From Nitrospiraceae bacterium (GTDB lineage: Bacteria; Nitrospirota; Nitrospiria; Nitrospirales; Nitrospiraceae): a stretch of 64,000 nt of DNA. The DNA is taken from NCBI GenBank assembly GCA_035623075.1, contig DASPUC010000003.1, forward strand, positions 1 to 64,000, in the 5' to 3' direction. Made by a program: the position numbers and the translations under genes. Positions 1-64,000 of this stretch are shown piece after piece (within the stretch, counting starts at the first letter, position 1; each line of letters starts with the position of its first letter). The notes beneath the pieces were generated by a model. The model was not told where the DNA came from. It did not search any database and was given only the letters and a program-made list of their open reading frames with translations.

Positions 1-198
1 GGCTCATGTCTGCCGTGCGCTCAGCATCACCGAACAAACTACGGGATGAACTGTTGGATCGGGAACTGTTTGATACACTCTGGGAGGTGAAGGTGCTCGT
101 GGAGCGCTGGCGGCAGACCTACAACCGGATTCGGCCCCACAAGCGCCCTGGGCTATCGTCCGCCGGTACCGGAAGCCATCGCGCCACGGTGCGCGTGA
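1..198 (+). pseudogene. IS3-family transposase (OrfB) C-terminal remnant, frameshifted
   Basis: This is the tail of an IS3-type DDE integrase (rve core). The visible sequence runs KLRDELL..ELFDTL.E.KVL.ERWR..YN.IRPH, the usual OrfB C-terminal block. After the His codon at 138-140 the frame breaks. Removing one A at 141-142 restores the expected S-A-L-G-Y-R-P-P-V-P-E-A ending, which then stops at 196-198. The 5' part lies outside the window, so I cannot say whether the rest of the element survives. With the frameshift it is most likely a dead IS scar at the border of an accessory region. Confidence 0.8.
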
Positions 199-258
199 GT
201 CACATTGCAAGTGGTACAACTACAGGGGGCAGGTCAGTTAAAACGAGTGGCGACTCAC

Positions 259-537
259 ATGAAAGATCAGAAAAGAGCAGCCGCGATTCAGGATTCGATT
301 CGACAAATTCTTTATCACGAGTGGGACTCGATCAGAGTTTCTGGTGCAGCACCAGAATACGAGTATGATAGCTACATCGCTCCAGTTTACCGGGTCCTAG
401 TTGGTAGTCGTTCCGGGCAGGAGCTTATCGAGCTTCTTCTTCACATCGAACGCGACACTATTGGTGTGTCGGGTGGGTCTATGACATCGTTGCAACCAAT
501 TGCGCGAAAACTCTTAGAGCTTGATGTCAGTCTCTGA
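259..537 (+). CDS. Small hypothetical protein (92 aa), first gene of an accessory trio
   Basis: No function is recognised. From the ATG at 259 the product starts MKDQKRAAAIQDSIRQIL and contains a HEWD block, then E-Y-D-S-Y and a C-terminal helix G-Q-E-L-I-E-L-L. It has no signal peptide or membrane segment. From memory it resembles widespread uncharacterised ~90-aa bacterial proteins that appear as isolated accessory genes. An earlier TTG at 205 would add 18 residues that overlap the IS remnant's flank, so I prefer the ATG. The next gene begins inside its last codons (TTG 521 or ATG 524), which suggests translational coupling. The presence of a gene is fairly secure; its role is unknown. Confidence 0.6.
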   Translation: MKDQKRAAAIQDSIRQILYHEWDSIRVSGAAPEYEYDSYIAPVYRVLVGSRSGQELIELLLHIERDTIGVSGGSMTSLQPIARKLLELDVSL

Positions 538-1075
538 CCTGAGAGATCGTGTCCAGCGCTCTTTGCTAGTGGGGCGAGCTAAAACACCAGTGCAACAGTC
601 GGGTTACGCCATACTGAAACACCCAAGCCTACTACTTGATCAGTACTCGTGTTCCCAATTCGCACAAGACAATGCAGAGAGCATCAGAAACTTAAGAAAT
701 GCTCTGCCTTTCGTTAATCCCTCTCAGTATCGAGGCATATCCCGGGAACCAGTGCAGCCTTTTCCTTCCGGAGGCACATTTATTCATGAGCGATCTGAAC
801 CGAATAAAGAGGCTCAACTCGCTTTTCGAGAGATCATCGGGCCCAGAGGCACCATCCAGAATTGGCGCGAGAGATTCGATGAAGACCTGTTACCTACCCT
901 CGAAATGGCGACAAGGATCTCTGCTCTTCTAGCCACGCCACAGCAATATGAGGTGGTTTATCTTTCGAACGAAACCATTTCTACTGATAATAGTTTGCTT
1001 GGGTTCGACATTGGTTATTGGGGAGATGATCACTTCTCGGTGATCACTTCTCATTGGTATGCGATTGTGCGGTGA
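524..1075 (+). CDS. Hypothetical protein (183 aa), second gene of the accessory trio
   Basis: No family is recognised. It is a soluble, neutral protein with no signal peptide or membrane helix. The start is ATG 524 (a TTG lies one codon upstream), 14 nt inside the preceding gene. The C-terminal half has the patterned segment Y-E-V-V-Y-L-S-N-E and ends in a hydrophobic strand followed by G-D-D-H-F-S-V-I-T-S-H-W-Y. Its TGA stop at 1073-1075 shares a base with the ATG of the next gene. The overlaps on both sides argue that the three genes are expressed together. Base composition is less G+C-rich than the housekeeping genes that follow, as expected for acquired DNA. Confidence 0.5.
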   Translation: MSVSDLRDRVQRSLLVGRAKTPVQQSGYAILKHPSLLLDQYSCSQFAQDNAESIRNLRNALPFVNPSQYRGISREPVQPFPSGGTFIHERSEPNKEAQLAFREIIGPRGTIQNWRERFDEDLLPTLEMATRISALLATPQQYEVVYLSNETISTDNSLLGFDIGYWGDDHFSVITSHWYAIVR

Positions 1076-1275
1076 TGCCTCGGTGGCATCCGCCTGATCC
1101 CAAGGACTTTCAGGAAGTGGCAGGCCAGCTTCGGTCTCTGAATCAGCACGTCTTGTTCGATAGCCAAGAGCATGCAACGCAGTTCTTGCAATACTACAAG
1201 TCCAGACCCTGGGCTGAATCAGAGGACGAGCCTGGGGAGTTTTGCATTATTCGTCTCAGCCTACCTGCTCGCTAA
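1075..1275 (+). CDS. Hypothetical protein (66 aa), third gene of the accessory trio
   Basis: This small protein starts at ATG 1075 (MPRWHPPDPKDF) in a TGATG overlap with the gene before it. An in-frame TTG at 1054 would add seven residues. It has one predicted helix around L-R-S-L-N-Q-H and an acidic stretch E-S-E-D-E-P-G-E near the end. No family is recognised. Because it overlaps its neighbour by one base it is likely co-translated with it. A small partner protein, for example an immunity or chaperone-like product, is possible but nothing in the sequence proves it. Confidence 0.45.
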   Translation: MPRWHPPDPKDFQEVAGQLRSLNQHVLFDSQEHATQFLQYYKSRPWAESEDEPGEFCIIRLSLPAR

Positions 1276-1770
1276 AATCAATAGCTGATTGTGCTCATTT
1301 CGTGCTCAACTCCGCCTCACCCCAACTCATTCCGGCCTACTCCAGCCAAAGATCCAATTTTTCGAAAACCTTGGTCTCAGTGGGCCCGAGGGAGTTCCAG
1401 TAGACCTGAGCAGAGTCGTGATCGCGCTTTCCTAAACCGCGGGTCTTAGGCTGATCTCAGCGTATAATAATCCTGGGGCCGTCCAAGAAAGAATACAATT
1501 ATTCCTTCCACGCTCACTCGTTTTCGCCTCTCAGAAGGGACACGCTGATCTGGTTCCCACTGCGCAAAGGCACCGAGCCCAAACATATAAATGCTCCCTC
1601 CAAGCTTACTGAACGTCCACCCAAAACGGTGCCCGTGATTGGTTCCACTACGCACATGGAGCGAGTACCGCCCTTGATCTAAAAATGTGATCATTCTTGC
1701 ATGCGTGCCCCGTGAGCATAGAACGAAGACGGGTGCTGTTGTACTTCCCCTTTATGGTAGGATGCCGCGC
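1276..1770. other. Gene-free stretch with an integration-scar-like segment
   Basis: No convincing gene is present. A minus-strand ORF of 82 codons at 1446-1694 has no recognisable features and no good ribosome binding site. The segment 1421-1446 (gcgctttcctaaaccgcggg) resembles the anticodon-loop-to-variable region of a tRNA, but the T-arm and acceptor end do not follow, so it is not a tRNA gene. It could be a degenerate attachment site left by a tRNA-targeting integrase. A TATAAT hexamer sits at 1463-1468 without a matching -35. Confidence 0.35.
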
Positions 1771-3780
1771 ATGAACGCGGCCTTTAGCCTGCTCTGGGTG
1801 CTGCTTGCGATGATTGGCGCCGTCGCGCTCGCATTTGTGACGGGTCTCGTTCATCCCGACGAAAAAGTGAATGGGCTCTGGATGGTCGTTGCAGCAGCCT
1901 GCATCTATGTGCTGGCCTATCGCTTCTATGGTCGCTGGTTGGGCAAGCAAGTTGTCGAGTTAAATAACCAGCGTGTGACTCCGGCGGTGCGCTTGAATGA
2001 CGGCGTGAATTTCCACCCCACCAATAAAGTTGTTCTCTTCGGCCATCACTTCGCGGCGATCGCCGGTGCGGGGCCATTACTTGGGCCTGTGCTTGCGGCG
2101 CAATTCGGATTTTTGCCGGGATTTCTCTGGCTCGTTATCGGCGCGGTGCTTGCTGGGGCGGTACAGGACTTCGTTATCCTCGTCGCATCGATGCGTCGGA
2201 ACGGGCGCTCGTTGCCGGAGATCGCGCGTGATGAGTTGGGTGTGATCACCGGCACGGCGACGGCGGTGGCGGTGCTTTTTATTGTGGTGGTGGCGCTGGC
2301 TGGGCTCGGCTTCGCGGTGGTGAATGCGCTCTATTACAACGCCTGGGGCACCTTCACCATTGCGATGACGATTCCCATCGGTTTCCTCATGGGCTTCTAT
2401 CTCCAGAAGTTTCGGCCTGGCGCTGTGGCCGAAGTCTCGATGCTCGGGGTCGTGCTGCTGATTGCGGCTGTGCTGTATGGTCGTGTCGTCGCTCAGTCAT
2501 CTTATGCCTGGTTTTTTGAGTTCGACCGTCCGATATTGGTGTGGCTCCTCGCCGGCTACGGATTCCTCGCCTCGGTACTGCCTGGTTGGATGCTGCTCGT
2601 GCCGCGGGGTTATCTCTCGACTTTTATGAAACTCGGCGTGGTGTTTCTGCTCGGCTTTGGTGTGATCCTTATGGCGCCGACGATCGAGATGCCACGGGTG
2701 ACGACGTTCGCCAGCGGCGGCGGGCCGATTATTCCTGGTACCCTCTTCCCCTTCCTCTTTATTACGATTGCCTGCGGAGCCGTCTCGGGCTTCCATGCGC
2801 TGGTGTCCTCCGGTACGACACCGAAGATGATCGAGCAGGAATCACAAGCCACGGTCGGGTATGGAGCAATGCTTTTGGAAAGCTTTGTTGGCGTGATGGC
2901 GCTGATCGCGGCGTCGGTCCTGATCCCCGGCGATTATCTGGCGATCAATACGACGCTCTCGACGGATGCACTGATGGCGATAGGCTTTCCAGTCTTGCGG
3001 ATTCAGGAACTATCGCAACTGGTCGAGGTCGATGTAGCAGGTCGACCTGGCGGAGCGGTGTCGCTTGCAGTCGGCATGGCCTCGATCTTTGCCGCACTGC
3101 CCGGCATGTCGGGGCTGATGGCCTACTGGTATCAATTCGCGCTCGTGTTCGAGGCGCTGTTCATCCTCACGACGATCGATACCGGGACGCGCGTGGCGCG
3201 GTATCTGATCCAGGAAATGGGGGGACGAGTCTATGCTCCTTTGAAACAGATCAATTGGTGGCCCGGTGTGTTGGCGAGCAGTGGGCTGGTGGTGGGGGCG
3301 TGGGGTTATTTGATCAGCACTGGTAGCATCTCGACGATCTGGCCGATGTTCGGCGCGGCGAATCAGCTGCTGGGAACGCTGGCGCTCTGCATCGGGACCA
3401 CGGTGCTGATTAAGATGTGGAAGTCGCCGTATCTCTGGGTGACCGCAGTGCCGATGGTCTTCGTGGGCTTGATTACACTGACCGGCTGTTATGAAATGTT
3501 TGGCATGTTTCTGGCCAAGGCGGCGACGCTGGCGGCGAGCCAATCTCTTCCGCTCTATCTTGACGCAGTGTTGGTCGCAGTGGTGGCGGTTCTCGGATTG
3601 ATCGTGCTCGGTGACAGTGCGCAACAGTGGTATGGCTATATGATTTTGAAGCGTCCGTTTACGAGCAGCGAAGTGGTAGTGATGGCGGGTGGCGGCTCAC
3701 CCGGGCGAATGCAGTCAGCGATTACCAATAATCATGAAGAGACGAGTTTCCGCCTGCCGCACTGTGGCGGTTGCTGCTGA
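1771..3780 (+). CDS. cstA: Carbon starvation protein A (CstA) family transporter
   Basis: This is a polytopic inner-membrane protein of about 669 residues from the ATG at 1771. CstA-family proteins are linked to peptide or pyruvate uptake. Diagnostic segments near the N-terminus are Y-R-F-Y-G-R-W, the D-G-V-N-F-H-P-T block, the F-G-H-H-F-A-A-I-A-G-A-G-P loop and the A-G-A-V-Q-D-F segment. About sixteen hydrophobic stretches follow. The protein ends in H-C-G-G-C-C, a cysteine-rich tail. An upstream in-frame ATG at 1762 is also possible; starts further upstream would add residues unlike the family. It stands alone, with yajQ following after about 80 nt. The substrate in this organism is unknown. 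Confidence 0.93.
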   Translation: MNAAFSLLWVLLAMIGAVALAFVTGLVHPDEKVNGLWMVVAAACIYVLAYRFYGRWLGKQVVELNNQRVTPAVRLNDGVNFHPTNKVVLFGHHFAAIAGAGPLLGPVLAAQFGFLPGFLWLVIGAVLAGAVQDFVILVASMRRNGRSLPEIARDELGVITGTATAVAVLFIVVVALAGLGFAVVNALYYNAWGTFTIAMTIPIGFLMGFYLQKFRPGAVAEVSMLGVVLLIAAVLYGRVVAQSSYAWFFEFDRPILVWLLAGYGFLASVLPGWMLLVPRGYLSTFMKLGVVFLLGFGVILMAPTIEMPRVTTFASGGGPIIPGTLFPFLFITIACGAVSGFHALVSSGTTPKMIEQESQATVGYGAMLLESFVGVMALIAASVLIPGDYLAINTTLSTDALMAIGFPVLRIQELSQLVEVDVAGRPGGAVSLAVGMASIFAALPGMSGLMAYWYQFALVFEALFILTTIDTGTRVARYLIQEMGGRVYAPLKQINWWPGVLASSGLVVGAWGYLISTGSISTIWPMFGAANQLLGTLALCIGTTVLIKMWKSPYLWVTAVPMVFVGLITLTGCYEMFGMFLAKAATLAASQSLPLYLDAVLVAVVAVLGLIVLGDSAQQWYGYMILKRPFTSSEVVVMAGGGSPGRMQSAITNNHEETSFRLPHCGGCC

Positions 3781-3857
3781 CGTGTTTATGAGAGAAGTTC
3801 CTCTTCCCTTTCTTTCCTCAACTGGGAGAGGCGTGGGTGAACGGGTAGGAGGCGAAC

Positions 3858-4355
3858 ATGGCTGATCAATTTTCATTCGACGTGGTTTCGCAAGTGGACA
3901 TGCAGGAGATGAAGAACGTCGTGGATCAGGCGACGAAAGAGATCAAGCAGCGCTTCGATTTCAAAGACTCCAAGACGGAGATCATGCTCAAAGAGAAGGA
4001 GAAGGAATTGGTTGTTGTCTCGGACGATGAGTACAAACTCAATGCAGTGAACGAGATCATCAAAACCAAATGCGTGAAACGGCATGTGTCGCTCAAGGCG
4101 CTGACCTACGGCTCGGTCGAAGATGCCTTGGCCGGCACCGTGCGACAAGTGATTAAGATTCAGAGCGGCATCGCTTCGGAGAAAGCGAAGGAGATTTCAA
4201 AAACCGTCAGGGATTCCAAGCTTAAAGTCCAGACGCAGATCCAGGGCGAGCAGCTGCGTGTCCAGAGCAAGAGCAAGGATGAGCTGCAAGCGACGATAGC
4301 GTTTTTGAAGGGCAAAGACTTCGGCATCGATCTCCAATTTGTGAATTTCAGGTAA
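3858..4355 (+). CDS. yajQ: YajQ family nucleotide-binding protein
   Basis: This 165-residue protein matches the full length of the YajQ/DUF520 family, small cytosolic proteins with two RNA-recognition-like folds. Some family members bind cyclic di-GMP. Family hallmarks are the N-terminal F-D-V-V-S-Q-V-D, the helix E-I-K-Q-R-F-D-F-K, and the C-terminal block from K-V-Q-T-Q-I-Q-G to G-I-D-L-Q-F-V-N-F-R. The start ATG is preceded by a GTAGGAGG ribosome binding site. It probably acts as a signalling or regulatory RNA/nucleotide-binding protein, but its partners are not visible here. Confidence 0.95.
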   Translation: MADQFSFDVVSQVDMQEMKNVVDQATKEIKQRFDFKDSKTEIMLKEKEKELVVVSDDEYKLNAVNEIIKTKCVKRHVSLKALTYGSVEDALAGTVRQVIKIQSGIASEKAKEISKTVRDSKLKVQTQIQGEQLRVQSKSKDELQATIAFLKGKDFGIDLQFVNFR

Positions 4356-4380
4356 TGTGAGCCGTCGGTCTCTTTGGGAA

Positions 4381-5397
4381 ATGAAAACGCTCCTGCTTCT
4401 CCCGCTTCTGGTTTCTGCATTTCTCGCCGGTTGCAACCGCAGCGATCCCATCGTCGTCATTCAGCTCCATCCGAAGAATCCCGACATCATCTACGTTGCA
4501 ACCAACGACTACATCTATAAGACGCGCGACGGAGGTCAGATCTGGGCTAATCTGTCGAAAGGGATGAGTCACTCCCGCGTGATCTCGATGGCGGTCGATC
4601 CGGCTTATCCCGCCACGGTGTATGCTGGTACGAAGGGCGATGCGGTCTATAAGAGTTACGACGGCGGCCAGCGGTGGGTGTCGCAGCGTGCGGGATTGGA
4701 TGATGCAACGATTTCGTCCGTGGTCAATCAGTTTGTCTTCGATCCAGCCGATACTACTCACCTGTACGCCGCGACAACGATGGGTGTCTTTGAAACGAGA
4801 AATGCCGGCGAGAGTTGGACAAAACGGATGGATGGCATGAAGGAAGTGTTGATGGTGGTGACACTGGGAATGGACCCGACGGTGAGGTCCGTATTGTACG
4901 CCGGGACCAGCGGGGGGGTGTATAAGTCGACCGATGGTGCGGGCCATTGGGAGAAGGTCAACAATGGGCTGGTGCCGCCGGAAATCATTAAATCGTCGCG
5001 GGCGCTAGGTGTAACCGCGATTCAAGTCGATCCCTCTGCGCCGGACACGGTGTATGCGGCCGCACTCGACGGACTTTACAAAACAACGGACGGCGCAAAA
5101 TCCTGGGTACGAATCGCGCAGTCGCTGCAAGACCAGATGATGATCGGGATGCTATTGGACCGGTCGCGCGCCGGTGTAATTTATTTGGTCGGTCGGAGCG
5201 GTGTGCATCGAAGCGAGGACGGAGGCGCGACATGGGCAGCAATGAACAATGGATTTGCGACGCTGAATGTGCGATCAATCGCGCAAAGCGAGACCGATCC
5301 TTCATTGTTCTATGCCGGCACAAACGGTAGCGGATTGTATCGGAGTCGGAATCGGGGGGAGACGTGGGAGTCGGTTCCGACAGTGCTTCCGAACTAA
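4381..5397 (+). CDS. Lipoprotein with sortilin/BNR-type beta-propeller repeats
   Basis: This is an exported lipoprotein of 338 residues. From ATG 4381 it begins with a short signal peptide ending in the lipobox F-L-A-G-C, so Cys18 or close to it should be lipidated. The mature part is a chain of about seven repeats with a Y-x-x-x-D-G-G-x-x-W core: IYKTRDGG, VYKSYDGG, VFETRNAG, VYKSTDG, LYKTTDG, VHRSEDGG and LYRSRNRG. These are typical of BNR/YCF48-like propellers found in photosystem-assembly factors and secreted glycosidase-like proteins. Catalytic residues of a sialidase are not evident. It is probably a binding or assembly scaffold at the cell envelope; the ligand is unknown. Confidence 0.85.
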   Translation: MKTLLLLPLLVSAFLAGCNRSDPIVVIQLHPKNPDIIYVATNDYIYKTRDGGQIWANLSKGMSHSRVISMAVDPAYPATVYAGTKGDAVYKSYDGGQRWVSQRAGLDDATISSVVNQFVFDPADTTHLYAATTMGVFETRNAGESWTKRMDGMKEVLMVVTLGMDPTVRSVLYAGTSGGVYKSTDGAGHWEKVNNGLVPPEIIKSSRALGVTAIQVDPSAPDTVYAAALDGLYKTTDGAKSWVRIAQSLQDQMMIGMLLDRSRAGVIYLVGRSGVHRSEDGGATWAAMNNGFATLNVRSIAQSETDPSLFYAGTNGSGLYRSRNRGETWESVPTVLPN

Positions 5398-5428
5398 ACG
5401 TGATATTGTACGCGAGGAGAGTCGTGCG

Positions 5429-6481
5429 TTACGGTTGAGGCGCGGTTCCGCGATCCTGAAGAGTCGAGCCTACCGAGGAAGATCCGAGCGATGACCCCAC
5501 GGTAGAATCCTGAAGGCTCGAACCTACACTGGACGAGCCAAAACTTGATCCCACGCTTGAATCGGGCAAAGTGGATCCGACTGTGGACCGTTGCAGCGAC
5601 GATCCGACTGCGGAAGACGATTCGCTGTTGAGGTTTGATTCTCCGATGGACGCTCCTGCGCGACCGGTGGCGCCGATGCTAAATCCGGTTGGTCCCGATG
5701 CGCCGATCTCCTGGCTGTTTTTCGAAGATGCGCCAGCGTCTTGGCCCACTACACCTTGGCCTCCGATGGCGGTCCCGGTCGTCGGGGTTTTCCCGATGTT
5801 CGGCCCAGCTGCCGGAGCGATGCCGATGTCGGCGCCGGTCTTGGGGCCGGTGGACAACTGGGGCTCGCGGATTCCTCTGTTGATGGTGTCTTCGGTGTCC
5901 TGAATGGTGCGCCTGTCTCGTCCCGCGTCTTCGAAGTCGAGGCTGTCTTGTCGTTCCCTCAACGTGTCAATACGTTCGAGTCTGGCGTGAAGCGTCTCGA
6001 GATCTGCGCGGGCCTTTGCCACGGAGCCGATCATTTCGCGCAGCATGATGCCTCGCGATGCCATCGAATGATTCGAGAGATTCGCCTGCGCAAATTCCAG
6101 CAACTCGGAGACTTCGTTGCCCAATGTTTCAACCCGCTGCAATTCGGCAGGGTCGGTCTTGCAGCACTCGAGGAAGCGCCGGTATTTTTGTAAAAAGTCG
6201 GAGACTTCGATTTGAAGATTTTCAATTTTCATTTCTCGCGGCGCCGATTTCGGCAAAGTGGAGTCGTCTTGCTGTTGCTCCACAGGTTCTTTTTTCTCGA
6301 CCCATGGTACGCAGCCAGGTCTGGGTTTGGATGAATACTGTTTGTCAGCTTTTTCGTTAGGGCACCAATAGAGCGGGGACGCGGCCATCGCTGGTTTGGC
6401 GCCTACCCCGTCAAATATGGCAGACATACCCACAATGGTGAGGGTGGCCAGAAGCAGGGTTGGTCTGTAAGGGTTGTCCAT
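5429..6481 (-). CDS. Exported protein with coiled-coil region and VGSS/xxIG repeats
   Basis: No family is recognised. The 350-residue product has an N-terminal signal peptide (MDNPYRPTLLLATLTIVG, likely cleaved after A-M-A). It then has a short Cys-containing segment (Y-W-C-P-N-E...P-G-C-V-P-W) and a helical, probably coiled-coil region around residues 85-185 with a C-C pair. The C-terminal ~150 residues are low complexity. Repeats of x-x-I-G come first, followed by about eight V-G-S-S/T units spaced 9-10 residues apart. It is transcribed divergently from asnS. It may be an envelope or surface protein; its function cannot be assigned. Confidence 0.75.
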   Translation of the reverse strand: MDNPYRPTLLLATLTIVGMSAIFDGVGAKPAMAASPLYWCPNEKADKQYSSKPRPGCVPWVEKKEPVEQQQDDSTLPKSAPREMKIENLQIEVSDFLQKYRRFLECCKTDPAELQRVETLGNEVSELLEFAQANLSNHSMASRGIMLREMIGSVAKARADLETLHARLERIDTLRERQDSLDFEDAGRDRRTIQDTEDTINRGIREPQLSTGPKTGADIGIAPAAGPNIGKTPTTGTAIGGQGVVGQDAGASSKNSQEIGASGPTGFSIGATGRAGASIGESNLNSESSSAVGSSLQRSTVGSTLPDSSVGSSFGSSSVGSSLQDSTVGSSLGSSSVGSTLQDRGTAPQP

Positions 6482-6487
6482 ATGCTT

Positions 6488-6516
6488 ATTTCAACCCGAA
6501 GATAGAATATTGTCAA
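6488..6516 (-). promoter_or_regulatory. Candidate sigma70 promoter for the exported repeat protein
   Basis: On the minus strand there is a perfect TTGACA (complement of 6511-6516), a 17-nt spacer, and TGAAAT (complement of 6488-6493). This would start transcription at or next to the ATG at 6481. The mRNA may therefore be nearly leaderless, which fits the absence of a Shine-Dalgarno sequence before that ATG. Confidence 0.45.
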
Positions 6517-6605
6517 TGAAACATGCGAACTGCGCGTCCATACAGGGGGGGATGGGTTTAATAATCGAGCTGGTTGAGCGGTGAATTCGCTGAGGAGTCC
6601 AGGTT

Positions 6606-7898
6606 ATGTCGATCATTTCCATTGAGGATGCAGGGCAACACGTTGGGGAAACTGTCACAATCCGAGGCTGGCTGCGAAGCCGCCGGGATAGTGGGAAACT
6701 CCATTTTCTGACCGTCCGAGACGGCACCGGAGATATCCAGGCGGTTGTGAGTAAGAAAACTGTAGGGGATGAGCAATTCGCCGTCTCAGCAAGTTTGACA
6801 CAGGAATCATCGTTCATCATCACGGGTCAACTGCATACGGACCCGCGCGCGCCCGGCGGGTACGAGATGGATGTTGCGCAATTGCAGGCGGTACAGATTG
6901 CTGAGCCGTTTCCGATTCAACCGAAGGAGCACGGGGTCGGTTTTCTCATGGAGCATCGCCATCTCTGGCTTCGGTCCGCTCGCCAACATGCCATTCTGCG
7001 TATCAGGCATGAGATTATTCGGGCCTCGCGCGATTTTTTTGACGACCGCGGATTCGTCCTCATAGATGCACCGATCTTCACGCCGAATGCTTGTGAGGGC
7101 ACGACCACGTTGTTTCAGACTCCGTATTTCGATGAGACGGCGTATCTTACGCAGAGCGGCCAGCTTTATAGTGAAGCAACCGCTGCGGCGTTCGGCAAAG
7201 TGTATTGTTTCGGACCGACGTTTAGAGCGGAGAAATCCAAGACCCGTCGCCATCTCATGGAATTCTGGATGGTGGAGCCGGAAGTCGCGTTTGCCGAGCT
7301 CGCCGATATGATGGATCTTGCCGAGCAATTTCTTTCTGCGATTGTGCAGAGGGTGCTTGAAACGAAACGCAATGAGCTCAGTGCCCTGGAGCGAGACATC
7401 GCGAGGCTCGAACGTGTCGTCGCGCCGTTCCCCCGCATCACGTATGAAGACGCTATTACGATTCTGCAGAAGAAAGGCAATCCCACCAAGCTAGGAGATG
7501 ATTTCGGAGGAGACGAAGAAACTATTCTTTCGAGCGAGTTTGATCGTCCTGTGATTGTGCATCGTTATCCGACCACGTTGAAGGCGTTTTACATGCAGCC
7601 TGATCCTGTGCGCCCCGATTTGGCCTTGTGCATGGATGTGTTGGCGCCGGAAGGCTATGGTGAAATCATCGGTGGTGGACAACGCATTCACGATCACGAC
7701 TTGCTTCGCGCGCGTCTGCGCGAACAACATTTACCGGAAGAAGCGTTCCGGTGGTATTTGGATTTGCGCCGCCTCGGCTCCGTTCCTCATGCGGGATTCG
7801 GCATGGGAATCGAGCGAGCTGTGGCGTGGATTTGTGGACTTGAACACGTCCGTGAAACGATTCCGTTCCCTAGAATGCTCTATAAGTTGTATCCCTAG
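6606..7898 (+). CDS. asnS: Asparaginyl-tRNA synthetase
   Basis: This class IIb aminoacyl-tRNA synthetase of 430 residues charges tRNA-Asn. The N-terminal OB-fold anticodon domain covers roughly residues 1-105 ([16 protein letters not shown]). The catalytic domain carries motif 2 ([15 protein letters not shown]) and motif 3 (G-F-G-M-G-I-E-R). The sequence [14 protein letters not shown] favours AsnRS over AspRS. The ATG at 6606 is preceded by GAGGAG. It is a single gene, with a 417-nt non-coding region downstream. Confidence 0.97.
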
Positions 7899-8192
7899 TG
7901 TCAAACGGACCCTCCTGGATGGTTTGCCAGTCTCCTCTGCATTCCTGCCTTGCGACTCTGAAAAGCCCATCAAGTTTGCTAGAGGGGAAAATCGATGATT
8001 GTATAGCTGACAAACCCAAATAGGAGGCGCCACTTTCACCCACCAAACCTATCTGTAAAAAAAACGCTCCAAAGCCCTGTTTTCGGTCTGTGGATAGGCG
8101 AGCCAGAATTCGTGGGAAATGGCGTCGTTTACAGGCTTAGAGTTATCCACAGCTTTTCCTCTCTTTCCACAGAGAACCCACAATATTTAGTG

Positions 8193-8221
8193 TTGACAAT
8201 TAATTTCAATAGCTATATGTA
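8193..8221 (+). promoter_or_regulatory. Candidate promoter for the small-gene patch
   Basis: A perfect TTGACA at 8193-8198 is followed by TATGTA at 8216-8221 (17-nt spacer) or TATATG at 8214-8219 (15-nt spacer). The -10 match is moderate. It reads toward the 55-aa ORF and the GIY-YIG-like gene, but a hairpin at 8242-8278 lies between. Confidence 0.35.
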
Positions 8222-8241
8222 GCTACTCGCTGGATTAAAAA

Positions 8242-8278
8242 AGAAAGCCGCCTGATCGTGTTGACCAGACGGCTTTCT
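8242..8278. terminator. Hairpin, terminator-like, upstream of the 55-aa ORF
   Basis: The left arm AGAAAGCCG-C-CTG (8242-8254) pairs with the right arm CAG-A-CGGCTTTCT (8266-8278), giving a 12-bp stem with one mismatch and a short loop. A run of A's precedes the stem (minus-strand T tract), so it could terminate leftward transcription or act as attenuator for rightward transcription. Confidence 0.5.
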
Positions 8279-8315
8279 CAAAATCCACGCCCCGCGCCAA
8301 CGGGGTTTATTGCAG

Positions 8316-8483
8316 ATGGATCCCACCACTATTCGTGGCGGCGACGTGCTGTTTATAGAGAATGTGGAAAATTATGTCAAGGGGAAAATACAGAACAACG
8401 GCAGCGCCGGATTCGTCCTTGCCCGGAAGACCAGCGCCGCCATTACCGAGGAGGTGGCACAAATGTCAGTCCACCGCCCCTAA
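8316..8483 (+). CDS. Possible 55-aa protein
   Basis: A short ORF from ATG 8316 encodes MDPTTIRGGDVLFIENVENY and continues to a TAA at 8481-8483. It has a balanced amino-acid composition (V-K-G-K-I-Q-N-N-G-S-A-G-F-V-L-A-R-K) rather than the Arg/Pro-rich look of spurious frames. There is no strong Shine-Dalgarno sequence. It lies between two hairpins (8242-8278 and 8495-8514). No family is recognised and its coding status is unproven. Confidence 0.35.
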   Translation: MDPTTIRGGDVLFIENVENYVKGKIQNNGSAGFVLARKTSAAITEEVAQMSVHRP

Positions 8484-8494
8484 GAAGGGCCATG

Positions 8495-8514
8495 GGGGCG
8501 GGGAAACCCGCCCC
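8495..8514 (+). terminator. Perfect GC hairpin with GAAA tetraloop
   Basis: GGGGCGGG (8495-8502), loop GAAA, then CCCGCCCC (8507-8514). The 8-bp perfect stem with a stable tetraloop directly follows the 55-aa ORF. No long U tract follows, so it could be an RNA-stabilising hairpin rather than a classical terminator. Confidence 0.5.
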
Positions 8515-8595
8515 TTACGCTTTGCAGCCTAGCATGCATATCGCCGTATCAGCAACAGACGGCAAACAATCAAGCCATGAACAAAGGAGTACCTT

Positions 8596-8910
8596 ATGGC
8601 AGATACAATCAACTGGCAAGGCGCATCGGGTAAGACCTATACATATTGGATCTACCCGATTAGCGTTTCCTTCAATGCGACACCTGGAAGCTATTGCGTT
8701 GCTAAAGAAGTAGAGCCTGGCCGTTTTCGCCCTCTCTACTTCGGTGAAACCGCCGATCTGAGTGAGCGGTTCGATAATCATCATAAGTGGAGCTGTTTCA
8801 CTCGGAACGGTGCAACGCACATTCATGCCCATACAAATTCAGATCAGAAAGTGCGCCTCGAAGAGGAATCTGATCTGATCAAGAAGTGGAATCCCACCTG
8901 TAATGGCTAA
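8596..8910 (+). CDS. GIY-YIG-like small protein
   Basis: This 104-residue protein has a strong ribosome binding site (AAAGGAGT, 6 nt before ATG 8596). The core reads Y-F-G-E-T-A-D-L-S-E-R-F-D-N-H-H-K, then R-N-G-A-T-H-I-H-A-H and E-E-E-S-D-L-I-K-K-W-N-P. This resembles the Y-I-G strand, the arginine-bearing helix and the glutamate helix of GIY-YIG nucleases. The first G-I-Y element is degenerate (S-Y-C-V-A-K), so nuclease activity is uncertain. Family assignment is from memory. Its stop overlaps the stop of the convergent gene. Confidence 0.65.
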   Translation: MADTINWQGASGKTYTYWIYPISVSFNATPGSYCVAKEVEPGRFRPLYFGETADLSERFDNHHKWSCFTRNGATHIHAHTNSDQKVRLEEESDLIKKWNPTCNG

Positions 8911-9140
8911 CAGCCTGCGAGGCGGCCAATCATTTTGGCCGCCTCAACAGGGATATGAGTTATGGGTCGCCAGTGTCCGATATGCGTTTGCGCTAGTACA
9001 ACATAGCATCCATCATCCATCACAATCCCTATCTGGACCTCATTCCCGTCATCGACTAGCCATTCAGGATGCCATAATTCAGACGTTGGCCTCTCGGCGT
9101 CGGCATAATTTTCAGTGAACCGATTTTGGGTGATTGCCAT
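8907..9140 (-). CDS. Hypothetical protein (77 aa)
   Basis: On the minus strand, ATG (complement of 9138-9140) is preceded by a good ribosome binding site, AGAAGGAGA. The product begins MAITQNRFTENYADAERPTS. It is a small soluble protein with an alternating pattern E-V-Q-I-G-I-V-M-D-D-G-C-Y-V-V-L suggestive of beta strands. No family is recognised. It converges on the GIY-YIG-like gene, and the two stop codons overlap (8907-8910). The last codons include the perfect inverted repeat at 8919-8945. Confidence 0.55.
   Translation of the reverse strand: MAITQNRFTENYADAERPTSELWHPEWLVDDGNEVQIGIVMDDGCYVVLAQTHIGHWRPITHIPVEAAKMIGRLAGC
8919..8945. terminator. Perfect 11-bp inverted repeat, bidirectional terminator-like
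   Basis: GAGGCGGCCAA (8919-8929), a 5-nt loop, then TTGGCCGCCTC (8935-8945). It sits at the junction of two convergent genes, inside the 3' end of the minus-strand one. Confidence 0.6.
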
Positions 9141-9238
9141 TACAGTCTCCTTCTGTTAGAGTGTGGGAGACTGTGGCCATCATTCTGATCAATGATAGCC
9201 CAGGGGAAAGTTTCTTCCAGATGTAGACAATGAACTAT

Positions 9239-9270
9239 GGCCCGGACTCTACGGCAATAGAGTCTGGGCC
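9239..9270. repeat. Inverted repeat upstream of the 44-aa gene
   Basis: GGCCC-G-GACTCTA pairs with TAGAGTC-T-GGGCC around a short loop, forming a 12-bp stem with one mismatch. It could be a terminator for leftward reads or part of the end of the neighbouring IS element. Confidence 0.5.
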
Positions 9271-9298
9271 TTAATGTCTGGAGAGTCTAACCAAATCT

Positions 9299-9433
9299 AT
9301 GGCGAAAAGCAAAAATCTCTCACTGCATCCCCTCTCACTTGAGCAAGCGCTCAAAGTTATGGTTTCCGTAAAATCGCCGAAACGATCCGCTTCCAAGAAG
9401 CCATCGAAGAAGTCTTCGCGCCGGCACGCCTAG
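9299..9433 (+). CDS. Small basic protein (44 aa) abutting the IS1595 transposase
   Basis: ATG 9299 opens MAKSKNLSLHPLSLEQALKV and continues with M-V-S-V-K-S-P, then a Lys/Ser/Arg-rich tail ending R-R-H-A. The H-P-L-S-L-E-Q-A-L-K-x-x-x-x-V-K core resembles short proteins I remember next to IS1595-type transposases in other genomes, so it may be a conserved passenger gene. Its TAG stop overlaps the transposase stop on the other strand (9430-9433). The function is unknown and the role is inferred only from position. Confidence 0.45.
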   Translation: MAKSKNLSLHPLSLEQALKVMVSVKSPKRSASKKPSKKSSRRHA

Positions 9434-10317
9434 CTAGCTGACCTATACTGTAACCGCTTCCCTTCAGTGGCTCTAAACGCAAGTAAGGTTCTTGTGGCAT
9501 CATCTTCTCTCCGAGCGTTATACCGAAAATCAAATTCGGCTAAGTACCGATGCAGATGATGCTTCGACACATGGTGATACGTTCCAGTCAGACCACGCTT
9601 GAGGAGGCTGAAATAACCTTCAATCGTGTTTGTTGTCACTTCTCCGCGCACATAATGACCGCGAGAATGGTTGATGGTGTCATGACTGATAAATTCTTTC
9701 TTGAGTCCGCGATAGCCTTTAAATTCATCCGTCATCATGCGTGTCTCAGGCGAAACGTTTTCACAGATGATTGCGCGAAGATTTTTACTTGTCACTGTTG
9801 GTAGGGCGAAGGATCGGACACGGCCTTGCCGCTCGACTAGCGCGAAGACGGCTTTCTTTTTCGATGGTCCTCTCCCGCGCTTCTCTTTCCCTCCAATGTA
9901 GGTTTCATCTGCTTCCACAATCCCACCAAGCTTGCCGCTGAATGGCGAATGGGCCATTGCATACCGAATACGATGCTCCATGAACCATGCACTCTTATAG
10001 GTGATTCCCAACATACGATGAAGCTGATGGGCACTGATTCCTTTCTTCGAGGAACAAACTAGCTGCATCGCTTGAATCCACTTAGTGAGCGGAATATGCG
10101 AGTCTTCAAAGATTGTTCCGACAGTCGCAGAGAATTGCTTACGACACTTTCCGCATTTCAAAACAACTCGTTTGGATGTTTTAACATTCAGTGTGTACAC
10201 TCTTTCGGATTTACAATGCACGCATTTCGGACCATGCGGCCAACGCAGCTTGGCCAGATATTCATAGGCCTTTTTTTCGTCCGTCAGATGGTCGCCAGCC
10301 AGTAGATTTTGACTCAT
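9430..10317 (-). CDS. IS1595-family (ISXO2-like) transposase
   Basis: This is a 295-residue DDE transposase, apparently intact. The N-terminal zinc-ribbon has C-V-H-C and C-G-K-C pairs (about residues 32-60). It is followed by a helix-turn-helix-like segment (G-I-S-A-H-Q-L-H-R-M-L-G-I-T-Y-K-S-A-W). The catalytic core shows E-A-D-E-T-Y-I-G-G, T-D-E-F-K-G-Y and N-T-I-E-G-Y-F-S, the motif set of the ISXO2/IS1595 group. The ATG lies at 10317. The sequence TTTGTCAAGTATATAATC at about 10368-10385 looks like the right terminal repeat, but no clear matching left repeat was found. Confidence 0.93.
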   Translation of the reverse strand: MSQNLLAGDHLTDEKKAYEYLAKLRWPHGPKCVHCKSERVYTLNVKTSKRVVLKCGKCRKQFSATVGTIFEDSHIPLTKWIQAMQLVCSSKKGISAHQLHRMLGITYKSAWFMEHRIRYAMAHSPFSGKLGGIVEADETYIGGKEKRGRGPSKKKAVFALVERQGRVRSFALPTVTSKNLRAIICENVSPETRMMTDEFKGYRGLKKEFISHDTINHSRGHYVRGEVTTNTIEGYFSLLKRGLTGTYHHVSKHHLHRYLAEFDFRYNARREDDATRTLLAFRATEGKRLQYRSAS

Positions 10318-10418
10318 GTTCCACCCCCTGTTGTATGCCTGAAAACAGAGTACAAAATCCTTCTGGGTTTGTCAAGTATATAATCATGGGAAAATCTCAT
10401 AAGCCCATGAATTTGCTA

Positions 10419-10446
10419 TTGACAAGTCTTAAAGTGAGTGTATACT
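10419..10446 (+). promoter_or_regulatory. Strong sigma70 promoter for the dcw cluster
   Basis: A perfect TTGACA (10419-10424) is followed, after a 16-nt spacer, by TATACT (10441-10446). Expected transcription start is about 10453, only ~15 nt before the likely GTG start of rsmH. The site lies just outside the right end of the IS1595 element. Confidence 0.7.
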
Positions 10447-10467
10447 GCGCCCGGTGAGTGGGAGAAA

Positions 10468-11412
10468 GTGGGCGAGAGTGAATTTCATAGTGCTGATGGG
10501 GCTCTGCATCATTTTCCTGTTATGCAGCAGGAGATCCTCTCCTGGCTTCTTAAAGAGAACACTCGAATCTATCTGGATTGCACGGTGGGATACAGTGGGC
10601 ACGCTGAAACAATTCTTGGGGCAAGTCATTCGGACTCAGTCCTCATCGGCCTTGATCGTGATTCCAGTGCCATCGCGGCGAGTAAGAAACGGCTGAGAAA
10701 ATTCGGCGAACGCGCCATTCTCCGCCACGGCCACTTCATGGATCTGAAACACCACGTTGCGGAATGCGGCTTCTCACAGGTCGATGGGATTCTGTTTGAT
10801 CTTGGTGTGTCGTCGCCTCAGATCGACGAACCCGCGCGCGGATTCAGTTTTCAATGGGACGGTCCGCTCGATATGCGCATGGATCAGTCACATGGACTGA
10901 CGGCTGCCGATCTGGTCAACCAGCGGCCTGAGTCTGAATTGGCGGACATCATTTTTCAATTCGGCGAAGAACGATTCGCTCGTCGGATCGCACGTGCGAT
11001 TGTCCGTGCTCGAACAGTTCGACCGCTTACAACGACGAAGGAATTGGCATCGGTGATCGAAGGAGCCGTCCCGGCGCACTATCGCCATGGTCGTATCCAT
11101 TGCGCTACGCGAACGTTTCAAGCACTTCGGATTGCCGTTAATCAAGAGCTGGAATGTCTCGAATCGTCACTGCGCGACGCAGTGGAGATCTTGGCTCCAG
11201 GCGGTCGCCTGTGTGTCATTTCGTTCCATTCACTCGAGGACCGAATTGTGAAGCAAACGTTCCGTTCCCTGTCCCTGGGCATCAATGCGCCGATCACAAT
11301 CCTCACGAAGAAGCCGCAGCTCCCACGGGAGGATGAGATTCGTGAGCATCCTCGGTCACGCAGTGCCAAGTTGCGTGTCGTTCAACGCCGAGAGAGGGGG
11401 GGCCATTCATGA
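10468..11412 (+). CDS. rsmH: 16S rRNA (cytosine1402-N4)-methyltransferase RsmH
   Basis: RsmH (MraW) N4-methylates C1402 in the 16S rRNA decoding centre using S-adenosylmethionine. The 314-residue protein shows H-H-F-P-V-M near the start, the SAM-binding D-C-T-V-G-Y-S-G-H-A, F-D-L-G-V-S-S-P-Q-I-D, D-M-R-M-D, and the C-terminal I-S-F-H-S-L-E-D-R-I-V-K block. The GTG at 10468 is chosen because upstream in-frame codons overlap the -10 region of the promoter, while the next ATG would remove part of the conserved N-terminus. It is the first gene of the dcw cluster; mraZ, its usual upstream partner, is absent here. Confidence 0.95.
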   Translation: MGESEFHSADGALHHFPVMQQEILSWLLKENTRIYLDCTVGYSGHAETILGASHSDSVLIGLDRDSSAIAASKKRLRKFGERAILRHGHFMDLKHHVAECGFSQVDGILFDLGVSSPQIDEPARGFSFQWDGPLDMRMDQSHGLTAADLVNQRPESELADIIFQFGEERFARRIARAIVRARTVRPLTTTKELASVIEGAVPAHYRHGRIHCATRTFQALRIAVNQELECLESSLRDAVEILAPGGRLCVISFHSLEDRIVKQTFRSLSLGINAPITILTKKPQLPREDEIREHPRSRSAKLRVVQRRERGGHS

Positions 11413-11744
11413 AAATGTTGACGATCCTTGCCGGCTTGATTCTGGTCTTTGTGTTTGTCTGGGAACGAGTTGATACCGTTCGCGTCGGTTATCAAATAGA
11501 ACGATCGAAGGCTCAGAAGCTTTTGTTGGAGCGGGAACGTGATCAACTCCAAGTGCGGTTTTCCTCACTCACGGCACCTGAGCGAATCGCGAAGATGGCG
11601 ATGGAACGTCTGGGTATGGTCCAGCCTCAACAGGGACAAGTGGTGACGGTGCGTGTCAGGCCAGAGGGAGTACCGGTGCCTCCTCCTGTACCGAATGAGG
11701 TCCGAGTCGCAAAGAACGATTCGCCGAAGAGGTTAAGCGAGTAA
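11409..11744 (+). CDS. ftsL: Cell division protein FtsL
   Basis: This is a small bitopic membrane protein of the FtsQLB divisome subcomplex. The 111 residues comprise one N-terminal transmembrane helix (L-T-I-L-A-G-L-I-L-V-F-V-F-V-W) and a periplasmic coiled coil (I-E-R-S-K-A-Q-K-L-L-L-E-R-E-R). A Pro-rich tail follows. The start overlaps the rsmH stop by four bases (ATGA). Sequence similarity within this family is low, so the call leans on position, size and topology. Confidence 0.85.
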   Translation: MKMLTILAGLILVFVFVWERVDTVRVGYQIERSKAQKLLLERERDQLQVRFSSLTAPERIAKMAMERLGMVQPQQGQVVTVRVRPEGVPVPPPVPNEVRVAKNDSPKRLSE

Positions 11745-11746
11745 TT

Positions 11747-13459
11747 ATGGGCCCTTCTCGCCCGAGGCGTTATCTAGTGCTGATCCTGCTGCTTTGTGGA
11801 TTCGGCCTCATTCTGTTTCGTTTGGTGACGTTGCAAGTGTTGCAGGCGGCGGAACTGACGGCGAAAGCCGACCGACAACACCAAAAGAGTGTGACGTTCG
11901 AGGGTGCGAGAGGTGCCATCACGGACCGGCATGGCAAAGTTTTGGCTATGAACATGGAAGTGCCGTCGATCTTTGGCGTGCCCACGGCTCTTGAGAATCC
12001 GTTGCGCGTTGCTCGCCATCTTGCCCCCGTCCTCCACATCCGAAGCGACGAGATCGAGAAGAAACTGCGTCAGGATCGAAGTTTCGTCTGGGTGGCGCGC
12101 AAGGTCTTGCCGGAACAGGGGCGCCAGTTAGAGCAAATGTCTCTGGAAGGGATCGGCGTAGTGATGGAAGGGCGGCGGTTCTACCCCAAGGGGCCCTTCC
12201 TCTCTCATGTGCTTGGATTTGCTGGGATAGACGGCGAGGGACTCGAAGGACTAGAGCGGCGCTATGAGCCGCACCTCCACGGCGAGAAGCGGATCACAAT
12301 CCTTCAACGTGACGCCTTGGGTCGAACCGTCTTCCCGAAGGGTTTGGCGGAGCAACCCCCCGCTCCTGGCCATGCCCTCACACTGACCATCGACGAAGTG
12401 GTTCAATATATAGCGGAGAAGGAATTGGAAGAGGCGGTCAACCATGCTCATGCCAAGGCTGGCACCATTATTGTACTTGATCCCCAGTCGGGAGCGATTC
12501 TGGCGATGGCCGTCAGTCCGCGGTTCGACCCGAACGCGGTTGCTGCGTTGACGCCCGACCGTTGGCGCAATCGAGCTCTGACGGATACGTATGAGCCGGG
12601 ATCGACGATGAAAGTAGTTGTCGCGGCAGCCGCGCTGGAAGAGCACCTCATGACTCCAGGGACGATGGTTTTCGGTGAAAACGGTCGGATGTTGGTTGCG
12701 AATACCACGATTCACGACCATGAAAAACTGGGTTGGATGACGTTTGCGCAGATGATTCAGAAGTCGAGCAACATCGGTGCGGCAAAAACCGGCATGATCC
12801 TGGGAGAACACCGCCTCTACCGTTACCTCCAGGGGTTCGGATTCGGTCAGAAGACGGACATCGATCTGCCAGGCGAGGTCAGCGGACTATTGAAGGCTCC
12901 CAAAGAATGGGGGCGGCGCTCACTCGCCTCGATTTCAATGGGGCAGGAGATCGGCGTCACGCCCATTCAAATGCTAACCGCGGCGGCTACTCTCGCCAAC
13001 GGCGGCGTCATGATGAAGCCGTATCTGGTTTCCGAGGTGCGCGATCAAAAAGGCCATTTACTGAAAGAATTTCTGCCCCAAGTGAAACGGCGGGTTGTCT
13101 CTCCTGAAACGGCGCGGACGATGACCACCATTCTGGAAGGAGTCGTGACGAACGGGACTGGCGCGAAGGCGGCCATTCCTGGATATCGAGTCGCGGGGAA
13201 AACCGGCACGGCCCAAAAGATCGATTCGAGGTCGGGAACCTATTCAGCCACGCAATTTGTCGGGTCGTTTGTCGGCTATGTCCCGGCGGACGCGCCACGA
13301 TTGGCGATGATCATCGTGATCGACGAACCGCAGGGAGAAGCTTGGGGCGGCACAATCGCTGCACCGGTCTTTCGACGGGTCGGCGAGCAAGTGCTGAATT
13401 ATCTGGGCGTGTCCCCGAACGACCAGGTCAAGGTCGCCATGGCGGAGCAGGGGCGGTAG
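11747..13459 (+). CDS. ftsI: Peptidoglycan D,D-transpeptidase FtsI (PBP3)
   Basis: FtsI is the class B penicillin-binding protein that cross-links septal peptidoglycan. The 570-residue protein has one N-terminal membrane anchor (about residues 9-30), a PBP dimerisation domain (R-G-A-I-T-D-R-H-G) and a transpeptidase domain. Catalytic motifs are S286-T-M-K, S340-S-N and K485-T-G-T. There is no C-terminal PASTA domain. It starts 2 nt after the ftsL stop and is followed by murE after 7 nt, consistent with one operon. Confidence 0.96.
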   Translation: MGPSRPRRYLVLILLLCGFGLILFRLVTLQVLQAAELTAKADRQHQKSVTFEGARGAITDRHGKVLAMNMEVPSIFGVPTALENPLRVARHLAPVLHIRSDEIEKKLRQDRSFVWVARKVLPEQGRQLEQMSLEGIGVVMEGRRFYPKGPFLSHVLGFAGIDGEGLEGLERRYEPHLHGEKRITILQRDALGRTVFPKGLAEQPPAPGHALTLTIDEVVQYIAEKELEEAVNHAHAKAGTIIVLDPQSGAILAMAVSPRFDPNAVAALTPDRWRNRALTDTYEPGSTMKVVVAAAALEEHLMTPGTMVFGENGRMLVANTTIHDHEKLGWMTFAQMIQKSSNIGAAKTGMILGEHRLYRYLQGFGFGQKTDIDLPGEVSGLLKAPKEWGRRSLASISMGQEIGVTPIQMLTAAATLANGGVMMKPYLVSEVRDQKGHLLKEFLPQVKRRVVSPETARTMTTILEGVVTNGTGAKAAIPGYRVAGKTGTAQKIDSRSGTYSATQFVGSFVGYVPADAPRLAMIIVIDEPQGEAWGGTIAAPVFRRVGEQVLNYLGVSPNDQVKVAMAEQGR

Positions 13460-13466
13460 AGACACG

Positions 13467-14969
13467 ATGACGGTCGCTCAGCTGCTGGCTTTGGTGCGTG
13501 GGCAAGTTGAGGTGCTGGAGCAGCGAGGGAATCTCGATCTGACCGTGACGAGCATGACGGACGATTCACGGATGGTGTCGAAGGGAAGTCTCTTTGTGGC
13601 GGTCAAAGGTGAACGGGTGGACGGGCATGACTTTGTAGAAAACGCAAGACAAGCCGGCGCCGCTGCCGTGGTGGCTCAGCGATCCGTTGATACCGGCCCG
13701 CTTCCGTATATACGAGTCTCAGACTCCCGGAAAGCGCTCGGATGGCTGGGTAGCCGATTCCATGGTGATCCGTCCGCTGGGCTCACAATGGTGGGTATCA
13801 CGGGCACGAATGGCAAGACGACAACCACCTATCTCTGCAAAGCTCTGTTGGAAGGGATCGGCCGACGTGTGGGGTTGATCGGAACCGTGGCCTATCAAAT
13901 CGGGAGCGAAACGATTCCGGCTTCCCACACGACGCCGGGTGCGCTGGAACTCCAGCAATTGCTGGCGAAGATGGTGGAGAGTGGACTCAACGCGGCGGTC
14001 ATGGAAGTGTCCTCCCATGCCTTGGCGCTCGATCGGACGGTCGGTTGTGAATACGACGTCGCGGTGTTCACGAACCTGACGCAAGATCATCTCGATTTCC
14101 ATTCTGATATGGAGGACTACTTCCAGGCAAAGCTACAGCTCTTCATCGAGCTCGCCGGCGGACGCAAGACCGGAAAGCGGGCGATCATCAATCTCGATGC
14201 TCCTTACGGTGCACGGGTCCGCGCCGCCTGTCCCGTTCCGGTGTGGGGCTATGCTCTCTCCAGTCAAGCGGACTTGATAGCCGAAAGAGTGTGCCTGTCG
14301 CCGAACGGCACAACGTTCACGGCTGCAACCCCGGCGGGATCGTTCCTCGTCGAGAGTCGTTTGGTCGGCGAGCACAACGTCTACAACTTGCTTGGTGCCA
14401 TTGGTGTGGCGCTGCATGCCGGCGCGACACCGGGACAAGTGCAGGAGGCTGCAGCCGGGGTGACAAACGTACCCGGCCGATTTGAACGTGTGACTGCCGG
14501 CCAGGACTTCACCGTCGTTGTGGACTATGCGCACACTCCAGATGCGTTGGTCAGATTGCTGACGGCCGCGCAGGCCGTGAAGACCCATCGCATCATCACC
14601 GTCTTCGGCTGCGGCGGGGATCGCGATCGCGGCAAACGCCCCAAGATGGGCCGAGCTGCCGTAGAACAGAGCGATGTCGTCGTGCTGACATCTGACAACC
14701 CTCGTACGGAGGACCCGATGGCCATTCTCCGCGAGGTGGAAGTCGGTGTCCGTGAGGCGCTGCAGCGCCGGCCGCAGGTAGCCTATCGCATGATCCCGGA
14801 CCGGCGTGAGGCCATCGGTTCGGCCATCAGCGAAGCCCGATCCGGCGACATGGTGCTCATTGCTGGCAAAGGGCACGAAGATTACCAGATTATCGGCACG
14901 AAGAAGTTTCATTTCGACGATCGGGAGGTCGCGCGAGAGGCCATTCAACGTCTGAGGCCCTGCGCGTGA
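13467..14969 (+). CDS. murE: UDP-MurNAc-L-Ala-D-Glu:meso-diaminopimelate ligase MurE
   Basis: MurE adds the third stem-peptide residue in the cytoplasm using ATP. The 500-residue protein has an N-terminal UDP-binding domain (S-R-M-V-S-K-G-S-L-F-V-A-V-K-G). The ATP-binding G-T-N-G-K-T-T-T is at 113-120, and the third ligase domain carries the D410-N-P-R413 motif. D-N-P-R is the signature of meso-diaminopimelate-specific enzymes, so the murein is of the Gram-negative DAP type. The start of murF overlaps its stop. Confidence 0.97.
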   Translation: MTVAQLLALVRGQVEVLEQRGNLDLTVTSMTDDSRMVSKGSLFVAVKGERVDGHDFVENARQAGAAAVVAQRSVDTGPLPYIRVSDSRKALGWLGSRFHGDPSAGLTMVGITGTNGKTTTTYLCKALLEGIGRRVGLIGTVAYQIGSETIPASHTTPGALELQQLLAKMVESGLNAAVMEVSSHALALDRTVGCEYDVAVFTNLTQDHLDFHSDMEDYFQAKLQLFIELAGGRKTGKRAIINLDAPYGARVRAACPVPVWGYALSSQADLIAERVCLSPNGTTFTAATPAGSFLVESRLVGEHNVYNLLGAIGVALHAGATPGQVQEAAAGVTNVPGRFERVTAGQDFTVVVDYAHTPDALVRLLTAAQAVKTHRIITVFGCGGDRDRGKRPKMGRAAVEQSDVVVLTSDNPRTEDPMAILREVEVGVREALQRRPQVAYRMIPDRREAIGSAISEARSGDMVLIAGKGHEDYQIIGTKKFHFDDREVAREAIQRLRPCA

Positions 14970-16465
14970 ACGCCTCTTTAGCGGTTGCGGTAGAACAAGG
15001 ACGTAGCGGCATGGCGTTGTTCACGCTCGAAGAGTTGCGCGAAGTGATCAGCGTGAAAGTCCTGACAGGCCTGGATGTGACTCAGGACAAATGCCGGATC
15101 GATCACATCAGTACGGATTCACGTGCAATTCGTCCCGGGGATCTCTTCGTCGCACTCAAGGGCGAACGATTCGATGGCCATCAGTTCGTTCCTGCCGTAT
15201 TGGCCGGTGGAGCAGCCGGCGCGATCGTGCACGACCAATATCGGCTGCCGGAAGGAGTCGCCGGGGGCAAGGCCACTCAGGGATGTGCCACCCCGTTTCT
15301 TTTGGGCGTGCGAGACACGTTGTTTGCCTATCAACAATTGGCCACTCACCATCGAAGCCGGTTCGACATCCCGGTCGTTGCGGTTACCGGCAGTAATGGC
15401 AAAACGACCACCAAGGACATGGTCGCGAGCGTGTTGGCGCAGCGATGGAACGTCCTGAAGACCGAGCGCAACTTCAATAATCGGATCGGAGTCCCTGCCA
15501 CGATTCTTCGGATCACCTCCCGCCACGAGGCAGCGGTGATCGAGATGGGAGTCGACCAAAAGGGCCAGACGACCAGGCTCTGCGAGATCGTACGGCCGAC
15601 AATCGGCCTCATTACCAACATCGGCCCCGATCATCTCGAATTCTTCGGCAGCATGGAAGGATCCGCTCAGGCCAAGGCCGAGCTCCTGGATTTTCTTCCG
15701 GCAGACGGCGCCGCCATTCTAAATGCGGACGACGTCTATTTCGACTATCTGGCTGCGCGTGCCCGCTGTCGTGTTGTGTCCTTTGGGTTTGCCGGCAAGG
15801 CGGACGTTCGTGCCGTCCACGTGAAGACGGATGTGCGCCACGGCACCATGTTCCGGCTCCTGTTGCCCGGGAAAGTGCGCCATATCATCGTGCGGATGAA
15901 GGTGCACGGAACACACAACGTCACCAATGCTCTGGCTGCCGCGGCTGTCGGTGTGGTGTTGAACCTGCCCGGCGCGGTGATCGCACAGGGATTGGCGCGT
16001 TTTCGTCCTGCGGAAATGCGGTCGCAGGTGGTGGCACATCAGGGCGTCCACATTATCAACGATTGCTACAACGCCAACCCTGCCTCGATGCAGGCCGCCA
16101 TTCAGTTGCTGGCCCAGTGGAGCCCGGCCCGCGAACGCATCGCAGTCTTGGGAGATATGTTGGAGCTCGGGATGGAGACACAACGGCTGCATCGGGATGT
16201 GGGACGCTTTCTTGCGACGCACAATATCTCACGACTCATCGTGGCCGGATCGCTCGGTCGCGAAATCGCCGAAGGCGCCCGTCAAGGAGGGATGGCTTCG
16301 ACCAGGATTGCTGAAACGGTTGATGCTGTCGCAGCGGCGGATCTTCTGAAGACGATCGTACAACAAGGCGATGTTGTGCTGGTGAAGGCCTCGCGTGGCA
16401 TGAAGATGGAACAGGTGGTTCAGACCGTCATGGGGATGAGGGCGATTGCGAAGCAGGCATCGTAA
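14966..16465 (+). CDS. murF: UDP-MurNAc-tripeptide:D-Ala-D-Ala ligase MurF
   Basis: MurF adds D-Ala-D-Ala to complete the UDP-MurNAc-pentapeptide. The 499-residue frame has S-T-D-S-R-A-I-R-P-G-D-L-F-V-A-L-K-G, the ATP loop G142-S-N-G-K-T-T-T, E-M-G-V-D and the D-C-Y-N-A-N-P-A-S-M signature. The GTG at 14966 overlaps the murE stop and has GAGG upstream. ATG 15011 (M-A-L-F-T-L-E-E-L) has an AAGGA site and matches the family N-terminus better, so the true start may be 45 nt downstream. It lies between murE and mraY, in pathway order. Confidence 0.95.
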   Translation: MNASLAVAVEQGRSGMALFTLEELREVISVKVLTGLDVTQDKCRIDHISTDSRAIRPGDLFVALKGERFDGHQFVPAVLAGGAAGAIVHDQYRLPEGVAGGKATQGCATPFLLGVRDTLFAYQQLATHHRSRFDIPVVAVTGSNGKTTTKDMVASVLAQRWNVLKTERNFNNRIGVPATILRITSRHEAAVIEMGVDQKGQTTRLCEIVRPTIGLITNIGPDHLEFFGSMEGSAQAKAELLDFLPADGAAILNADDVYFDYLAARARCRVVSFGFAGKADVRAVHVKTDVRHGTMFRLLLPGKVRHIIVRMKVHGTHNVTNALAAAAVGVVLNLPGAVIAQGLARFRPAEMRSQVVAHQGVHIINDCYNANPASMQAAIQLLAQWSPARERIAVLGDMLELGMETQRLHRDVGRFLATHNISRLIVAGSLGREIAEGARQGGMASTRIAETVDAVAAADLLKTIVQQGDVVLVKASRGMKMEQVVQTVMGMRAIAKQAS

Positions 16466-16534
16466 CAAACAAAGATTCCACTGCAGGGGCTGAGATCGCT
16501 GGAACGGACCCCGTGTAGGGAAAGCACAGACTGA

Positions 16535-17611
16535 ATGCTCTTTAACTGGTTGTATCCGCTCCATACTGAATTTTCGTTCTTGAATGTCTTTCGATACCAG
16601 AGCTTCCGCATCATCTATGCGGCGGTAACGGCGTTCTTGATCGCGTTTGTGCTCGCCCCTTGGCTGATCCGCAAGCTCCAAGACATCAAGCTGGGGCAGC
16701 AGGTGCGTGATGACGGTCCCCAGCGGCATCTGGCCAAGAGCGGGACGCCCACCATGGGCGGGATTCTCATCATTTTTGCCGTGGTCCTCTCGACGCTCTT
16801 ATGGGCGGACCTTACGAACAGCTATGTATGGTTGGTCATTCTGGCGACCTTGGGGTTCGGGGCGATTGGGTTTGCGGACGATTACCTCAAATTCGTCAAG
16901 GCCCGGTCGAAAGGGTTGACAGCCGCGCAGAAGTTTTCCGCCCAAGTCGCTGTCGCCGCGGTCATTGCGTTGGTGCTCTATTTTCTTCCGAGCTATACGA
17001 CCAAACTCAGCGTGCCGTTCTTTAAGAACATCATGCCCGACCTGGGTCGGTTCTACATCGTCTTCGCCATCCTCGTCATCGTCAGCAGCTCGAACGCGGT
17101 CAATCTGACTGATGGGCTCGATGGATTGGCTGTTGGGCCAGTCATGATTGCGGCGCTGGCTTATACGATCGTCGCCTATGTAGTGGGCAATCGTCTCATG
17201 TCAGATTATCTCCTGATTCCACATATTGAAGGCGCCGGCGAAATCGCGGTCTTCACAGCGTCGATTCTCGGAGCCAGTCTCGGATTTCTCTGGTTCAACG
17301 CCTATCCTGCCTCGGTGTTCATGGGCGACGTCGGATCTCTGCCTCTTGGCGCCGCAATCGGCACCGCGGCGGTTATCAGCAAGCACGAATTGCTGTTATT
17401 GATGGTCGGGGGTGTGTTCGTCATCGAAGCGGTATCGGTGATCTTTCAAGTGTTGTCGTTCAAATCGAGAGGCAAGCGGATCTTTCTCATGGCGCCGATC
17501 CATCACCATTTCGAGATGAAGGGATGGGAAGAGCCGAAAGTGGTGGTGCGGCTCTGGATCATCGCCATCTTGTTGGCGTTGCTGAGTCTCAGCACGTTGA
17601 AGTTGCGGTGA
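16535..17611 (+). CDS. mraY: Phospho-MurNAc-pentapeptide translocase MraY
   Basis: MraY transfers phospho-MurNAc-pentapeptide to undecaprenyl phosphate to make lipid I. The 358-residue integral membrane protein has about ten hydrophobic segments. It shows the G-T-P-T-M-G-G block, the F-A-D-D-Y-L-K aspartates, [12 protein letters not shown], and P-I-H-H-H-F-E in a cytoplasmic loop. All are conserved in functional MraY. It is preceded by a 69-nt gap after murF and followed by murD after 4 nt. Confidence 0.97.
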
Positions 17612-17615
17612 TGGG

Positions 17616-19025
17616 ATGATGGGAGTTGAGACGGTGGAACTTGCCGGTGCTCATGTCACGGTCGTCGGCCTTGCGAGAAGCGGCGTCGCGGCCTGTCGCT
17701 TGCTCCAGACCGTCGGAGCTCGGGTGACGGTGGCCGATCGGAAAGAACGGGGCGAACTTGCGAACATTCTCGGGAGCATCGACACGGGCCGAGTCGGTAT
17801 CAGAGTCGGTTCGGGGTATGAAGCGTCGCTCGATGACGCGGATTTGGTGGTGATCAGCCCGGGGGTGCCGTATCGAATGGACGCGCTCGAACGCGTGCGC
17901 CGACGAGGCGTGAAGGTCATCAGCGAATTGGAGTTGGCGTCGCAATTTCTGCGGAACCCGATTGTTGCGGTGACCGGCACGAACGGCAAAAGCACGACGG
18001 TGACGCTGATCGGTCACTTCCTGGCTAAGAGCGGAAAATCGGCGTTCGTTGGCGGAAATTTGGGAACGGCCCTGAGTGAGGCGGCCGCAGCGGCACTGCA
18101 GGCATCGCAAGCCGGTCGGCCGAGCCCGTATGAATATTTTGTCGTCGAAGTCTCCAGTTTTCAGCTCGAAACGATCGAGCGGTTCCATCCCTGGATCGCG
18201 GCCTGCCTCAATATCACCGTCGACCATCAGGATCGCTATGCTTCGCTGGACGAATACGCCGCGGCGAAGCGACGTATCTTCGAAAACCAGACGGCGAGCG
18301 ACTATGCGCTGGTGAATCTGGATGATGCCCGAGTAGCGGCGTTTGGAAGCAGCATCAAAGCCAAGCGGCTGGGGTTCACGCGGACTCAATCCATCGGCTC
18401 GGGTTGGGACGGAGGCACGTTTCTCGATGGCGATCAAATCGTGACGACGGTGACCGGTACGCGACAAGAAATTTGTCGGCGCGGAGAGATCCGCCTCATC
18501 GGCAACCATAATATCGAAAACGTCATGGCAGCCGTCACCTATGCGGTGTTGTGCGGCTGCTCCTTGCAGGCCATACGTGACGTGCTTGCAACTTTCCCGG
18601 GTCTTGAGCATGCGTTGGAAGTCGTCCGGGAGCGTCGTGGCGTCAGATTTGTCAATGACTCCAAAGGAACGAATGTCGATGCAACGTTGAAAGCTCTGGA
18701 AAGCATTGATCAACCGATCTGGTTGATCGCTGGTGGACGGGATAAGGGGGGAGATTTTTCGCGGCTCGCCCAGGTTCTTAAACGGTACGCGAAGCGCGTC
18801 ATTCTGATCGGTGAGGCTGCCTCGCTGATGCGGACGGCATGGAACGGACTCGTTGAGATGCGCGACGCCGCGACATTACGGGAAGCCGTTGAGCTCGCGG
18901 CGCGGGAAGCCTCGCCCGGGGAAGTCGTCTTGCTGTCGCCGGCCTGCGCCAGCTTCGACATGTTCGCGGACTATCAAGACCGAGGTCGGCAATTTAAGGC
19001 CTGTGTGAACGCCTTGGCCGCATGA
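17616..19025 (+). CDS. murD: UDP-MurNAc-L-alanine:D-glutamate ligase MurD
   Basis: MurD adds D-glutamate to UDP-MurNAc-L-Ala. The 469-residue protein has the N-terminal uridine-binding fold (V-V-G-L-A-R-S-G), the ATP loop G121-T-N-G-K-S-T, the central E-V-S-S-F-Q-L-E segment and the later N-D-S-K-G-T-N motif. All Mur ligase domains are present. Two adjacent ATGs are available at the start (17616 and 17619). ftsW follows after about 33 nt. Confidence 0.96.
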
Positions 19026-19058
19026 TCTCGGATCGTATGGGAGGGATTGTTCTGAGCC

Positions 19059-20255
19059 ATGGCACAGCGATCAGCGGGAACGTTGTCACTTCCGTGGCCG
19101 ACGGCCAGCCAGCGTCCTACCAAGCAGCGAGTGGCAATGGACCATACCCTGCTGATGGTAACCGTCACGTTGGCGTTGATCGGCCTGGTCATGGTGTTCA
19201 GCGCAAGCGCGATTGTTGCAGGGAATCGGTTTCACGATTCGGGTTTTTTTCTCAAGCGGCAGGTGGCATGGCTCGCGTTCGGATTTCTGCTCCTGCACCT
19301 GACCTCACGGATCGATTACACGCTATGGAAAAAACTGTCGGTTCCAATCCTCGGTTGCATGGTGGTTCTGTTGGTCATGGTGTTGGTTCCGTCACTTGGC
19401 GTCGCAGCAAAGGGTGCCCGCCGTTGGCTGCGAGCGGGACTGATTTCGATTCAGCCTGCCGAACTGGCAAAGCTGGTCGGAGTGATCTATCTCGCGGCCT
19501 ATCTCACGAAGAAAGAGGGGAAAATCAAATTCTTTCAAAGCGGACTGCTGCCGGCACTGATGGTAATCGGGGTGCTGAGTGGACTGATCCTCCTCGAACC
19601 GGATCTGGGCACTGTCGTCGTGATCGGATTCGTTACCGTGGGCCTGTGTTTTTTGGCCGGAGCCAAGATCTCGCATCTGCTCGGATTGGCACTCTGTGCC
19701 ATCCCGGTGGTGTTGGTCCTCGTTCTGGGATCTGGGTATCGGCGTCAGCGACTCATGACGTTCCTGGCTCCTTGGAAGGATGCCTCGGATACCGGATTTC
19801 AGATCACCCAGTCGTTCTTAGCCTTCGGCAGCGGAGGTCCGTTCGGTGTGGGGCTGGGAGAGGGCAAACAAAAACTCTTCTTCTTGCCAGAGGCCCACAC
19901 GGATTTTGTGCTGGCCCTTATCGGCGAAGAGCTGGGGTTGGCCGGGACCGCGACGGTCATTCTCTTGTTTGCCGTTTTTGTGTGGCGCGGATTTCAGATT
20001 GCGGCGCGCGCGCGCGCGCCGTTCGGGCGGTATCTGGGCATGGGAATTACACTCTTGATCGGCATGCAAGCGCTGGTCAATGCCGCGGTGGTGACCGGGC
20101 TGTTACCGACAAAAGGATTGACCCTTCCCTTCGTCAGTTACGGGGGATCGTCGTTGGTGGTCAGTCTTCTCGGAGTCGGAGTCTTGCTCAGTATTTCCCG
20201 CGATCGACATGGAGGCGGGCAACGAGGCGGACGTGGTGAGTCGGATCACCGATGA
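19059..20255 (+). CDS. ftsW: Septal peptidoglycan polymerase FtsW
   Basis: FtsW is the SEDS-family glycosyltransferase that polymerises lipid II at the septum with FtsI. The 398-residue frame has about ten membrane segments. It shows A-K-G-A-R-R-W, Q-P-A-E-L-A-K, the E-P-D-L-G-T loop and the C-terminal P-F-V-S-Y-G-G-S-S-L. The N-terminal ~26 residues (M-A-Q-R-S-A-G...) are unusually long. Start at M27 (19137) would give the usual N-terminus. A (GC)8 run at 20004-20019 encodes A-A-R-A-R-A. The stop overlaps the murG start. Confidence 0.95.
   Translation: MAQRSAGTLSLPWPTASQRPTKQRVAMDHTLLMVTVTLALIGLVMVFSASAIVAGNRFHDSGFFLKRQVAWLAFGFLLLHLTSRIDYTLWKKLSVPILGCMVVLLVMVLVPSLGVAAKGARRWLRAGLISIQPAELAKLVGVIYLAAYLTKKEGKIKFFQSGLLPALMVIGVLSGLILLEPDLGTVVVIGFVTVGLCFLAGAKISHLLGLALCAIPVVLVLVLGSGYRRQRLMTFLAPWKDASDTGFQITQSFLAFGSGGPFGVGLGEGKQKLFFLPEAHTDFVLALIGEELGLAGTATVILLFAVFVWRGFQIAARARAPFGRYLGMGITLLIGMQALVNAAVVTGLLPTKGLTLPFVSYGGSSLVVSLLGVGVLLSISRDRHGGGQRGGRGESDHR
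20004..20019. repeat. (GC)8 dinucleotide run inside ftsW
   Basis: Eight consecutive GC units lie within the reading frame of ftsW. The frame reads through it intact. Such runs can slip during replication. Confidence 0.9.
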
Positions 20256-21379
20256 TGATCGTCATTGCAGCGGGAGGAACCGGCGGCCATCTCTATCCGG
20301 CGGTTGCGCTGGCCCGCGCGTTTCAGCAGAGGAACGCAGCCACCAGAATTGTGTTCGTCGGCACGGCACGCGGGTTGGAGTCGAAGGTGCTCGCGCACGA
20401 AGGATTCGAGCTGCTGCCCATCAGCGCGAAGCCGGTGATGGGGAAGGGCATGCTCGAGGCGGTGCGGGGTCTGCTCTCGTTGCCGGCCAGCCTGTGGCAG
20501 TGTCTGAAAATACTGAAAACGCGGCGCGCCGATCTTGTGATCGGGGTCGGGGGCTATACCAGTCCTATGATGGTCCTCGCTGCGGCGCTCACCGGCATTG
20601 CGCGGGTGATTCTCGAACCCAATGCCTATCCCGGCATGGCCAACAAGGCGGTCGGGTCCTTCGCCCAGTTGGTATTTCTTTCGTTCGAATCTGCGGCGGC
20701 GCCGTTCGATCGACGGAAAGTTCGCGTCGTGGGTACGCCGATTCGCAAGGAATTTGTGGAGCAGTCGTCGCAAAAAGATACCGTCGCTCCAGCGACCGGT
20801 CAGCGCCGGGTGCTGATTTTCGGAGGTAGTCAAGGGGCACGGGCAATCAACAGCGCCGTTGTCGAAGGGTTGCCAGATTTGATGAAACGCCACCCACAGC
20901 TGTCAGTCATTCACCAAACCGGTGACGCCGATTACGGTCGCGTCACCGACGCCTATCGTCGCGCGGGAATCTCTGCGCAGGTGACCCCGTTCCTGTACGA
21001 CATGCCGTCGGTTTTGCGATCGGTTGATTTAGTGGTAGCGAGAGCCGGCGCCATGACCGTCGCAGAGCTGACCGCTTGTGGGAAGCCCGCCGTGCTAATC
21101 CCGCTGCCCCAGGCGATCTATGACCACCAGATGCACAACGCGAAAGTCATGGAGGCGGCCGGTGCCGCTGTCGTCCTACCTCAAGCGGAATTGACCGGCG
21201 TTCGGTTGGCTGGCGCTGTCACACAAATTCTCGATGATCCGGATCGACTGCGAACAATGAGCGATCGTAGTCGGGGCATGAGGCGAATTGACGCGGCCGA
21301 TGCAATCGTCCGTGAATGCTACGCACTCGTAGGAGACCACCATGATGGCCACCAGTCTGTTGGAGCAACGAGCGTCTAA
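20252..21379 (+). CDS. murG: Lipid II synthase MurG (GlcNAc transferase)
   Basis: MurG adds GlcNAc to lipid I on the cytoplasmic membrane face, giving lipid II. The 375-residue GT-B protein begins M-M-I-V-I-A-A-G-G-T-G-G-H-L-Y-P. It carries G-V-G-G-Y-T-S, the E-P-N-A-Y-P-G loop, F-G-G-S-Q-G-A and the donor-binding segment R-A-G-A-M-T-V-A-E-L. The ATG overlaps the ftsW stop (ATGA). The C-terminus overlaps the earliest murC start by 38 nt. Confidence 0.97.
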   Translation: MMIVIAAGGTGGHLYPAVALARAFQQRNAATRIVFVGTARGLESKVLAHEGFELLPISAKPVMGKGMLEAVRGLLSLPASLWQCLKILKTRRADLVIGVGGYTSPMMVLAAALTGIARVILEPNAYPGMANKAVGSFAQLVFLSFESAAAPFDRRKVRVVGTPIRKEFVEQSSQKDTVAPATGQRRVLIFGGSQGARAINSAVVEGLPDLMKRHPQLSVIHQTGDADYGRVTDAYRRAGISAQVTPFLYDMPSVLRSVDLVVARAGAMTVAELTACGKPAVLIPLPQAIYDHQMHNAKVMEAAGAAVVLPQAELTGVRLAGAVTQILDDPDRLRTMSDRSRGMRRIDAADAIVRECYALVGDHHDGHQSVGATSV

Positions 21380-22838
21380 TGGGATTGGGCAGCGCGAGAC
21401 CGAGTCACGTTCGTCGTCGGTCTTGGGAGGGGTAAAACGAGTGTCGATGTTTCGCAAGACACAGCACATTCACCTGGTCGGGATTGGCGGAGCCGGCATG
21501 AGCGGCATTGCCGAAGTGTTGCTGACCCTTGGTTACAAGGTCACCGGTTCCGATCTCCAAGCATCCGATACAACCAGACGGATCGAAGAGCTCGGTGGCC
21601 GCGTCTTCATCGGTCATCAGGAATCAAACGTGGGTGAAGCCCAGGTCGTTGTGATCTCGTCAGCCGTGTCTGCGCAGAACCCGGAGGTCACGGTTGCCAA
21701 GGCCAAACAAATTCCGGTCATCCCCCGGGCCGAGATGTTGGCGGAACTCATGCGGCTCAAGTTTGGTGTGGCCATTGCCGGTGCACATGGCAAAACGACG
21801 ACGACCTCGATGGCCGCCAATGTACTCGCTCAAGGCGGGTTAGACCCGACCATGGTCATCGGCGGGAAAGTCAACGCGCTCGGCAGTCATGCCCGGCTCG
21901 GTCGCGGTGATGTGCTGGTCGCGGAAGCCGACGAAAGCGACGGCTCGTTTCTTCGACTGTCTCCCACGATCGTTGCGGTGACGAATCTCGATCGCGAGCA
22001 TCTCGACCACTATGGAAGCATGGAGCGGATCAACGAAAGTTTTCTCGAGTTCATTAACAAGGTCCCCTTTTATGGATTGGCCGTAGTCTGCTCGGACGAT
22101 GAACGGCTCCGCGGGCTCTTCCCCTGCATCGTGAAGCGCTACCAAACCTACGGACTTCAGGAGCGCGAAGGAGGAGGACCGGATTTCAAGGCGACCGATA
22201 TTAGTTTGAAGCAATGGGGTGCGGAGTTCCGCGCTCACTTCCGGGGGCGCAACCTCGGTCCGTTTCGCCTATCTGTACCAGGAATCCACAACGTCTCGAA
22301 CGCTCTTGCCGCCATCGCGATCGGCGTGGAATTGGACGTGCCGGTGGATCTGATCCGCAAGGCCTTGGCCGCATTCACCGGTGTGGAGCGACGATTCCAT
22401 CTTCGGGGAGAAGCGGGAGGGATCATGGTGGTGGATGACTACGGTCACCATCCGACGGAAATCAAAGCCACCTTGGCTGCGGCGAAACAGGGATGGGAGG
22501 ACCGTCGGCTGGTGGTGCTCTTTCAGCCGCACCGGTATTCGCGTTCGCGAGATTGTGCCGAAGAATTCGCCCATGCCTTCGATCAGGCGGATCTGCTCTT
22601 CATGACCGAGATTTATGCCGCGGGAGAACAGCCCATTCCCGGCGTCTCGGGAGCCAAGCTGGCCGAATCGGTCCGCGCCGCCGGTCATCCTGGCGTGGCG
22701 TTCGTGGCGCAGAAGGAAACCCTGCCCGATCACGTGTTGCCGCAATTGAAGCCGGGAGACCTCGTGATCACATTGGGAGCGGGAGACATTTGGAAGGCGG
22801 GCACAGGACTGCTGTCACGGTTGGCTCCTTCGTCATGA
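21342..22838 (+). CDS. murC: UDP-MurNAc:L-alanine ligase MurC
   Basis: MurC begins stem-peptide synthesis by joining L-Ala to UDP-MurNAc. The protein shows the N-terminal G-I-G-G-A-G-M-S-G-I-A-E, the ATP loop G147-A-H-G-K-T-T-T, and D-D-Y-G-H-H-P-T-E followed by F-Q-P-H-R-Y-S-R. The ATG at 21342 has a strong AGGAG site but overlaps murG and adds about 33 residues with no family counterpart. GTG 21441, with GGAGGGG upstream, would give the standard N-terminus (M-F-R-K-T-Q-H-I-H). Either could be used; the enzyme identity is secure. Confidence 0.95.
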   Translation: MMATSLLEQRASNGIGQRETESRSSSVLGGVKRVSMFRKTQHIHLVGIGGAGMSGIAEVLLTLGYKVTGSDLQASDTTRRIEELGGRVFIGHQESNVGEAQVVVISSAVSAQNPEVTVAKAKQIPVIPRAEMLAELMRLKFGVAIAGAHGKTTTTSMAANVLAQGGLDPTMVIGGKVNALGSHARLGRGDVLVAEADESDGSFLRLSPTIVAVTNLDREHLDHYGSMERINESFLEFINKVPFYGLAVVCSDDERLRGLFPCIVKRYQTYGLQEREGGGPDFKATDISLKQWGAEFRAHFRGRNLGPFRLSVPGIHNVSNALAAIAIGVELDVPVDLIRKALAAFTGVERRFHLRGEAGGIMVVDDYGHHPTEIKATLAAAKQGWEDRRLVVLFQPHRYSRSRDCAEEFAHAFDQADLLFMTEIYAAGEQPIPGVSGAKLAESVRAAGHPGVAFVAQKETLPDHVLPQLKPGDLVITLGAGDIWKAGTGLLSRLAPSS

Positions 22839-22842
22839 TGCA

Positions 22843-23790
22843 ATGAACGCAGAGGATCGTCGTCATGCATCGAAATCCGTTGGATCGAAAATCGAGAAAA
22901 AGGATCTGCAAGCGGCCGTTTCAGGTCTCAAAGGCTCTGTGTCGTTTCATGCGTCGCTACGCGACTATACGTCGTTCAAGATCGGCGGACCGGCGGACGT
23001 CTTGGTCGAGCCGGTGGACGTCGACGATGTCTGCCGGCTGGTTCGCCAGGCGAGTGCGAGAAACATTCCATGGTTTGTGCTCGGGGGGACGAATCTCCTC
23101 GTGCGGGACGGAGGGATTCGCGGGATCGTCGTCAGTTTGGCCGAGCTGCGTGCGATCAAGGAGGAACCGGAGTCGGTGTTGTATGCCGAAGGAGGCGTCG
23201 GGATGCCGACTCTGATCGGGCATGCGATTCGGCGGTCTCTCGCAGGGTTGGAATGGGCTGCCGGAATCCCGGGAACTGTGGCCGGCTGTGTGGTGATGAA
23301 TGCCGGAACTAGATTGGGAGAAATGAAAGATTCAGTCAAAGGGGTGCGGCTGGTGAATTCGAAAGGCACGATCATCGATCTGCCCGTCTCGAAGATTCCG
23401 TTTAGTTACCGGCGAGCGACGCTGCCACGCGGTATCGTCGTGGGGGTCTGGTTGCAATTGAAACAAGGTGTGCGGGCAGAGATCGAGCGGGTCGTGAAGG
23501 ATTACCTCCACTATAGACGGGATACGCAGCCGCTCGCGATGCCGAGCGCCGGCTGTGTGTTCAAGAATCCTCCAAAGGATTCCGCCGGCCGGCTCATCGA
23601 GTCCGTCGGTCTGAAAGGCGCGCGTATTGGAGACGTCGAAGTGTCGACCAAGCATGCGAACTTCATGGTCAATCGAGGAGAGGCGCGCGCTCGGGATGTG
23701 CTCGACCTCATTGGAAAAGTCAAACGCGCCGTGAAGCGACAAGCTGGAGTGTCGTTGGAGCTAGAACTCAAGATCGTCGGAGAGGCGTAG
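22843..23790 (+). CDS. murB: UDP-N-acetylenolpyruvoylglucosamine reductase MurB
   Basis: MurB reduces UDP-GlcNAc-enolpyruvate to UDP-MurNAc with NADPH and FAD. The 315-residue protein has Y-T-S-F-K-I-G-G-P-A, the FAD-binding G-G-T-N-L-L-V-R-D-G-G, A-G-I-P-G-T-V-A-G, and S-A-G-C-V-F-K-N-P. The catalytic Ser position is occupied by Cys in G-C-V-F, a known natural variant. The layout matches type II MurB. It starts 4 nt after murC and ends 5 nt before ddl. Confidence 0.96.
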   Translation: MNAEDRRHASKSVGSKIEKKDLQAAVSGLKGSVSFHASLRDYTSFKIGGPADVLVEPVDVDDVCRLVRQASARNIPWFVLGGTNLLVRDGGIRGIVVSLAELRAIKEEPESVLYAEGGVGMPTLIGHAIRRSLAGLEWAAGIPGTVAGCVVMNAGTRLGEMKDSVKGVRLVNSKGTIIDLPVSKIPFSYRRATLPRGIVVGVWLQLKQGVRAEIERVVKDYLHYRRDTQPLAMPSAGCVFKNPPKDSAGRLIESVGLKGARIGDVEVSTKHANFMVNRGEARARDVLDLIGKVKRAVKRQAGVSLELELKIVGEA

Positions 23791-23795
23791 GTCGC

Positions 23796-24785
23796 ATGAC
23801 ATCGGATCGTCCCTTACTCACGCGCGCGCGGATCGGAGTCCTCATGGGCGGACAGTCTCCCGAACGGGAGGTCTCGCTCCGTACGGGGACCGCGGTGCAT
23901 CGGTCGTTGTCTCGGCGAGGCTATGACGCGGTCGCGATCGATGTCGGTCCGACGCTCTATCGTGATCTGCAGGAGCAGAAAATCGAAATCGCGTTTGTGT
24001 CCCTCCACGGGCCCGGCGGAGAAGACGGCGTCGTCCAAGGATTTCTAGAAACGGTGGGTATTCCGTACACGGGCTCTAGTCTTCAGGCGAACGCGCTCGG
24101 AATGGATAAGGTGACAACCAAGATGATCTTGGCAGCCTACAAGATTCCTGTTCCAGCCGGGACTGTCATTAAACGAGGTGAAAAGGTCTCGAGCGGGACC
24201 GCCCTGCGCTCGGCAAAATTGCGTTGGCCGGTCGTCGTGAAACCGGCGTCGCAGGGGTCGACGATCGGCGTGACGATCGTCCGGAAGCCGTCGCAATGGT
24301 CCGAGGCGCTGGAACTGGCACATCGATACGATCCTGAGGCGATGGTCGAAGCCTACATTCCCGGTCATGAGGTCACCGTATCATTGATCGGAAGCGGAGA
24401 AGGAGTGCCGACGGTCTTGCCCGCCGTTGAAATCGTGGCTCCGGAGGGCTTCTACGACTTTTCCGCCAAATATCAAAAGGGAAAAACTCAATATCTCTGC
24501 CCCGCTCCCTTATCGGCAGCGATCACCAAAGAGATTCGTGCGTTGGCCTTGAAGACGTATCAAGTCATGGGGTGCGACGGGGCCATCAGGGTCGATTTTC
24601 GGATCACGCCGCGCGGGCGCCCCTATGTTCTGGAAATCAACACGGTGCCGGGCATGACGGAAACCAGTTTGTTGCCTATGGCGGCGGCTCAAGCCGGCAT
24701 TGACTATGACGAGTTGACAGAACGGATTCTGCAATCGGCATTGGTACGCGCAAAGGACCGCGCAGCGGTCCTGTCGAGAGGGTGA
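23796..24785 (+). CDS. ddl: D-alanine:D-alanine ligase
   Basis: Ddl makes D-Ala-D-Ala, the substrate of MurF. The 329-residue ATP-grasp protein has G-G-Q-S-P-E-R-E-V-S-L at the N-terminus, H-G-P-G-G-E-D-G, the K-P-A-S-Q-G-S-T-I-G-V segment and the C-terminal L-E-I-N-T-V-P-G-M-T. The residues around Y-D-F-S-A-K-Y are those of the D-Ala-specific rather than D-lactate ligases. Its position between murB and ftsQ matches the ddlB location in other dcw clusters. Confidence 0.96.
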   Translation: MTSDRPLLTRARIGVLMGGQSPEREVSLRTGTAVHRSLSRRGYDAVAIDVGPTLYRDLQEQKIEIAFVSLHGPGGEDGVVQGFLETVGIPYTGSSLQANALGMDKVTTKMILAAYKIPVPAGTVIKRGEKVSSGTALRSAKLRWPVVVKPASQGSTIGVTIVRKPSQWSEALELAHRYDPEAMVEAYIPGHEVTVSLIGSGEGVPTVLPAVEIVAPEGFYDFSAKYQKGKTQYLCPAPLSAAITKEIRALALKTYQVMGCDGAIRVDFRITPRGRPYVLEINTVPGMTETSLLPMAAAQAGIDYDELTERILQSALVRAKDRAAVLSRG

Positions 24786-24789
24786 TGCA

Positions 24790-25659
24790 ATGATGTTGTG
24801 GTTGCGCAAAAGACCACGACGTGCACCGGGGCCCCGGCAGAATCGGTGGAAGGGACCGCGGGCGACCCTGGCCCTTCATCAGCGGCAGCAAGCGCATCGA
24901 GCCAGAAGATGGGCACGCTGGCGCTGTGTTCTGCTTGCCAGCGGATGGTTGGCCGGAGGTGTCGTGGTCGTATGGGGCATCATGGTGGCAGCGGGGAAGA
25001 TCGCCCCAATCCTCCAGCGAGGCTTGGAGATTCGGGAAGTGCAGGTGACAGGAATACGACATATCGCAAAACAGGATGTACTGGATCGCCTTGCATTGAG
25101 TAAGGGCGTTGCGCTTCATCAGATCGGCGTGCCCTCTCTTATTGAACGACTTCGTGTTCACCCTTGGATCAAGGATGCAACGGTCGAACGGCTGCCACCT
25201 CACACGCTGGCCATTACTGTGCTCGAACGCCTACCGGCAGCGGTTCTTCGCACCGGCTCCAGCCATTTCCTCTGCGATGCGGAGGGCTTCGTGCTGAATC
25301 AGTTGGGCGTTCAGGACGATCCGTCATTCCCCTTGCTCATCGGGTTCGACACAAAGGCGTCGGGACAAGGAGATGGAAGGGTACGGCAAGCGATTCAATC
25401 TGGCGTGAATCTGGCGAAGCTGATTGCGATGGCGTTCGACGGACGTGTTGAGATCGACGCGACTCATTCGTCTGGTCTCGTTGCATCGACAAAAGGAGTC
25501 CGCTTTCAGTTCGGCAGTGAGGCGTTAAGCGATCAGTGGGAACGCTTTCGCAAGGTCAAATCCTCGCTCAAGCTCGTAGCACTCGATGGCAAGAAACGTG
25601 ACATGAGCGAAGTGGATCTCCGATACGACAACCGCGTGATCGTGCGCGAAAGGGGGTGA
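24790..25659 (+). CDS. ftsQ: Cell division protein FtsQ
   Basis: FtsQ is the bitopic divisome protein that links early and late division factors. The 289-residue product has a basic cytoplasmic N-terminus with many Arg/Lys (residues 1-45). One transmembrane helix follows (V-L-L-A-S-G-W-L-A-G-G-V-V-V-V-W). A POTRA-type domain comes next (I-R-E-V-Q-V-T-G-I-R-H-I), then the beta domain with P-P-H-T-L-A-I-T-V-L-E-R. It overlaps the ftsA start by four bases. Confidence 0.92.
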   Translation: MMLWLRKRPRRAPGPRQNRWKGPRATLALHQRQQAHRARRWARWRCVLLASGWLAGGVVVVWGIMVAAGKIAPILQRGLEIREVQVTGIRHIAKQDVLDRLALSKGVALHQIGVPSLIERLRVHPWIKDATVERLPPHTLAITVLERLPAAVLRTGSSHFLCDAEGFVLNQLGVQDDPSFPLLIGFDTKASGQGDGRVRQAIQSGVNLAKLIAMAFDGRVEIDATHSSGLVASTKGVRFQFGSEALSDQWERFRKVKSSLKLVALDGKKRDMSEVDLRYDNRVIVRERG

Positions 25660-26900
25660 GGGCTGTGCCCAAACGAGACCAAATTCTCGTCGGTCTTGAC
25701 ATCGGAACGACCAAAATCTTCGCGATCGTGTCCGAAGTCACCGAGGACGGGGCCCTCAACATCATCGGCGTGGGGTCGAGTCCGTCCCGCGGTCTGCGCA
25801 AGGGAGTGGTGGTGGACATCGAAAGCACCGTGGAATCGATCAAGAAAGCGGTCGAAGAAGCGGAGCTGATGGCGGCAGTCCAGATCAATTCTGTCTATAC
25901 CGGCATTGCCGGAAGCCATATCTCAGCGGAGAACTGTAAAGGAGTCGTTGCGCTCAAGAAATCCGAGGTGACGCGTGACGATATCCAGCGTGCCGTGGAG
26001 AGTGCGCGGACTCTCGCGGTGGTTCCGCACGAGCGGCGCATCCTTCACGTCCTGCCGCGCGAGTTCATGGTGGACGGGCAGGAAGGTGTACGTGAACCGC
26101 TGGGGCTCTCGGGCAATCGTCTCGAGGTGAACGTTCACGTCATCACCGGAGCCGTCACGTCGGCGCAAAACATCATCAAGAGCGTCAATCGCGCCGGGCT
26201 CGATGTCGTCGACATTGTGCTGCAGCCCTTGGCCTCGAGCGAGGCGGTTCTGGGTCAAGAAGAACGAGACCTCGGTGTCGCGATGGTCGATCTTGGCGGA
26301 GGAACCACGGACCTGGCCATTTTCCTGGAGGGCAGCATCCGTCACTCCGCGGTTCTGCCGATCGGAGGGCAGAATCTCACGAAGGATCTGGCGATCGGGT
26401 TGCTGACCTCTCAAACAGAGGCGGAGAAGATCAAGATTCACCATGGTGTTGCGCGAACGGAACTCGTGCAGGCCCACCAGAGCGTTGAGGTGCCGTCGGT
26501 CGGCGACCGCCCGCCCCGAACTTTCTCGCGGCGGGATATCGCAGAAATTCTGGAACCTCGCGTCGAAGAAATGTTCGAGCTCGTTCGAAGAGAAATCGCC
26601 CGTGCCGGCTATGAAGGCATTTTAGGAGCCGGCGTCGTCATTACCGGCGGTACCTCCCTTTTGGAAGGAATGCCCGATGCCGCCGAACATGTGCTGAATT
26701 TGCCGGCTCGACGAGGGGTCCCGACCGGTGTCGGCGGATTACGCGACATTGTCAGCAATCCCATGCATGCAACCGGTGTGGGACTGTTGCTTCACGCGTG
26801 GCGTCACATGGATGAACTGGCGACTGCCGGTCTTCGCAACGGACGACCGTTTGCCAAGGTGTTTGATCGGATGAAGTCCTGGATGTTCGAATTCTTTTAA
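25656..26900 (+). CDS. ftsA: Cell division protein FtsA
   Basis: FtsA is the actin-like ATPase that tethers FtsZ to the membrane. The 414-residue protein has the phosphate-1 motif D-I-G-T-T-K, the 1C subdomain region, [10 protein letters not shown], and [11 protein letters not shown]. It ends in an amphipathic helix ([12 protein letters not shown]) that would bind the membrane. Start is GTG 25656, overlapping ftsQ. ftsZ follows after 52 nt with its own ribosome binding site. Confidence 0.97.
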
Positions 26901-26952
26901 CCTTCGTGTGCGGCAGGGCGCCGCGCACGAGCCACGTAAGGGAGGTGTCACG

Positions 26953-28143
26953 ATGTTCTCATTTCAGGAAGATCTCGCGTCGCCCGTGAAAATCAAGGTG
27001 ATTGGTGTCGGCGGTGCCGGATGCAACGCAGTCAACACCATGATCGGGGCGGGGTTGGCGCGAGTCGATTTCATCGCGGCCAACACCGACGTACAGGCTT
27101 TGGATCGATCACGGGCGGCCTATAAAGTTCAGCTTGGGCCGGAGCGCACGAGAGGACTGGGTGCCGGAGCCAAGCCTGAAGTTGGAAAGGATTCTGCGCT
27201 CGAGAGCAAAGATCACATTCGCGAGTGCTTGGAGGGTTCCGACATGGTCTTTGTCACGGCAGGAATGGGTGGCGGGACCGGTACCGGGGCGGCTCCGATC
27301 GTGGCAAGCATTGCGCGCGAGTTAGGCATTCTGACGGTCGGCGTCGTCACGAAACCCTTCCAATACGAAGGGCACCGCCGTGCGGCCTACGCGGAGGAGG
27401 GGATCCGCGATTTACGGCGGCATGTCGATACCTTGCTCGTCATTCCCAATCAACGATTGCTGGGCATCGTCGATAAGGCGACGCCGCTGCTCGAAGCCTT
27501 CAAAGTGGCGGACGACGTGCTGCGACAGGCTATTCAGGGGATCGCCGATGTCATAACCACAACCGGCCACGTGAACGTGGACTTCGCAGACGTGAGGACG
27601 GTCATGTCGCACACGGGCCGAGCTGTAATGGGAATGGGTGTTTCGCGAGGGACCAACCGGGCGATCGAGGCGGCCCAGAAAGCCATCTGCAGTCCATTGC
27701 TCGAGGAAGGAAGTGTGGAGGGCGCTCGCGGGGTGTTGCTGAACATCACCGGTGGTCCGAACATGTCGTTGCATGAGATTGAAGAAGCCGCGTCGATTAT
27801 TCAGCAGACGGCGGATCCCGAAGCCAATATTATCGTCGGTCAGGTGATCAACCCCGACATGGGTGACGATCTGGTGGTCACCGTGATCGCGACTGGCTTC
27901 GAGCGGGACGACCAACCGGTTGCCTCGTCAGCGGATCGGCTCTCGGCAGCCCGTAGCCCGAGGACAAATCAACAGGTCCTCGCCGGGGTCGGCGCCACGA
28001 TGGGCGAGCGGTCGCATAAGGATCTCGACCGTCCCGCGTTCCTGCGACGAACGAGTGATACGAGAGAGACCATGGACCGTATCACGACTGTGCAGGAAGA
28101 CGAGTGGGATGTTCCCACATTCTTGCGCAAGCAAGCAGACTGA
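26953..28143 (+). CDS. ftsZ: Cell division GTPase FtsZ
   Basis: FtsZ is the tubulin-like GTPase that forms the division ring. From ATG 26953, with GGGAGGTG just upstream, it has 396 residues. The signature G106-G-G-T-G-T-G lies in the GTP-binding domain. The T7 loop carries N-V-D-F-A-D-V. A variable linker from about residue 320 precedes the C-terminal peptide [11 protein letters not shown], which should bind FtsA. A longer reading to 26908 lacks support. It is the last dcw gene. Confidence 0.98.
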
Positions 28144-28187
28144 TCGCCTCTGTAGGACAGAACGACGAAAGACTGAGGAGACCAAAT

Positions 28188-28922
28188 ATGCAGGCACCGG
28201 TCATCACGGTTCCAGCGTTTGCCACGTCGAGAAGCGGTGTCCAACACTTTTTCGGGACACGTCTCCATGCCGGAACGCTCGCCCTTGATATCGGCGTGCC
28301 GGCCAGAGGACATGATCCGAAAAGACGAGGATGGATGCTCTCGGTCAGGCAAGTGCACGGAACCGAGGCCCTCGTTGTGGATCGACCGATCCGCGATTCC
28401 GACCGGTTCGAGGGTGAGTGGGATGCCTTGGTAACAGATCAGCCGGGAATCACGGTGACGGTTCGCACGGCCGATTGTGTGCCGGTTCTCGTCTATGACC
28501 CGCGCCGTCGAGTGGTGGCAGCTATCCACGCGGGTTGGCGCGGTGCCGTTGCCGACATTGTTCCCAAGACGCTCGCGCTCATGCACTCACGGTTTGGATC
28601 CCATGCGAGGGATCTGCGGGTGAGTATCGGTCCGTCGGCCGGCTCCTGTTGCTACGAGGTTGATGGGCCCGTGTTGCATCAGTTGCGGGCGGGCTTTGAG
28701 GAGTGGCCCAGCGTGGTGCGTGGATGTGATGGTGACAGGGCACGCCTCGACTTGAGGGGCCTCATCCGCCGACAAGTAGAACGGCATGGGGTCAGCACGA
28801 CACATGTGTCGGCCGTCAATCTCTGTACGATTTGCCACGACGACCTGTTTTACTCCTATCGACGTGAAGGGCGAGTGGTTGGGACCATGGTCAGTGGAAT
28901 CGCACTCCTGTCACGCGAATAA
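28188..28922 (+). CDS. pgeF: Peptidoglycan editing factor PgeF (multicopper oxidase-like, YfiH)
   Basis: This is a 244-residue protein of the YfiH/LACC1 family. Family members act as purine nucleoside phosphorylases or amidases that remove misincorporated L-Ser-containing muropeptide precursors. Seen are V-R-Q-V-H-G-T, the zinc-ligand segments T-A-D-C-V-P-V and A-A-I-H-A-G-W-R-G, and P-S-A-G-S-C-C-Y-E-V. ATG 28188 is preceded by GAGGAG, so longer starts are rejected. It follows ftsZ after 44 nt, a common arrangement. Confidence 0.9.
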   Translation: MQAPVITVPAFATSRSGVQHFFGTRLHAGTLALDIGVPARGHDPKRRGWMLSVRQVHGTEALVVDRPIRDSDRFEGEWDALVTDQPGITVTVRTADCVPVLVYDPRRRVVAAIHAGWRGAVADIVPKTLALMHSRFGSHARDLRVSIGPSAGSCCYEVDGPVLHQLRAGFEEWPSVVRGCDGDRARLDLRGLIRRQVERHGVSTTHVSAVNLCTICHDDLFYSYRREGRVVGTMVSGIALLSRE

Positions 28923-29027
28923 TAATGAGGGAGTGTCACCGACCTGCCAATTCCCCGGCACTTTGGGTACAATGTTTGCTGACAAGAACCGAGGTGCCGT
29001 TAAGGGATGGTCTGTATTTAGGACGGG

Positions 29028-29735
29028 ATGGATGCAGAGCCAAGCCGTTCGATCGGCGACAATGTCCGGAACGTATGCGAACGGCTTCATCGAGCAGCCC
29101 TTGGGGCTGGACGTCGAGTCGACAGCGTTCGACTGGTGGCGGCCACGAAGTCCGTCTCAGTCGAGGCCATTCGACAAGGTCTCGCAGCGGGGTTGAACAT
29201 CCTCGGTGAGAGCCGGCTGCAAGAAGCACTTCCGAAAATCGAAGCGCTACGAGGAGAGTCGGTTCACTGGCATTTCATCGGTCGACTCCAACGGCGGAAA
29301 GTCCGGTCTGTGGTCGGCCTATTCGACCTGATTCATTCTGTCGATAGCCTCGAGTTGGCCCAGGAAATCGACCGGCGTGCGGAGCAGAGCGGTCATCGGC
29401 AAGCGGTATTGCTTGAGGTTAATATAGCGGACGAGGCAACGAAAGCCGGTTTTCGGCCCGACGAACTCATCGCGCTTCTCCCGGAGCTGAGCCGGTTGTC
29501 TCATATGGTAGTGAAAGGGTTGATGACGATTCCTCCTCCAACGATGGATGCCGAGGGAGCCCGTCCGTATTTTCGACGGCTAAGGGAAATGGCGCGGAGG
29601 CTGGGGCAGGGCGTACCAGGCTTGTCAATGGATGAACTGTCGATGGGCATGTCGAACGACTATGTCGTGGCCGTAGAAGAAGGGGCCACGCTCGTCCGGG
29701 TCGGCACCGCCATCTTCGGGACCAGGCGCGACTGA
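29028..29735 (+). CDS. YggS family pyridoxal-phosphate homeostasis protein
   Basis: This single-domain PLP-binding alanine-racemase-fold protein (235 aa) maintains vitamin B6 and amino-acid balance but is not an active racemase. The PLP lysine lies in V-A-A-T-K-S-V-S. It also shows L-G-E-S-R-L-Q-E-A, H-W-H-F-I-G-R-L-Q and S-M-G-M-S-N-D-Y. It is followed by proC and yggT, the usual YggS neighbourhood. A TACAAT hexamer at 28968-28973 might be a -10 box, but its -35 is poor. Confidence 0.93.
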   Translation: MDAEPSRSIGDNVRNVCERLHRAALGAGRRVDSVRLVAATKSVSVEAIRQGLAAGLNILGESRLQEALPKIEALRGESVHWHFIGRLQRRKVRSVVGLFDLIHSVDSLELAQEIDRRAEQSGHRQAVLLEVNIADEATKAGFRPDELIALLPELSRLSHMVVKGLMTIPPPTMDAEGARPYFRRLREMARRLGQGVPGLSMDELSMGMSNDYVVAVEEGATLVRVGTAIFGTRRD

Positions 29736-29739
29736 CCTG

Positions 29740-30546
29740 ATGATGAAGAAGAACATTGCGTTTATCGGCGGCGGGCAAATGGCTGAGGCGCTCATCGGCG
29801 GGCTCCTAGCTGGGCAGGTTTGTGTGCCAGAGTTGATTTGGGCCACCGATCCATTGCCGGACCGACGCGATCGATTGAAGAGTCAGTTTGCAATACGAGT
29901 CGGTGCAGATAACGGGGAGGCGGTTACCTGGGCCGATATCGCGCTGCTGGTAGTGAAACCGCAGGCCTTGCCCGGCGTTCTAAAGGAAACACGCAAGGCT
30001 CTTGGCAAACAGGTGGTCATCTCGATCGTGGCGGGCGCGACCATCGGTTCGATCGTGGAGCAGACAACTGCTTCGGCCAAGGTCATTCGCGCCATGCCGA
30101 ACACACCGGTCGTGGTTCGGGAAGGTATGACTGCGCTTGCAAAGGGACCTGGTGTGTCCGAGGATGAGATGCGGATCACACGGGATATTTTCGAGTCGGT
30201 GGGGCGGGTGGTGCTGGTCGAAGAGCGATTGATGGATGCTGTGACAGGGTTGAGCGGTAGTGGTCCGGCCTACGTATTTCAGGCGATCGAAGCGCTTGCC
30301 GACGGTGGCGTGAAGATGGGACTGCCCCGCGCAACGGCGGAACTGTTGGCTGCCCAAACGGTTTTGGGTGCGGCGCGCCTGGTTCTTGAATCAGGAGAAC
30401 ATCCTGCGAAGTTGAAGGATCGAGTTGCTTCGCCGGGTGGAACGACGATCGCCGGACTTCACCAATTGGAGTCGGGCGGGTTACGTGCGACCTTGATCGC
30501 GGCGGTCGAAGCGGCCACGAAGCGATCGCAGGAATTGGGGCGCTAA
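29740..30546 (+). CDS. proC: Pyrroline-5-carboxylate reductase
   Basis: ProC makes L-proline from pyrroline-5-carboxylate with NAD(P)H. The 268-residue protein begins M-M-K-K-N-I-A-F-I-G-G-G-Q-M-A-E. It contains A-M-P-N-T-P-V, L-S-G-S-G-P-A-Y-V and the C-terminal S-P-G-G-T-T signature. It starts 4 nt after the yggS-type gene, and its TAA shares a base with the ATG of yggT (TAATG), so the three genes are likely one operon. Confidence 0.97.
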   Translation: MMKKNIAFIGGGQMAEALIGGLLAGQVCVPELIWATDPLPDRRDRLKSQFAIRVGADNGEAVTWADIALLVVKPQALPGVLKETRKALGKQVVISIVAGATIGSIVEQTTASAKVIRAMPNTPVVVREGMTALAKGPGVSEDEMRITRDIFESVGRVVLVEERLMDAVTGLSGSGPAYVFQAIEALADGGVKMGLPRATAELLAAQTVLGAARLVLESGEHPAKLKDRVASPGGTTIAGLHQLESGGLRATLIAAVEAATKRSQELGR

Positions 30547-30842
30547 TGTTCGTGTTCGGTAATATGTTGCTGGCGGCAGCAACCATTGTAGACTATGTGC
30601 TGTGGCTCTATATGTGGATCATCATTGCGCGGGCGTTGATTTCATGGGTGAATCCGGATCCATGGAATCCGATCGTACAATTTCTCGAGCGTGTTACGGA
30701 ACCGGTGCTCTCGCCGATTCGTCGATGGCTGGGTTGGCGGATGGGCGTCGATCTCTCACCCATTGTCGCAATCTTAGCGATCTGGTTTCTCCAAATTGTG
30801 GTCGTCCAAACGCTCAAAGATTTGGCAGTACGCCTGAACTGA
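30546..30842 (+). CDS. yggT: YggT family membrane protein
   Basis: This small integral membrane protein (98 aa) has two hydrophobic segments separated by a short loop with W-V-N-P-D-P-W-N-P-I-V-Q-F, the conserved YggT signature. The first segment contains W-L-Y-M-W-I-I-I-A-R-A. YggT proteins are associated with the cell envelope and sometimes with division. A DivIVA-domain gene follows after 19 nt, as in many genomes. Confidence 0.93.
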   Translation: MFVFGNMLLAAATIVDYVLWLYMWIIIARALISWVNPDPWNPIVQFLERVTEPVLSPIRRWLGWRMGVDLSPIVAILAIWFLQIVVVQTLKDLAVRLN

Positions 30843-30861
30843 ACCGATCAAGGGGGATGTC

Positions 30862-31374
30862 ATGAAGATCACGCCGCTCGATATCCAGCAGATGGTATTC
30901 AGATCCCGCTTCCGTGGTTATGACAAAGACGAAGTCAATCGATTCCTCGAGGAGTTGGCGCAAACGGTTGAGGAGTTGAACCGAGACAACGCAATCTCGC
31001 GGGAAAAGATTGTGTTTCTCGAACAACAATTGGCCGAACTGAAGCGGACCGAGGCGACGCTCTCCAATACCCTGGTCTCGGCGCAGTCGCTCGCGGAAGA
31101 TGTGAAACGGACTGCGCACCGAGAAGCGGACCTCGTGATGAAGGAAGCGGAACTGAAAGCGGGAGAGTTGATCCGTCAAGCCAGAGCTCAGTTAACCGAC
31201 ACGCAACGGGATCTCTCCGCCCTTCAGAAACAGCGATTGCTGATGGTTGAACGGCTGCGTGCCACGCTTCGCACATTCGAACGAATGTTGGAAGTCGAAG
31301 AACACGAGGTGTATCAGGACGCGGCGACGGCTTCGGAAGACAAACTCGAAGGAGAGTCCAGCCCGGCGTTGTGA
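30862..31374 (+). CDS. DivIVA-domain protein
   Basis: This cytoplasmic protein (170 aa) has an N-terminal DivIVA domain (P-L-D-I-Q-Q-M-V-F-R-S-R-F-R-G-Y-D-K-D-E-V-N). This domain normally senses curved membranes. A long coiled coil follows (about residues 30-150) and an acidic tail. DivIVA-type proteins recruit other factors to poles or septa. It lies immediately downstream of yggT and about 2.7 kb after ftsZ, fitting a role in growth or division. The start has a clear AAGGGGG site. Confidence 0.88.
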   Translation: MKITPLDIQQMVFRSRFRGYDKDEVNRFLEELAQTVEELNRDNAISREKIVFLEQQLAELKRTEATLSNTLVSAQSLAEDVKRTAHREADLVMKEAELKAGELIRQARAQLTDTQRDLSALQKQRLLMVERLRATLRTFERMLEVEEHEVYQDAATASEDKLEGESSPAL

Positions 31375-31486
31375 CCAGCGCACGACCCAGTCCGTCATTC
31401 CCCCGGCGGAGAGGTGGCGGTCTCTCATTCACGTTCACGCGCTGTGGGATTCAGGCGTTGTTAGCGGATTCCACATCCCTCATCAG

Positions 31487-32626
31487 ATGAAGACCAATCG
31501 GGCCATTGAAGCGGCATTGCGGTCGGCCGTTGATGACGGAGTCTTCCCCGGCGCTGTCTTAGCGGTTCGCCTTCGCGGAGAGGTGCAATGCCTGGTTGCG
31601 GCAGGGCAAATGGCCTCCTGCGAGTCGGACGCTCCCGTCGAGGTCACGACGGTATACGATCTTGCCTCGCTCACCAAGCCGTTGGCCACCACGACCGCGA
31701 TTCTGCTTCTCATCCAAGAGGGACGGCTTGGGCTTCGTGATCAAGTGTGCCATGTCTTGACGGAATTGAAGGGATCGGCGATTGGGGAGGCGCTGGTGCA
31801 GGATTTGTTGAGCCACAGTTCCGGGTTGCCGGGTTGGAGACCAATTTATGAGAAGCTGGAGCAAGAAGGTGCTACCGCTCTCTCGCCGGATCAAGCGGAA
31901 CGGACGAAAGAAAGAGTTGTACGACTGATCCGCGACGAGGCGCTCGTCTATGCCAATGGCGAGAAAAGTTTGTATAGCGACTTAGGATTCATGTTGTTGG
32001 GATTCATGGTTGAGCGGATCAGTCACACGATGCTCGACCAGTTTGCTTGGCAACAGTGTTTTCAGCCTCTTGGAGCGGAACCATTGCTCTTTTGCCCACT
32101 TCTGACCAGGAAGCCTGAGGGTTTGTCAAACCAGACGATCGTTCGAGCACAGATTGCTCCGACGGAGTTCGACACGTGGCGCAACAGGCAATTGCAGGGC
32201 GAAGTACACGATGAAAACGCAGCGGCTTTGGGGGGCGTGGCCGGGCATGCGGGTCTGTTCGGAACAGCCGAAGCTGTTCTGGCAGTTTCCGGAGCCTGGC
32301 TTGCGGCCTACCACCAGCGACCATCAATCCTGGCGACTCACCTGGTTACTCGGTTCACCACGCGAACGTCACATATCCGAAATTCCAGCTGGGCGCTGGG
32401 ATGGGATACGCCTTCGATCCCGTCCTCGTCTGGGTCGTACTTTTCACCCACGGCGTTCGGTCATCTCGGCTATACAGGCACATCCTTGTGGATTGATCCA
32501 ACCTGTGAGCTGGAAGTCGTGCTCTTATCCAACCGTGTCTATCCCACGAGGAAGAATGAGAAGATTCGTGAGTTTCGTCCGCTGATTCACGATCTGGTAT
32601 ATCGGGAATATGTTGCCGGAAGGTAG
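31487..32626 (+). CDS. Serine hydrolase, beta-lactamase/penicillin-binding family
   Basis: This 379-residue protein belongs to the class C beta-lactamase-related family (PF00144). Catalytic motifs are the S-L-T-K tetrad (L-A-S-L-T-K), the Y-S-D segment in K-S-L-Y-S-D-L-G and the H-L-G-Y-T-G-T-S loop, which replaces the lactamase K-T-G. There is no obvious signal peptide from ATG 31487. Earlier in-frame starts would add basic residues that overlap the previous gene. It may be a cell-wall-modifying or esterase-type enzyme; the substrate is unknown. Confidence 0.88.
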   Translation: MKTNRAIEAALRSAVDDGVFPGAVLAVRLRGEVQCLVAAGQMASCESDAPVEVTTVYDLASLTKPLATTTAILLLIQEGRLGLRDQVCHVLTELKGSAIGEALVQDLLSHSSGLPGWRPIYEKLEQEGATALSPDQAERTKERVVRLIRDEALVYANGEKSLYSDLGFMLLGFMVERISHTMLDQFAWQQCFQPLGAEPLLFCPLLTRKPEGLSNQTIVRAQIAPTEFDTWRNRQLQGEVHDENAAALGGVAGHAGLFGTAEAVLAVSGAWLAAYHQRPSILATHLVTRFTTRTSHIRNSSWALGWDTPSIPSSSGSYFSPTAFGHLGYTGTSLWIDPTCELEVVLLSNRVYPTRKNEKIREFRPLIHDLVYREYVAGR

Positions 32627-32633
32627 ATCGGAC

Positions 32634-32951
32634 TTACGAGCGGTCCTGATACTCGAGCCAAGATTCTTTTTCGGCGAGGTACTTGGTGCCTTTGAAGTTG
32701 GTACGGGTCCTCATTCGGCTGAACCCTAATCCCTGCAGCTTCTCTACCAGTTCCTTTACGGCCGCGCCAATCGTCGGGTGGGTACGCCCTTCGACGGTCA
32801 GAGCTTCATACATCACTTTGGCTGAATAGCCGGACGGCGTCCGATTGACCAGGATAGCACGATTAAAATAGCGCTCACTCGGATCGACTCCTTCGAGTTG
32901 GTGTTTTTCAACGAGACCTTCTTTTTTCAGCATGAGCGGAAGCGAACTCAT
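32634..32951 (-). CDS. Hypothetical protein (105 aa)
   Basis: On the minus strand, an AGGAGG site sits 5 nt before the ATG (complement of 32949-32951). A GTG lies one codon upstream. The product contains R-A-I-L-V-N-R-T-P-S-G-Y-S-A-K-V-M-Y-E-A-L-T-V-E-G-R-T and V-K-E-L-V-E-K-L-Q-G-L-G-F, a mixed alpha/beta pattern. No signal peptide or membrane segment is present. It lies between two plus-strand genes. No known family is recognised. Confidence 0.75.
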   Translation of the reverse strand: MSSLPLMLKKEGLVEKHQLEGVDPSERYFNRAILVNRTPSGYSAKVMYEALTVEGRTHPTIGAAVKELVEKLQGLGFSRMRTRTNFKGTKYLAEKESWLEYQDRS

Positions 32952-33101
32952 CACGACCTCCTACGACATCAGACCATTGAGTTCAGTTGGCCCGATTATA
33001 GGAGTGTGTCCGGTTGGAGTGCAACACGTTGACAAGGTTCCAACCCCCTCTCTATCATCCACCTCGCTTCGGGGAATGTGGCCGACTTGCGTCGGACGAG
33101 C

Positions 33102-33638
33102 ATGAATATTCCTAACAGCTTGACCATCCTCCGCATTCTCCTGATCCCTGTCTATATCGGGTTGTTGGTGTATGAGCAGTATGACCTGGCACTCGTTGTC
33201 CTCCTTCTTGCCGGAGTGACAGACGCGCTCGACGGCACCATTGCGCGGGTGACAAATCAACGGACGCGGTTGGGTTCGTTCTTGGATCCCCTTGCCGACA
33301 AGTTGTTGTTGACGTCTGGATTTCTCGCGCTGTCCGCGACTCATCTTATTCCGTTGTGGGTCACCATTGTTGTCGTGAGTCGGGATCTGATGCTGTTATT
33401 GGGCACGGCTGTGGCTCAGTTTACCGAGACACCCGTCGATATTACGCCGACCTTTTTAGGCAAAGGGACGACCTTCCTTCAGTTGACGTACGTGCTTCTC
33501 GTCATTTTTTTGAGCTCTCGACGGATCGATCTGTCCCTCATCGACCCTCTCCTGGCCGGGATGGTCGCATTCACGCTCCTCTCCGGGCTGCATTACCTCT
33601 ATCGCGGATATCGGCATTCCAATACACAAAGCGCGTAG
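33102..33638 (+). CDS. pgsA: CDP-diacylglycerol:glycerol-3-phosphate phosphatidyltransferase
   Basis: PgsA makes phosphatidylglycerol-phosphate. The 178-residue protein starts M-N-I-P-N-S-L-T-I-L-R-I-L-L-I-P and has about five membrane segments. The CDP-alcohol transferase motif D-A-L-D-G-T-I-A-R...G-S-F-L-D-P-L-A-D-K is complete. ATG 33102 fits the family start; a TTG eight codons upstream is less likely. It is separated from pilC by a 159-nt gap holding a promoter. Confidence 0.95.
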   Translation: MNIPNSLTILRILLIPVYIGLLVYEQYDLALVVLLLAGVTDALDGTIARVTNQRTRLGSFLDPLADKLLLTSGFLALSATHLIPLWVTIVVVSRDLMLLLGTAVAQFTETPVDITPTFLGKGTTFLQLTYVLLVIFLSSRRIDLSLIDPLLAGMVAFTLLSGLHYLYRGYRHSNTQSA

Positions 33639-33697
33639 CTCTTCTTCGTTGAGCCGACGACCGGAATGACGATGGTGCGCGCAGATTGTGCATTTGT

Positions 33698-33726
33698 TTG
33701 ACAGGTTTTGAGGTCACCAGTAGACT
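33698..33726 (+). promoter_or_regulatory. Sigma70 promoter for pilC and the pilSR-like genes
   Basis: A perfect TTGACA (33698-33703) and TAGACT (33721-33726) lie 17 nt apart. The start of pilC is about 70 nt downstream. No sigma54 (-24/-12) site was seen here. Confidence 0.65.
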
Positions 33727-33797
33727 CGCTCAAGAGGTATTCCGCGCGGATTCACACAGGCCGGCGGCCCGGCCGTATCGAAAGACGAGAGTCTCCT

Positions 33798-35021
33798 ATG
33801 GGTACATTTGCATACGTCGGGAGAAATCGGTCAGGTGCCGTCAAGAAAGGGGAATTGTCGGCCAAGACCCGCGATGAGGCGGTCGATCAGCTACGTAGAC
33901 AAAATGTGGTCGTCACCAGCCTGGAACAAAAAACAGGAAAGGCCGGCGGTTTCAACGTCAATTCCCTTCTCGGTTCAGGATTGACTGATAAAGATCTAGT
34001 CGTGTTCACCCGGCAGTTCGGCACGATGATCAATGCGGGATTGCCGTTGGTGCAATGCTTGGAAATCCTATCGACACAATCTGAAAACAAATTGCTGCGC
34101 GAGACCGTCGGCGAGGTCAAAACTCAAGTTGAGGCCGGCTCGACCTTTTCAGATGCGCTTCGCAAATTTCCCAAAGTCTTTGATGATCTTTATGTCAACA
34201 TGGTGCACGCCGGAGAAGTTGGCGGGCTGCTTGACACGATTTTGACGCGGCTGGCCAAGCACATTGAAAAAGCGATGAAGCTGAAGGGTCAGATCAAATC
34301 CGCCATGGTCTATCCGTCCGCCATCATCGGAGTTGCGGTCACGGTAATTTCTGTCCTCATGATCTGGGTCATCCCGATTTTCGCAAAAATGTTCAATGAG
34401 CTATCTGGCGGGAAAGTGGGACTGCCGGGCCCGACGCAACTTGTCATCGACGTCAGTAATATTTTCCAGTCGTATTGGTATGTGATGATTGGCGTCATTG
34501 TTGCGACCGTTTTCGCCATCAAAAAGTATCGCGCGACGCCCCAGGGCCGGATGAATATCGACAGACTGCTGCTCAAAATTCCCGTCGTCGGGGATTTAAT
34601 TCGAAAAGCTTCGGTAGCCAAATTGACCCGCACGCTCGGCACGTTGATTTCCAGTGGCGTCCCGTTATTGGAAGGCCTCTTGATCTGCGCCAAAACCTCC
34701 GGCAACAAAGTGATTGAGGAGGTTCTGATCAATGCCCGTGTGAGTATCAGCGGTGGGAAAACCATCGCCGAGCCGTTGGCGAAAAGCGAAGTATTCCCCA
34801 AGATGGTGACGCACATGATCGCGGTGGGTGAGTCCACTGGCGCGCTCGATGCAATGTTAGGAAAGATCGCTGACTTCTATGAAGATGAAGTCGATCAAGC
34901 CGTGGCGTCTCTGACATCGTTGCTTGAACCGGTCATGATGGTCGTGTTGGGCGTTGTGATCGGCTTTATCGTCATTGCCATGTATCTCCCGATTTTCCAG
35001 ATGGCGAACGCGATCGGCTAA
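33798..35021 (+). CDS. pilC: Type IV pilus inner-membrane platform protein PilC
   Basis: This is the type II secretion/type IV pilus GspF-family inner-membrane protein (407 aa). The N-terminus (F-A-Y-V-G-R-N-R-S-G) and two T2SSF domains are present, each followed by hydrophobic segments. Signatures include F-T-R-Q-F-G-T-M-I-N-A-G-L-P-L and L-I-S-S-G-V-P-L-L-E-G-L. ATG 33798 gives the family N-terminus. Here it is not next to pilB, pilT or pilD; a sensor kinase and a sigma54 activator follow it. Confidence 0.95.
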   Translation: MGTFAYVGRNRSGAVKKGELSAKTRDEAVDQLRRQNVVVTSLEQKTGKAGGFNVNSLLGSGLTDKDLVVFTRQFGTMINAGLPLVQCLEILSTQSENKLLRETVGEVKTQVEAGSTFSDALRKFPKVFDDLYVNMVHAGEVGGLLDTILTRLAKHIEKAMKLKGQIKSAMVYPSAIIGVAVTVISVLMIWVIPIFAKMFNELSGGKVGLPGPTQLVIDVSNIFQSYWYVMIGVIVATVFAIKKYRATPQGRMNIDRLLLKIPVVGDLIRKASVAKLTRTLGTLISSGVPLLEGLLICAKTSGNKVIEEVLINARVSISGGKTIAEPLAKSEVFPKMVTHMIAVGESTGALDAMLGKIADFYEDEVDQAVASLTSLLEPVMMVVLGVVIGFIVIAMYLPIFQMANAIG

Positions 35022-35183
35022 TACAGAGACGGTCAGGCTTCCCGCCAAGAAAGCCCGAGACGTGTCGCTTTTCGATCCAGGTACCTGCTCGTCAGTGAGG
35101 AAAGGCAGGTGCCGCTACCCTGCCAAAAGAAGTTCGTTTCAACTCCCGGTGAATTCGACGGTTGGTAGCAAGAGTCAGGTGCG

Positions 35184-36881
35184 ATGAAAGACTTGCGCAA
35201 TCGATTGCATTGGTTGATGGCCCTGCGAGTGGCCGTCGTCACCTTATTGTTGGGGTTCTCTCTTGCCTTCCAAGCATCGAACGGTGAGCGAGTCGAAACG
35301 TTCTACACTCTCATCATTGCCACCTACGCCCTTACAATCCCTTCCGCATTGTTACTTCGATCGGTTTCAACTCCGTTCGCGCTCACCACGTTCTTTTGGG
35401 CCCAGGTAGGAATCGATTTCGCACTCGAGACGTTGTTGGTAGCCAAGACGGGTGGGGTCGAAAGCCCGTTTGCCGTGCTGTATGTCATCACGGTAGCGGT
35501 CGCGAGTCTCGTTCCGCGTCGTCGCGTCGGAGTCCTCACGGCCTGTTCGTGCATGATCCTGTTTGGAATTGTGACGAACGTCCAACTCTATGGTCTACTT
35601 GAGCCTTGGGGGTGGCTTCCGAAAAGTCGCCTGACCGGTCCGGAAACCCTTCAAACCTTCGGAGCCTATGGGTTGGCCTTCCTCGTGGTGGGCTTCCTGA
35701 GCGGTGCGTTGGCCGACCAGTTGCAGCAAGCGGATCAATCATTGCGTGAGAAGGAGCAGGGACTCACCCGGCTCCAGGCCTTTCATGAGAATATCGTCCA
35801 AAGTATCAGTAGCGGCGTCTTTACAACGGATGCGTCTGGAGGCATCACGTCGTTCAACCCGGCCGCGCTGGAAGCGACGGGCTATATGCTGAGCCAGGTG
35901 TTGGGACGGCCGTGGCGGGAGATCTTCAATTGGCATCCCAACCAGCAATCCGACGAACGGCTTGCGGTGACACTTCCGACGATGGTCCGCTTCGACGTGG
36001 AATGCAAACGAGCTGATGGCAATCGGCTGATTCTCGGCATGACGCTCGCCCCCCTTCACGAGCAGGGACACCAGACGGGTTTGGTAGGGGTGTTCAAGGA
36101 TCTCACGCAGATTCGAGAACTCGAAGAGGAAATGCGTCGAAAAGAATGGCTGGCCAGTCTGGGTGAAATGTCCGCCGGGATGGCCCACGAGATTCGAAAC
36201 CCCTTAGGGGCTTTGGCGGGCGCGATGCAGATGCTCCGCCAGGACGCGACCGGGGACGAGACGAACCGCCGGTTGATGGATATCGCGATCCGAGAAGCGA
36301 CGAGACTCGACACCATTATCACGGAGTTTCTGCAATACGCCCGCCCACCGGCCCTCAATCTGGTCGAGTGCAATCTTCACAAAATTCTTGCCGAGACTCT
36401 GGATCTCGTTCAACATGAAGCTCGGACACGTTCTCACATCAAGATCAGCACCTCGCTGACGACTGAACCTCTGACCGCGAAGGTCGATCAGGATCAGTTG
36501 AAGCAGGTGTTCTGGAACCTGTCCATGAATGCGTTTGATGCCATGCCGGAGGGTGGGCAATTGACGATTTCGACTGGGTCCCGCCTGATTGATATGGGAG
36601 GGAAAAGGTGCGAGGTAATCGAGATCGCCTTTCACGATACAGGAGACGGCATCCCCAAACAACTTCTGGATAAAATTTTCCTTCCGTTCTTTACGACCAA
36701 GAAGCAAGGGTCGGGGTTGGGTCTCGCGGCTGTGCATCGGATTGTCGATTTGCATGGAGGCTGGATTAAGGTGGAGAGTCAGGAACAGCAAGGGTCTCGA
36801 TTTGTCGTCTGTCTTCCGCGCTCCGGTGGCGAAGGCATGCGGCTGTGGCATGAGGGTAGGACGCCGTGGAAAAAATCTTAG
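35184..36881 (+). CDS. PilS-like sensor histidine kinase with PAS domain
   Basis: This is a membrane-bound histidine kinase (565 aa). About six transmembrane segments occupy residues 1-185. A PAS domain follows at about 205-310 (G-V-F-T-T-D-A-S-G-G-I-T-S-F-N-P-A-A). The dimerisation domain has the phosphoacceptor H335 in A-H-E-I-R-N-P-L-G. The ATPase domain has N-L-S-M-N-A-F-D-A-M, D-T-G-D-G-I-P and G-S-G-L-G-L-A. This architecture is that of PilS. It overlaps the response regulator gene by 16 nt. Confidence 0.9.
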   Translation: MKDLRNRLHWLMALRVAVVTLLLGFSLAFQASNGERVETFYTLIIATYALTIPSALLLRSVSTPFALTTFFWAQVGIDFALETLLVAKTGGVESPFAVLYVITVAVASLVPRRRVGVLTACSCMILFGIVTNVQLYGLLEPWGWLPKSRLTGPETLQTFGAYGLAFLVVGFLSGALADQLQQADQSLREKEQGLTRLQAFHENIVQSISSGVFTTDASGGITSFNPAALEATGYMLSQVLGRPWREIFNWHPNQQSDERLAVTLPTMVRFDVECKRADGNRLILGMTLAPLHEQGHQTGLVGVFKDLTQIRELEEEMRRKEWLASLGEMSAGMAHEIRNPLGALAGAMQMLRQDATGDETNRRLMDIAIREATRLDTIITEFLQYARPPALNLVECNLHKILAETLDLVQHEARTRSHIKISTSLTTEPLTAKVDQDQLKQVFWNLSMNAFDAMPEGGQLTISTGSRLIDMGGKRCEVIEIAFHDTGDGIPKQLLDKIFLPFFTTKKQGSGLGLAAVHRIVDLHGGWIKVESQEQQGSRFVVCLPRSGGEGMRLWHEGRTPWKKS

Positions 36882-38248
36882 TCGTCGATGATGAGAAAAG
36901 CCTGCGGGAAGTCTTGAGCATTATGCTCAAGCGAGCCGGATATACCGTCACGGAGGCTTGTGACGGCGATGAAGCGATCGGTCACGTCAACAAAGAGATC
37001 TACGATTTAGTCATCACCGACCTCCGCATGCCGAAGGCGGACGGAATGGATGTCCTCAAAGCGGTCAAGTCCTCGTCACCCGATACCGTTGTGTTGGTCA
37101 TTACGGCCTTCGCCACGTCCGATTCAGCGGTCGAGGCGATGAAACAAGGCGCGTACGATTACCTGACGAAACCGTTTCAAGTCGACGAAGTGCAATTGAT
37201 CATCCGCAATGCGCTGGAAAAGCGGCGGCTCTCCACGGAGAACATGCTGCTGAAGCGCGAAATGGCGAGTCAGTCCTCATTCGCAAAAATCGTCGGTCAG
37301 AGCGAGGCCATGCAGAAGGTGTTTGACGTAGTCAAGAAGGTTGCAGACGCCAGGAGCAATATCCTCATCTGCGGGGAAAGCGGGACTGGCAAGGAATTGG
37401 TCGCGCGCGCGATTCACTACAACAGCGCCCGGAGTGCGATGCCGTTTGTGGCGGTGAACTGCAGCGCCGTCCCGGAAACGTTGTTGGAAAGCGAACTCTT
37501 CGGCCATGTGAAAGGCTCCTTCACCGGCGCCATTTCCAATAAGGCCGGTCTCTTTGAAGTGGCCAACGGCGGGACTATCTTTCTGGACGAGATCGGGGAC
37601 ACGACGCCGACGATCCAAGTGAAGTTATTGCGAGTCATCCAGGAACGGGAGTTCCGCCGAGTCGGCGGTAACCAAGATATGAAGGTAGACGTCCGTGTGA
37701 TCGCAGCGACCAATCGCGATTTGGAGAAAGCGGTGGCAGAGGGAGCGTTTCGCGAAGACTTGTACTATCGACTGGACGTCATCCCGATCCGACTCCCGCC
37801 TCTTCGCCTCCGGACCGGCGACATCCCGCTCCTGGTCACTCATTTCCTGGAGAAATTTTCGCAAGACAGCGGTAAGCCGGCCCCAATATTGACGCCGGAG
37901 GCCTTGCACGTCCTCTTGGAGCACGAATGGCGAGGCAATGTGCGCGAATTGGAGAACCTCATCGAGCGCGTCGTGGCCTTCTCGTCTGGGGCCCCCGTCA
38001 CCGATGCAGATGTGCGCGGCTGGCTCCATCGGTCTGTGACACCACAACAGCCCGGGATGCCGACGGATTTGCCGGACGACGGCTTGGATCTTGAGGCGCT
38101 GATCAACGGCATCGAAAAGGATCTGTTGCTGAAGGCGCTAGAGCGTGCGAAGTGGGTCAAGAAGAAGGCGGCCCAACTGTTAAGGCTGAACACGCGGTCG
38201 TTTCGCTATCGGTTAGAGAAGTATGCTATTAAAGGAGGTCGTGACTAA
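36866..38248 (+). CDS. PilR-like sigma54-dependent response regulator
   Basis: This NtrC-family activator (460 aa) has a receiver domain (D52 phosphoacceptor, D8-D9, T-A-F and K of the T-K-P-F loop). It has an AAA+ domain with Walker A G170-E-S-G-T-G-K-E, the sigma54-contact loop G-S-F-T-G-A and E-N-L-I-E-R-V. A Fis-type DNA-binding helix-turn-helix closes the protein (K-K-A-A-Q-L-L-R-L-N-T-R-S-F-R-Y-R-L-E). GTG 36866 is the start. It should activate RpoN promoters, possibly the pilin gene, which lies outside this window. Confidence 0.93.
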   Translation: MEKILVVDDEKSLREVLSIMLKRAGYTVTEACDGDEAIGHVNKEIYDLVITDLRMPKADGMDVLKAVKSSSPDTVVLVITAFATSDSAVEAMKQGAYDYLTKPFQVDEVQLIIRNALEKRRLSTENMLLKREMASQSSFAKIVGQSEAMQKVFDVVKKVADARSNILICGESGTGKELVARAIHYNSARSAMPFVAVNCSAVPETLLESELFGHVKGSFTGAISNKAGLFEVANGGTIFLDEIGDTTPTIQVKLLRVIQEREFRRVGGNQDMKVDVRVIAATNRDLEKAVAEGAFREDLYYRLDVIPIRLPPLRLRTGDIPLLVTHFLEKFSQDSGKPAPILTPEALHVLLEHEWRGNVRELENLIERVVAFSSGAPVTDADVRGWLHRSVTPQQPGMPTDLPDDGLDLEALINGIEKDLLLKALERAKWVKKKAAQLLRLNTRSFRYRLEKYAIKGGRD

Positions 38249-39149
38249 GGTACCGTTAGCATCCTCCGAACTCATCGTTCTTGCTCCTGCAAAAGTCAAT
38301 CTCATCCTTCGTATTCTCGACCGCCGTTCCGATGGCTACCATAACCTCTGGTCGGTTATGCAGACCGTGACGCTGCAGGACGAAGTGCGTATCCGACTTC
38401 GTCCCGGTCATGAGGGTATACAGCTTCAGTGTGACGTCCCGGAGCTGGCGGTCGACCGTACCAACCTGGTCCATCGCGCGGCATCCGCGGTGCTGGCGCG
38501 CGCAGGGCACTCAATCGGAGTCGAAATCGACTTGCGGAAACGCATTCCCATGGGAGCCGGCCTCGGCGGAGGGAGCAGTGATGCCGCGGCGACCATTGTC
38601 GGACTGAACCAGTTGCTGCAACTGAACTGGTCTCTGACACAGATGGCAGAAGTCGGGCAGTCGTTAGGGAGCGATGTGCCGTTCTTTCTGTACGGCCCCA
38701 CCGCGATTGTATCGGGTCGAGGGGAAACGGTTCAGCCTGTGGCCATAGAAGGCTTCAGATGGGCAGTTCTCGTCAATCCGGGGTTCGGCGTCGAAACGAA
38801 ATGGGCCTATAGCGAACTGGCCTCGACGAGGAAAGGAGTTCGTCCCTTGTCACGTCTCCACCAGGAGATCGATCACCAGCGGCGCATAAGATGGAGTGAT
38901 CTCTGCGCCGCAGCCGAAAACGATTTTGAAGCTCCGGTGTTCGCCGCTCATGCGGGACTCCGCGAAATCAAGCAGGCTCTCTTGGACCGAGGGGCGGACA
39001 TCGCGCTTCTTTCAGGAAGTGGTGCGACAGTATTCGGTCTGTTTCCTGATGAGACCCGAGCGCGTGGGGCAGAGGCCCATTGCTTACGTGACAACAGGTT
39101 GAACGTCTTTGTTGTGTCAACCTGTTCCGGGCCCGTGGTGTGTCACTGA
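38223..39149 (+). CDS. ispE: 4-diphosphocytidyl-2-C-methyl-D-erythritol kinase IspE
   Basis: IspE phosphorylates CDP-methylerythritol in the MEP isoprenoid pathway. The 308-residue GHMP kinase has A-P-A-K-V-N-L-I-L, R-I-P-M-G-A-G-L-G-G-G-S-S-D-A-A and L-S-G-S-G-A-T-V-F-G. The ATG at 38223 overlaps the upstream regulator by 26 nt. A GTG at 38241 next to AAAGGAGG is an alternative but is spaced too closely to it. The product feeds undecaprenyl and quinone synthesis. prs follows after 203 nt with a possible promoter of its own. Confidence 0.95.
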   Translation: MLLKEVVTKVPLASSELIVLAPAKVNLILRILDRRSDGYHNLWSVMQTVTLQDEVRIRLRPGHEGIQLQCDVPELAVDRTNLVHRAASAVLARAGHSIGVEIDLRKRIPMGAGLGGGSSDAAATIVGLNQLLQLNWSLTQMAEVGQSLGSDVPFFLYGPTAIVSGRGETVQPVAIEGFRWAVLVNPGFGVETKWAYSELASTRKGVRPLSRLHQEIDHQRRIRWSDLCAAAENDFEAPVFAAHAGLREIKQALLDRGADIALLSGSGATVFGLFPDETRARGAEAHCLRDNRLNVFVVSTCSGPVVCH

Positions 39150-39177
39150 ATGAACAGACACATTCCTGCTTCATCCG

Positions 39178-39207
39178 TTGACAACCTCCTGTCGTTTCCG
39201 GTACATT
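39178..39207 (+). promoter_or_regulatory. Candidate promoter for prs-rplY-pth-ychF
   Basis: A perfect TTGACA (39178-39183), an 18-nt spacer and TACATT (39202-39207). The prs start is ~146 nt downstream, leaving a long leader. Confidence 0.55.
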
Positions 39208-39352
39208 TCTCACTTCGGTTGGCTTCCTCAACAGCGCGCAGCGAAAGCGGTAGGCGGGTTCGAGATCACGCCCCCCGACGCCCGCCGTCGAGACGAACCA
39301 CGAACGAAATCAGAACCTTAGCACCTGTGTCCGAGAACCGTCCGAGGGGTCG

Positions 39353-40294
39353 ATGAACAGAGAATTGAAAATCTTCTCTGGCAACGCAAACTTGGCGCTC
39401 GCCCAAGAAATTTGCGCCTATCTGGGGCAGAAACTTGGCGAAGCCACGGTGTCATCGTTTAGCGATGGAGAAATCCGAGTCAAGATCGAGGAAAACGTCC
39501 GTGGGGCCGATGTCTTTGTCGTGCAGTCCTGCTGTCAACCGGTCAATGACTCGCTCATGGAATTGCTCATTATCATCGATGCGCTGAAACGCTCGTCGGC
39601 GAATCGTATTACCGCAGTGATACCGTACTTTGGCTATGCGAGGCAGGACAGAAAAGATCAACCCCGTGTACCCATTTCTGCAAAGCTGGTGGCGGATCTC
39701 ATCAGCACAGCCGGCACCGACCGTGTGTTGACGATGGATCTCCATGCCGGACAGATTCAGGGATTTTTCAACGTGCCCGTGGACCATCTCTACGCGCTCC
39801 CGGTGTTGCTGGATTACATTACGAAAAAGAAGTTCAACGACCTGGTCGTGGTCTCGCCGGATGCCGGTGGCGTGGAACGGGCCAGGGCCTTCGCCAAGCG
39901 GCTCCAAGCGAACTTGGCGATCATCGACAAACGGCGCGAGGGGCCGAACCAGACACAGATTATGAACATTATCGGCGACGTCGAAGGCAAGAGCGTGTTG
40001 TTGCTTGATGACATGATCGATACGGCCGGGACCATCGTTCAGGGGGCGCAAGCCTGCGCCGATAAGGGCGCGCGGGAAGTGTGGACGGCTTGTACCCACG
40101 CGGTCCTCACCGGGCCGTCCTTGGAGCGAATACAGAAATCCTGCTTGAAGCAGGTGATCGTCACCAATACCATCCCCTTGCGGGGTAAGGAACAGACTTG
40201 TCCGAAGCTGCATCAATTATCGGTAGCCCCACTGTTGGGCGAGGCCATCCGGCGCATTCATGAGGATGAGTCGGTCAGTTCCTTGTTTGCCTGA
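39353..40294 (+). CDS. prs: Ribose-phosphate pyrophosphokinase
   Basis: Prs makes PRPP from ribose-5-phosphate and ATP for nucleotide, His and Trp synthesis. The 313-residue protein begins with [10 protein letters not shown]. It contains [26 protein letters not shown] and the [13 protein letters not shown] loop. Length and motifs match bacterial class I PRPP synthetase. It is followed by rplY after 49 nt, a widely conserved pair. Confidence 0.98.
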
Positions 40295-40343
40295 TCGGGA
40301 GCCACACAGATAACGACCACCGAGAGAGGGACGGAGGAGTATC

Positions 40344-41141
40344 ATGAAATTCGATTTAGCGGTGACGGTTCGAGAGAAAAGCGGTAAGGGGGCGGCGCGC
40401 CAACTCCGGCGCGAGGGGCAAGTCCCTGGCGTACTCTACGGTCAAGGGGAGTGTCTCCTGGTTACGATCAATCCAGACGCGTTGGCTAAGATTCTCAATT
40501 CGCATGCGGGAAGCACGGCGTTGCTTTCACTCACGATTACCGGAGCGAAAGCTAAGCCCAAGCGAACGGCCTTGCTCCGCGACTTTCAAGTCGACCCGGT
40601 CGAGGGTCACGTACTCCACGCGGACTTCTTCGAAATTTCCATGGACAAGCCGATTCGCGTGAAGGTGCCTCTGCATGTGATCGGTGGCATGCCAGAGGGT
40701 GTGAAAGAAGGCGGCATCCTTCACCATAATATGCGCGAGTTGCACATCGAATGTTTGCCGTCAGCGCTACCCGATTTCATTGAAGTGGATGCTTCAGCGC
40801 TTAAGATCGGCCAGGGAATCCACTTGAAAGAGATGACGAAGAAGGACGGCCTGCGTTATCTGGACGATCCCGACCAGATGGTCGTGAGCGTGGCGGCGCC
40901 GATGTCTGATGCGAAGCTCGAAGCGCTCTTGACCAGTCAAGCTGTGGGACCGGAAGGAGCGAAGGAACCGGAAGTCGCCCTCAAAGGGAAGGCGGTGGCT
41001 GAAGCAGCGGAAGGGGCTGCAGCAGCAGCGCCTGGAGCGGCCGCCCCAGCTGGTGCCGAAGCCAAGCCAGGCGAGAAAAAGGAACCGGCCGCGGCGGCAG
41101 CACCAAAAGCTGAGAAGAAGGAACCCGAGAAGAAGAAGTAA
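40344..41141 (+). CDS. rplY: 50S ribosomal protein L25 (Ctc form)
   Basis: This is the long (Ctc/TL5) form of L25, which binds 5S rRNA. The N-terminal L25 domain (about residues 1-95) has R-R-E-G-Q-V-P-G-V-L-Y-G and the D-F-Q-V-D-P-V segment. The C-terminal TL5 domain runs to about residue 190. The last ~65 residues are low complexity, rich in Ala, Pro, Lys and Glu (A-A-A-A-P-G-A-A-A-P-A), and should be disordered. ATG 40344 has an excellent GGAGGAGT site. pth follows 2 nt later. Confidence 0.95.
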   Translation: MKFDLAVTVREKSGKGAARQLRREGQVPGVLYGQGECLLVTINPDALAKILNSHAGSTALLSLTITGAKAKPKRTALLRDFQVDPVEGHVLHADFFEISMDKPIRVKVPLHVIGGMPEGVKEGGILHHNMRELHIECLPSALPDFIEVDASALKIGQGIHLKEMTKKDGLRYLDDPDQMVVSVAAPMSDAKLEALLTSQAVGPEGAKEPEVALKGKAVAEAAEGAAAAAPGAAAPAGAEAKPGEKKEPAAAAAPKAEKKEPEKKK

Positions 41142-41143
41142 CG

Positions 41144-41725
41144 TTGCGCCTGATTGTTGGTTTGGGCAACCCCGGCAGCGCCTACGCCAAAACCCGCCAC
41201 AATGTCGGCACGCGGGTCGTCGAACGAGCGGCCGCTCGGTGGTCGATCCGTCTCACCACACGCGGTACAGCCCAGCGCGGGTCCGGGCGGTTGGGGTCCG
41301 AGTTGCTCGAACTTGCCGGTACCCTCGACTGGATGAATGTCACAGGTCCTCCGCTGAAAGGGCTCCTGCGCGAGCTCAAGCTAACCATCGACGATCTCGT
41401 CCTCATTCACGACGATCTGGATCTGGAACCAGGTCGGCTGCGGATCAAGCAAACCGGTGGTGACGGCGGCCACAACGGAATCAAATCGGTTATCGAAACG
41501 CTGGATACACAGCAGTTCGTGCGGCTGAAGATCGGCATCGGGAGGCCCGCACCACATCAGAATCCGGCCGACTATGTGCTGGAACCGTTCACAAACGACG
41601 AGGTTGAAGTTCTCAACCCCTGTCTCGATCGTGCGGTCGACGCGCTGGAATATTTGGTGCATCGAGGAGTGGCGGCGGCAATGAGCGAGTTTAACGTGCG
41701 GGAGAAGGAGAAGAGTGACGAGTGA
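41144..41725 (+). CDS. pth: Peptidyl-tRNA hydrolase
   Basis: Pth releases peptide from peptidyl-tRNA that drops off the ribosome. The 193-residue protein starts with M(TTG)-R-L-I-V-G-L-G-N-P-G. The catalytic residues are all visible: Asn of L-G-N-P-G, His of T-R-H-N-V-G, and Asp of H-D-D-L-D-L. The motif G-G-D-G-G-H-N-G-I-K-S is also present. Start is TTG at 41144, 2 nt after the rplY stop, so translation is probably coupled. Confidence 0.96.
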   Translation: MRLIVGLGNPGSAYAKTRHNVGTRVVERAAARWSIRLTTRGTAQRGSGRLGSELLELAGTLDWMNVTGPPLKGLLRELKLTIDDLVLIHDDLDLEPGRLRIKQTGGDGGHNGIKSVIETLDTQQFVRLKIGIGRPAPHQNPADYVLEPFTNDEVEVLNPCLDRAVDALEYLVHRGVAAAMSEFNVREKEKSDE

Positions 41726-41788
41726 CAGGTGACCGGTGACGAGCAGGCGAAACTCGTCACGCATCACGTTTCACACATCACGATAGAT
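41715..41788. repeat. GTGAC/GTCAC-rich short tandem-like spacer
   Basis: The end of pth and the spacer before ychF consist of repeated gtgac units (gtgacgagtgacaggtgacc, then gtgacgag), followed by the reverse orientation (cgtcacgcatcacgtttcac). It forms imperfect palindromic matter between two co-oriented genes. Confidence 0.6.
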
Positions 41789-42880
41789 ATGGGACTGTGT
41801 TGCGGCATGATCGGATTGCCGAACGTCGGGAAGACGACGGTGTTCAATGCGCTGGTCGGCGCTGGTGCGGTCGTCGCCAATTATCCCTTCTCGACCGTGG
41901 AGACGAACGTCGGTATCGCGACGGTCCCGGACCCGCGGGTCGACAAGCTTGTCGAGATCTTCAAATCGAAGAAGAAGACGCCGAGTACGCTGGAGGTGCG
42001 GGACATCGCGGGATTGGTTGAGGGAGCCAGCACCGGCGAAGGATTGGGCAATCAGTTTCTGGGACAAATTAGAGAAGTGGATGCGCTGATGCACGTCGTC
42101 CGTTGTTTCCAAGGCGGTGACGTGGTCCACGTCAGTGGCAGTGTCAATCCGATTCGCGACATCGGCACCATCGAAACGGAACTCTTGCTTGCCGACTTGG
42201 AAACGCTGGATCGTCGCAAACAGCGTGTGGAGAAAAAAGTGAGGGCCGGCGATAAGAAAGCCGGCTTTGAGATGACGTTTCTCCAACGGTTGACGGAATT
42301 GCTGAACAAGGGTGAGTGGTTGGGGAACTTGCATTACACGCCCGAGGAGCGGGTGATTTTGGACGAGTGCCAATTACTCGCGGCCAAGCCGGTCCTGTTC
42401 GTCGCGAACATCTCGGATGGGGCTAACGCCGACGAGGCGATGGTCAAGACGGTGCGTGACTTCGCCGAGAAGCGCAGTGCGCGGGTCGTGACGATCTGCG
42501 GCCAGATCGAGGCCGAGCTTTCGGCGTTGCCGGAAGAGGACCGGGGCGCCTTTCTGAAAGACATGGGACTCACGGAATCGGGTCTTGTGCGCCTCACGCG
42601 CGAAGCCTATGCGTTGCTCAATCTGATTACGTTCTTCACCGCCGGCGAAACTGAGTCACGCGCCTGGCCGTTACGGAAAGGACTCACGGCTCCCCAGGCA
42701 GCGGGCAAAATCCACTCCGACATGGAGCGAGGCTTCATTCGGGCCGAGGTGTATCACTACGATGATCTTGTAGCCTGCGGATCGGAGGCGAAGGTGAAGG
42801 AGAAGGGGTTGTTTCGGCTCGAAGGAAGAGAATACGTGATCAAAGAAGGGGATGTGGTCTATTTCCGGTTTAATGTATAG
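41789..42880 (+). CDS. ychF: Redox-regulated ATPase YchF
   Basis: YchF is an Obg-family ATPase linked to translation and oxidative stress. From ATG 41789 it has 363 residues, the standard length, starting M-G-L-C-C-G-M-I-G-L-P-N-V-G-K-T-T. The G-domain shows the G1 loop N-V-G-K-T-T, D-I-A-G-L-V and N-I-S in place of N-K-x-D, the known basis of ATP preference. The C-terminal TGS domain (R-L-E-G-R-E-Y-V-I-K-E-G-D) is complete. The longer frame from 41729 reads through repeat DNA. Confidence 0.97.
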   Translation: MGLCCGMIGLPNVGKTTVFNALVGAGAVVANYPFSTVETNVGIATVPDPRVDKLVEIFKSKKKTPSTLEVRDIAGLVEGASTGEGLGNQFLGQIREVDALMHVVRCFQGGDVVHVSGSVNPIRDIGTIETELLLADLETLDRRKQRVEKKVRAGDKKAGFEMTFLQRLTELLNKGEWLGNLHYTPEERVILDECQLLAAKPVLFVANISDGANADEAMVKTVRDFAEKRSARVVTICGQIEAELSALPEEDRGAFLKDMGLTESGLVRLTREAYALLNLITFFTAGETESRAWPLRKGLTAPQAAGKIHSDMERGFIRAEVYHYDDLVACGSEAKVKEKGLFRLEGREYVIKEGDVVYFRFNV

Positions 42881-42935
42881 CAGTCGCCAACCACCACATA
42901 GCGAGAGAGTAAGAATACGGGATCTCCAGTCTGTG

Positions 42936-42965
42936 TTGACAGTTTTGTAAGGCCCGTGGTACCGT
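42936..42965 (+). promoter_or_regulatory. Candidate promoter for the rpsF-ssb-rpsR block
   Basis: A perfect TTGACA (42936-42941), an 18-nt spacer and TACCGT (42960-42965). The rpsF start is about 80 nt downstream. Confidence 0.55.
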
Positions 42966-43045
42966 CCACCGTTCGTTGCGCCGCAGAGGCGCCCTACACC
43001 TCGCTCTCAACGCGTTTGAGGGCCTTTGTCCAGGAGGATTGCTTC

Positions 43046-43393
43046 ATGGAGCTCTACGAGTCTCTATTCATTATTCGTCCATCCGTCTCCGATGAGGAGA
43101 CGAACACGCTCATCGAGAAGATGAAGGGCGTTGCCGACAAAACCGGCGCGCAGTTCATCAAAGCCGAAAATTGGGGTCGGAAGAAGCTTGCCTATGAAGT
43201 CCGTCGGGAGCGGAAGGGCACGTACGTTTACTTTTACTTCAAGGCGCCCAACAATACCGTGGGTGAACTGGAGCGTGCGTATCGCTTGGAAGACAACATC
43301 ATCAAATTTCTGACCGTGCATCTCGAGAAAGAGTTGGTGCCGCGTCGGCCGATGGAAGCCCCGTCAGAGGAGTTCGCTGGTGGCAGGATTTAA
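43046..43393 (+). CDS. rpsF: 30S ribosomal protein S6
   Basis: S6 binds the central domain of 16S rRNA together with S18. The 115-residue protein has Y-E-S-L-F-I-I-R-P, W-G-R-K-K-L-A-Y-E-V and G-T-Y-V-Y-F-Y-F. ATG 43046 is preceded by CAGGAGGATT. The longer frame from 42956 overlaps the promoter region. The 3' end overlaps ssb by 14 nt, as in other rpsF-ssb-rpsR operons. Confidence 0.97.
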   Translation: MELYESLFIIRPSVSDEETNTLIEKMKGVADKTGAQFIKAENWGRKKLAYEVRRERKGTYVYFYFKAPNNTVGELERAYRLEDNIIKFLTVHLEKELVPRRPMEAPSEEFAGGRI

Positions 43394-43775
43394 CAAAGTC
43401 ATCCTCATGGGGAATCTGACGCGCAATCCGGAATTGCGCTATACCCCGAGCGGCACGCCGGTAGCGAGCTTTGGCTTAGCCACCAGCCGTCGATTCAAGC
43501 AAGGCGAGGAGTTGAAAGAAGAAGTCTGCTTCGTCGACATCGTCGTGTTCGGGAAGCAGGCCGAACATTGCGGGCAATATTTGAGCAAGGGGAACGGCGC
43601 GATCATCGAAGGCCGGTTGCAGCAGCGTCGCTGGGAAACAGAAGACGGTCAAAAGCGGAGTAAGCACGAAGTTGTCGCGCAGACGGTCACGTTTATGCCG
43701 AAGCGCGGCGAGACCAGCGGTGGTGAGCCACCGATGCCGGAGGATGTAGGCTTTGAATCTGAAGAACATGTCTAA
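43380..43775 (+). CDS. ssb: Single-stranded DNA-binding protein
   Basis: SSB coats single-stranded DNA in replication and repair. The 131-residue protein has an OB fold (N-K-V-I-L-M-G-N-L-T-R-N-P-E-L-R-Y-T-P-S-G) and D-I-V-V-F-G-K-Q-A-E. The usual Gly-rich linker is short. The tail ends E-S-E-E-H-V rather than the classical D-D-D-I-P-F, so partner recruitment through the standard tip may differ. It starts at GTG 43380 within rpsF. Confidence 0.96.
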   Translation: MAGFNKVILMGNLTRNPELRYTPSGTPVASFGLATSRRFKQGEELKEEVCFVDIVVFGKQAEHCGQYLSKGNGAIIEGRLQQRRWETEDGQKRSKHEVVAQTVTFMPKRGETSGGEPPMPEDVGFESEEHV

Positions 43776-43790
43776 TTGAGGAGAGTCGTC

Positions 43791-44063
43791 ATGGATCGTG
43801 ATCGTGGGGGAGATGGTAGCGGACGAGAAGGCGGTGGGGGAGGCGGACGATTTTTTCAACGCCGTCGGCCGTGCCGTTTTTGTCTCGATAAGGGGTCGAT
43901 TGATTTCAAAGACGTCGGATTGCTGCGGAACTTTCTCACGGAGCGCGGGCGGATTGTTCCCCGGCGCATTTCCGGAAATTGCCTGGGCCATCAGCGCGAA
44001 TTGACGGTGGCCATCAAACGGGCGCGTCACATCGCCCTGATCAGCTTTGCGGAAGAACGATAA
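43791..44063 (+). CDS. rpsR: 30S ribosomal protein S18
   Basis: S18 is the partner of S6 on the small subunit. The 90-residue protein has an N-terminal Gly/Arg-rich extension (about residues 1-22), then [15 protein letters not shown] and the basic [12 protein letters not shown]. The C-R-F-C pair suggests a zinc-type form. ATG 43791 has TGAGGAG upstream. rplI, the common fourth gene of this operon, is absent; a YceD gene follows instead. Confidence 0.96.
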
Positions 44064-44068
44064 GGGAT

Positions 44069-44698
44069 ATGTTCGGGATGGAAATGCTCATAGGTGATGC
44101 GATGGACCTCCTCACACCGAAAATCGCTGACATTGCTGCGGCGGGGCTCTCGTTGTCCGGTGAGGTGACTGCCGAAGAGCTGGGATTGAGTGAAGCCGAG
44201 GCCGTCATTAAGGCTCCGCTTGCGGTGACGATGGATCTGGCCAAAGCCGATGGGCTCATCACGGTTACAGGAGTGGTGGAAGGCACGATCGTTCGGCAGT
44301 GTGTGCGATGCTTAAGAGAGTATGACGATCCGCTCGCATTTTCCATTCGAGCGGCCTACGCGCCTGAGGTCAAAGCCGCCCAGCGGCGTCCCAAGCAGGT
44401 GGCTGTGAGAAAATCGCAATTAGTTCCCGTCGAGTCGGGAGAGGATTCAGAAGAGGAATTGGACGATCAATATCATTATCAGGGTGATCATGTTGAATTG
44501 GCGCCGATGGTGCGGGAGCACGTGATCCTGGCAGCGCCGATGCAGCCGTTGTGCACAGAGGACTGTGCGGGACTTTGTGCCTCATGTGGAAAAGATTTGA
44601 ACGAGGGCCCCTGTCTCTGTGCAGGCGATCCACCGGCATCAACATTCCGAGTGATCCGGAGCACGAAACAACAGACCGGTGATCACGGCGCCGCTTAA
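44069..44698 (+). CDS. yceD: YceD family protein (DUF177, 23S rRNA accumulation)
   Basis: This 209-residue DUF177 protein is usually cotranscribed with rpmF and is needed for normal 23S rRNA levels. It has the central V-R-Q-C-V-R-C-L cysteine pair and an acidic segment. The C-terminal cluster C-T-E-D-C-A-G-L-C-A-S-C-G-K-D-L-N is the family metal-binding signature. The first in-frame ATG after rpsR is 44069, preceded by AAGGGAT; later Mets at 44078 and 44084 remain possible. Confidence 0.93.
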   Translation: MFGMEMLIGDAMDLLTPKIADIAAAGLSLSGEVTAEELGLSEAEAVIKAPLAVTMDLAKADGLITVTGVVEGTIVRQCVRCLREYDDPLAFSIRAAYAPEVKAAQRRPKQVAVRKSQLVPVESGEDSEEELDDQYHYQGDHVELAPMVREHVILAAPMQPLCTEDCAGLCASCGKDLNEGPCLCAGDPPASTFRVIRSTKQQTGDHGAA

Positions 44699-44729
44699 CC
44701 AACCGTGGTAGCCGTCCTAAGGAGCAGCC

Positions 44730-44915
44730 ATGCCAAATCCGAAGCATAAACACTCACGAGCCAGACGCGATAAGCGACGAACGGCCAAGTTGCGCATGAC
44801 ACCGCCCGGTATGTCGGTATGCCCCCAATGCCACGAATTGAAACTGCCACATTATGCCTGCTTCAATTGCGGGACCTACAAGGGCAAGGCGGTTATCCAG
44901 GTCGAAGAAACATGA
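44730..44915 (+). CDS. rpmF: 50S ribosomal protein L32
   Basis: L32 (61 aa) starts M-P-N-P-K-H-K-H-S-R-A-R-R-D-K-R-R. It carries the zinc-binding pairs C-P-Q-C and C-F-N-C, so it is the Zn (C+) form. It sits between yceD and plsX, the canonical rpmF-plsX-fab arrangement. An AAGGAGCAG site precedes the ATG. Confidence 0.97.
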   Translation: MPNPKHKHSRARRDKRRTAKLRMTPPGMSVCPQCHELKLPHYACFNCGTYKGKAVIQVEET

Positions 44916-45128
44916 AGAGGATGGTAAAGAGGACCTTATTGAGCCACCCCGTCCATGGGGAGTAAGAGGAGCAGCCAGGGGCGATTCGCGTCCCCAGAAA
45001 CCTGTTTTCACCATCCTGTTGTGCCGCCGCATATTCTACTGTAAGCTTCCAGCCCAAGCGACCAGGCCGCGAATGTTATCCATACACCTCCATTGTCCAC
45101 ACGATCCTTTGTGAACGCTCAATCCCGT

Positions 45129-46127
45129 ATGAAAATTGCCCTCGACGCGATGGGCGGGGACCACGGCTCGGGTCCCGCCATCGAAGGTGCCGCGCAAGCG
45201 GCCAGAGAATTCGACGTCGACATCATTCTCGTCGGAGATGAAGCAGCCTTGAGCAGTGAATGTCGTCGTCTTGGTTGCACTGATGCCCGTCTCACGATTC
45301 GCCATGCCCCGCAAGTGGTCGAAATGCACGAATCTCCTGCGGCGGTCGCGCGGAAAAAACGAGATTCTTCAATCTGGATCGCCACAGAATTGGTCAAGAG
45401 CGGGGATGCTCAAGCCGTCGTGAGTCCAGGCAACACGGGTGCGAGCATGGTGGCCTCGTTCTTCGTGCTAGGGCTGACGAAGGGCGTCGAGCGCCCGGCT
45501 ATCGCGACGAGTCTTCCCACGCTGACCGGCACCGCCATCATGTTGGATGTTGGCGCCAACGTGGATTGCTCTGCCAAACATCTCGAACAGTTCGCCATTA
45601 TGGGCCACGAATATGGGAAATACCTGTTCGGCAAACCGAATCCCCGCGTCGGACTCTTGAGCATCGGCGAAGAGGACAGCAAGGGCAACGAAGTCACCAA
45701 AGAAGCATTCAAACTTCTGAAGTCGAGCCCGCTTAATTTCATCGGCAACGTGGAAGGCCGGGATGTGTACAGCGGTGAGGCAGACGTGGTGGTGTGCGAT
45801 GGCTTCATCGGAAATGTGGCGCTCAAGATATCAGAAGGCGTAGCCGACACCATCAAGAAACTCTTGCTCAAGGAAATTTCTGGCTCGTTCTTCGGTCGGT
45901 TGGCCTATCCGCTCATTGCCGTGCCGCTGTTGAATTTGAAGCGGAAGATTGATTACGCAGAATTCGGCGGCGCGCCGTTGCTCGGTGTCAACGGAATCAC
46001 GATGATTTGTCATGGCCGGTCGTCGGCCAAGGCGATCAAGAATGCCATCCGTCGTGCCAAGGGATTGGCAGAAAACCGTGTCGACGAGTTGATTCAGCGC
46101 GACATCGAGGAAAGCCTGAGTCGCTAG
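45129..46127 (+). CDS. plsX: Phosphate acyltransferase PlsX
   Basis: PlsX converts acyl-ACP into acyl-phosphate for glycerol-3-phosphate acylation by PlsY. The 332-residue protein begins M-K-I-A-L-D-A-M-G-G-D-H-G. It has S-P-G-N-T-G-A, M-L-D-V-G-A-N and G-V-N-G-I-T-M-I-C-H-G-R-S. ATG 45129 matches the family start. A 213-nt spacer separates it from rpmF. It is followed by fabH after 23 nt. Confidence 0.97.
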   Translation: MKIALDAMGGDHGSGPAIEGAAQAAREFDVDIILVGDEAALSSECRRLGCTDARLTIRHAPQVVEMHESPAAVARKKRDSSIWIATELVKSGDAQAVVSPGNTGASMVASFFVLGLTKGVERPAIATSLPTLTGTAIMLDVGANVDCSAKHLEQFAIMGHEYGKYLFGKPNPRVGLLSIGEEDSKGNEVTKEAFKLLKSSPLNFIGNVEGRDVYSGEADVVVCDGFIGNVALKISEGVADTIKKLLLKEISGSFFGRLAYPLIAVPLLNLKRKIDYAEFGGAPLLGVNGITMICHGRSSAKAIKNAIRRAKGLAENRVDELIQRDIEESLSR

Positions 46128-46150
46128 CGATCGATAGAGGAACCGACGGC

Positions 46151-47125
46151 ATGAAAGCACGCATTACTGGGACCGGATCCTACGTTCCTGCCAAGGTGCT
46201 GACGAACGTCGATCTCGAGCGCATGGTGGCGACGTCGGATGAATGGATCACCGAACGAACCGGGATTCGTGAGCGTCGTCTTGTCAGCACTGGTGAAGCT
46301 TGCTCTGATCTGGCTGTCAAAGCGGCTGAGCGGGCCCTTAAGACCGCCGCAGTGAACGCCGCTGAACTGGACCTGATCCTCCTGGCAACCTGTACGGGCG
46401 ACTATCCGCTGCCAGCCACCGCTTGCCTCATCCAACACCGACTCGGAGCAACCCGCGCTGCCGCCTGTGATCTGTCGGCCGCTTGTTGTGGGTTTGTCTA
46501 TGCCTTGTCCGTAGCGGATGCGTATGTCAGAACCGGAATGCGTCACGTGTTAGTAATTGGGTCCGAAGTTATGTCAGCGATTACGGACTGGACCGACCGC
46601 AACACGTGTATCCTGTTCGGCGACGGAGCCGGCGCGGCAGTCGTGAGTGCCAGCGACGGGGAGCGGGGCATTCTCTCATGTCATCTGAGATCCGATGGGG
46701 CGCTATGTGACTTGATCGCGGTGCCAGGCGGGGGATCGCGGAATCCTCCGTCTGACAGGATCGTTGCGGAGCGGATGCAGTACATCAAGATGAAGGGAAA
46801 CGAGACGTTCAAAGTGGCGGTACGTACACTGGAAGACATCGCCCGTGAAACATTGGCGGCGAACAACCTCACCGTCAAGGATCTTGACCTGTATGTGCCG
46901 CATCAGGCGAATGCGCGGATTCTCATGTCTGTCGCGGACCGGCTGGGTCTTCCGTCCGAAAAGATGATGCTCAATCTCGATCGCTATGGAAACACCTCGG
47001 CGGCCTCGATTCCGATCGCGCTTGACGAAGCGGTGCAAGCCGGCCGAATCAGGGAAGGGTCACTCGTGATGATCGGCGCGTTTGGAGCAGGATTGACATG
47101 GGCCTCGGCGTTGATCAAATGGTAG
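46151..47125 (+). CDS. fabH: 3-oxoacyl-ACP synthase III FabH
   Basis: FabH condenses acetyl-CoA with malonyl-ACP to start fatty-acid synthesis. The 324-residue thiolase-fold enzyme has catalytic C112 (D-L-S-A-A-C-C-G-F-V-Y-A-L), the His of V-P-H-Q-A-N and the Asn of Y-G-N-T-S-A-A-S. An extra cysteine follows the catalytic one. ATG 46151 is preceded by AGAGGAA. A 222-nt spacer with hairpins lies between it and fabD. Confidence 0.97.
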   Translation: MKARITGTGSYVPAKVLTNVDLERMVATSDEWITERTGIRERRLVSTGEACSDLAVKAAERALKTAAVNAAELDLILLATCTGDYPLPATACLIQHRLGATRAAACDLSAACCGFVYALSVADAYVRTGMRHVLVIGSEVMSAITDWTDRNTCILFGDGAGAAVVSASDGERGILSCHLRSDGALCDLIAVPGGGSRNPPSDRIVAERMQYIKMKGNETFKVAVRTLEDIARETLAANNLTVKDLDLYVPHQANARILMSVADRLGLPSEKMMLNLDRYGNTSAASIPIALDEAVQAGRIREGSLVMIGAFGAGLTWASALIKW

Positions 47126-47347
47126 CGGAAGAAGCGATCAGCCATCAGCTATGAGTTCGGGAGTTTAGAAGCCGTAACTGATCGCTGAAGGCCAATGGCC
47201 GATGGCTTGCCCAAAGCGTTTTTCCCGTTGACATTGAAGGCAAATTCGACGATATCTAACCCCGCTAGGATGGGGTCTCAACCTTTCCCAGCACGCAGGA
47301 AACACACAGAAGGATAGCGAGTCGCCTCGTACTATCGCCTCTGTAGC
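47126..47347. other. fabH-fabD spacer with hairpins and a possible promoter
   Basis: GCGATCAG (47134-47141) and CTGATCGC (47178-47185) form an 8-bp perfect stem inside a degenerate block of cat-cag and ggcc-type repeats. TTGACA (47228-47233) and TATCTA (47253-47258), 19 nt apart, could drive fabD. A small ACCCC/GGGGT hairpin follows near 47260-47277. No gene is seen. Confidence 0.45.
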
Positions 47348-48307
47348 ATGGCGACTCTCCAAATCACGATGTCGTCCCACATTGCCTTTGTATTTCCAGG
47401 CCAAGGTTCCCAGTCTGTCGGGATGGGCAGAGCGTTGGTTGAAGCGCAACCGGCGCTTCGCTCGGTCTACGACGAAGCCTCATCGGTGCTCGGGTACGAC
47501 GTGGCTGCGCTCTGTTTTGAGGGACCGACAGAACGACTGAATCTCACCGAGTACACCCAACCGGCCCTGTTGGTGAGCAGCATCGCGGCGCTGCGTGCGT
47601 TGGATCCGATCGGCCTCGTTCCTGCTGCCGTGGCAGGACATAGCCTCGGAGAATACTCGGCGCTGGTGGCAGCAGGGGGCCTCTCGTATCGCGATGCCGT
47701 AGCGGTGGTGCAGAAGCGGGGTCGCTATATGGCCGAGGCTGTAACACCAGGAACGGGGCTTGTGGCAGCGCTTCTCGGCCTGGCAGCTGACGTGGCCAAA
47801 GAGGTCTGTCGTGAAGCGTCTTCAATAGGAGTAGTGACAGCGGCGAATTTCAATTCTCCCGGTCAAGTCGTGATCGCGGGGGAGAAGGCCGCAGTTGAAC
47901 GGGCGATCGAACTCGCGAAGACCAAGGGCTGTAAAAAGGCCATTCTGCTACCGGTGAGTGTTCCGGTCCATACTCCATTGATGCAAAAAGCTGCGGATCG
48001 ATTGGCCGCTGACCTTGCGATGGTGAACTGGTCGGATCTGAAGATGCCGCTGGTCAATAATGCGGAGGCCAAGGCTCTGACAAAGGCTGCCGAGATCAAG
48101 GCGTCTCTGGTTCGGCAACTTCCGTCTTCGGTCCTCTGGGAAGACTCGATCAAGACGATGGCTGTCATGGGGGTCACCACATTCGTCGAAGTTGGACCGG
48201 GAGCCGTCTTGTCAGGACTGATCAAGCGTATTCTTCCAGAGGCCACCACATGGACCGTCAACGATCCCAAAACACTTGAGGCAACGCGCGTCGCGCTTAC
48301 TGCGTGA
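47348..48307 (+). CDS. fabD: Malonyl-CoA:ACP transacylase FabD
   Basis: FabD loads malonyl groups onto ACP. The 319-residue protein has F-P-G-Q-G-S-Q-S-V-G-M-G, the catalytic S99 in A-G-H-S-L-G-E-Y, Q-K-R-G-R-Y-M and the P-V-H-T-P-L-M catalytic His segment. ATG 47348 adds seven residues before M-S-S-H-I-A-F; ATG 47369 gives the usual length. It is separated by 21 nt from fabG. Confidence 0.96.
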   Translation: MATLQITMSSHIAFVFPGQGSQSVGMGRALVEAQPALRSVYDEASSVLGYDVAALCFEGPTERLNLTEYTQPALLVSSIAALRALDPIGLVPAAVAGHSLGEYSALVAAGGLSYRDAVAVVQKRGRYMAEAVTPGTGLVAALLGLAADVAKEVCREASSIGVVTAANFNSPGQVVIAGEKAAVERAIELAKTKGCKKAILLPVSVPVHTPLMQKAADRLAADLAMVNWSDLKMPLVNNAEAKALTKAAEIKASLVRQLPSSVLWEDSIKTMAVMGVTTFVEVGPGAVLSGLIKRILPEATTWTVNDPKTLEATRVALTA

Positions 48308-48328
48308 GGGGGTGTGAGGAGCGATCGA

Positions 48329-49072
48329 ATGTCATTGCAAGGCAGGGTTGCAATCGTCACGGGAGCGGCGCAGGGAATCGGGCGTGCGATCGCCGAAGCG
48401 CTCGCCCAGGCCGGAGCCGACATTGCGGTGGCTGACCTCGATCCTGGACGGTCGGCCGACGCGGTGGCAGCGGTGGAGAAGATCGGACGCAAAGCACTCA
48501 ACATCACGGTGAATGTCGCCGACGCCAATGACACCAAGGCAATGGCGGAGCAGGTTATCAAGGCTTGGGGGAAGATCGATATTCTCGTCAACAACGCCGG
48601 GATCACCCGTGATGGATTGTTGCTGCGGATGAAGGAAGAGGACTGGAATCTGGTCTTACAGGTGAATTTGAACGGCACGTTTAACTGCACCAAAGCGGTC
48701 TTGCAGCCGATGACCAAGCAGCGGTATGGTCGCATCGTCAATATCGCATCCATTGTCGGAGCGATGGGCAATGTCGGGCAAGCCAACTACGCGGCCTCCA
48801 AGGCGGCGGTGATCGGATTTACCAAAACCGTGGCGCGTGAGTATGCAAGCCGCAACGTGACCGTGAATGCGGTTGCGCCGGGGTTTATCGATACCGCGAT
48901 GACGCAGGGGTTGCCGGCTGAGGTGAAGGAGGCTCTGCAAAAGCAGATTCCTTTGGGGCGGCTCGGTACGCCGGCGGATATCGCCGCGGCGGTCCGGTTT
49001 CTTGTCTCGGAAGATGCAGCGTATGTGACCGGGCATGTGCTGCATGTCAACGGCGGCATGCTCATGGCGTAA
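48329..49072 (+). CDS. fabG: 3-oxoacyl-ACP reductase FabG
   Basis: FabG reduces 3-oxoacyl-ACP with NADPH. The 247-residue short-chain dehydrogenase has T-G-A-A-Q-G-I-G-R-A-I-A, N-N-A-G-I-T-R-D-G, the Ser of N-I-A-S-I-V-G and the active-site Y-A-A-S-K. ATG 48329 is preceded by GAGGAG. It follows fabD and precedes acpP, the conserved fatty-acid order. Confidence 0.97.
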   Translation: MSLQGRVAIVTGAAQGIGRAIAEALAQAGADIAVADLDPGRSADAVAAVEKIGRKALNITVNVADANDTKAMAEQVIKAWGKIDILVNNAGITRDGLLLRMKEEDWNLVLQVNLNGTFNCTKAVLQPMTKQRYGRIVNIASIVGAMGNVGQANYAASKAAVIGFTKTVAREYASRNVTVNAVAPGFIDTAMTQGLPAEVKEALQKQIPLGRLGTPADIAAAVRFLVSEDAAYVTGHVLHVNGGMLMA

Positions 49073-49151
49073 AACGGTGACGAGCTTGATGCCGCAGCCG
49101 TGATGCTGCGGGAGGATTCAGGATCATGATGGGAAGGAGGTCAGGATATCG

Positions 49152-49385
49152 ATGGCTACGGTAGATGAACGAGTCAAGAAGATCATCGCAGAGCAATTGG
49201 GCGTGGAGGAAGACGAGGTGACTCCTGAGGCAAGTTTCGTGGAGGATCTCGGAGCCGATTCGCTGGATACGGTCGAGCTCGTGATGGCGCTCGAAGAGGA
49301 ATTCGGCATTGAAATTCCGGACGAAGATGCAGAAAAGATTCTCACCGTCGGGAAAGCGTTAGAATACATCAAGGAGAAAGCATAG
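49152..49385 (+). CDS. acpP: Acyl carrier protein
   Basis: ACP (77 aa) carries acyl chains on a phosphopantetheine arm attached at S37 of G-A-D-S-L-D-T-V-E. The acidic helical composition and the ending E-Y-I-K-E-K-A are typical. An AAGGAGG site precedes the ATG. fabF starts 12 nt downstream. Confidence 0.98.
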
Positions 49386-49396
49386 GCGGCTTCGCC

Positions 49397-50650
49397 ATGA
49401 TAGGTGAGCGATCGACCAGACGCATCGTCGTGACCGGTCTCGGACTTGTGACACCGCTGGGGACCGGTGTGGAAAAAACGTGGAAGGCGCTGTGTGCCGG
49501 CGAATCCGGCATCGGCCGCATCACGAAGTTCGATCCCACGGGATACGATGCCCAAATAGCCGGAGAAGTCAAAGATTTCGACCCCGCCCAGTTCATCGAG
49601 AAAAAAGAAATCAAGAAAATGGACACGTTCATTCACTATGCCGTTGGAGCAGCCCAGATGGCGGCGGATGATGCGGGGCTGAAGGTTGCTCCGGAAGAGA
49701 CGACAAGAGTCGGCGTCTATATTGGATCCGGGATCGGCGGACTCGGCTCGATCGAGCACTACCACAAGATCCTCCTTGAGAAAGGCCCCGGGCGCGTATC
49801 GCCGTTCTTCATCCCCATGACCATCATCAACCTGGCTTCCGGTCAAGTGGCCATTCGATTAGGAGCGAAGGGGCCGAATTCCTGCGCCGTGACAGCGTGC
49901 GCCACAGGAAACCATTGCATCGGTGATGCCTATCGGTTGATTCAGCGTGGGGATGCGGATGTGATGCTCGCAGGGGGAGCGGAAGCAGCCATCACCACGT
50001 TGGGCGTAGCGGGATTTGCCGCGTCGAAAGCGCTGTCGTTCCGAAACGATGAGCCGACAAAAGCCAGCCGTCCGTTCGACAAGGATCGCGACGGTTTCGT
50101 GCTCGGCGAGGGAGCGGGTGTAGTGGTACTGGAAGAACTCGACCATGCACGCCAACGAAGGGCGAAGATGTATGCTGAGATCATCGGGTATGGCATGAAC
50201 AGCGACGCCTATCACATTACCGCGCCGTCCGAAGAGGGAGAAGGAGCGGTTCGGTGTATGGAGTTGGCATTGAAGGATGCGGGGATCGGAAAAGATCAGA
50301 TCGACTATATCAATGCTCACGGCACGTCGACCATGGCCGATGCCATCGAGACCAGAGCCATCAAGCAGGTCTTCGGAGACCGGGCCTATCGCATTCCGGT
50401 CAGCTCAACGAAATCGATGACCGGTCATTTGCTGGGTGCGGCCGGCGGTATCGAGGCGGTGTTCAGCATCTTGGCGCTCTATCACGGCATCCTTCCTCCC
50501 ACGATCAACTTGGATCATCCCGACCCCGAGTGCGACCTCGACTATGTACCACACAAGGCGAGGCAGGTAACCGCGAACGTGGCTCTGTCGAATTCATTCG
50601 GATTCGGCGGCGTCAATGCCTGCCTACTCTTCAAGAAACTGCATGCCTAG
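49397..50650 (+). CDS. fabF: 3-oxoacyl-ACP synthase II FabF
   Basis: FabF elongates acyl-ACP chains. The 417-residue protein has [12 protein letters not shown], the catalytic Cys in [10 protein letters not shown], the first His in N-A-H-G-T-S-T and the second in T-G-H-L-L-G-A-A-G. It follows acpP closely. A 150-nt spacer with a strong hairpin separates it from rnc. Confidence 0.97.
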
Positions 50651-50714
50651 CAGACGATTGAAAGCGCTTCTTTCTCCCCTTCTCCGATCCCGGCGGCGGC
50701 GTCTCCTTTCACTC

Positions 50715-50747
50715 CCGGTCTGCCGACTCAGGTTTCATCCAGACCGG
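50715..50747. repeat. Hairpin in the rnc leader
   Basis: CCGGTCTG (50715-50722) pairs perfectly with CAGACCGG (50740-50747), with further pairing of GGCGTCTCC against GGAGACGTC outside it after a small interruption. It lies in the 150-nt leader between fabF and rnc. Confidence 0.6.
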
Positions 50748-50800
50748 AGACGTCTCGACTCCCTTCTCGGATTGTTTAAGGACTCATCGTTCGTGCCGTC

Positions 50801-51508
50801 ATGACTTCGGTCTCTTCCGCTGAAGCTCTCCAGGCGACGTTGGGCTATCGCTTTCAGGATCAAGCCCTACTCGATGAAGCGTTGACGCATAAGTCGTACG
50901 TCAATGAACAGAAAGGCGTCGCTTGTCAGGACAACGAGCGACTTGAGTTTCTCGGCGATGCGGTACTGTCGCTCGTGATCAGCGAGTATCTTGCCTCTCG
51001 CCTGCCCGAGTCGACCGAGGGGGCCCTTTCGAAACTGAAGGCGCAGCTCGTGAGCGAATCGTCGTTGGAACGGGTTGCACGGCGACTGCAATTGGGAGGA
51101 TATCTCAAGCTTGGGCGAGGAGAAGAATTATCACGCGGGAGAGAGAAGTCGTCGCTCTTGGCCGACGCGGTCGAAGCGATCCTGGCAGCGGTATACCTGG
51201 ACGGCGGCTTTGAAGCCAGTCGCCGGGTGACGTTGCACATCTTTGCGGCGGAGGTCAGTCAAGTCGGGCTGCGTGGGCACAATGCCGGAGCCGAGGATTA
51301 CAAAACGCAGTTCCAAGAATGGTGCCAGAAACGGCATGACACCTTGCCGCGCTATAAGACGATTCGGGAATCGGGTCCGGACCACGACAAGTGTTTCGAT
51401 GTGGAAGTGACCATCCTTGGTGAAGTCGTTGGTGTCGGATCAGGACGAAGTAAGAAGGAAGCGGAGCAACAGGCTGCCAAGCAAGCGCTGGAACGAGTCA
51501 TGATGTGA
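50801..51508 (+). CDS. rnc: Ribonuclease III
   Basis: RNase III processes double-stranded RNA, including rRNA precursors. The 235-residue protein carries the nuclease signature N-E-R-L-E-F-L-G-D-A-V-L, the second acidic cluster L-A-D-A-V-E-A-I-L-A-A-V-Y-L-D-G-G, and a C-terminal double-stranded RNA-binding domain ending S-K-K-E-A-E-Q-Q-A-A-K-Q-A-L. The position after the fab genes is common. A hairpin in the leader may be a self-cleavage site. Confidence 0.97.
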   Translation: MTSVSSAEALQATLGYRFQDQALLDEALTHKSYVNEQKGVACQDNERLEFLGDAVLSLVISEYLASRLPESTEGALSKLKAQLVSESSLERVARRLQLGGYLKLGRGEELSRGREKSSLLADAVEAILAAVYLDGGFEASRRVTLHIFAAEVSQVGLRGHNAGAEDYKTQFQEWCQKRHDTLPRYKTIRESGPDHDKCFDVEVTILGEVVGVGSGRSKKEAEQQAAKQALERVMM

Positions 51509-51566
51509 CGATCGCGCATGGTAAGATGATCTCCAGCGCCGCCAATGTGAAGGAAGGAGGATGTTC

Positions 51567-52157
51567 ATGCAGAGACGAGCGATGATCAGTGTACTTGCCG
51601 TAATGGTGGGCTTCGCCGGATCCTTGTTACTGGACACCGGATTGCTGCGTGCGACTGACAAGGCACCGGCTGCAAAGACCCCCAAAGCAATTATCAAGAC
51701 CAAGTTCGGCGATATGGAAGTGACGTTCTTCCCCGACAAGGCGCCCAAGCACGTCGAAAACTTCGTCTCTTTGGCGAAATCCGGGTTCTATAACGGCACG
51801 ATTTTCCATCGCGTGATTCCGGGTTTCATGATCCAAGGCGGCGATCCGAATACGAAGGACCCCACAAAACCGGAGACCTACGGCATGGGGGGCCCGAGCC
51901 AGCGGATCGACGCGGAGTTCAATGATATCCCCCACCACCGCGGGATTTTGTCAATGGCTCGCACCAGCGACCCCAACAGTGCCGGATCTCAATTCTTCAT
52001 CGTCGTGAAGGATTCGAACTTCCTTGACCGCCAGTATACGGCTTTCGGCGAGGTGGTGAAGGGGATCGAGGTAGCGGATAAGATTGTCAGTTTGCCACGA
52101 AACCCACGAGATCTTCCGACCGAGCGAGTGGAGATGACGATTACGATCATGGAATAG
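51567..52157 (+). CDS. Exported cyclophilin-type peptidyl-prolyl isomerase
   Basis: This 196-residue protein has an N-terminal signal peptide (M-Q-R-R-A-M-I-S-V-L-A-V-M-V-G-F-A-G-S-L-L) and a complete cyclophilin domain. Active-site segments are F-H-R-V-I-P-G-F-M-I-Q-G-G-D and S-A-G-S-Q-F-F-I-V. ATG 51567 is spaced 7 nt after AAGGAGG; ATG 51561 is too close to that site. It should accelerate proline isomerisation in the periplasm. A related lipoprotein copy follows directly. Confidence 0.9.
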   Translation: MQRRAMISVLAVMVGFAGSLLLDTGLLRATDKAPAAKTPKAIIKTKFGDMEVTFFPDKAPKHVENFVSLAKSGFYNGTIFHRVIPGFMIQGGDPNTKDPTKPETYGMGGPSQRIDAEFNDIPHHRGILSMARTSDPNSAGSQFFIVVKDSNFLDRQYTAFGEVVKGIEVADKIVSLPRNPRDLPTERVEMTITIME

Positions 52158-52196
52158 GCCTGTGAGGGGAGGAATGATGACCGGAGTTGAGGCGTC

Positions 52197-52799
52197 GTGA
52201 AAAGGCTGATGATGAGTGCGGTGCTTGTCGGAATCAGTTTGTTGACGGCTTGCGGAGGAAAGCCGGAGGCGAAGCCTGTCTACTATCCTCCTTCCGACCC
52301 AGGCCCCAAGGCCATCATCAAGACCAAGTTTGGCGACATGCACGTAAAATTTTATCCCGATTTGGCGCCGAAGCATGTCGAGAACTTCATTAAGCTGGCG
52401 AATTCGGGGTTTTACAACGGCACGATTTTCCACCGGGTAATCCCCGGCTTCATGATCCAAGGCGGCGATCCCAATACCAAAGACTCGCTAAAGAAGGACA
52501 CCTACGGGCAGGGTGGCCCGAAAGACGAGAAAGGCGATCCGATTCTGTTGAAAGCAGAGTTCAGCGATACGCCGCATAAACGTGGCATTGTCTCGATGGC
52601 GAGAGCCGCCGACCCGGATACAGCCGGATCGCAGTTTTTCATTGTGGTCGAAAACTCCCCGTTTCTCGATCGAAAGTACACGGTATTCGGTGAGGTCATT
52701 AAAGGTCTCGGCGTTGCCGACAAGATCGCGAATTTACCGCGGGACGATCGCGATCTCCCGAATGAGCGGGTCGAGATGACTGTGACGATCGTGCCGTAG
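52197..52799 (+). CDS. Lipoprotein cyclophilin-type peptidyl-prolyl isomerase
   Basis: This second cyclophilin (200 aa) starts at GTG 52197. A signal peptide ends in the lipobox L-L-T-A-C, so the protein is likely membrane anchored. The catalytic domain is closely similar to the copy upstream: K-A-I-I-K-T-K-F-G-D-M, F-H-R-V-I-P-G-F-M-I-Q-G-G-D-P-N-T-K-D and T-A-G-S-Q-F-F-I-V. It has a small insertion around P-K-D-E-K-G-D-P. The pair probably arose by tandem duplication followed by divergence in targeting. Confidence 0.9.
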   Translation: MKRLMMSAVLVGISLLTACGGKPEAKPVYYPPSDPGPKAIIKTKFGDMHVKFYPDLAPKHVENFIKLANSGFYNGTIFHRVIPGFMIQGGDPNTKDSLKKDTYGQGGPKDEKGDPILLKAEFSDTPHKRGIVSMARAADPDTAGSQFFIVVENSPFLDRKYTVFGEVIKGLGVADKIANLPRDDRDLPNERVEMTVTIVP

Positions 52800-52826
52800 T
52801 CTCCCCTTCCCGAGCGACGGCGCAGA

Positions 52827-52842
52827 TGCTTTGCGCAAAGCA
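52827..52842. terminator. Perfect 16-bp palindrome between convergent genes
   Basis: TGCTTTGCGCAAAGCA is fully self-complementary. It lies between the end of the cyclophilin genes (plus strand) and the end of the zinc-ribbon protein gene (minus strand), so it may serve as a bidirectional terminator. Confidence 0.5.
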
Positions 52843-52900
52843 AGCTATGATTGGCCTGGGCTCCAAAGGAACGAGGCGAGAGAACCAGAATGCCCTGGCG

Positions 52901-53602
52901 TCAGTGATGGTGGTGTTCGCAGCCCGGGCCGTGCTGGTGCGGTTCAGGAGCTGAAGGCGGCATAAACTGCTGGCCCGGGAGCACAATGTGTCCTGGCTCG
53001 TGCCGCTTGGTCAAATGCTCGGCAATCTCCGGGTGGAACGCACGGACATAGCCGACCAATCCTCCAAGGAATCGCTGTGACTGAAAGTCTGTTCCGGAAA
53101 ACTCCGAGACAAATTTGATGGCGCAGTCCAAGACCTCCGGCGCCATCGAGGTGTCGGCAATCTGTTGAGGGTTCTGTTTTTTAAACGTGTCGTACTCCTT
53201 CTTGAGATGTTCGGCGAAGACCGGCATCGGCGCTGCCGGGACGTGCAAGGGGCTAAGGGTTCGCCGTAAGGCTTGAATCGCCGCCACCACTTCCGCATCC
53301 TGTCCATCGCGTCGCCCCTGAAAATAGCTGAACGTGACGACTTCGATGAGGTTGAAGAGAGCGACGGCTTTTTCGCCGCCGAGTTCACTCACCGCACGAT
53401 AGAATTCACACCGAACCGGCATAAACTGCTCACCCAGCCGCTTCTGTTGATAGTCGCTGCCGGTTCCGAGGTACACGCAATCAGTCGGGCAGGAGACGCG
53501 CACGATCCGGTGTTCGCCGCAACATTGGCTGCAGATCAGCCCGTTCAAGGCCGGACAGGACCGTTTACCCTTTCGTTGCTTGCAATAGACACAGCGGCTC
53601 AT
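52901..53602 (-). CDS. Cysteine-rich zinc-ribbon protein with His-rich tail
   Basis: This 233-residue protein begins M-S-R-C-V-Y-C-K-Q-R-K-G-K-R-S-C-P-A-L, continues I-C-S-Q-C-C-G-E-H-R and has V-S-C-P-T-D-C-V-Y-L. That gives two or more zinc-binding knuckles in the first 45 residues. The middle is alpha-helical. The C-terminus ends in H-Q-H-G-P-G-C-E-H-H-H-H, a metal-binding tail. No known enzyme family is recognised. Its start overlaps the stop of the propeller gene on the same strand by four bases, so the two are probably co-transcribed. Confidence 0.8.
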   Translation of the reverse strand: MSRCVYCKQRKGKRSCPALNGLICSQCCGEHRIVRVSCPTDCVYLGTGSDYQQKRLGEQFMPVRCEFYRAVSELGGEKAVALFNLIEVVTFSYFQGRRDGQDAEVVAAIQALRRTLSPLHVPAAPMPVFAEHLKKEYDTFKKQNPQQIADTSMAPEVLDCAIKFVSEFSGTDFQSQRFLGGLVGYVRAFHPEIAEHLTKRHEPGHIVLPGQQFMPPSAPEPHQHGPGCEHHHH

Positions 53603-54633
53603 TTCGCGGTCGATCCTCCTGGTTCCGTCTTCGGTGGCGGGGGAACGAACCCATAGTCGGCCAGCGTGCGCTTTTCTTTTTTAGGCTTCCCATCGCTTGG
53701 AGTCTCGAGCCCGTTCATTTCGGCGGCGTCGGCCAATTGATACGGAACGAGGATCAGATTGTTGGTCCGATCGATGCCGAGGTCGCCGGGGGACGGCAGG
53801 TATTCGGCAATGACCTGAAACCGCTTGTCCCGTGTCATCCGCCAAACCTTGCCGGTCGTGAAATCAGACGTGTACATGTTCCCCCATCGATCGAAGTCGA
53901 CCCCACGGAGATTCTGAAACCGTGCGGAAAAAAATCCGTTCGAGAACACTTCCGTCAGCTCACCTTCCGGAGAGATTTCAAAAATTTTCCCCTTGTCCCA
54001 ACTGACGGCCATGATCTGCCCTGTTTTTGGATGCACTGCGACACCAGATGGTCCTGCGAGAGTTTTGTCGGACACGAGGACCGTCACCTGTTGTGTGGCG
54101 AGATCTATCCGATAGATCGTGTTGTTCAGCTGGTCGGAGCAATAGAGCATCCCCTTTCCGTCGAATGCCACATCGCTGATGTGTCCCGGAGAGGCTCTGT
54201 TCGAAGACCTGCTGGCTGGGAGGATGGGAATCGTCAGGACGGCCTTGCCGGTGCTTGCGTCGAACCCCCGCAGCAGATCCAGATCAGCGACATACAGTAC
54301 GTGGTTGACGACGGCCATGCCCTTCGGAGCGTGGAGCGTGGTGTCCCCAACGCCCCCCTGGATAAATTTGCGGCTGATGATCTTCCCGTTGGCGTCGAGT
54401 TTGGTAATGAAGCCGTTGTTGTCTCGAGCATCCGGATCGCCATTGACGCTGGAAATGAAGTACTCTGTGCCTGCGGTATCGGAGACGAAGCTATATGGAG
54501 ATGCCAGTTCCGTGACCGTGATCTGTGCCAGCGCCGCACTAGAGACAAAGAACGCGAATAAAAAGGCAAACAGTCCGATGGAAACTCTGAAATCGGACAA
54601 ATTGGGAGGATGTTGTGTGACTGGTTTGATCAA
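53599..54633 (-). CDS. Exported NHL/SMP-30-type beta-propeller protein
   Basis: This 344-residue protein has a membrane or signal segment (F-A-F-L-F-A-F-F-V-S-S-A-A-L-A) at about residues 21-36. The propeller-type repeats that follow include G-H-I-S-D-V-A-F-D-G-K-G-M-L-Y-C-S-D, G-P-S-G-V-A-V-H-P-K-T-G and R-G-V-D-F-D-R-W-G-N-M-Y-T-S-D. The C-terminus is Lys/Pro-rich. Start is TTG 54633; a later TTG at 54600 is possible, and neither has a clear Shine-Dalgarno sequence. It overlaps the zinc-ribbon gene downstream. Function is unknown, possibly sensing or binding at the envelope. Confidence 0.78.
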   Translation of the reverse strand: MIKPVTQHPPNLSDFRVSIGLFAFLFAFFVSSAALAQITVTELASPYSFVSDTAGTEYFISSVNGDPDARDNNGFITKLDANGKIISRKFIQGGVGDTTLHAPKGMAVVNHVLYVADLDLLRGFDASTGKAVLTIPILPASRSSNRASPGHISDVAFDGKGMLYCSDQLNNTIYRIDLATQQVTVLVSDKTLAGPSGVAVHPKTGQIMAVSWDKGKIFEISPEGELTEVFSNGFFSARFQNLRGVDFDRWGNMYTSDFTTGKVWRMTRDKRFQVIAEYLPSPGDLGIDRTNNLILVPYQLADAAEMNGLETPSDGKPKKEKRTLADYGFVPPPPKTEPGGSTAK

Positions 54634-54799
54634 TGGTGAATCACAGTGTGTGAATCTCGAGGCAAACCATCGTAACGGTGGGGTTCAGAATCTGTCAAGG
54701 AAACGAGGCGAGTGGCCAGAGGCTTGGGGGGTAACGGCCGAAAACCCAAGAGTCGCCTCTTGCCCCTTGCCTCGCACCTCGTGCCCGCCAACCAACACG
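54634..54799. other. Divergent spacer before folD with degenerate repeats
   Basis: A segment of repeated gcctc and ccttg-type units (about 54740-54790) lies in this divergent region. No gene is recognised. A gcaaacc motif at about 54662 recalled a c-di-GMP riboswitch, but the rest of the consensus is missing. Confidence 0.4.
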
Positions 54800-54829
54800 T
54801 TGACTTGCATAAAAATGCCCTGATATGGT
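54800..54829 (+). promoter_or_regulatory. Candidate promoter for folD
   Basis: TTGACT (54800-54805), an 18-nt spacer and TATGGT (54824-54829). The folD GTG start is about 40 nt downstream, preceded by a very strong GGGGAGGAGG ribosome binding site. Confidence 0.55.
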
Positions 54830-54869
54830 GCGCTGATTTTTTGTCCTACTGCTCGGGGAGGAGGTTCTT

Positions 54870-55727
54870 GTGACAGCACGACTGATAGATGGAAAGGCAT
54901 TGGCACAGCAAGTGCGTGAACGACTGGCCAAGGAGTCCGCCGAACTCTTTGCTCAGACAGGCATCAGGCCGGGGCTGGCAACGATTTTGGTCGGCGACGA
55001 TCCCGCGTCGCATCTCTATGTGAAAAATAAACAAAAAGCCTGTGATGCAGCAGGTATCTATATCGACGACCACAAGCTTTCGGCCAACACGACGCAAGCC
55101 GAGTTGCTGGCGTTGATTGAAAAGAAGAATGCCGATCCGAAAATCCACGGGATTCTCGTGCAGCTCCCGCTACCGAAGCAGATCGACAGTAAGGTCATCT
55201 TGGACGCCGTGTCGCCGAACAAGGACGCCGACGGGTTTCATCCCTACAACTTCGGTCGGTTGGTGGAGGGCCATCCGGTGTTCGAAGCCTGTACACCCAA
55301 GGGTGTGATCAAGATGATCGAGTCCACCGGCGTGACGATCGAAGGCAAGCGGGCGGTCGTCCTTGGGCGAAGCAACATCGTGGGCAAGCCACTGGCGTTG
55401 ATGCTGCTCCAACGTAATGCGACCGTGACCATCTGCCATTCGAAAACCAAGGATCTGCCCGCGGTCTGTCGCGAGGCGGAACTCTTATTGGTCGCCATCG
55501 GCAAGGCGAAATTCGTTACGGCGGATATGGTGCGTGAAGGAGCGGTGGTGATCGATGTCGGCACGAATCGCTTGCCGGATGGAAAAGTAGTCGGTGATGT
55601 CGATTTCGAACCGGTGAGCCGAGTAGCGGGCTGGATCAGTCCTGTGCCTGGCGGAGTCGGGCCGATGACGATTGCGATGTTGTTGGAGAACACGGTGGAA
55701 TCGGCGAAGAGAATGGCAGGAGTCTAG
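54870..55727 (+). CDS. folD: Methylenetetrahydrofolate dehydrogenase/cyclohydrolase FolD
   Basis: FolD interconverts methylene-, methenyl- and formyl-tetrahydrofolate with NADP. The 285-residue protein has V-G-D-D-P-A-S-H-L-Y-V-K-N-K-Q-K-A, the catalytic lysine in Y-V-K, the Q-L-P-L-P segment, V-L-G-R-S-N-I-V-G-K-P and P-V-P-G-G-V-G-P-M-T. GTG 54870 is the start. It is followed by metF after a 149-nt structured spacer, and panB is next, so the three form a folate C1 cluster. Confidence 0.97.
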   Translation: MTARLIDGKALAQQVRERLAKESAELFAQTGIRPGLATILVGDDPASHLYVKNKQKACDAAGIYIDDHKLSANTTQAELLALIEKKNADPKIHGILVQLPLPKQIDSKVILDAVSPNKDADGFHPYNFGRLVEGHPVFEACTPKGVIKMIESTGVTIEGKRAVVLGRSNIVGKPLALMLLQRNATVTICHSKTKDLPAVCREAELLLVAIGKAKFVTADMVREGAVVIDVGTNRLPDGKVVGDVDFEPVSRVAGWISPVPGGVGPMTIAMLLENTVESAKRMAGV

Positions 55728-55840
55728 GTGCAGGGTAGATTTCTTGCTCGTGCACCGCGCATACAGGAGACCATGGTATTGTTTACATTAAGGGCGGTGC
55801 TCGGTGGACACGCGCAGGGAAATTCACCCTGCATCTAGAC
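55722..55840. repeat. Long palindromic element between folD and metF
   Basis: The left arm 55722-55742 begins GTCTAGGTGCAGGGT and the right arm 55820-55840 ends ACCCTGCATCTAGAC. The 21-nt arms pair with three mismatches. An inner stem GCACCGC (55752-55758) pairs with GCGGTGC (55794-55800). The left arm includes the folD stop codon. The element may be a miniature palindromic insertion or a structured leader of metF. Confidence 0.6.
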
Positions 55841-55876
55841 CTGAGGGTGATAAGTGGTCGGAGCGAGGAGAACTCA

Positions 55877-56767
55877 ATGAGTCGGGAGCCGCGGCGATTG
55901 AAAGACGTGCTTGATCAGGGACAATTCGCCGTGACGGTCGAGTACAATCCTCCGAAAGGGACCAACATCGCGGGCGTTTTGGACAACGCCAAACAGCTAA
56001 TCGGGCGGGTACATGGAGTTAACGTCACCGATAATACCGCGGCGATCGTCAGAGCCGGGTCGCTGGCTGTATGCCGCCTTCTCTACGAACTGGGGCATGA
56101 TCCCGTCATGCAGCTCACCTGCCGTGATCGGAACCGGATCGCCATGCAGTCCGATCTCATGGGGGCGTCGATGCTGGGCATTCGGAATATTCTGTGCTTA
56201 ACCGGCGACTATCCGACGGTGGGTGACCATAAGGATGCCAAGCCGGTGTATGATCTCGATTCAGTACAAGTGATGCAGCTAGTACAGGGACTCAATCATG
56301 GGCGCGACTATGCCGGACATAAGTTGGATGGAGCAACGAATTTTACGATCGGGGCCGCCGTGACCCCTGAAGCGGATCCGCTCGGCCCCATGCTGGCAAA
56401 GTTTGAAGTGAAGGTGAAAGCGGGAGCCCAGTTTTTTCAGACGCAGGCGATTTACCATCCCGAGCAGTTTGCGAGTTTCATGAAGGCGGTTCGTCGGTTT
56501 AAAGTCAAAGTGTTGGCCGGGATTCTGGTGTTGCGTAACGCCAAGATGGCCGAATTCATGAATGCCAATATCCCCGGTGTATCCGTGCCGCAGGACATGA
56601 TCGAGGAACTTCGGAAGGCCGGCGATAAACTGGCCGAGGATGTCGGAGTGGAGATCGCGGTGCGTACCATCAACGCAGTGCGGCCACATTGCGATGGCGT
56701 CCATATCATGGCGATTAAGGCAACCCACCGCTTACCGGACATTATCACCAAGGCCCAAATCGGCTGA
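55877..56767 (+). CDS. metF: Methylenetetrahydrofolate reductase MetF
   Basis: MetF reduces methylene-THF to methyl-THF, supplying methionine synthesis. The 296-residue protein has F-A-V-T-V-E-Y-N-P-P-K-G, R-D-R-N-R-I-A-M-Q-S-D-L-M-G-A, L-C-L-T-G-D-Y-P and F-F-Q-T-Q-A-I-Y-H-P. ATG 55877 has a CGAGGAG site. It is a minimal flavoprotein lacking the cysteine-rich C-terminal extension found in some relatives; that domain occurs separately at 59146-59394. The stop overlaps the panB start (TGATG). Confidence 0.94.
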   Translation: MSREPRRLKDVLDQGQFAVTVEYNPPKGTNIAGVLDNAKQLIGRVHGVNVTDNTAAIVRAGSLAVCRLLYELGHDPVMQLTCRDRNRIAMQSDLMGASMLGIRNILCLTGDYPTVGDHKDAKPVYDLDSVQVMQLVQGLNHGRDYAGHKLDGATNFTIGAAVTPEADPLGPMLAKFEVKVKAGAQFFQTQAIYHPEQFASFMKAVRRFKVKVLAGILVLRNAKMAEFMNANIPGVSVPQDMIEELRKAGDKLAEDVGVEIAVRTINAVRPHCDGVHIMAIKATHRLPDIITKAQIG

Positions 56768-57555
56768 TGACCATCCCTGAATTCCAAAAAGCCAAGCGCG
56801 AAGGCAGGAAGCTCATCGTCGTGACAGCGTACGATGCCCTCTTCACTCGAATTGTAGAACAGGCCGGTATCGAGGCTATCCTGGTCGGGGACTCACTGGG
56901 AGTGGTCGTGCAGGGGAAGGCCAACACTTTATCGGTGACGATGGAGGAGATGCTGTACCATGCGAAGCTGGTGGCTGAAACTGCGGAGCGCGCGCTGGTC
57001 ATCGCCGACATGCCGTTCATGTCCTATCAAGTGAGCAGAGAAGAGGCGCTTCGCAATGCTGGACGATTCATCCAAGCCGGGGCGCAGGCGGTGAAGCTTG
57101 AAGGGGGAGCCCACGTTGCAGATCGCATCGCGGCCATGACCCAGATCGGGATCCCAGTCATGGGCCACCTCGGGATGACCCCTCAATCGGTGCACCAACT
57201 GGGTGGATACAAAGTGCAGGGTAAGGGGAAAGACCAAGCCAAGACCTTAATGGATGACGCCAAAGCCCTCGCAGCAGCCGGGGCCTTTGCCGTGGTGTTA
57301 GAGGCAATCCCTGCCGAAGTAGCAAAGACGATTACCGATCAACTCACGATCCCGACCATCGGCATCGGCGCCGGTCCTCATTGCGACGGACAGGTCCTGG
57401 TGCTCTACGACCTTCTTGGGCTCTTCGACGGGTTTGTTCCGAAATTTGTCAAGCCCTATGCTCATCTCAAGGCCGATGCGCTCCAGGCGCTTCGTCGATA
57501 TAAGGAAGAAGTTGAGCAGGGGAAGTTTCCCTCCGATTCCGAATCCTACCACTGA
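56767..57555 (+). CDS. panB: 3-methyl-2-oxobutanoate hydroxymethyltransferase PanB
   Basis: PanB adds a hydroxymethyl group from methylene-THF to 2-oxoisovalerate in pantothenate synthesis. The 262-residue protein has V-T-A-Y-D-A-L-F-T-R, L-V-G-D-S-L-G-V-V, M-G-H-L-G-M-T-P-Q-S and the catalytic-glutamate region V-L-E-A-I-P. It overlaps metF by one base, linking its substrate cofactor supply to the folate genes. Confidence 0.97.
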   Translation: MTIPEFQKAKREGRKLIVVTAYDALFTRIVEQAGIEAILVGDSLGVVVQGKANTLSVTMEEMLYHAKLVAETAERALVIADMPFMSYQVSREEALRNAGRFIQAGAQAVKLEGGAHVADRIAAMTQIGIPVMGHLGMTPQSVHQLGGYKVQGKGKDQAKTLMDDAKALAAAGAFAVVLEAIPAEVAKTITDQLTIPTIGIGAGPHCDGQVLVLYDLLGLFDGFVPKFVKPYAHLKADALQALRRYKEEVEQGKFPSDSESYH

Positions 57556-57557
57556 CC

Positions 57558-57675
57558 GACCGCTGAAAATGCCCTCCAGCTGCGTTCTCAGTCACTCTCT
57601 CCCTCAACGTACGTGACAAAGGATGTCTCGGTCGCTCGTTCCTTGCGGCCTTGCTGAAGGACATTTTGAGCGGTC
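57558..57675. repeat. 118-nt palindromic intergenic element after panB
   Basis: The left arm 57558-57580 (GACCGCTGAAAATGCCCTCC...) and right arm 57653-57675 (GCTGAAGGACATTTTGAGCG...) are inverted copies of 23 nt with three mismatches. The interior holds further partial pairing (cgtacgt, ctcgttcc). I recall similar elements in Nitrospira genomes, but this needs a search to confirm. Confidence 0.6.
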
Positions 57676-57758
57676 CGTCGGCGGGCAGAAGTTTACCTCT
57701 GGTTATGCAGGAGATTGAGTCGGAGCAAACGGGGCCGAGTCGAATCGGGTCGCGTAGT

Positions 57759-58574
57759 TCAATCACTTCCGCAGGCGTCGGAGCATGACACCTGATAGAT
57801 CTGGCGGTTGTCCAACCGGATTGCCGATAATCGGTTTCCCCACACGCAACCGCTGTCGAGCACGATCAGGTTCTCTTCCACATGAAGCCCCAAGGCGGCC
57901 CAGTGGCCGCAGACGACAGTGATGTCGGTTTGTCGTCGATGGGGGTGGCGAAACCAGGGAAGATAGCCGGCTGGGGCCTGGTCAGGCGGGCCGGAGAATC
58001 CTGATAAGTCGCCTGTGGGGCTGCAGGTCCGTAGTTTCGTCAACACGCGGGCAATACTCGCAGATCGTTCGTCGCCGTCCAACGAAGGGTCCCATCGAGG
58101 GGTGAGCCCGGTGAAGAGCGTCTCCAAAAGGGCGCGGTAGTTCGGGCCGGAGAGTACCGATTCCACTTCGCGCGCCAAGCGTACTGTTTCATCGATTGTC
58201 CATTGAGGGAGAATTCCTGCGTGGATCATCAGGTATGATCCCTCGCGGTGATGGAACGGTTGGCGTCGGAGCCACTCCAACAACTCCGGCCGGTCTTCCG
58301 CCGCGAGCACGTCCTGGATTGTGTCTTTCCGACGAAGGGGGACAACCCCTTCAGCAACTGCGAGTAGGAAGAGGTCGTGGTTGCCGAGCACGACACGTGC
58401 CCCGGACCCAAGATTCTTGATGAACCGAAGAACCGCGAGGGAAGCTGGTCCGCGATTGACTAAATCGCCGACGAACCACAAGCGGTCCGTCGTAGGATCA
58501 AAGTTGATGTGATCGACCAGTTGACGGAGTTGCGTCGCGCAACCTTGAACATCGCCGATCGCATACGTAGCCAT
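57759..58574 (-). CDS. apaH: Symmetrical bis(5'-nucleosyl)-tetraphosphatase ApaH
   Basis: ApaH cleaves Ap4A and removes Np4 RNA caps. The 271-residue metallophosphatase shows G-D-V-Q-G-C, F-V-G-D-L-V-N-R-G-P-A-S, V-L-G-N-H-D, the H-A-G motif and V-C-G-H-W-A-A-L-G. These are the conserved metal ligands of the family. The ATG at 58574 overlaps nothing; queF starts upstream on the same strand. Confidence 0.95.
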   Translation of the reverse strand: MATYAIGDVQGCATQLRQLVDHINFDPTTDRLWFVGDLVNRGPASLAVLRFIKNLGSGARVVLGNHDLFLLAVAEGVVPLRRKDTIQDVLAAEDRPELLEWLRRQPFHHREGSYLMIHAGILPQWTIDETVRLAREVESVLSGPNYRALLETLFTGLTPRWDPSLDGDERSASIARVLTKLRTCSPTGDLSGFSGPPDQAPAGYLPWFRHPHRRQTDITVVCGHWAALGLHVEENLIVLDSGCVWGNRLSAIRLDNRQIYQVSCSDACGSD

Positions 58575-58623
58575 GGAGGGGGTGGCGTGCGTCAGTTGAA
58601 TCGAGATCGTGCAGGAGCGAATC

Positions 58624-59034
58624 TCACGGGAATCGTGCTTCGATCACGCTTTTGAGTCCGCCCCGCGCCGCAAACGTGCCGGTGACTTTTGCCCACACTG
58701 GGTGGCAGGCCCTGACGACATCCTGCAGGATGCGGTTCACGGAATTCTCGTAAAAAATGCCTAGATTCCGATAAGCATGGATGTACATTTTGAGTGACTT
58801 GAGTTCCAGGCAGTCTTTGTCCGGCATGTAGTGGAGTGTAATCGTCCCGAAATCAGGGAGGCCGGTTTTGGGACAAATGGCGGTGTACTCGGGGATTTCG
58901 ATGGTGATCTCATAGCCCTTGTACTGGTTGGGAAATGTTTCGATGCCGGGCAGCGGGTCGGTCAGACCACTCCTCGCGTGCCGTTCGTTGTAGCCTAACC
59001 GTGTTGCCTTTGTCTTTCCCGTCTTGTGTGACAC
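58624..59034 (-). CDS. queF: NADPH-dependent preQ1 synthase (7-cyano-7-deazaguanine reductase) QueF
   Basis: QueF reduces preQ0 to preQ1 in queuosine synthesis. This is the short, single-domain form (136 aa). The catalytic Cys lies in Y-T-A-I-C-P-K-T-G-L-P-D-F, with the QueF motif E-L-K-S-L-K-M-Y and H-P-V-W. Start is GTG 59034. No preQ1 riboswitch was recognised upstream. It is transcribed toward apaH. Confidence 0.95.
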   Translation of the reverse strand: MSHKTGKTKATRLGYNERHARSGLTDPLPGIETFPNQYKGYEITIEIPEYTAICPKTGLPDFGTITLHYMPDKDCLELKSLKMYIHAYRNLGIFYENSVNRILQDVVRACHPVWAKVTGTFAARGGLKSVIEARFP

Positions 59035-59081
59035 CGCAACTTCTCTCTAAACCTGTACCGTTCGGTGAGCGGCTCTCGTCT

Positions 59082-59130
59082 CTCGTGAAGCGTATCTCGT
59101 GCCGGATCTCGACGCTTCACACTTCACGAG
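59082..59130. repeat. Overlapping inverted repeats upstream of queF
   Basis: GTGAAGCGT (59085-59093) pairs with ACGCTTCAC (59112-59120), and CTCGTGAAG (59082-59090) pairs with CTTCACGAG (59122-59130). Both stems are perfect 9-mers, so they are mutually exclusive structures. The region lies between two minus-strand genes. Confidence 0.6.
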
Positions 59131-59145
59131 GGACGGTTCACGATT

Positions 59146-59394
59146 TCACAACTGCTTCATCCACTCAACTTGGCCAAGACGCTCGAGCTCATTGTAGAGG
59201 GTGACCCAGGGGCAGGGCATCTCGGGGTACACTTCGCAGAGTCCACCTTTCCGAACGCCACCGCAAGGGCCGTGGCTCATGAACTTGGGACATTCAGCCT
59301 TGAGAGAACCGTCGGGAATCGGCGGGCGCTTATGGACACCACCAGCGTGCTGAGCCCCTTCTTCTTCTCCCGGAATGAGGACACGGTTCGGCAT
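59146..59394 (-). CDS. Stand-alone MTHFR C-terminal (zinc) domain protein
   Basis: This 82-residue protein has K-A-E-C-P-K-F-M-S-H-G-P-C-G-G-V-R-K-G-G-L-C-E-V-Y and M-P-C-P-W-V. It matches the cysteine-rich domain normally fused to, or paired with, methylenetetrahydrofolate reductase (MTHFR_C; the zinc module of MetV-type proteins). The start is ATG 59394; longer frames run into upstream non-coding DNA. It could form a complex with the MetF at 55877-56767. Domain identity is fairly sure; the partnership is inferred. Confidence 0.85.
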   Translation of the reverse strand: MPNRVLIPGEEEGAQHAGGVHKRPPIPDGSLKAECPKFMSHGPCGGVRKGGLCEVYPEMPCPWVTLYNELERLGQVEWMKQL

Positions 59395-59808
59395 GCTGCC
59401 TAGTGTAGACAGATTTGCGCCAATCGGCAATGATCTACCGTGATTTTCTGGCCAAGATCGCAGACGAGACATCGCGATCCAGCCCGGTCTTAATCAGTCT
59501 GTTAGGGCGAATGGCCTATGGGCGTTCCGCGGGGGTAGGCCTTCTTTCGGCTAGGGTGGGTCTTCTGCGAAGTTGCGTTGATTATCAGGAAGTTATAGAA
59601 TTTTTACGGTCAGGCCTCGGCGCGGAGCCGTGGCAACATATTCGTTGACAGTCTTTTTTCGGCTTTGCTAGGATGACTTCACTTTTGGAAGCCCATAAAC
59701 GGGTCGTCTCCGTTCTTCCAACCTCGACGTCCTTCGAATTTGTTTCGTATAACACGATTGTTCTGATCAGCAACGGATGCCCGTTGCAGTGAGAGAGGGA
59801 GGTGCCGG
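59395..59808. other. Divergent non-coding region before the oxidoreductase operon
   Basis: A 77-codon plus-strand ORF at 59415-59648 has an atypical composition and no family, so I do not count it as a gene. The region holds the promoter at 59645-59674 and about 130 nt of leader before the beta-subunit gene. Confidence 0.5.
59645..59674 (+). promoter_or_regulatory. Promoter for the 2-oxoacid:ferredoxin oxidoreductase operon
   Basis: A perfect TTGACA (59645-59650), an 18-nt spacer and TAGGAT (59669-59674). Expected start near 59681, giving a leader of about 128 nt. Confidence 0.6.
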
Positions 59809-60711
59809 ATGAGTCTTGATTACGTCAAATTTTCGAACGGTTTTGAGAAGTTCATGCCGAAGGAATATCGGGACATGGTCGAACATGGCCCCTTCGGCAA
59901 GAAAGTGTCCGTATCGCAGATGGGGAGCTTCAAGGAAGTCCTCGAAGAGCATCCCATGTGCGCCGGCTGCGCGATGACCCTCTTCATTCGGCTCGCCATG
60001 ATTGCGTTCCCCAATCCCGAAGACACCATCACGGTCGGCACCGCCGGATGTGGTCGTCTGGCAATCTCGCAGGCTGCGATTCCCTTCGTGTACGGCAACT
60101 ATGGCGACCAGAACGGCGTCGCGAGCGGATTGTCCCGTGGTCTCCGTCTCCGGTTCGGCGACAAACCGAAAGATGTCGTGGTCATGGCCGGCGACGGCGG
60201 AACCGCTGATATCGGCTTCCAGCAAGTCCTCCACTCCTGGTTCCGGAAAGAGCGTTTCACGACGATCATGTTGGATAACGAAGTTTACGGGAATACGGGC
60301 GGACAGGAGAGCGGGATGACGAATCGTGGCGCTGTACTGAAGATGGCGCCGCTCGGAAAGAAATTCGAGAAGATGGACATGGTGCAAATGGCGAAAGTCG
60401 CCGGCTGTGCGTACGTGGCGACCGTCGTACCGAATAACCCCCGCCGTGTCGAGAGTGTCATCAAAAAAGCCGTGCTGATTGCCCGCGAAGTCGGCGCCAC
60501 CTATATCCAAGCCTACACGTCGTGCAACATCGAATATGCGATCCCGACCGATAAGGTTATGGAAGATGCGAAGACCGTTGAGAACGATCGCTATGCCTTC
60601 TCCGAATATATCAGCGACGAAGCCAAGCAATACTTGACCGAGCGGTACGGCTACAGGGAATTTCTCCCGAAGCCCGCTGCTCCCGCCGCTGCAATTCCTG
60701 GCAAGGCCTAA
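59809..60711 (+). CDS. 2-oxoacid:ferredoxin oxidoreductase, beta (thiamine) subunit
   Basis: This is the thiamine-diphosphate-binding subunit of a multi-subunit pyruvate or 2-oxoglutarate:ferredoxin oxidoreductase. The 300-residue protein has C-A-G-C, G-T-A-G-C-G-R, the ThDP motif G-D-G-G-T-A-D-I-G and D-N-E-V-Y-G-N-T-G-G-Q. A GAGGGAGG site precedes the ATG. The C-terminus is Pro/Ala-rich. Whether the substrate is acetyl-CoA/pyruvate or succinyl-CoA/2-oxoglutarate cannot be settled from sequence alone. Confidence 0.95.
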   Translation: MSLDYVKFSNGFEKFMPKEYRDMVEHGPFGKKVSVSQMGSFKEVLEEHPMCAGCAMTLFIRLAMIAFPNPEDTITVGTAGCGRLAISQAAIPFVYGNYGDQNGVASGLSRGLRLRFGDKPKDVVVMAGDGGTADIGFQQVLHSWFRKERFTTIMLDNEVYGNTGGQESGMTNRGAVLKMAPLGKKFEKMDMVQMAKVAGCAYVATVVPNNPRRVESVIKKAVLIAREVGATYIQAYTSCNIEYAIPTDKVMEDAKTVENDRYAFSEYISDEAKQYLTERYGYREFLPKPAAPAAAIPGKA

Positions 60712-60734
60712 GCCGACGAAAGGGAGGCTGGATC

Positions 60735-61451
60735 ATGGCAAAGCGATTCAATATTCGGATGGCAGGCGTCGGCGGACAGGGTGTCGTCACTGGCTCTCAC
60801 ATTCTGAGCACCGCCGTCATCAATGCGGGCGGCGAGAGCACGATCGTCCCGTTCTACGGGTCGGAAAAGCGGATGGCGCCGGTCGAAAGCTATGTGCGGG
60901 TGTCGGACGAAGCGATCTATGAAATCGGTGAAATCACGTTTCCTCACATCATTATTATCTTCCACCCTCAGGTCATCACGCACGGCAAGTCCTACACGAT
61001 GCCGTTCTATTTCGGATTGAAAGAAGACGGGATCGCGTTGATCAACAACGATGGACCGATGAAACTGCACAAGGACCAGCAGCGTGAGCTGGAAGAGCGA
61101 CGTGCGAAGCTCTACTATTTCCCGGCGACGAAGATCTCTTTGGAAGTCGCGGGCATGGATCTCGCCACGAACATGGCGTTGATGGGAGCTATCGGAGCCA
61201 TTACCGGGCTGACGAACATGGCGGGGTTGGAGCAGGCCGTGAAGGACCGGTTCCTCGGGAAAGGATTCGTTGTGTCCGGCGGAACGGCTGCGCTCGACAG
61301 CGTTGTGGAGCGAAAGTTCAAGAAGAAACAGGAACTCATTGAAAAGAATGTGGCCGTGATGCGGGCTGGGTGGAACTACGCCGTCGACCACGGTTGGGCT
61401 TCCCCCGACGTCAAGCGCGTGGAAGAGCCGGTCGCGGCGGCCAGCGCGTAA
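60735..61451 (+). CDS. 2-oxoacid:ferredoxin oxidoreductase, gamma subunit
   Basis: This gamma-domain protein (238 aa) begins with M-A-G-V-G-G-Q-G-V-V-T-G-S-H-I-L, the family signature, followed by Y-G-S-E-K-R-M-A-P-V-E-S-Y-V. The C-terminal extension (L-E-K-N-V-A-V-M-R-A-G-W-N-Y-A) is typical of the five-subunit enzymes. It starts 23 nt after the beta gene with an AAAGGGAGG site. Confidence 0.93.
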   Translation: MAKRFNIRMAGVGGQGVVTGSHILSTAVINAGGESTIVPFYGSEKRMAPVESYVRVSDEAIYEIGEITFPHIIIIFHPQVITHGKSYTMPFYFGLKEDGIALINNDGPMKLHKDQQRELEERRAKLYYFPATKISLEVAGMDLATNMALMGAIGAITGLTNMAGLEQAVKDRFLGKGFVVSGGTAALDSVVERKFKKKQELIEKNVAVMRAGWNYAVDHGWASPDVKRVEEPVAAASA

Positions 61452-61461
61452 AAGGAGCACC

Positions 61462-61785
61462 ATGTATCTTGTAGCCGATATCAATGTTGAAATTTGCGCC
61501 GCCAAGAGCTGCAAACTCTGCACGCAGTATTGCCCGGAGGCCAACACGATCCTGTACAGCGATGAAATGGGGAAGGATAAGGGCTTCAAATACGGTTCAG
61601 CCTATGTGGCGGTGGACCGGTGTAAAGGCTGCGCACAATGCGTGTGGGTCTGCGACAACATGGCGAAGAACAACGCGATCAAGATGATCATGATCGACCA
61701 GTTGCCGAAGGCCGCCTTGACCGACAACATTACTTATGGTGAGAAAAGCACGACGGCGGTATTGGCGAGCCCGGTGGTCGGGTAA
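61462..61785 (+). CDS. 2-oxoacid:ferredoxin oxidoreductase, delta (ferredoxin) subunit
   Basis: This small iron-sulfur protein (107 aa) has two cluster motifs: C-A-A-K-S-C-K-L-C-T-Q-Y-C-P and C-K-G-C-A-Q-C-V-W-V-C. The spacing of the first is slightly longer than the standard C-x2-C-x2-C-x3-C. It should carry two [4Fe-4S] clusters and pass electrons between ThDP and external ferredoxin. It lies in the operon 10 nt after gamma. Confidence 0.93.
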   Translation: MYLVADINVEICAAKSCKLCTQYCPEANTILYSDEMGKDKGFKYGSAYVAVDRCKGCAQCVWVCDNMAKNNAIKMIMIDQLPKAALTDNITYGEKSTTAVLASPVVG

Positions 61786-61808
61786 AGGTAAGGGCGTCAG
61801 AAAGGGGA

Positions 61809-62579
61809 ATGGGCGTGGCAACAACGCAAGATACCAGAGAGAAAATCATCGTTCCAGGACCGGCGGGCTTTCATCCTCCCTCGGCTGCCCAGTTAGGTGT
61901 CGCACTGCCCGATCCGGGGCAAGGACTCTATTATGGGTTGCTTGAGCCGAACGAGGAAAAGGTCATCGAAGAGATGGCCCGCAAGATGCTCACGAGCCCG
62001 AACGCCACAATCTTTCCTGGGCCGCTCCTCCTCTGGGCTTGGAATGATCATGCGGTGGAAAAGGCCAAGGCCACGCTGGAAATCGCGGCACAGATCCCTG
62101 ACGTCATGATTATCCCGATGCCGGACTACCGGCCGAAGTATCCGAAGATCGATCCGGAAGAAGTCATCAACCCCAACCATCCGAATCTGACGATCTGGGG
62201 CAACAAGATCGAAGCCTGCATCTTCATCGGCGTTCACTGCCACTATGCGAACCTGACGCTCAAGATGATCCGCGCCGGAACGAATTGTTGCACGATGGCG
62301 ATTTGCGCGGAGCAAGGCCATGAAGACGCCATGTTGACGATTCGCGACTCCGATACGGCCAAAATCAAGCGGGTGGCCCAGATCTTTAAGAAGGTTCGCG
62401 AGCAGATGGGCATCAAGTTGCCGGGCAGCGGCGAAAATGTCCGGTTTACCGGAACCCAGTCCAAAGTTCATGGCGGAAAAACCCACACCAATCCGATGAC
62501 CTTCGCTCCGTCTCCTGCCGGTGCCGGCAGTGCAGCAGCATTTGGTCATTCCGCTGAACACATGAAGCGGGAAGGATAG
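61809..62579 (+). CDS. 2-oxoacid:ferredoxin oxidoreductase, epsilon subunit
   Basis: This 256-residue protein is the fifth subunit seen in the Hydrogenobacter/Nitrospira-type enzymes and has no counterpart in the four-subunit POR. It contains several conserved Cys/His residues (I-E-A-C-I-F-I-G-V-H-C-H-Y and T-N-C-C-T-M-A-I-C-A). The C-terminus ends in a Gly/Ser/His-rich tail. Its biochemical role is unclear. Start 61809 is 23 nt after delta. Confidence 0.85.
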   Translation: MGVATTQDTREKIIVPGPAGFHPPSAAQLGVALPDPGQGLYYGLLEPNEEKVIEEMARKMLTSPNATIFPGPLLLWAWNDHAVEKAKATLEIAAQIPDVMIIPMPDYRPKYPKIDPEEVINPNHPNLTIWGNKIEACIFIGVHCHYANLTLKMIRAGTNCCTMAICAEQGHEDAMLTIRDSDTAKIKRVAQIFKKVREQMGIKLPGSGENVRFTGTQSKVHGGKTHTNPMTFAPSPAGAGSAAAFGHSAEHMKREG

Positions 62580-62618
62580 GCTGAGCGACACAGCTCACCA
62601 TTTTTGAGAGGTGCGATC

Positions 62619-64000
62619 ATGAGCGAAGCGTTGGAAGCTGAGCAAAAAACCAATCCGCAGGGCGATCCGATCGCCAGCGAGCCAGAGCAAAAGACCAACC
62701 CGCAAGGTGATCCGATCACCAGCGTTGCGGCTCCCAAGTTGGACGGGAAAAAGGATCCCCACGCCGAAGCCAAACGGCAGAAGGTGGTGACACCGGAATA
62801 TCTGTTCCACGAAGCCCCGCGAACCAAGGAATTCATCACCGGCAGTGAAGCGGCCAAGGAAGCAATCCGCCGGTCGAACGTCGACCTGGCCGTCGCCTAT
62901 CCGATTACCCCACAGAGCGAAACGATGCAGCTCGTCGGCGTGCTGTACGGCGAAGGGTATGTGAAAGAATATTATCGCGGTGAAGAGGAAGTGGGTGTGA
63001 TGGCGGCGATTGCCGGTGGTTCCCGGGCGGGCGTCCGATGCTTCACGGCGACAGCCGGTCCCGGAACCTTGAGAGGAATGGAAGGGATTGCTTCATGGCC
63101 GGGCCACCGATTGCCAGCCGTGGCGATGTTTACGTGCCGGGTCGTGAACGCCCCCTTGGCCATTCAGCCCGACAACATCGAGGTTGCCTATCTCCTCAAC
63201 TGCGGCATGATCGTCTTTCACGCCGAGAACCAGCAAGACATGTTCGATTTCATCATGGCCGGCTTTACGATCAGCGAGAAGAACGACGTGACATTGCCGG
63301 TCGGTGTCTGCTGCGACGGGTTCTTTGTGACCCATGCCCGTGGCTATGTCCGGATGCAGGATCGCGGTCTGAAGCTGCCTCCGCGAGAGGCCTGGCGTGG
63401 TGCAGTGCCGGTGCTCGATGCGGAAAATCCGCCTGCTCGTCTCTCACGAGACGCCCCGGTCCAAAAATCGAACTTCATGGCGTACAACATCCACGCGGTC
63501 TGGCAGCAGGAAGTGTGGGCTGCTGTTGAACGGTCCCGCAAGTACATCAATAGGTACGTGGGTGGCCTGCTCACAGCGGAGAATGTTGACGGGGCAGACG
63601 CCATCATCATCGCATCGGGCAGTGCTGCCGCGCAGTCGCGCGAGGCTGTTCGTCTCTGCACGGAGAAGGGCATTAAAGTCGGCTTGATCAAGGTCCGCTC
63701 CCTTCGTCCATTCCCGACCCAGGAATTACGAAAGCTCTGTGCGAATGCCAAGCTCATCGTCGTACCGGAGTTCAACTACGTCGGCTGGCTGGCCAAAGAG
63801 GTTGCCACAGCGATTTATGGCTATTCCAAGGCCAAAATCATCGGCGGTCCTCGGGTGTATGGTGGTCAGTCGATGCCAGTCGAATTGATCGTGGACGAGG
63901 TCGAGTCCGGTCTGACCGGCAAGAAGTCCACCAACGTGGCGATGTCGTCGATTATGGGTGGCACGGTCAATCCGGATGAAGTCGCGCATTTCATGCGTAG
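62619..64000 (+). CDS. 2-oxoacid:ferredoxin oxidoreductase, alpha subunit (3' end outside window)
   Basis: This gene runs from ATG 62619 through the right edge without a stop (460 codons seen). The core shows A-Y-P-I-T-P-Q-S-E-T, G-E-E-E-V-G-V-M-A-A-I-A-G-G-S-R-A-G, T-A-T-A-G-P-G and the later A-I-I-I-A-S-G-S-A-A-A-Q-S domain. This is the alpha (pyrimidine-binding plus transketolase-C-like) chain. About 70 N-terminal residues precede the core, including a duplicated 13-residue block (62640-62678 and 62685-62723). Confidence 0.95.
   Translation, partial: MSEALEAEQKTNPQGDPIASEPEQKTNPQGDPITSVAAPKLDGKKDPHAEAKRQKVVTPEYLFHEAPRTKEFITGSEAAKEAIRRSNVDLAVAYPITPQSETMQLVGVLYGEGYVKEYYRGEEEVGVMAAIAGGSRAGVRCFTATAGPGTLRGMEGIASWPGHRLPAVAMFTCRVVNAPLAIQPDNIEVAYLLNCGMIVFHAENQQDMFDFIMAGFTISEKNDVTLPVGVCCDGFFVTHARGYVRMQDRGLKLPPREAWRGAVPVLDAENPPARLSRDAPVQKSNFMAYNIHAVWQQEVWAAVERSRKYINRYVGGLLTAENVDGADAIIIASGSAAAQSREAVRLCTEKGIKVGLIKVRSLRPFPTQELRKLCANAKLIVVPEFNYVGWLAKEVATAIYGYSKAKIIGGPRVYGGQSMPVELIVDEVESGLTGKKSTNVAMSSIMGGTVNPDEVAHFMR
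62640..62723 (+). repeat. Duplicated 39-nt block in the alpha-subunit N-terminus
   Basis: Positions 62640-62678 and 62685-62723 encode E-Q-K-T-N-P-Q-G-D-P-I-A-S and E-Q-K-T-N-P-Q-G-D-P-I-T-S. The period is 45 nt, with 5 differences in 39 nt; four are synonymous and one gives A to T. Confidence 0.9.

Follow-up and report, generated by a model that had tools for sequence, protein, structure and literature searches.

The window (the whole stretch of 64,000 nucleotides from a Nitrospiraceae bacterium that was analysed) contains a transposable element of 2,395 bp (7994-10388) that encloses a transposase gene of the IS1595 family, a gene for a basic protein of 44 amino acids and a GIY-YIG-like gene. 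We give about even credence to the proposal that a class of cargo-carrying IS1595 elements has the 44-amino-acid gene as its second constant component besides the transposase gene, and that its product would assist transposition as an accessory factor or regulate it. As judged by sequence comparison of related elements, the small gene sits within the element, is under selection at the protein level, and stays and co-diverges with the transposase while the cargo changes.

Boundaries and layout of the element

The predicted transposase (9430..10317, minus strand; 295 amino acids) matches the Pfam families PF12762 (1.2e-41) and PF12760 (7.2e-12) and the NCBIfam model NF033547 (2.3e-66), and by these profile matches it is an IS1595-family transposase. 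The usual picture of an IS1595 element is a single transposase flanked by two repeats, and the target duplication of the family is 8 bp. The window element combines an IS1595-type DDE transposase with terminal inverted repeats and an 8-bp duplication and, like a transporter IS (tIS), has between its terminal repeats a passenger, the 104-amino-acid GIY-YIG-like gene (8596..8910, plus strand), which is presumably unrelated to transposition. Comparison of both flanks identified a perfect target duplication, GGAAAATC, at 7986..7993 and again at 10389..10396. The terminal repeats are imperfect: inward from 7994 and from 10388 they agree at 19 of 22 bases; the left repeat (7994..8019, plus strand) is GATGATTGTATAGCTGACAAACCCAA and the right repeat (10363..10388, minus strand), read inward, is CATGATTATATACTTGACAAACCCAG. 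Between them lie, from left to right, the 104-amino-acid gene, a second possible cargo frame of 77 amino acids with a Shine-Dalgarno-like site (8907..9140, minus strand), the 44-amino-acid gene (9299..9433, plus strand) and the transposase gene. The small gene starts with ATG and ends with TAG at 9431-9433, and the stop codon of the transposase occupies 9430-9432 on the opposite strand, the two overlapping in the palindrome CTAG. The tail-to-tail arrangement with overlapping stops given in the preliminary description is therefore correct; that account described the gene pair and overlooked where the element ends, its cargo and the duplicated target site.

A hairpin with a perfect 13-bp stem (9239..9270, plus strand) closely precedes the small gene, and the region 9225-9310 folds at -30.3 kcal/mol (z -4.83). 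A conserved hairpin at this place was considered and rejected: the fold is strong in the window and in locus L094 (z -3.89) and not in L091, L098 or L121.

Boundaries of related elements were accepted if terminal repeats were alike at at least 14 of 20 positions and flanked by an 8/8 duplication, and the control constructs received their downstream flank from another locus. By this standard 40 of 68 transposase-bearing loci were bounded, versus 0 of 204 swapped-flank controls. In the related loci compared, one inverted repeat precedes the transposase match by at most about 110 bp and the other follows the end of the match at a distance of 850-1260 bp. At the DNA level the window's own genome holds one full copy of the element, and the second match there (187 bases, 66%) is to another element. 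Three such transposase loci are present in this genome, belonging to three clades and each with its own companion, and two of the three are bounded by duplications.

An inward-facing TTGACA occurs in 30 of 38 terminal-repeat arms (7994-8019 and 10363-10388 in the window, plus those of 18 related elements), and the terminal repeats may carry -35 boxes for the transposase and the cargo; a promoter consensus scan of the window listed none at the terminal repeats. The window element and an element of genome G032 share their position (window 10389-10446; L091 5094-5140), 17 nucleotides before a common CATGAA and upstream of a promoter-like rsmH site. A single ancestral insertion was considered for the two and rejected, because the duplications at the shared spot are perfect yet different (GGAAAATC and AAAATACG, respectively), which makes two independent insertions the likelier reading of these sequences.

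The small gene family

Relatives of the small gene were found in 4 of 61 genomes, including its own, by an initial search, and a profile detected the family in 28 of 395 phylum-sample genomes (E<=0.01) and in 27 of 175 family genomes (E<=0.001); two weak matches of the phylum-sample search (G023 and G263, E about 0.005) were left out of the fetched loci. Members are mostly 35-55 amino acids long and share the consensus MPKAKPVSLHPLSFEEAxxxLL, followed by a variable tail rich in lysine and arginine; the window protein has 44 residues and a net charge of +11. When 22 MPK-type sequences are compared over their first 24 codons, the differences amount to 0.235 at the first codon position, 0.149 at the second and 0.535 at the third. 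Among these 22 sequences pN was lower than pS in 229 of 231 pairs (mean pS 0.66, mean pN 0.20), values that are simple counts from related sequences whose synonymous sites are near saturation. On such comparisons the small ORF represents a genuine gene family that purifying selection maintains; the protein-like character noticed earlier is borne out by the profile relatives in the family genomes and by the codon-position bias.

A GGAGG-like site stands at normal distance before most small-gene starts of the G011-like group described below, and the Shine-Dalgarno-like site of the window gene is far from its start (both by eye). The AlphaFold2 model (26 rows) has a single helix at residues 14-23 and coil elsewhere, with mean pLDDT 72.9 and pTM 0.31. 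Searches of 24 members against Pfam, NCBIfam and PHROGs returned isolated single-member matches only (E 0.045-0.094), and the PDB returned no match to the small family; in none of these searches was there a sequence match to a described family of transposition accessory proteins. A tblastn search of phages and plasmids with one small protein as query found nothing at E<=1. Among viral contigs, two loci (L167, L168) have the small gene, with no transposase match and no repeat-plus-duplication within the fetched DNA.

Distribution among IS1595 transposases

Counts that start from the transposase are the only ones free of selection by the small gene, loci L090-L124 having been picked by the small gene. 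With the window transposase as query, the 175 family genomes yield 41 matching places at E<=1e-40, and 33 of the 41 have a companion. With clades cut at identity gaps chosen after viewing (between 68 and 53% for the window-like clade, between 69 and 54% for the G011-like one), the small gene is present beside 5 of 5 window-like transposases (68-100% identity) and beside all 18 G011-like transposases of this list; a direct search gives 19 of 19 for the latter, omitting a disrupted copy in G326 (62% on 204 residues), which is likewise accompanied by the small gene. In the clade whose terminal repeat is GGCATTAATATACTTGACTCATCA, 9 of 9 transposases have a small basic ORF of a different kind, a count that includes two loci (L159, L163) with the same cargo and small gene, and a third companion type is found at G345:C2 (1/1). 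No companion was found at G020, G320:C5, G152:C115, the fragment G019:C25 (checked with only one small-gene profile) or any of the four members of the clade that is sister to the G011-like transposases; among these four, L154 has its end some 870 bp beyond the transposase.

The small gene had been suggested to be a regular companion of such transposases. The counts support this for the two clades (24 of 24 transposases among the 175 family genomes) and for a single element in each of G072, G394 and G205; it does not extend to more distant IS1595 elements, which are without the window's small family, some having another small basic ORF and some none detectable. Absence or disruption of the small frame beside most homologous transposases, which was named at the outset as the observation that would count against the suggestion, is not what the two clades present, all 24 transposases being accompanied by the gene.

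The 40 bounded loci comprise 17 with the window small-gene family, eight with the second type, two with the third type, one (L037) with an unclear candidate and 12 in which all three types are missing; L139 and L143, which belong to these 12, hold just an unclassified small basic frame. No obvious companion was detected in the cargo-bearing loci L132, L134, L136, L142 and L164, and the simple insertion sequences L148, L149 and L165 (835, 906 and 1014 bp, with duplications) have neither cargo nor companion. Since the sister clade, several cargo-bearing elements and simple insertion sequences have no detected companion, IS1595 transposases can do without one, and the companion is not universal in the family.

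Seven of the 35 fetched small-gene regions are without a transposase, and no repeat-plus-duplication was found around any of the seven. Cargo-like neighbours are present in L092 and L104, which are near contig ends, and in L114 and L124; L122 and L094 are alike across the small gene, a short match to cargo is present in L100, and in L105 neither cargo-like neighbours nor such matches were found. We take most of these loci for remnants. In G030 and G320 the small gene is also upstream of rsmH, with no transposase in the fetched DNA.

Placement and co-divergence

The small gene is constant while its place differs. It is convergent with the transposase in window-like elements, with overlapping stops in the window and a 4-nucleotide gap in L091, L094 and L098. 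In G011-like elements it is co-directional and downstream; 16 of the 19 have it at most 90 bp from the transposase match, and in G439, G236 and G341 the distance is about 340-720 bp. In G072, G394 and G205 it is again co-directional but stands on the other side of the cargo, at the distal end. The same orientation throughout, which had been predicted for recurrent pairs, is thus not observed.

Distances between small proteins correlate with distances between transposases (Mantel r 0.72, n=27), also inside the G011-like clade alone (r 0.54, n=19), and in each case 0 of 5000 permutations gave a value as high. On a transposase tree of 60 rows, four companion labels require four changes (the minimum is three) versus 26.8 when shuffled, with 0 of 200 shuffles as low; near-copies alone can cluster labels in this test, and the label 'none' rests partly on loci without found ends; L135 has a 54-amino-acid basic frame. 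The window-type small gene is present in two separate transposase groups, which implies either that it was ancestral and then replaced or that it was passed between elements. Among the three types of small ORF, profile similarity is weak (probabilities of 48.6% and 16.3%), and common descent of the companion types therefore stays putative.

Cargo

The 104-amino-acid cargo protein weakly resembles a protein annotated as a member of the GIY-YIG nuclease family (27.8% identity over 86%, E 2e-6); it has no match in Pfam, NCBIfam, PADLOC or the PDB, and its fold model is poor (mean pLDDT 47.6). The 77-amino-acid frame has no match in Pfam or NCBIfam. An all-versus-all comparison of 53 cargo frames, which were chosen mechanically so that some are antisense and the window's frame is not the 104-amino-acid gene, gave 14 similar pairs, eight of them among five DUF3800-like frames; on this comparison, the cargo appears mostly unrelated between elements. 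Eight of ten cargo proteins have family matches (Clp protease, PIN and, outside the window's small-gene family, DUF3800, KilA-N, two DNA methylases and glycosyltransferase 25), and many cargo proteins belong to no family. PADLOC gave a strong match to only one of 18 cargo proteins, that of G011 (L090 4601-5560), which it calls PDC-S42, a candidate phage defence protein, whereas NCBIfam calls it a 'LAPAL motif-containing putative phage structural protein'.

A trio recurs in L111, L115, L125, L126, L156 and L160, consisting of a protein of about 250-290 amino acids, then a PIN protein, then a small gene; the PIN assignment is from Pfam for L111, from annotation for L125 and L126 and by eye for the rest, and the protein of about 250-290 amino acids in L111 has no Pfam match. 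Ten G011-like loci (L093, L095, L101, L107, L109, L110, L112, L113, L117, L120) have a different protein, which has a membrane-segment-like start (by eye) and is mostly convergent with the transposase.

Relatives outside the phylum

Transposase relatives are present in 471 plasmid records, all at less than 60% identity, and seven regions were examined. The elements of Methylobacterium pMOC1 and Roseomonas p1318-1 are bounded by 8/8 duplications and have the order transposase, 266-288-amino-acid protein, VapC/PIN protein, 61-62-amino-acid ORF. Pseudosulfitobacter (7/8 duplication) and Sulfitobacter (no duplication found) have similar ORFs of 46 and 48 amino acids beside different genes. The small-ORF candidates of Methylocystis and Mesorhizobium are weak (12.6 and 14.1 bits), and no companion was recognised in the Entomospira plasmid region. 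A scan of genome contigs with the transposase gave two loci: one in a Sphingomonas MAG (L037) that is bounded and has an unclear convergent frame of 48 amino acids, and one in Caldilineaceae (L038) in which neither element ends nor a match was found.

Proposed function and alternative explanations

Co-divergence and the exchange of cargo tie the small gene to the transposase, and for this reason an accessory or regulatory role is preferred: the companion probably acts in transposition or its control. The plan of the element would be terminal repeat, transposase, companion, exchangeable cargo and terminal repeat. The short conserved segment MPKxKPxSLHPLSFEEAxxxLL may dock on the transposase or on a host partner, and the basic tail may contact DNA or RNA; the outcome would be either that the companion helps to pair the ends of an element of 1.8-2.7 kb or that it damps transposase activity. 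A broader proposal, which we advance tentatively, is that cargo-carrying IS1595 elements are two-component systems in which a companion of 35-60 amino acids, of three sequence types according to clade, is needed for long elements (about 1.8-3 kb) and short ones use the transposase alone, the companions on plasmids of Alphaproteobacteria being functional counterparts; companion-free long elements would then need another solution.

In the main rival explanation, the small gene would be a passenger, selfish or directed at the host, that is retained as constant cargo for the benefit it gives the element in its host, for instance by binding a replication, transcription or nucleoid factor of the host, and it would have no direct role in transposition. 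Constant presence, selection and a tail resembling those that bind nucleic acids fit this explanation equally well, and companion-free IS1595 elements with intact duplications exist; however, the small gene co-diverges with the transposase even inside one clade, and adjoins it in window-like elements and in 16 of 19 G011-like elements. We hold a passenger of this kind to be possible and somewhat doubtful. Less likely than a host-directed passenger, and in our estimation improbable, is a partner of the adjoining cargo gene, such as an antitoxin, a chaperone or an expression regulator. Antitoxin partners are commonly small proteins, and the small gene directly follows a PIN gene in G072 (Pfam PIN), in Methylobacterium and Roseomonas (annotated VapC or PIN) and, by eye, in G394; one and the same small family nevertheless stands beside unrelated cargo, whether GIY-YIG-like, Clp-protease-like, PDC-S42/LAPAL-like or without a family.

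A host gene beside which an insertion sequence chanced to land, an idea that the synteny first seen (upstream of rsmH in G032 and G030) had raised and that the loci of G030 and G320 without a transposase would favour, is very unlikely and was discarded: the small gene lies between terminal repeats inside an 8/8 duplication in 17 elements, and the G030 and G320 loci are near contig ends with cargo-like neighbours. A chance open frame, for which the short length would speak, is contradicted by the codon-position pattern and by conservation over clades and has a negligible probability.

If the preferred role in transposition or its control is correct, IS1595 elements with a second gene that tracks the transposase and with exchangeable cargo (a candidate defence gene, PIN and Clp-protease-like genes and many unassigned ones) would be small modular transposons, and the companion system would allow a direct test, by genetics, of the way in which short DDE elements acquire passengers. 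A gene of fewer than 60 codons is easily missed by annotation.

Comparison with known systems

The IS1595 family was reportedly defined by Siguier et al. in 2009 (Res Microbiol 160:232), and among the titles and abstract openings listed none was found on a small companion of IS1595, an earlier mention in the founding paper being possible. The table of IS1595 elements in Ralstonia gives lengths of 700-1287 bp (PMC7371123). Passenger genes uninvolved in transposition define the tIS concept, of which ISNha5 is an IS1595 example (PMC3129680, PMC7986276, PMC11891212). The window element resembles such tIS in its IS1595 transposase, terminal repeats and passenger genes, but has a conserved small second gene that the passages on tIS in these three articles do not mention. 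The simple IS1595 insertion sequences found here (L148, L149, L165) have the transposase family, terminal repeats and 8-bp duplications in common with the window element, but are 835-1014 bp long and are without cargo or companion. Among multi-gene insertion sequences, IS66 (TnpA/TnpB/TnpC) and IS21 (IstA/IstB) combine a transposase with separate accessory proteins in one element. The small family differs from these in being mostly 35-55 amino acids long with no convincing Pfam or NCBIfam match, but would be like them, in its putative role, as an accessory protein encoded in the same element as the transposase.
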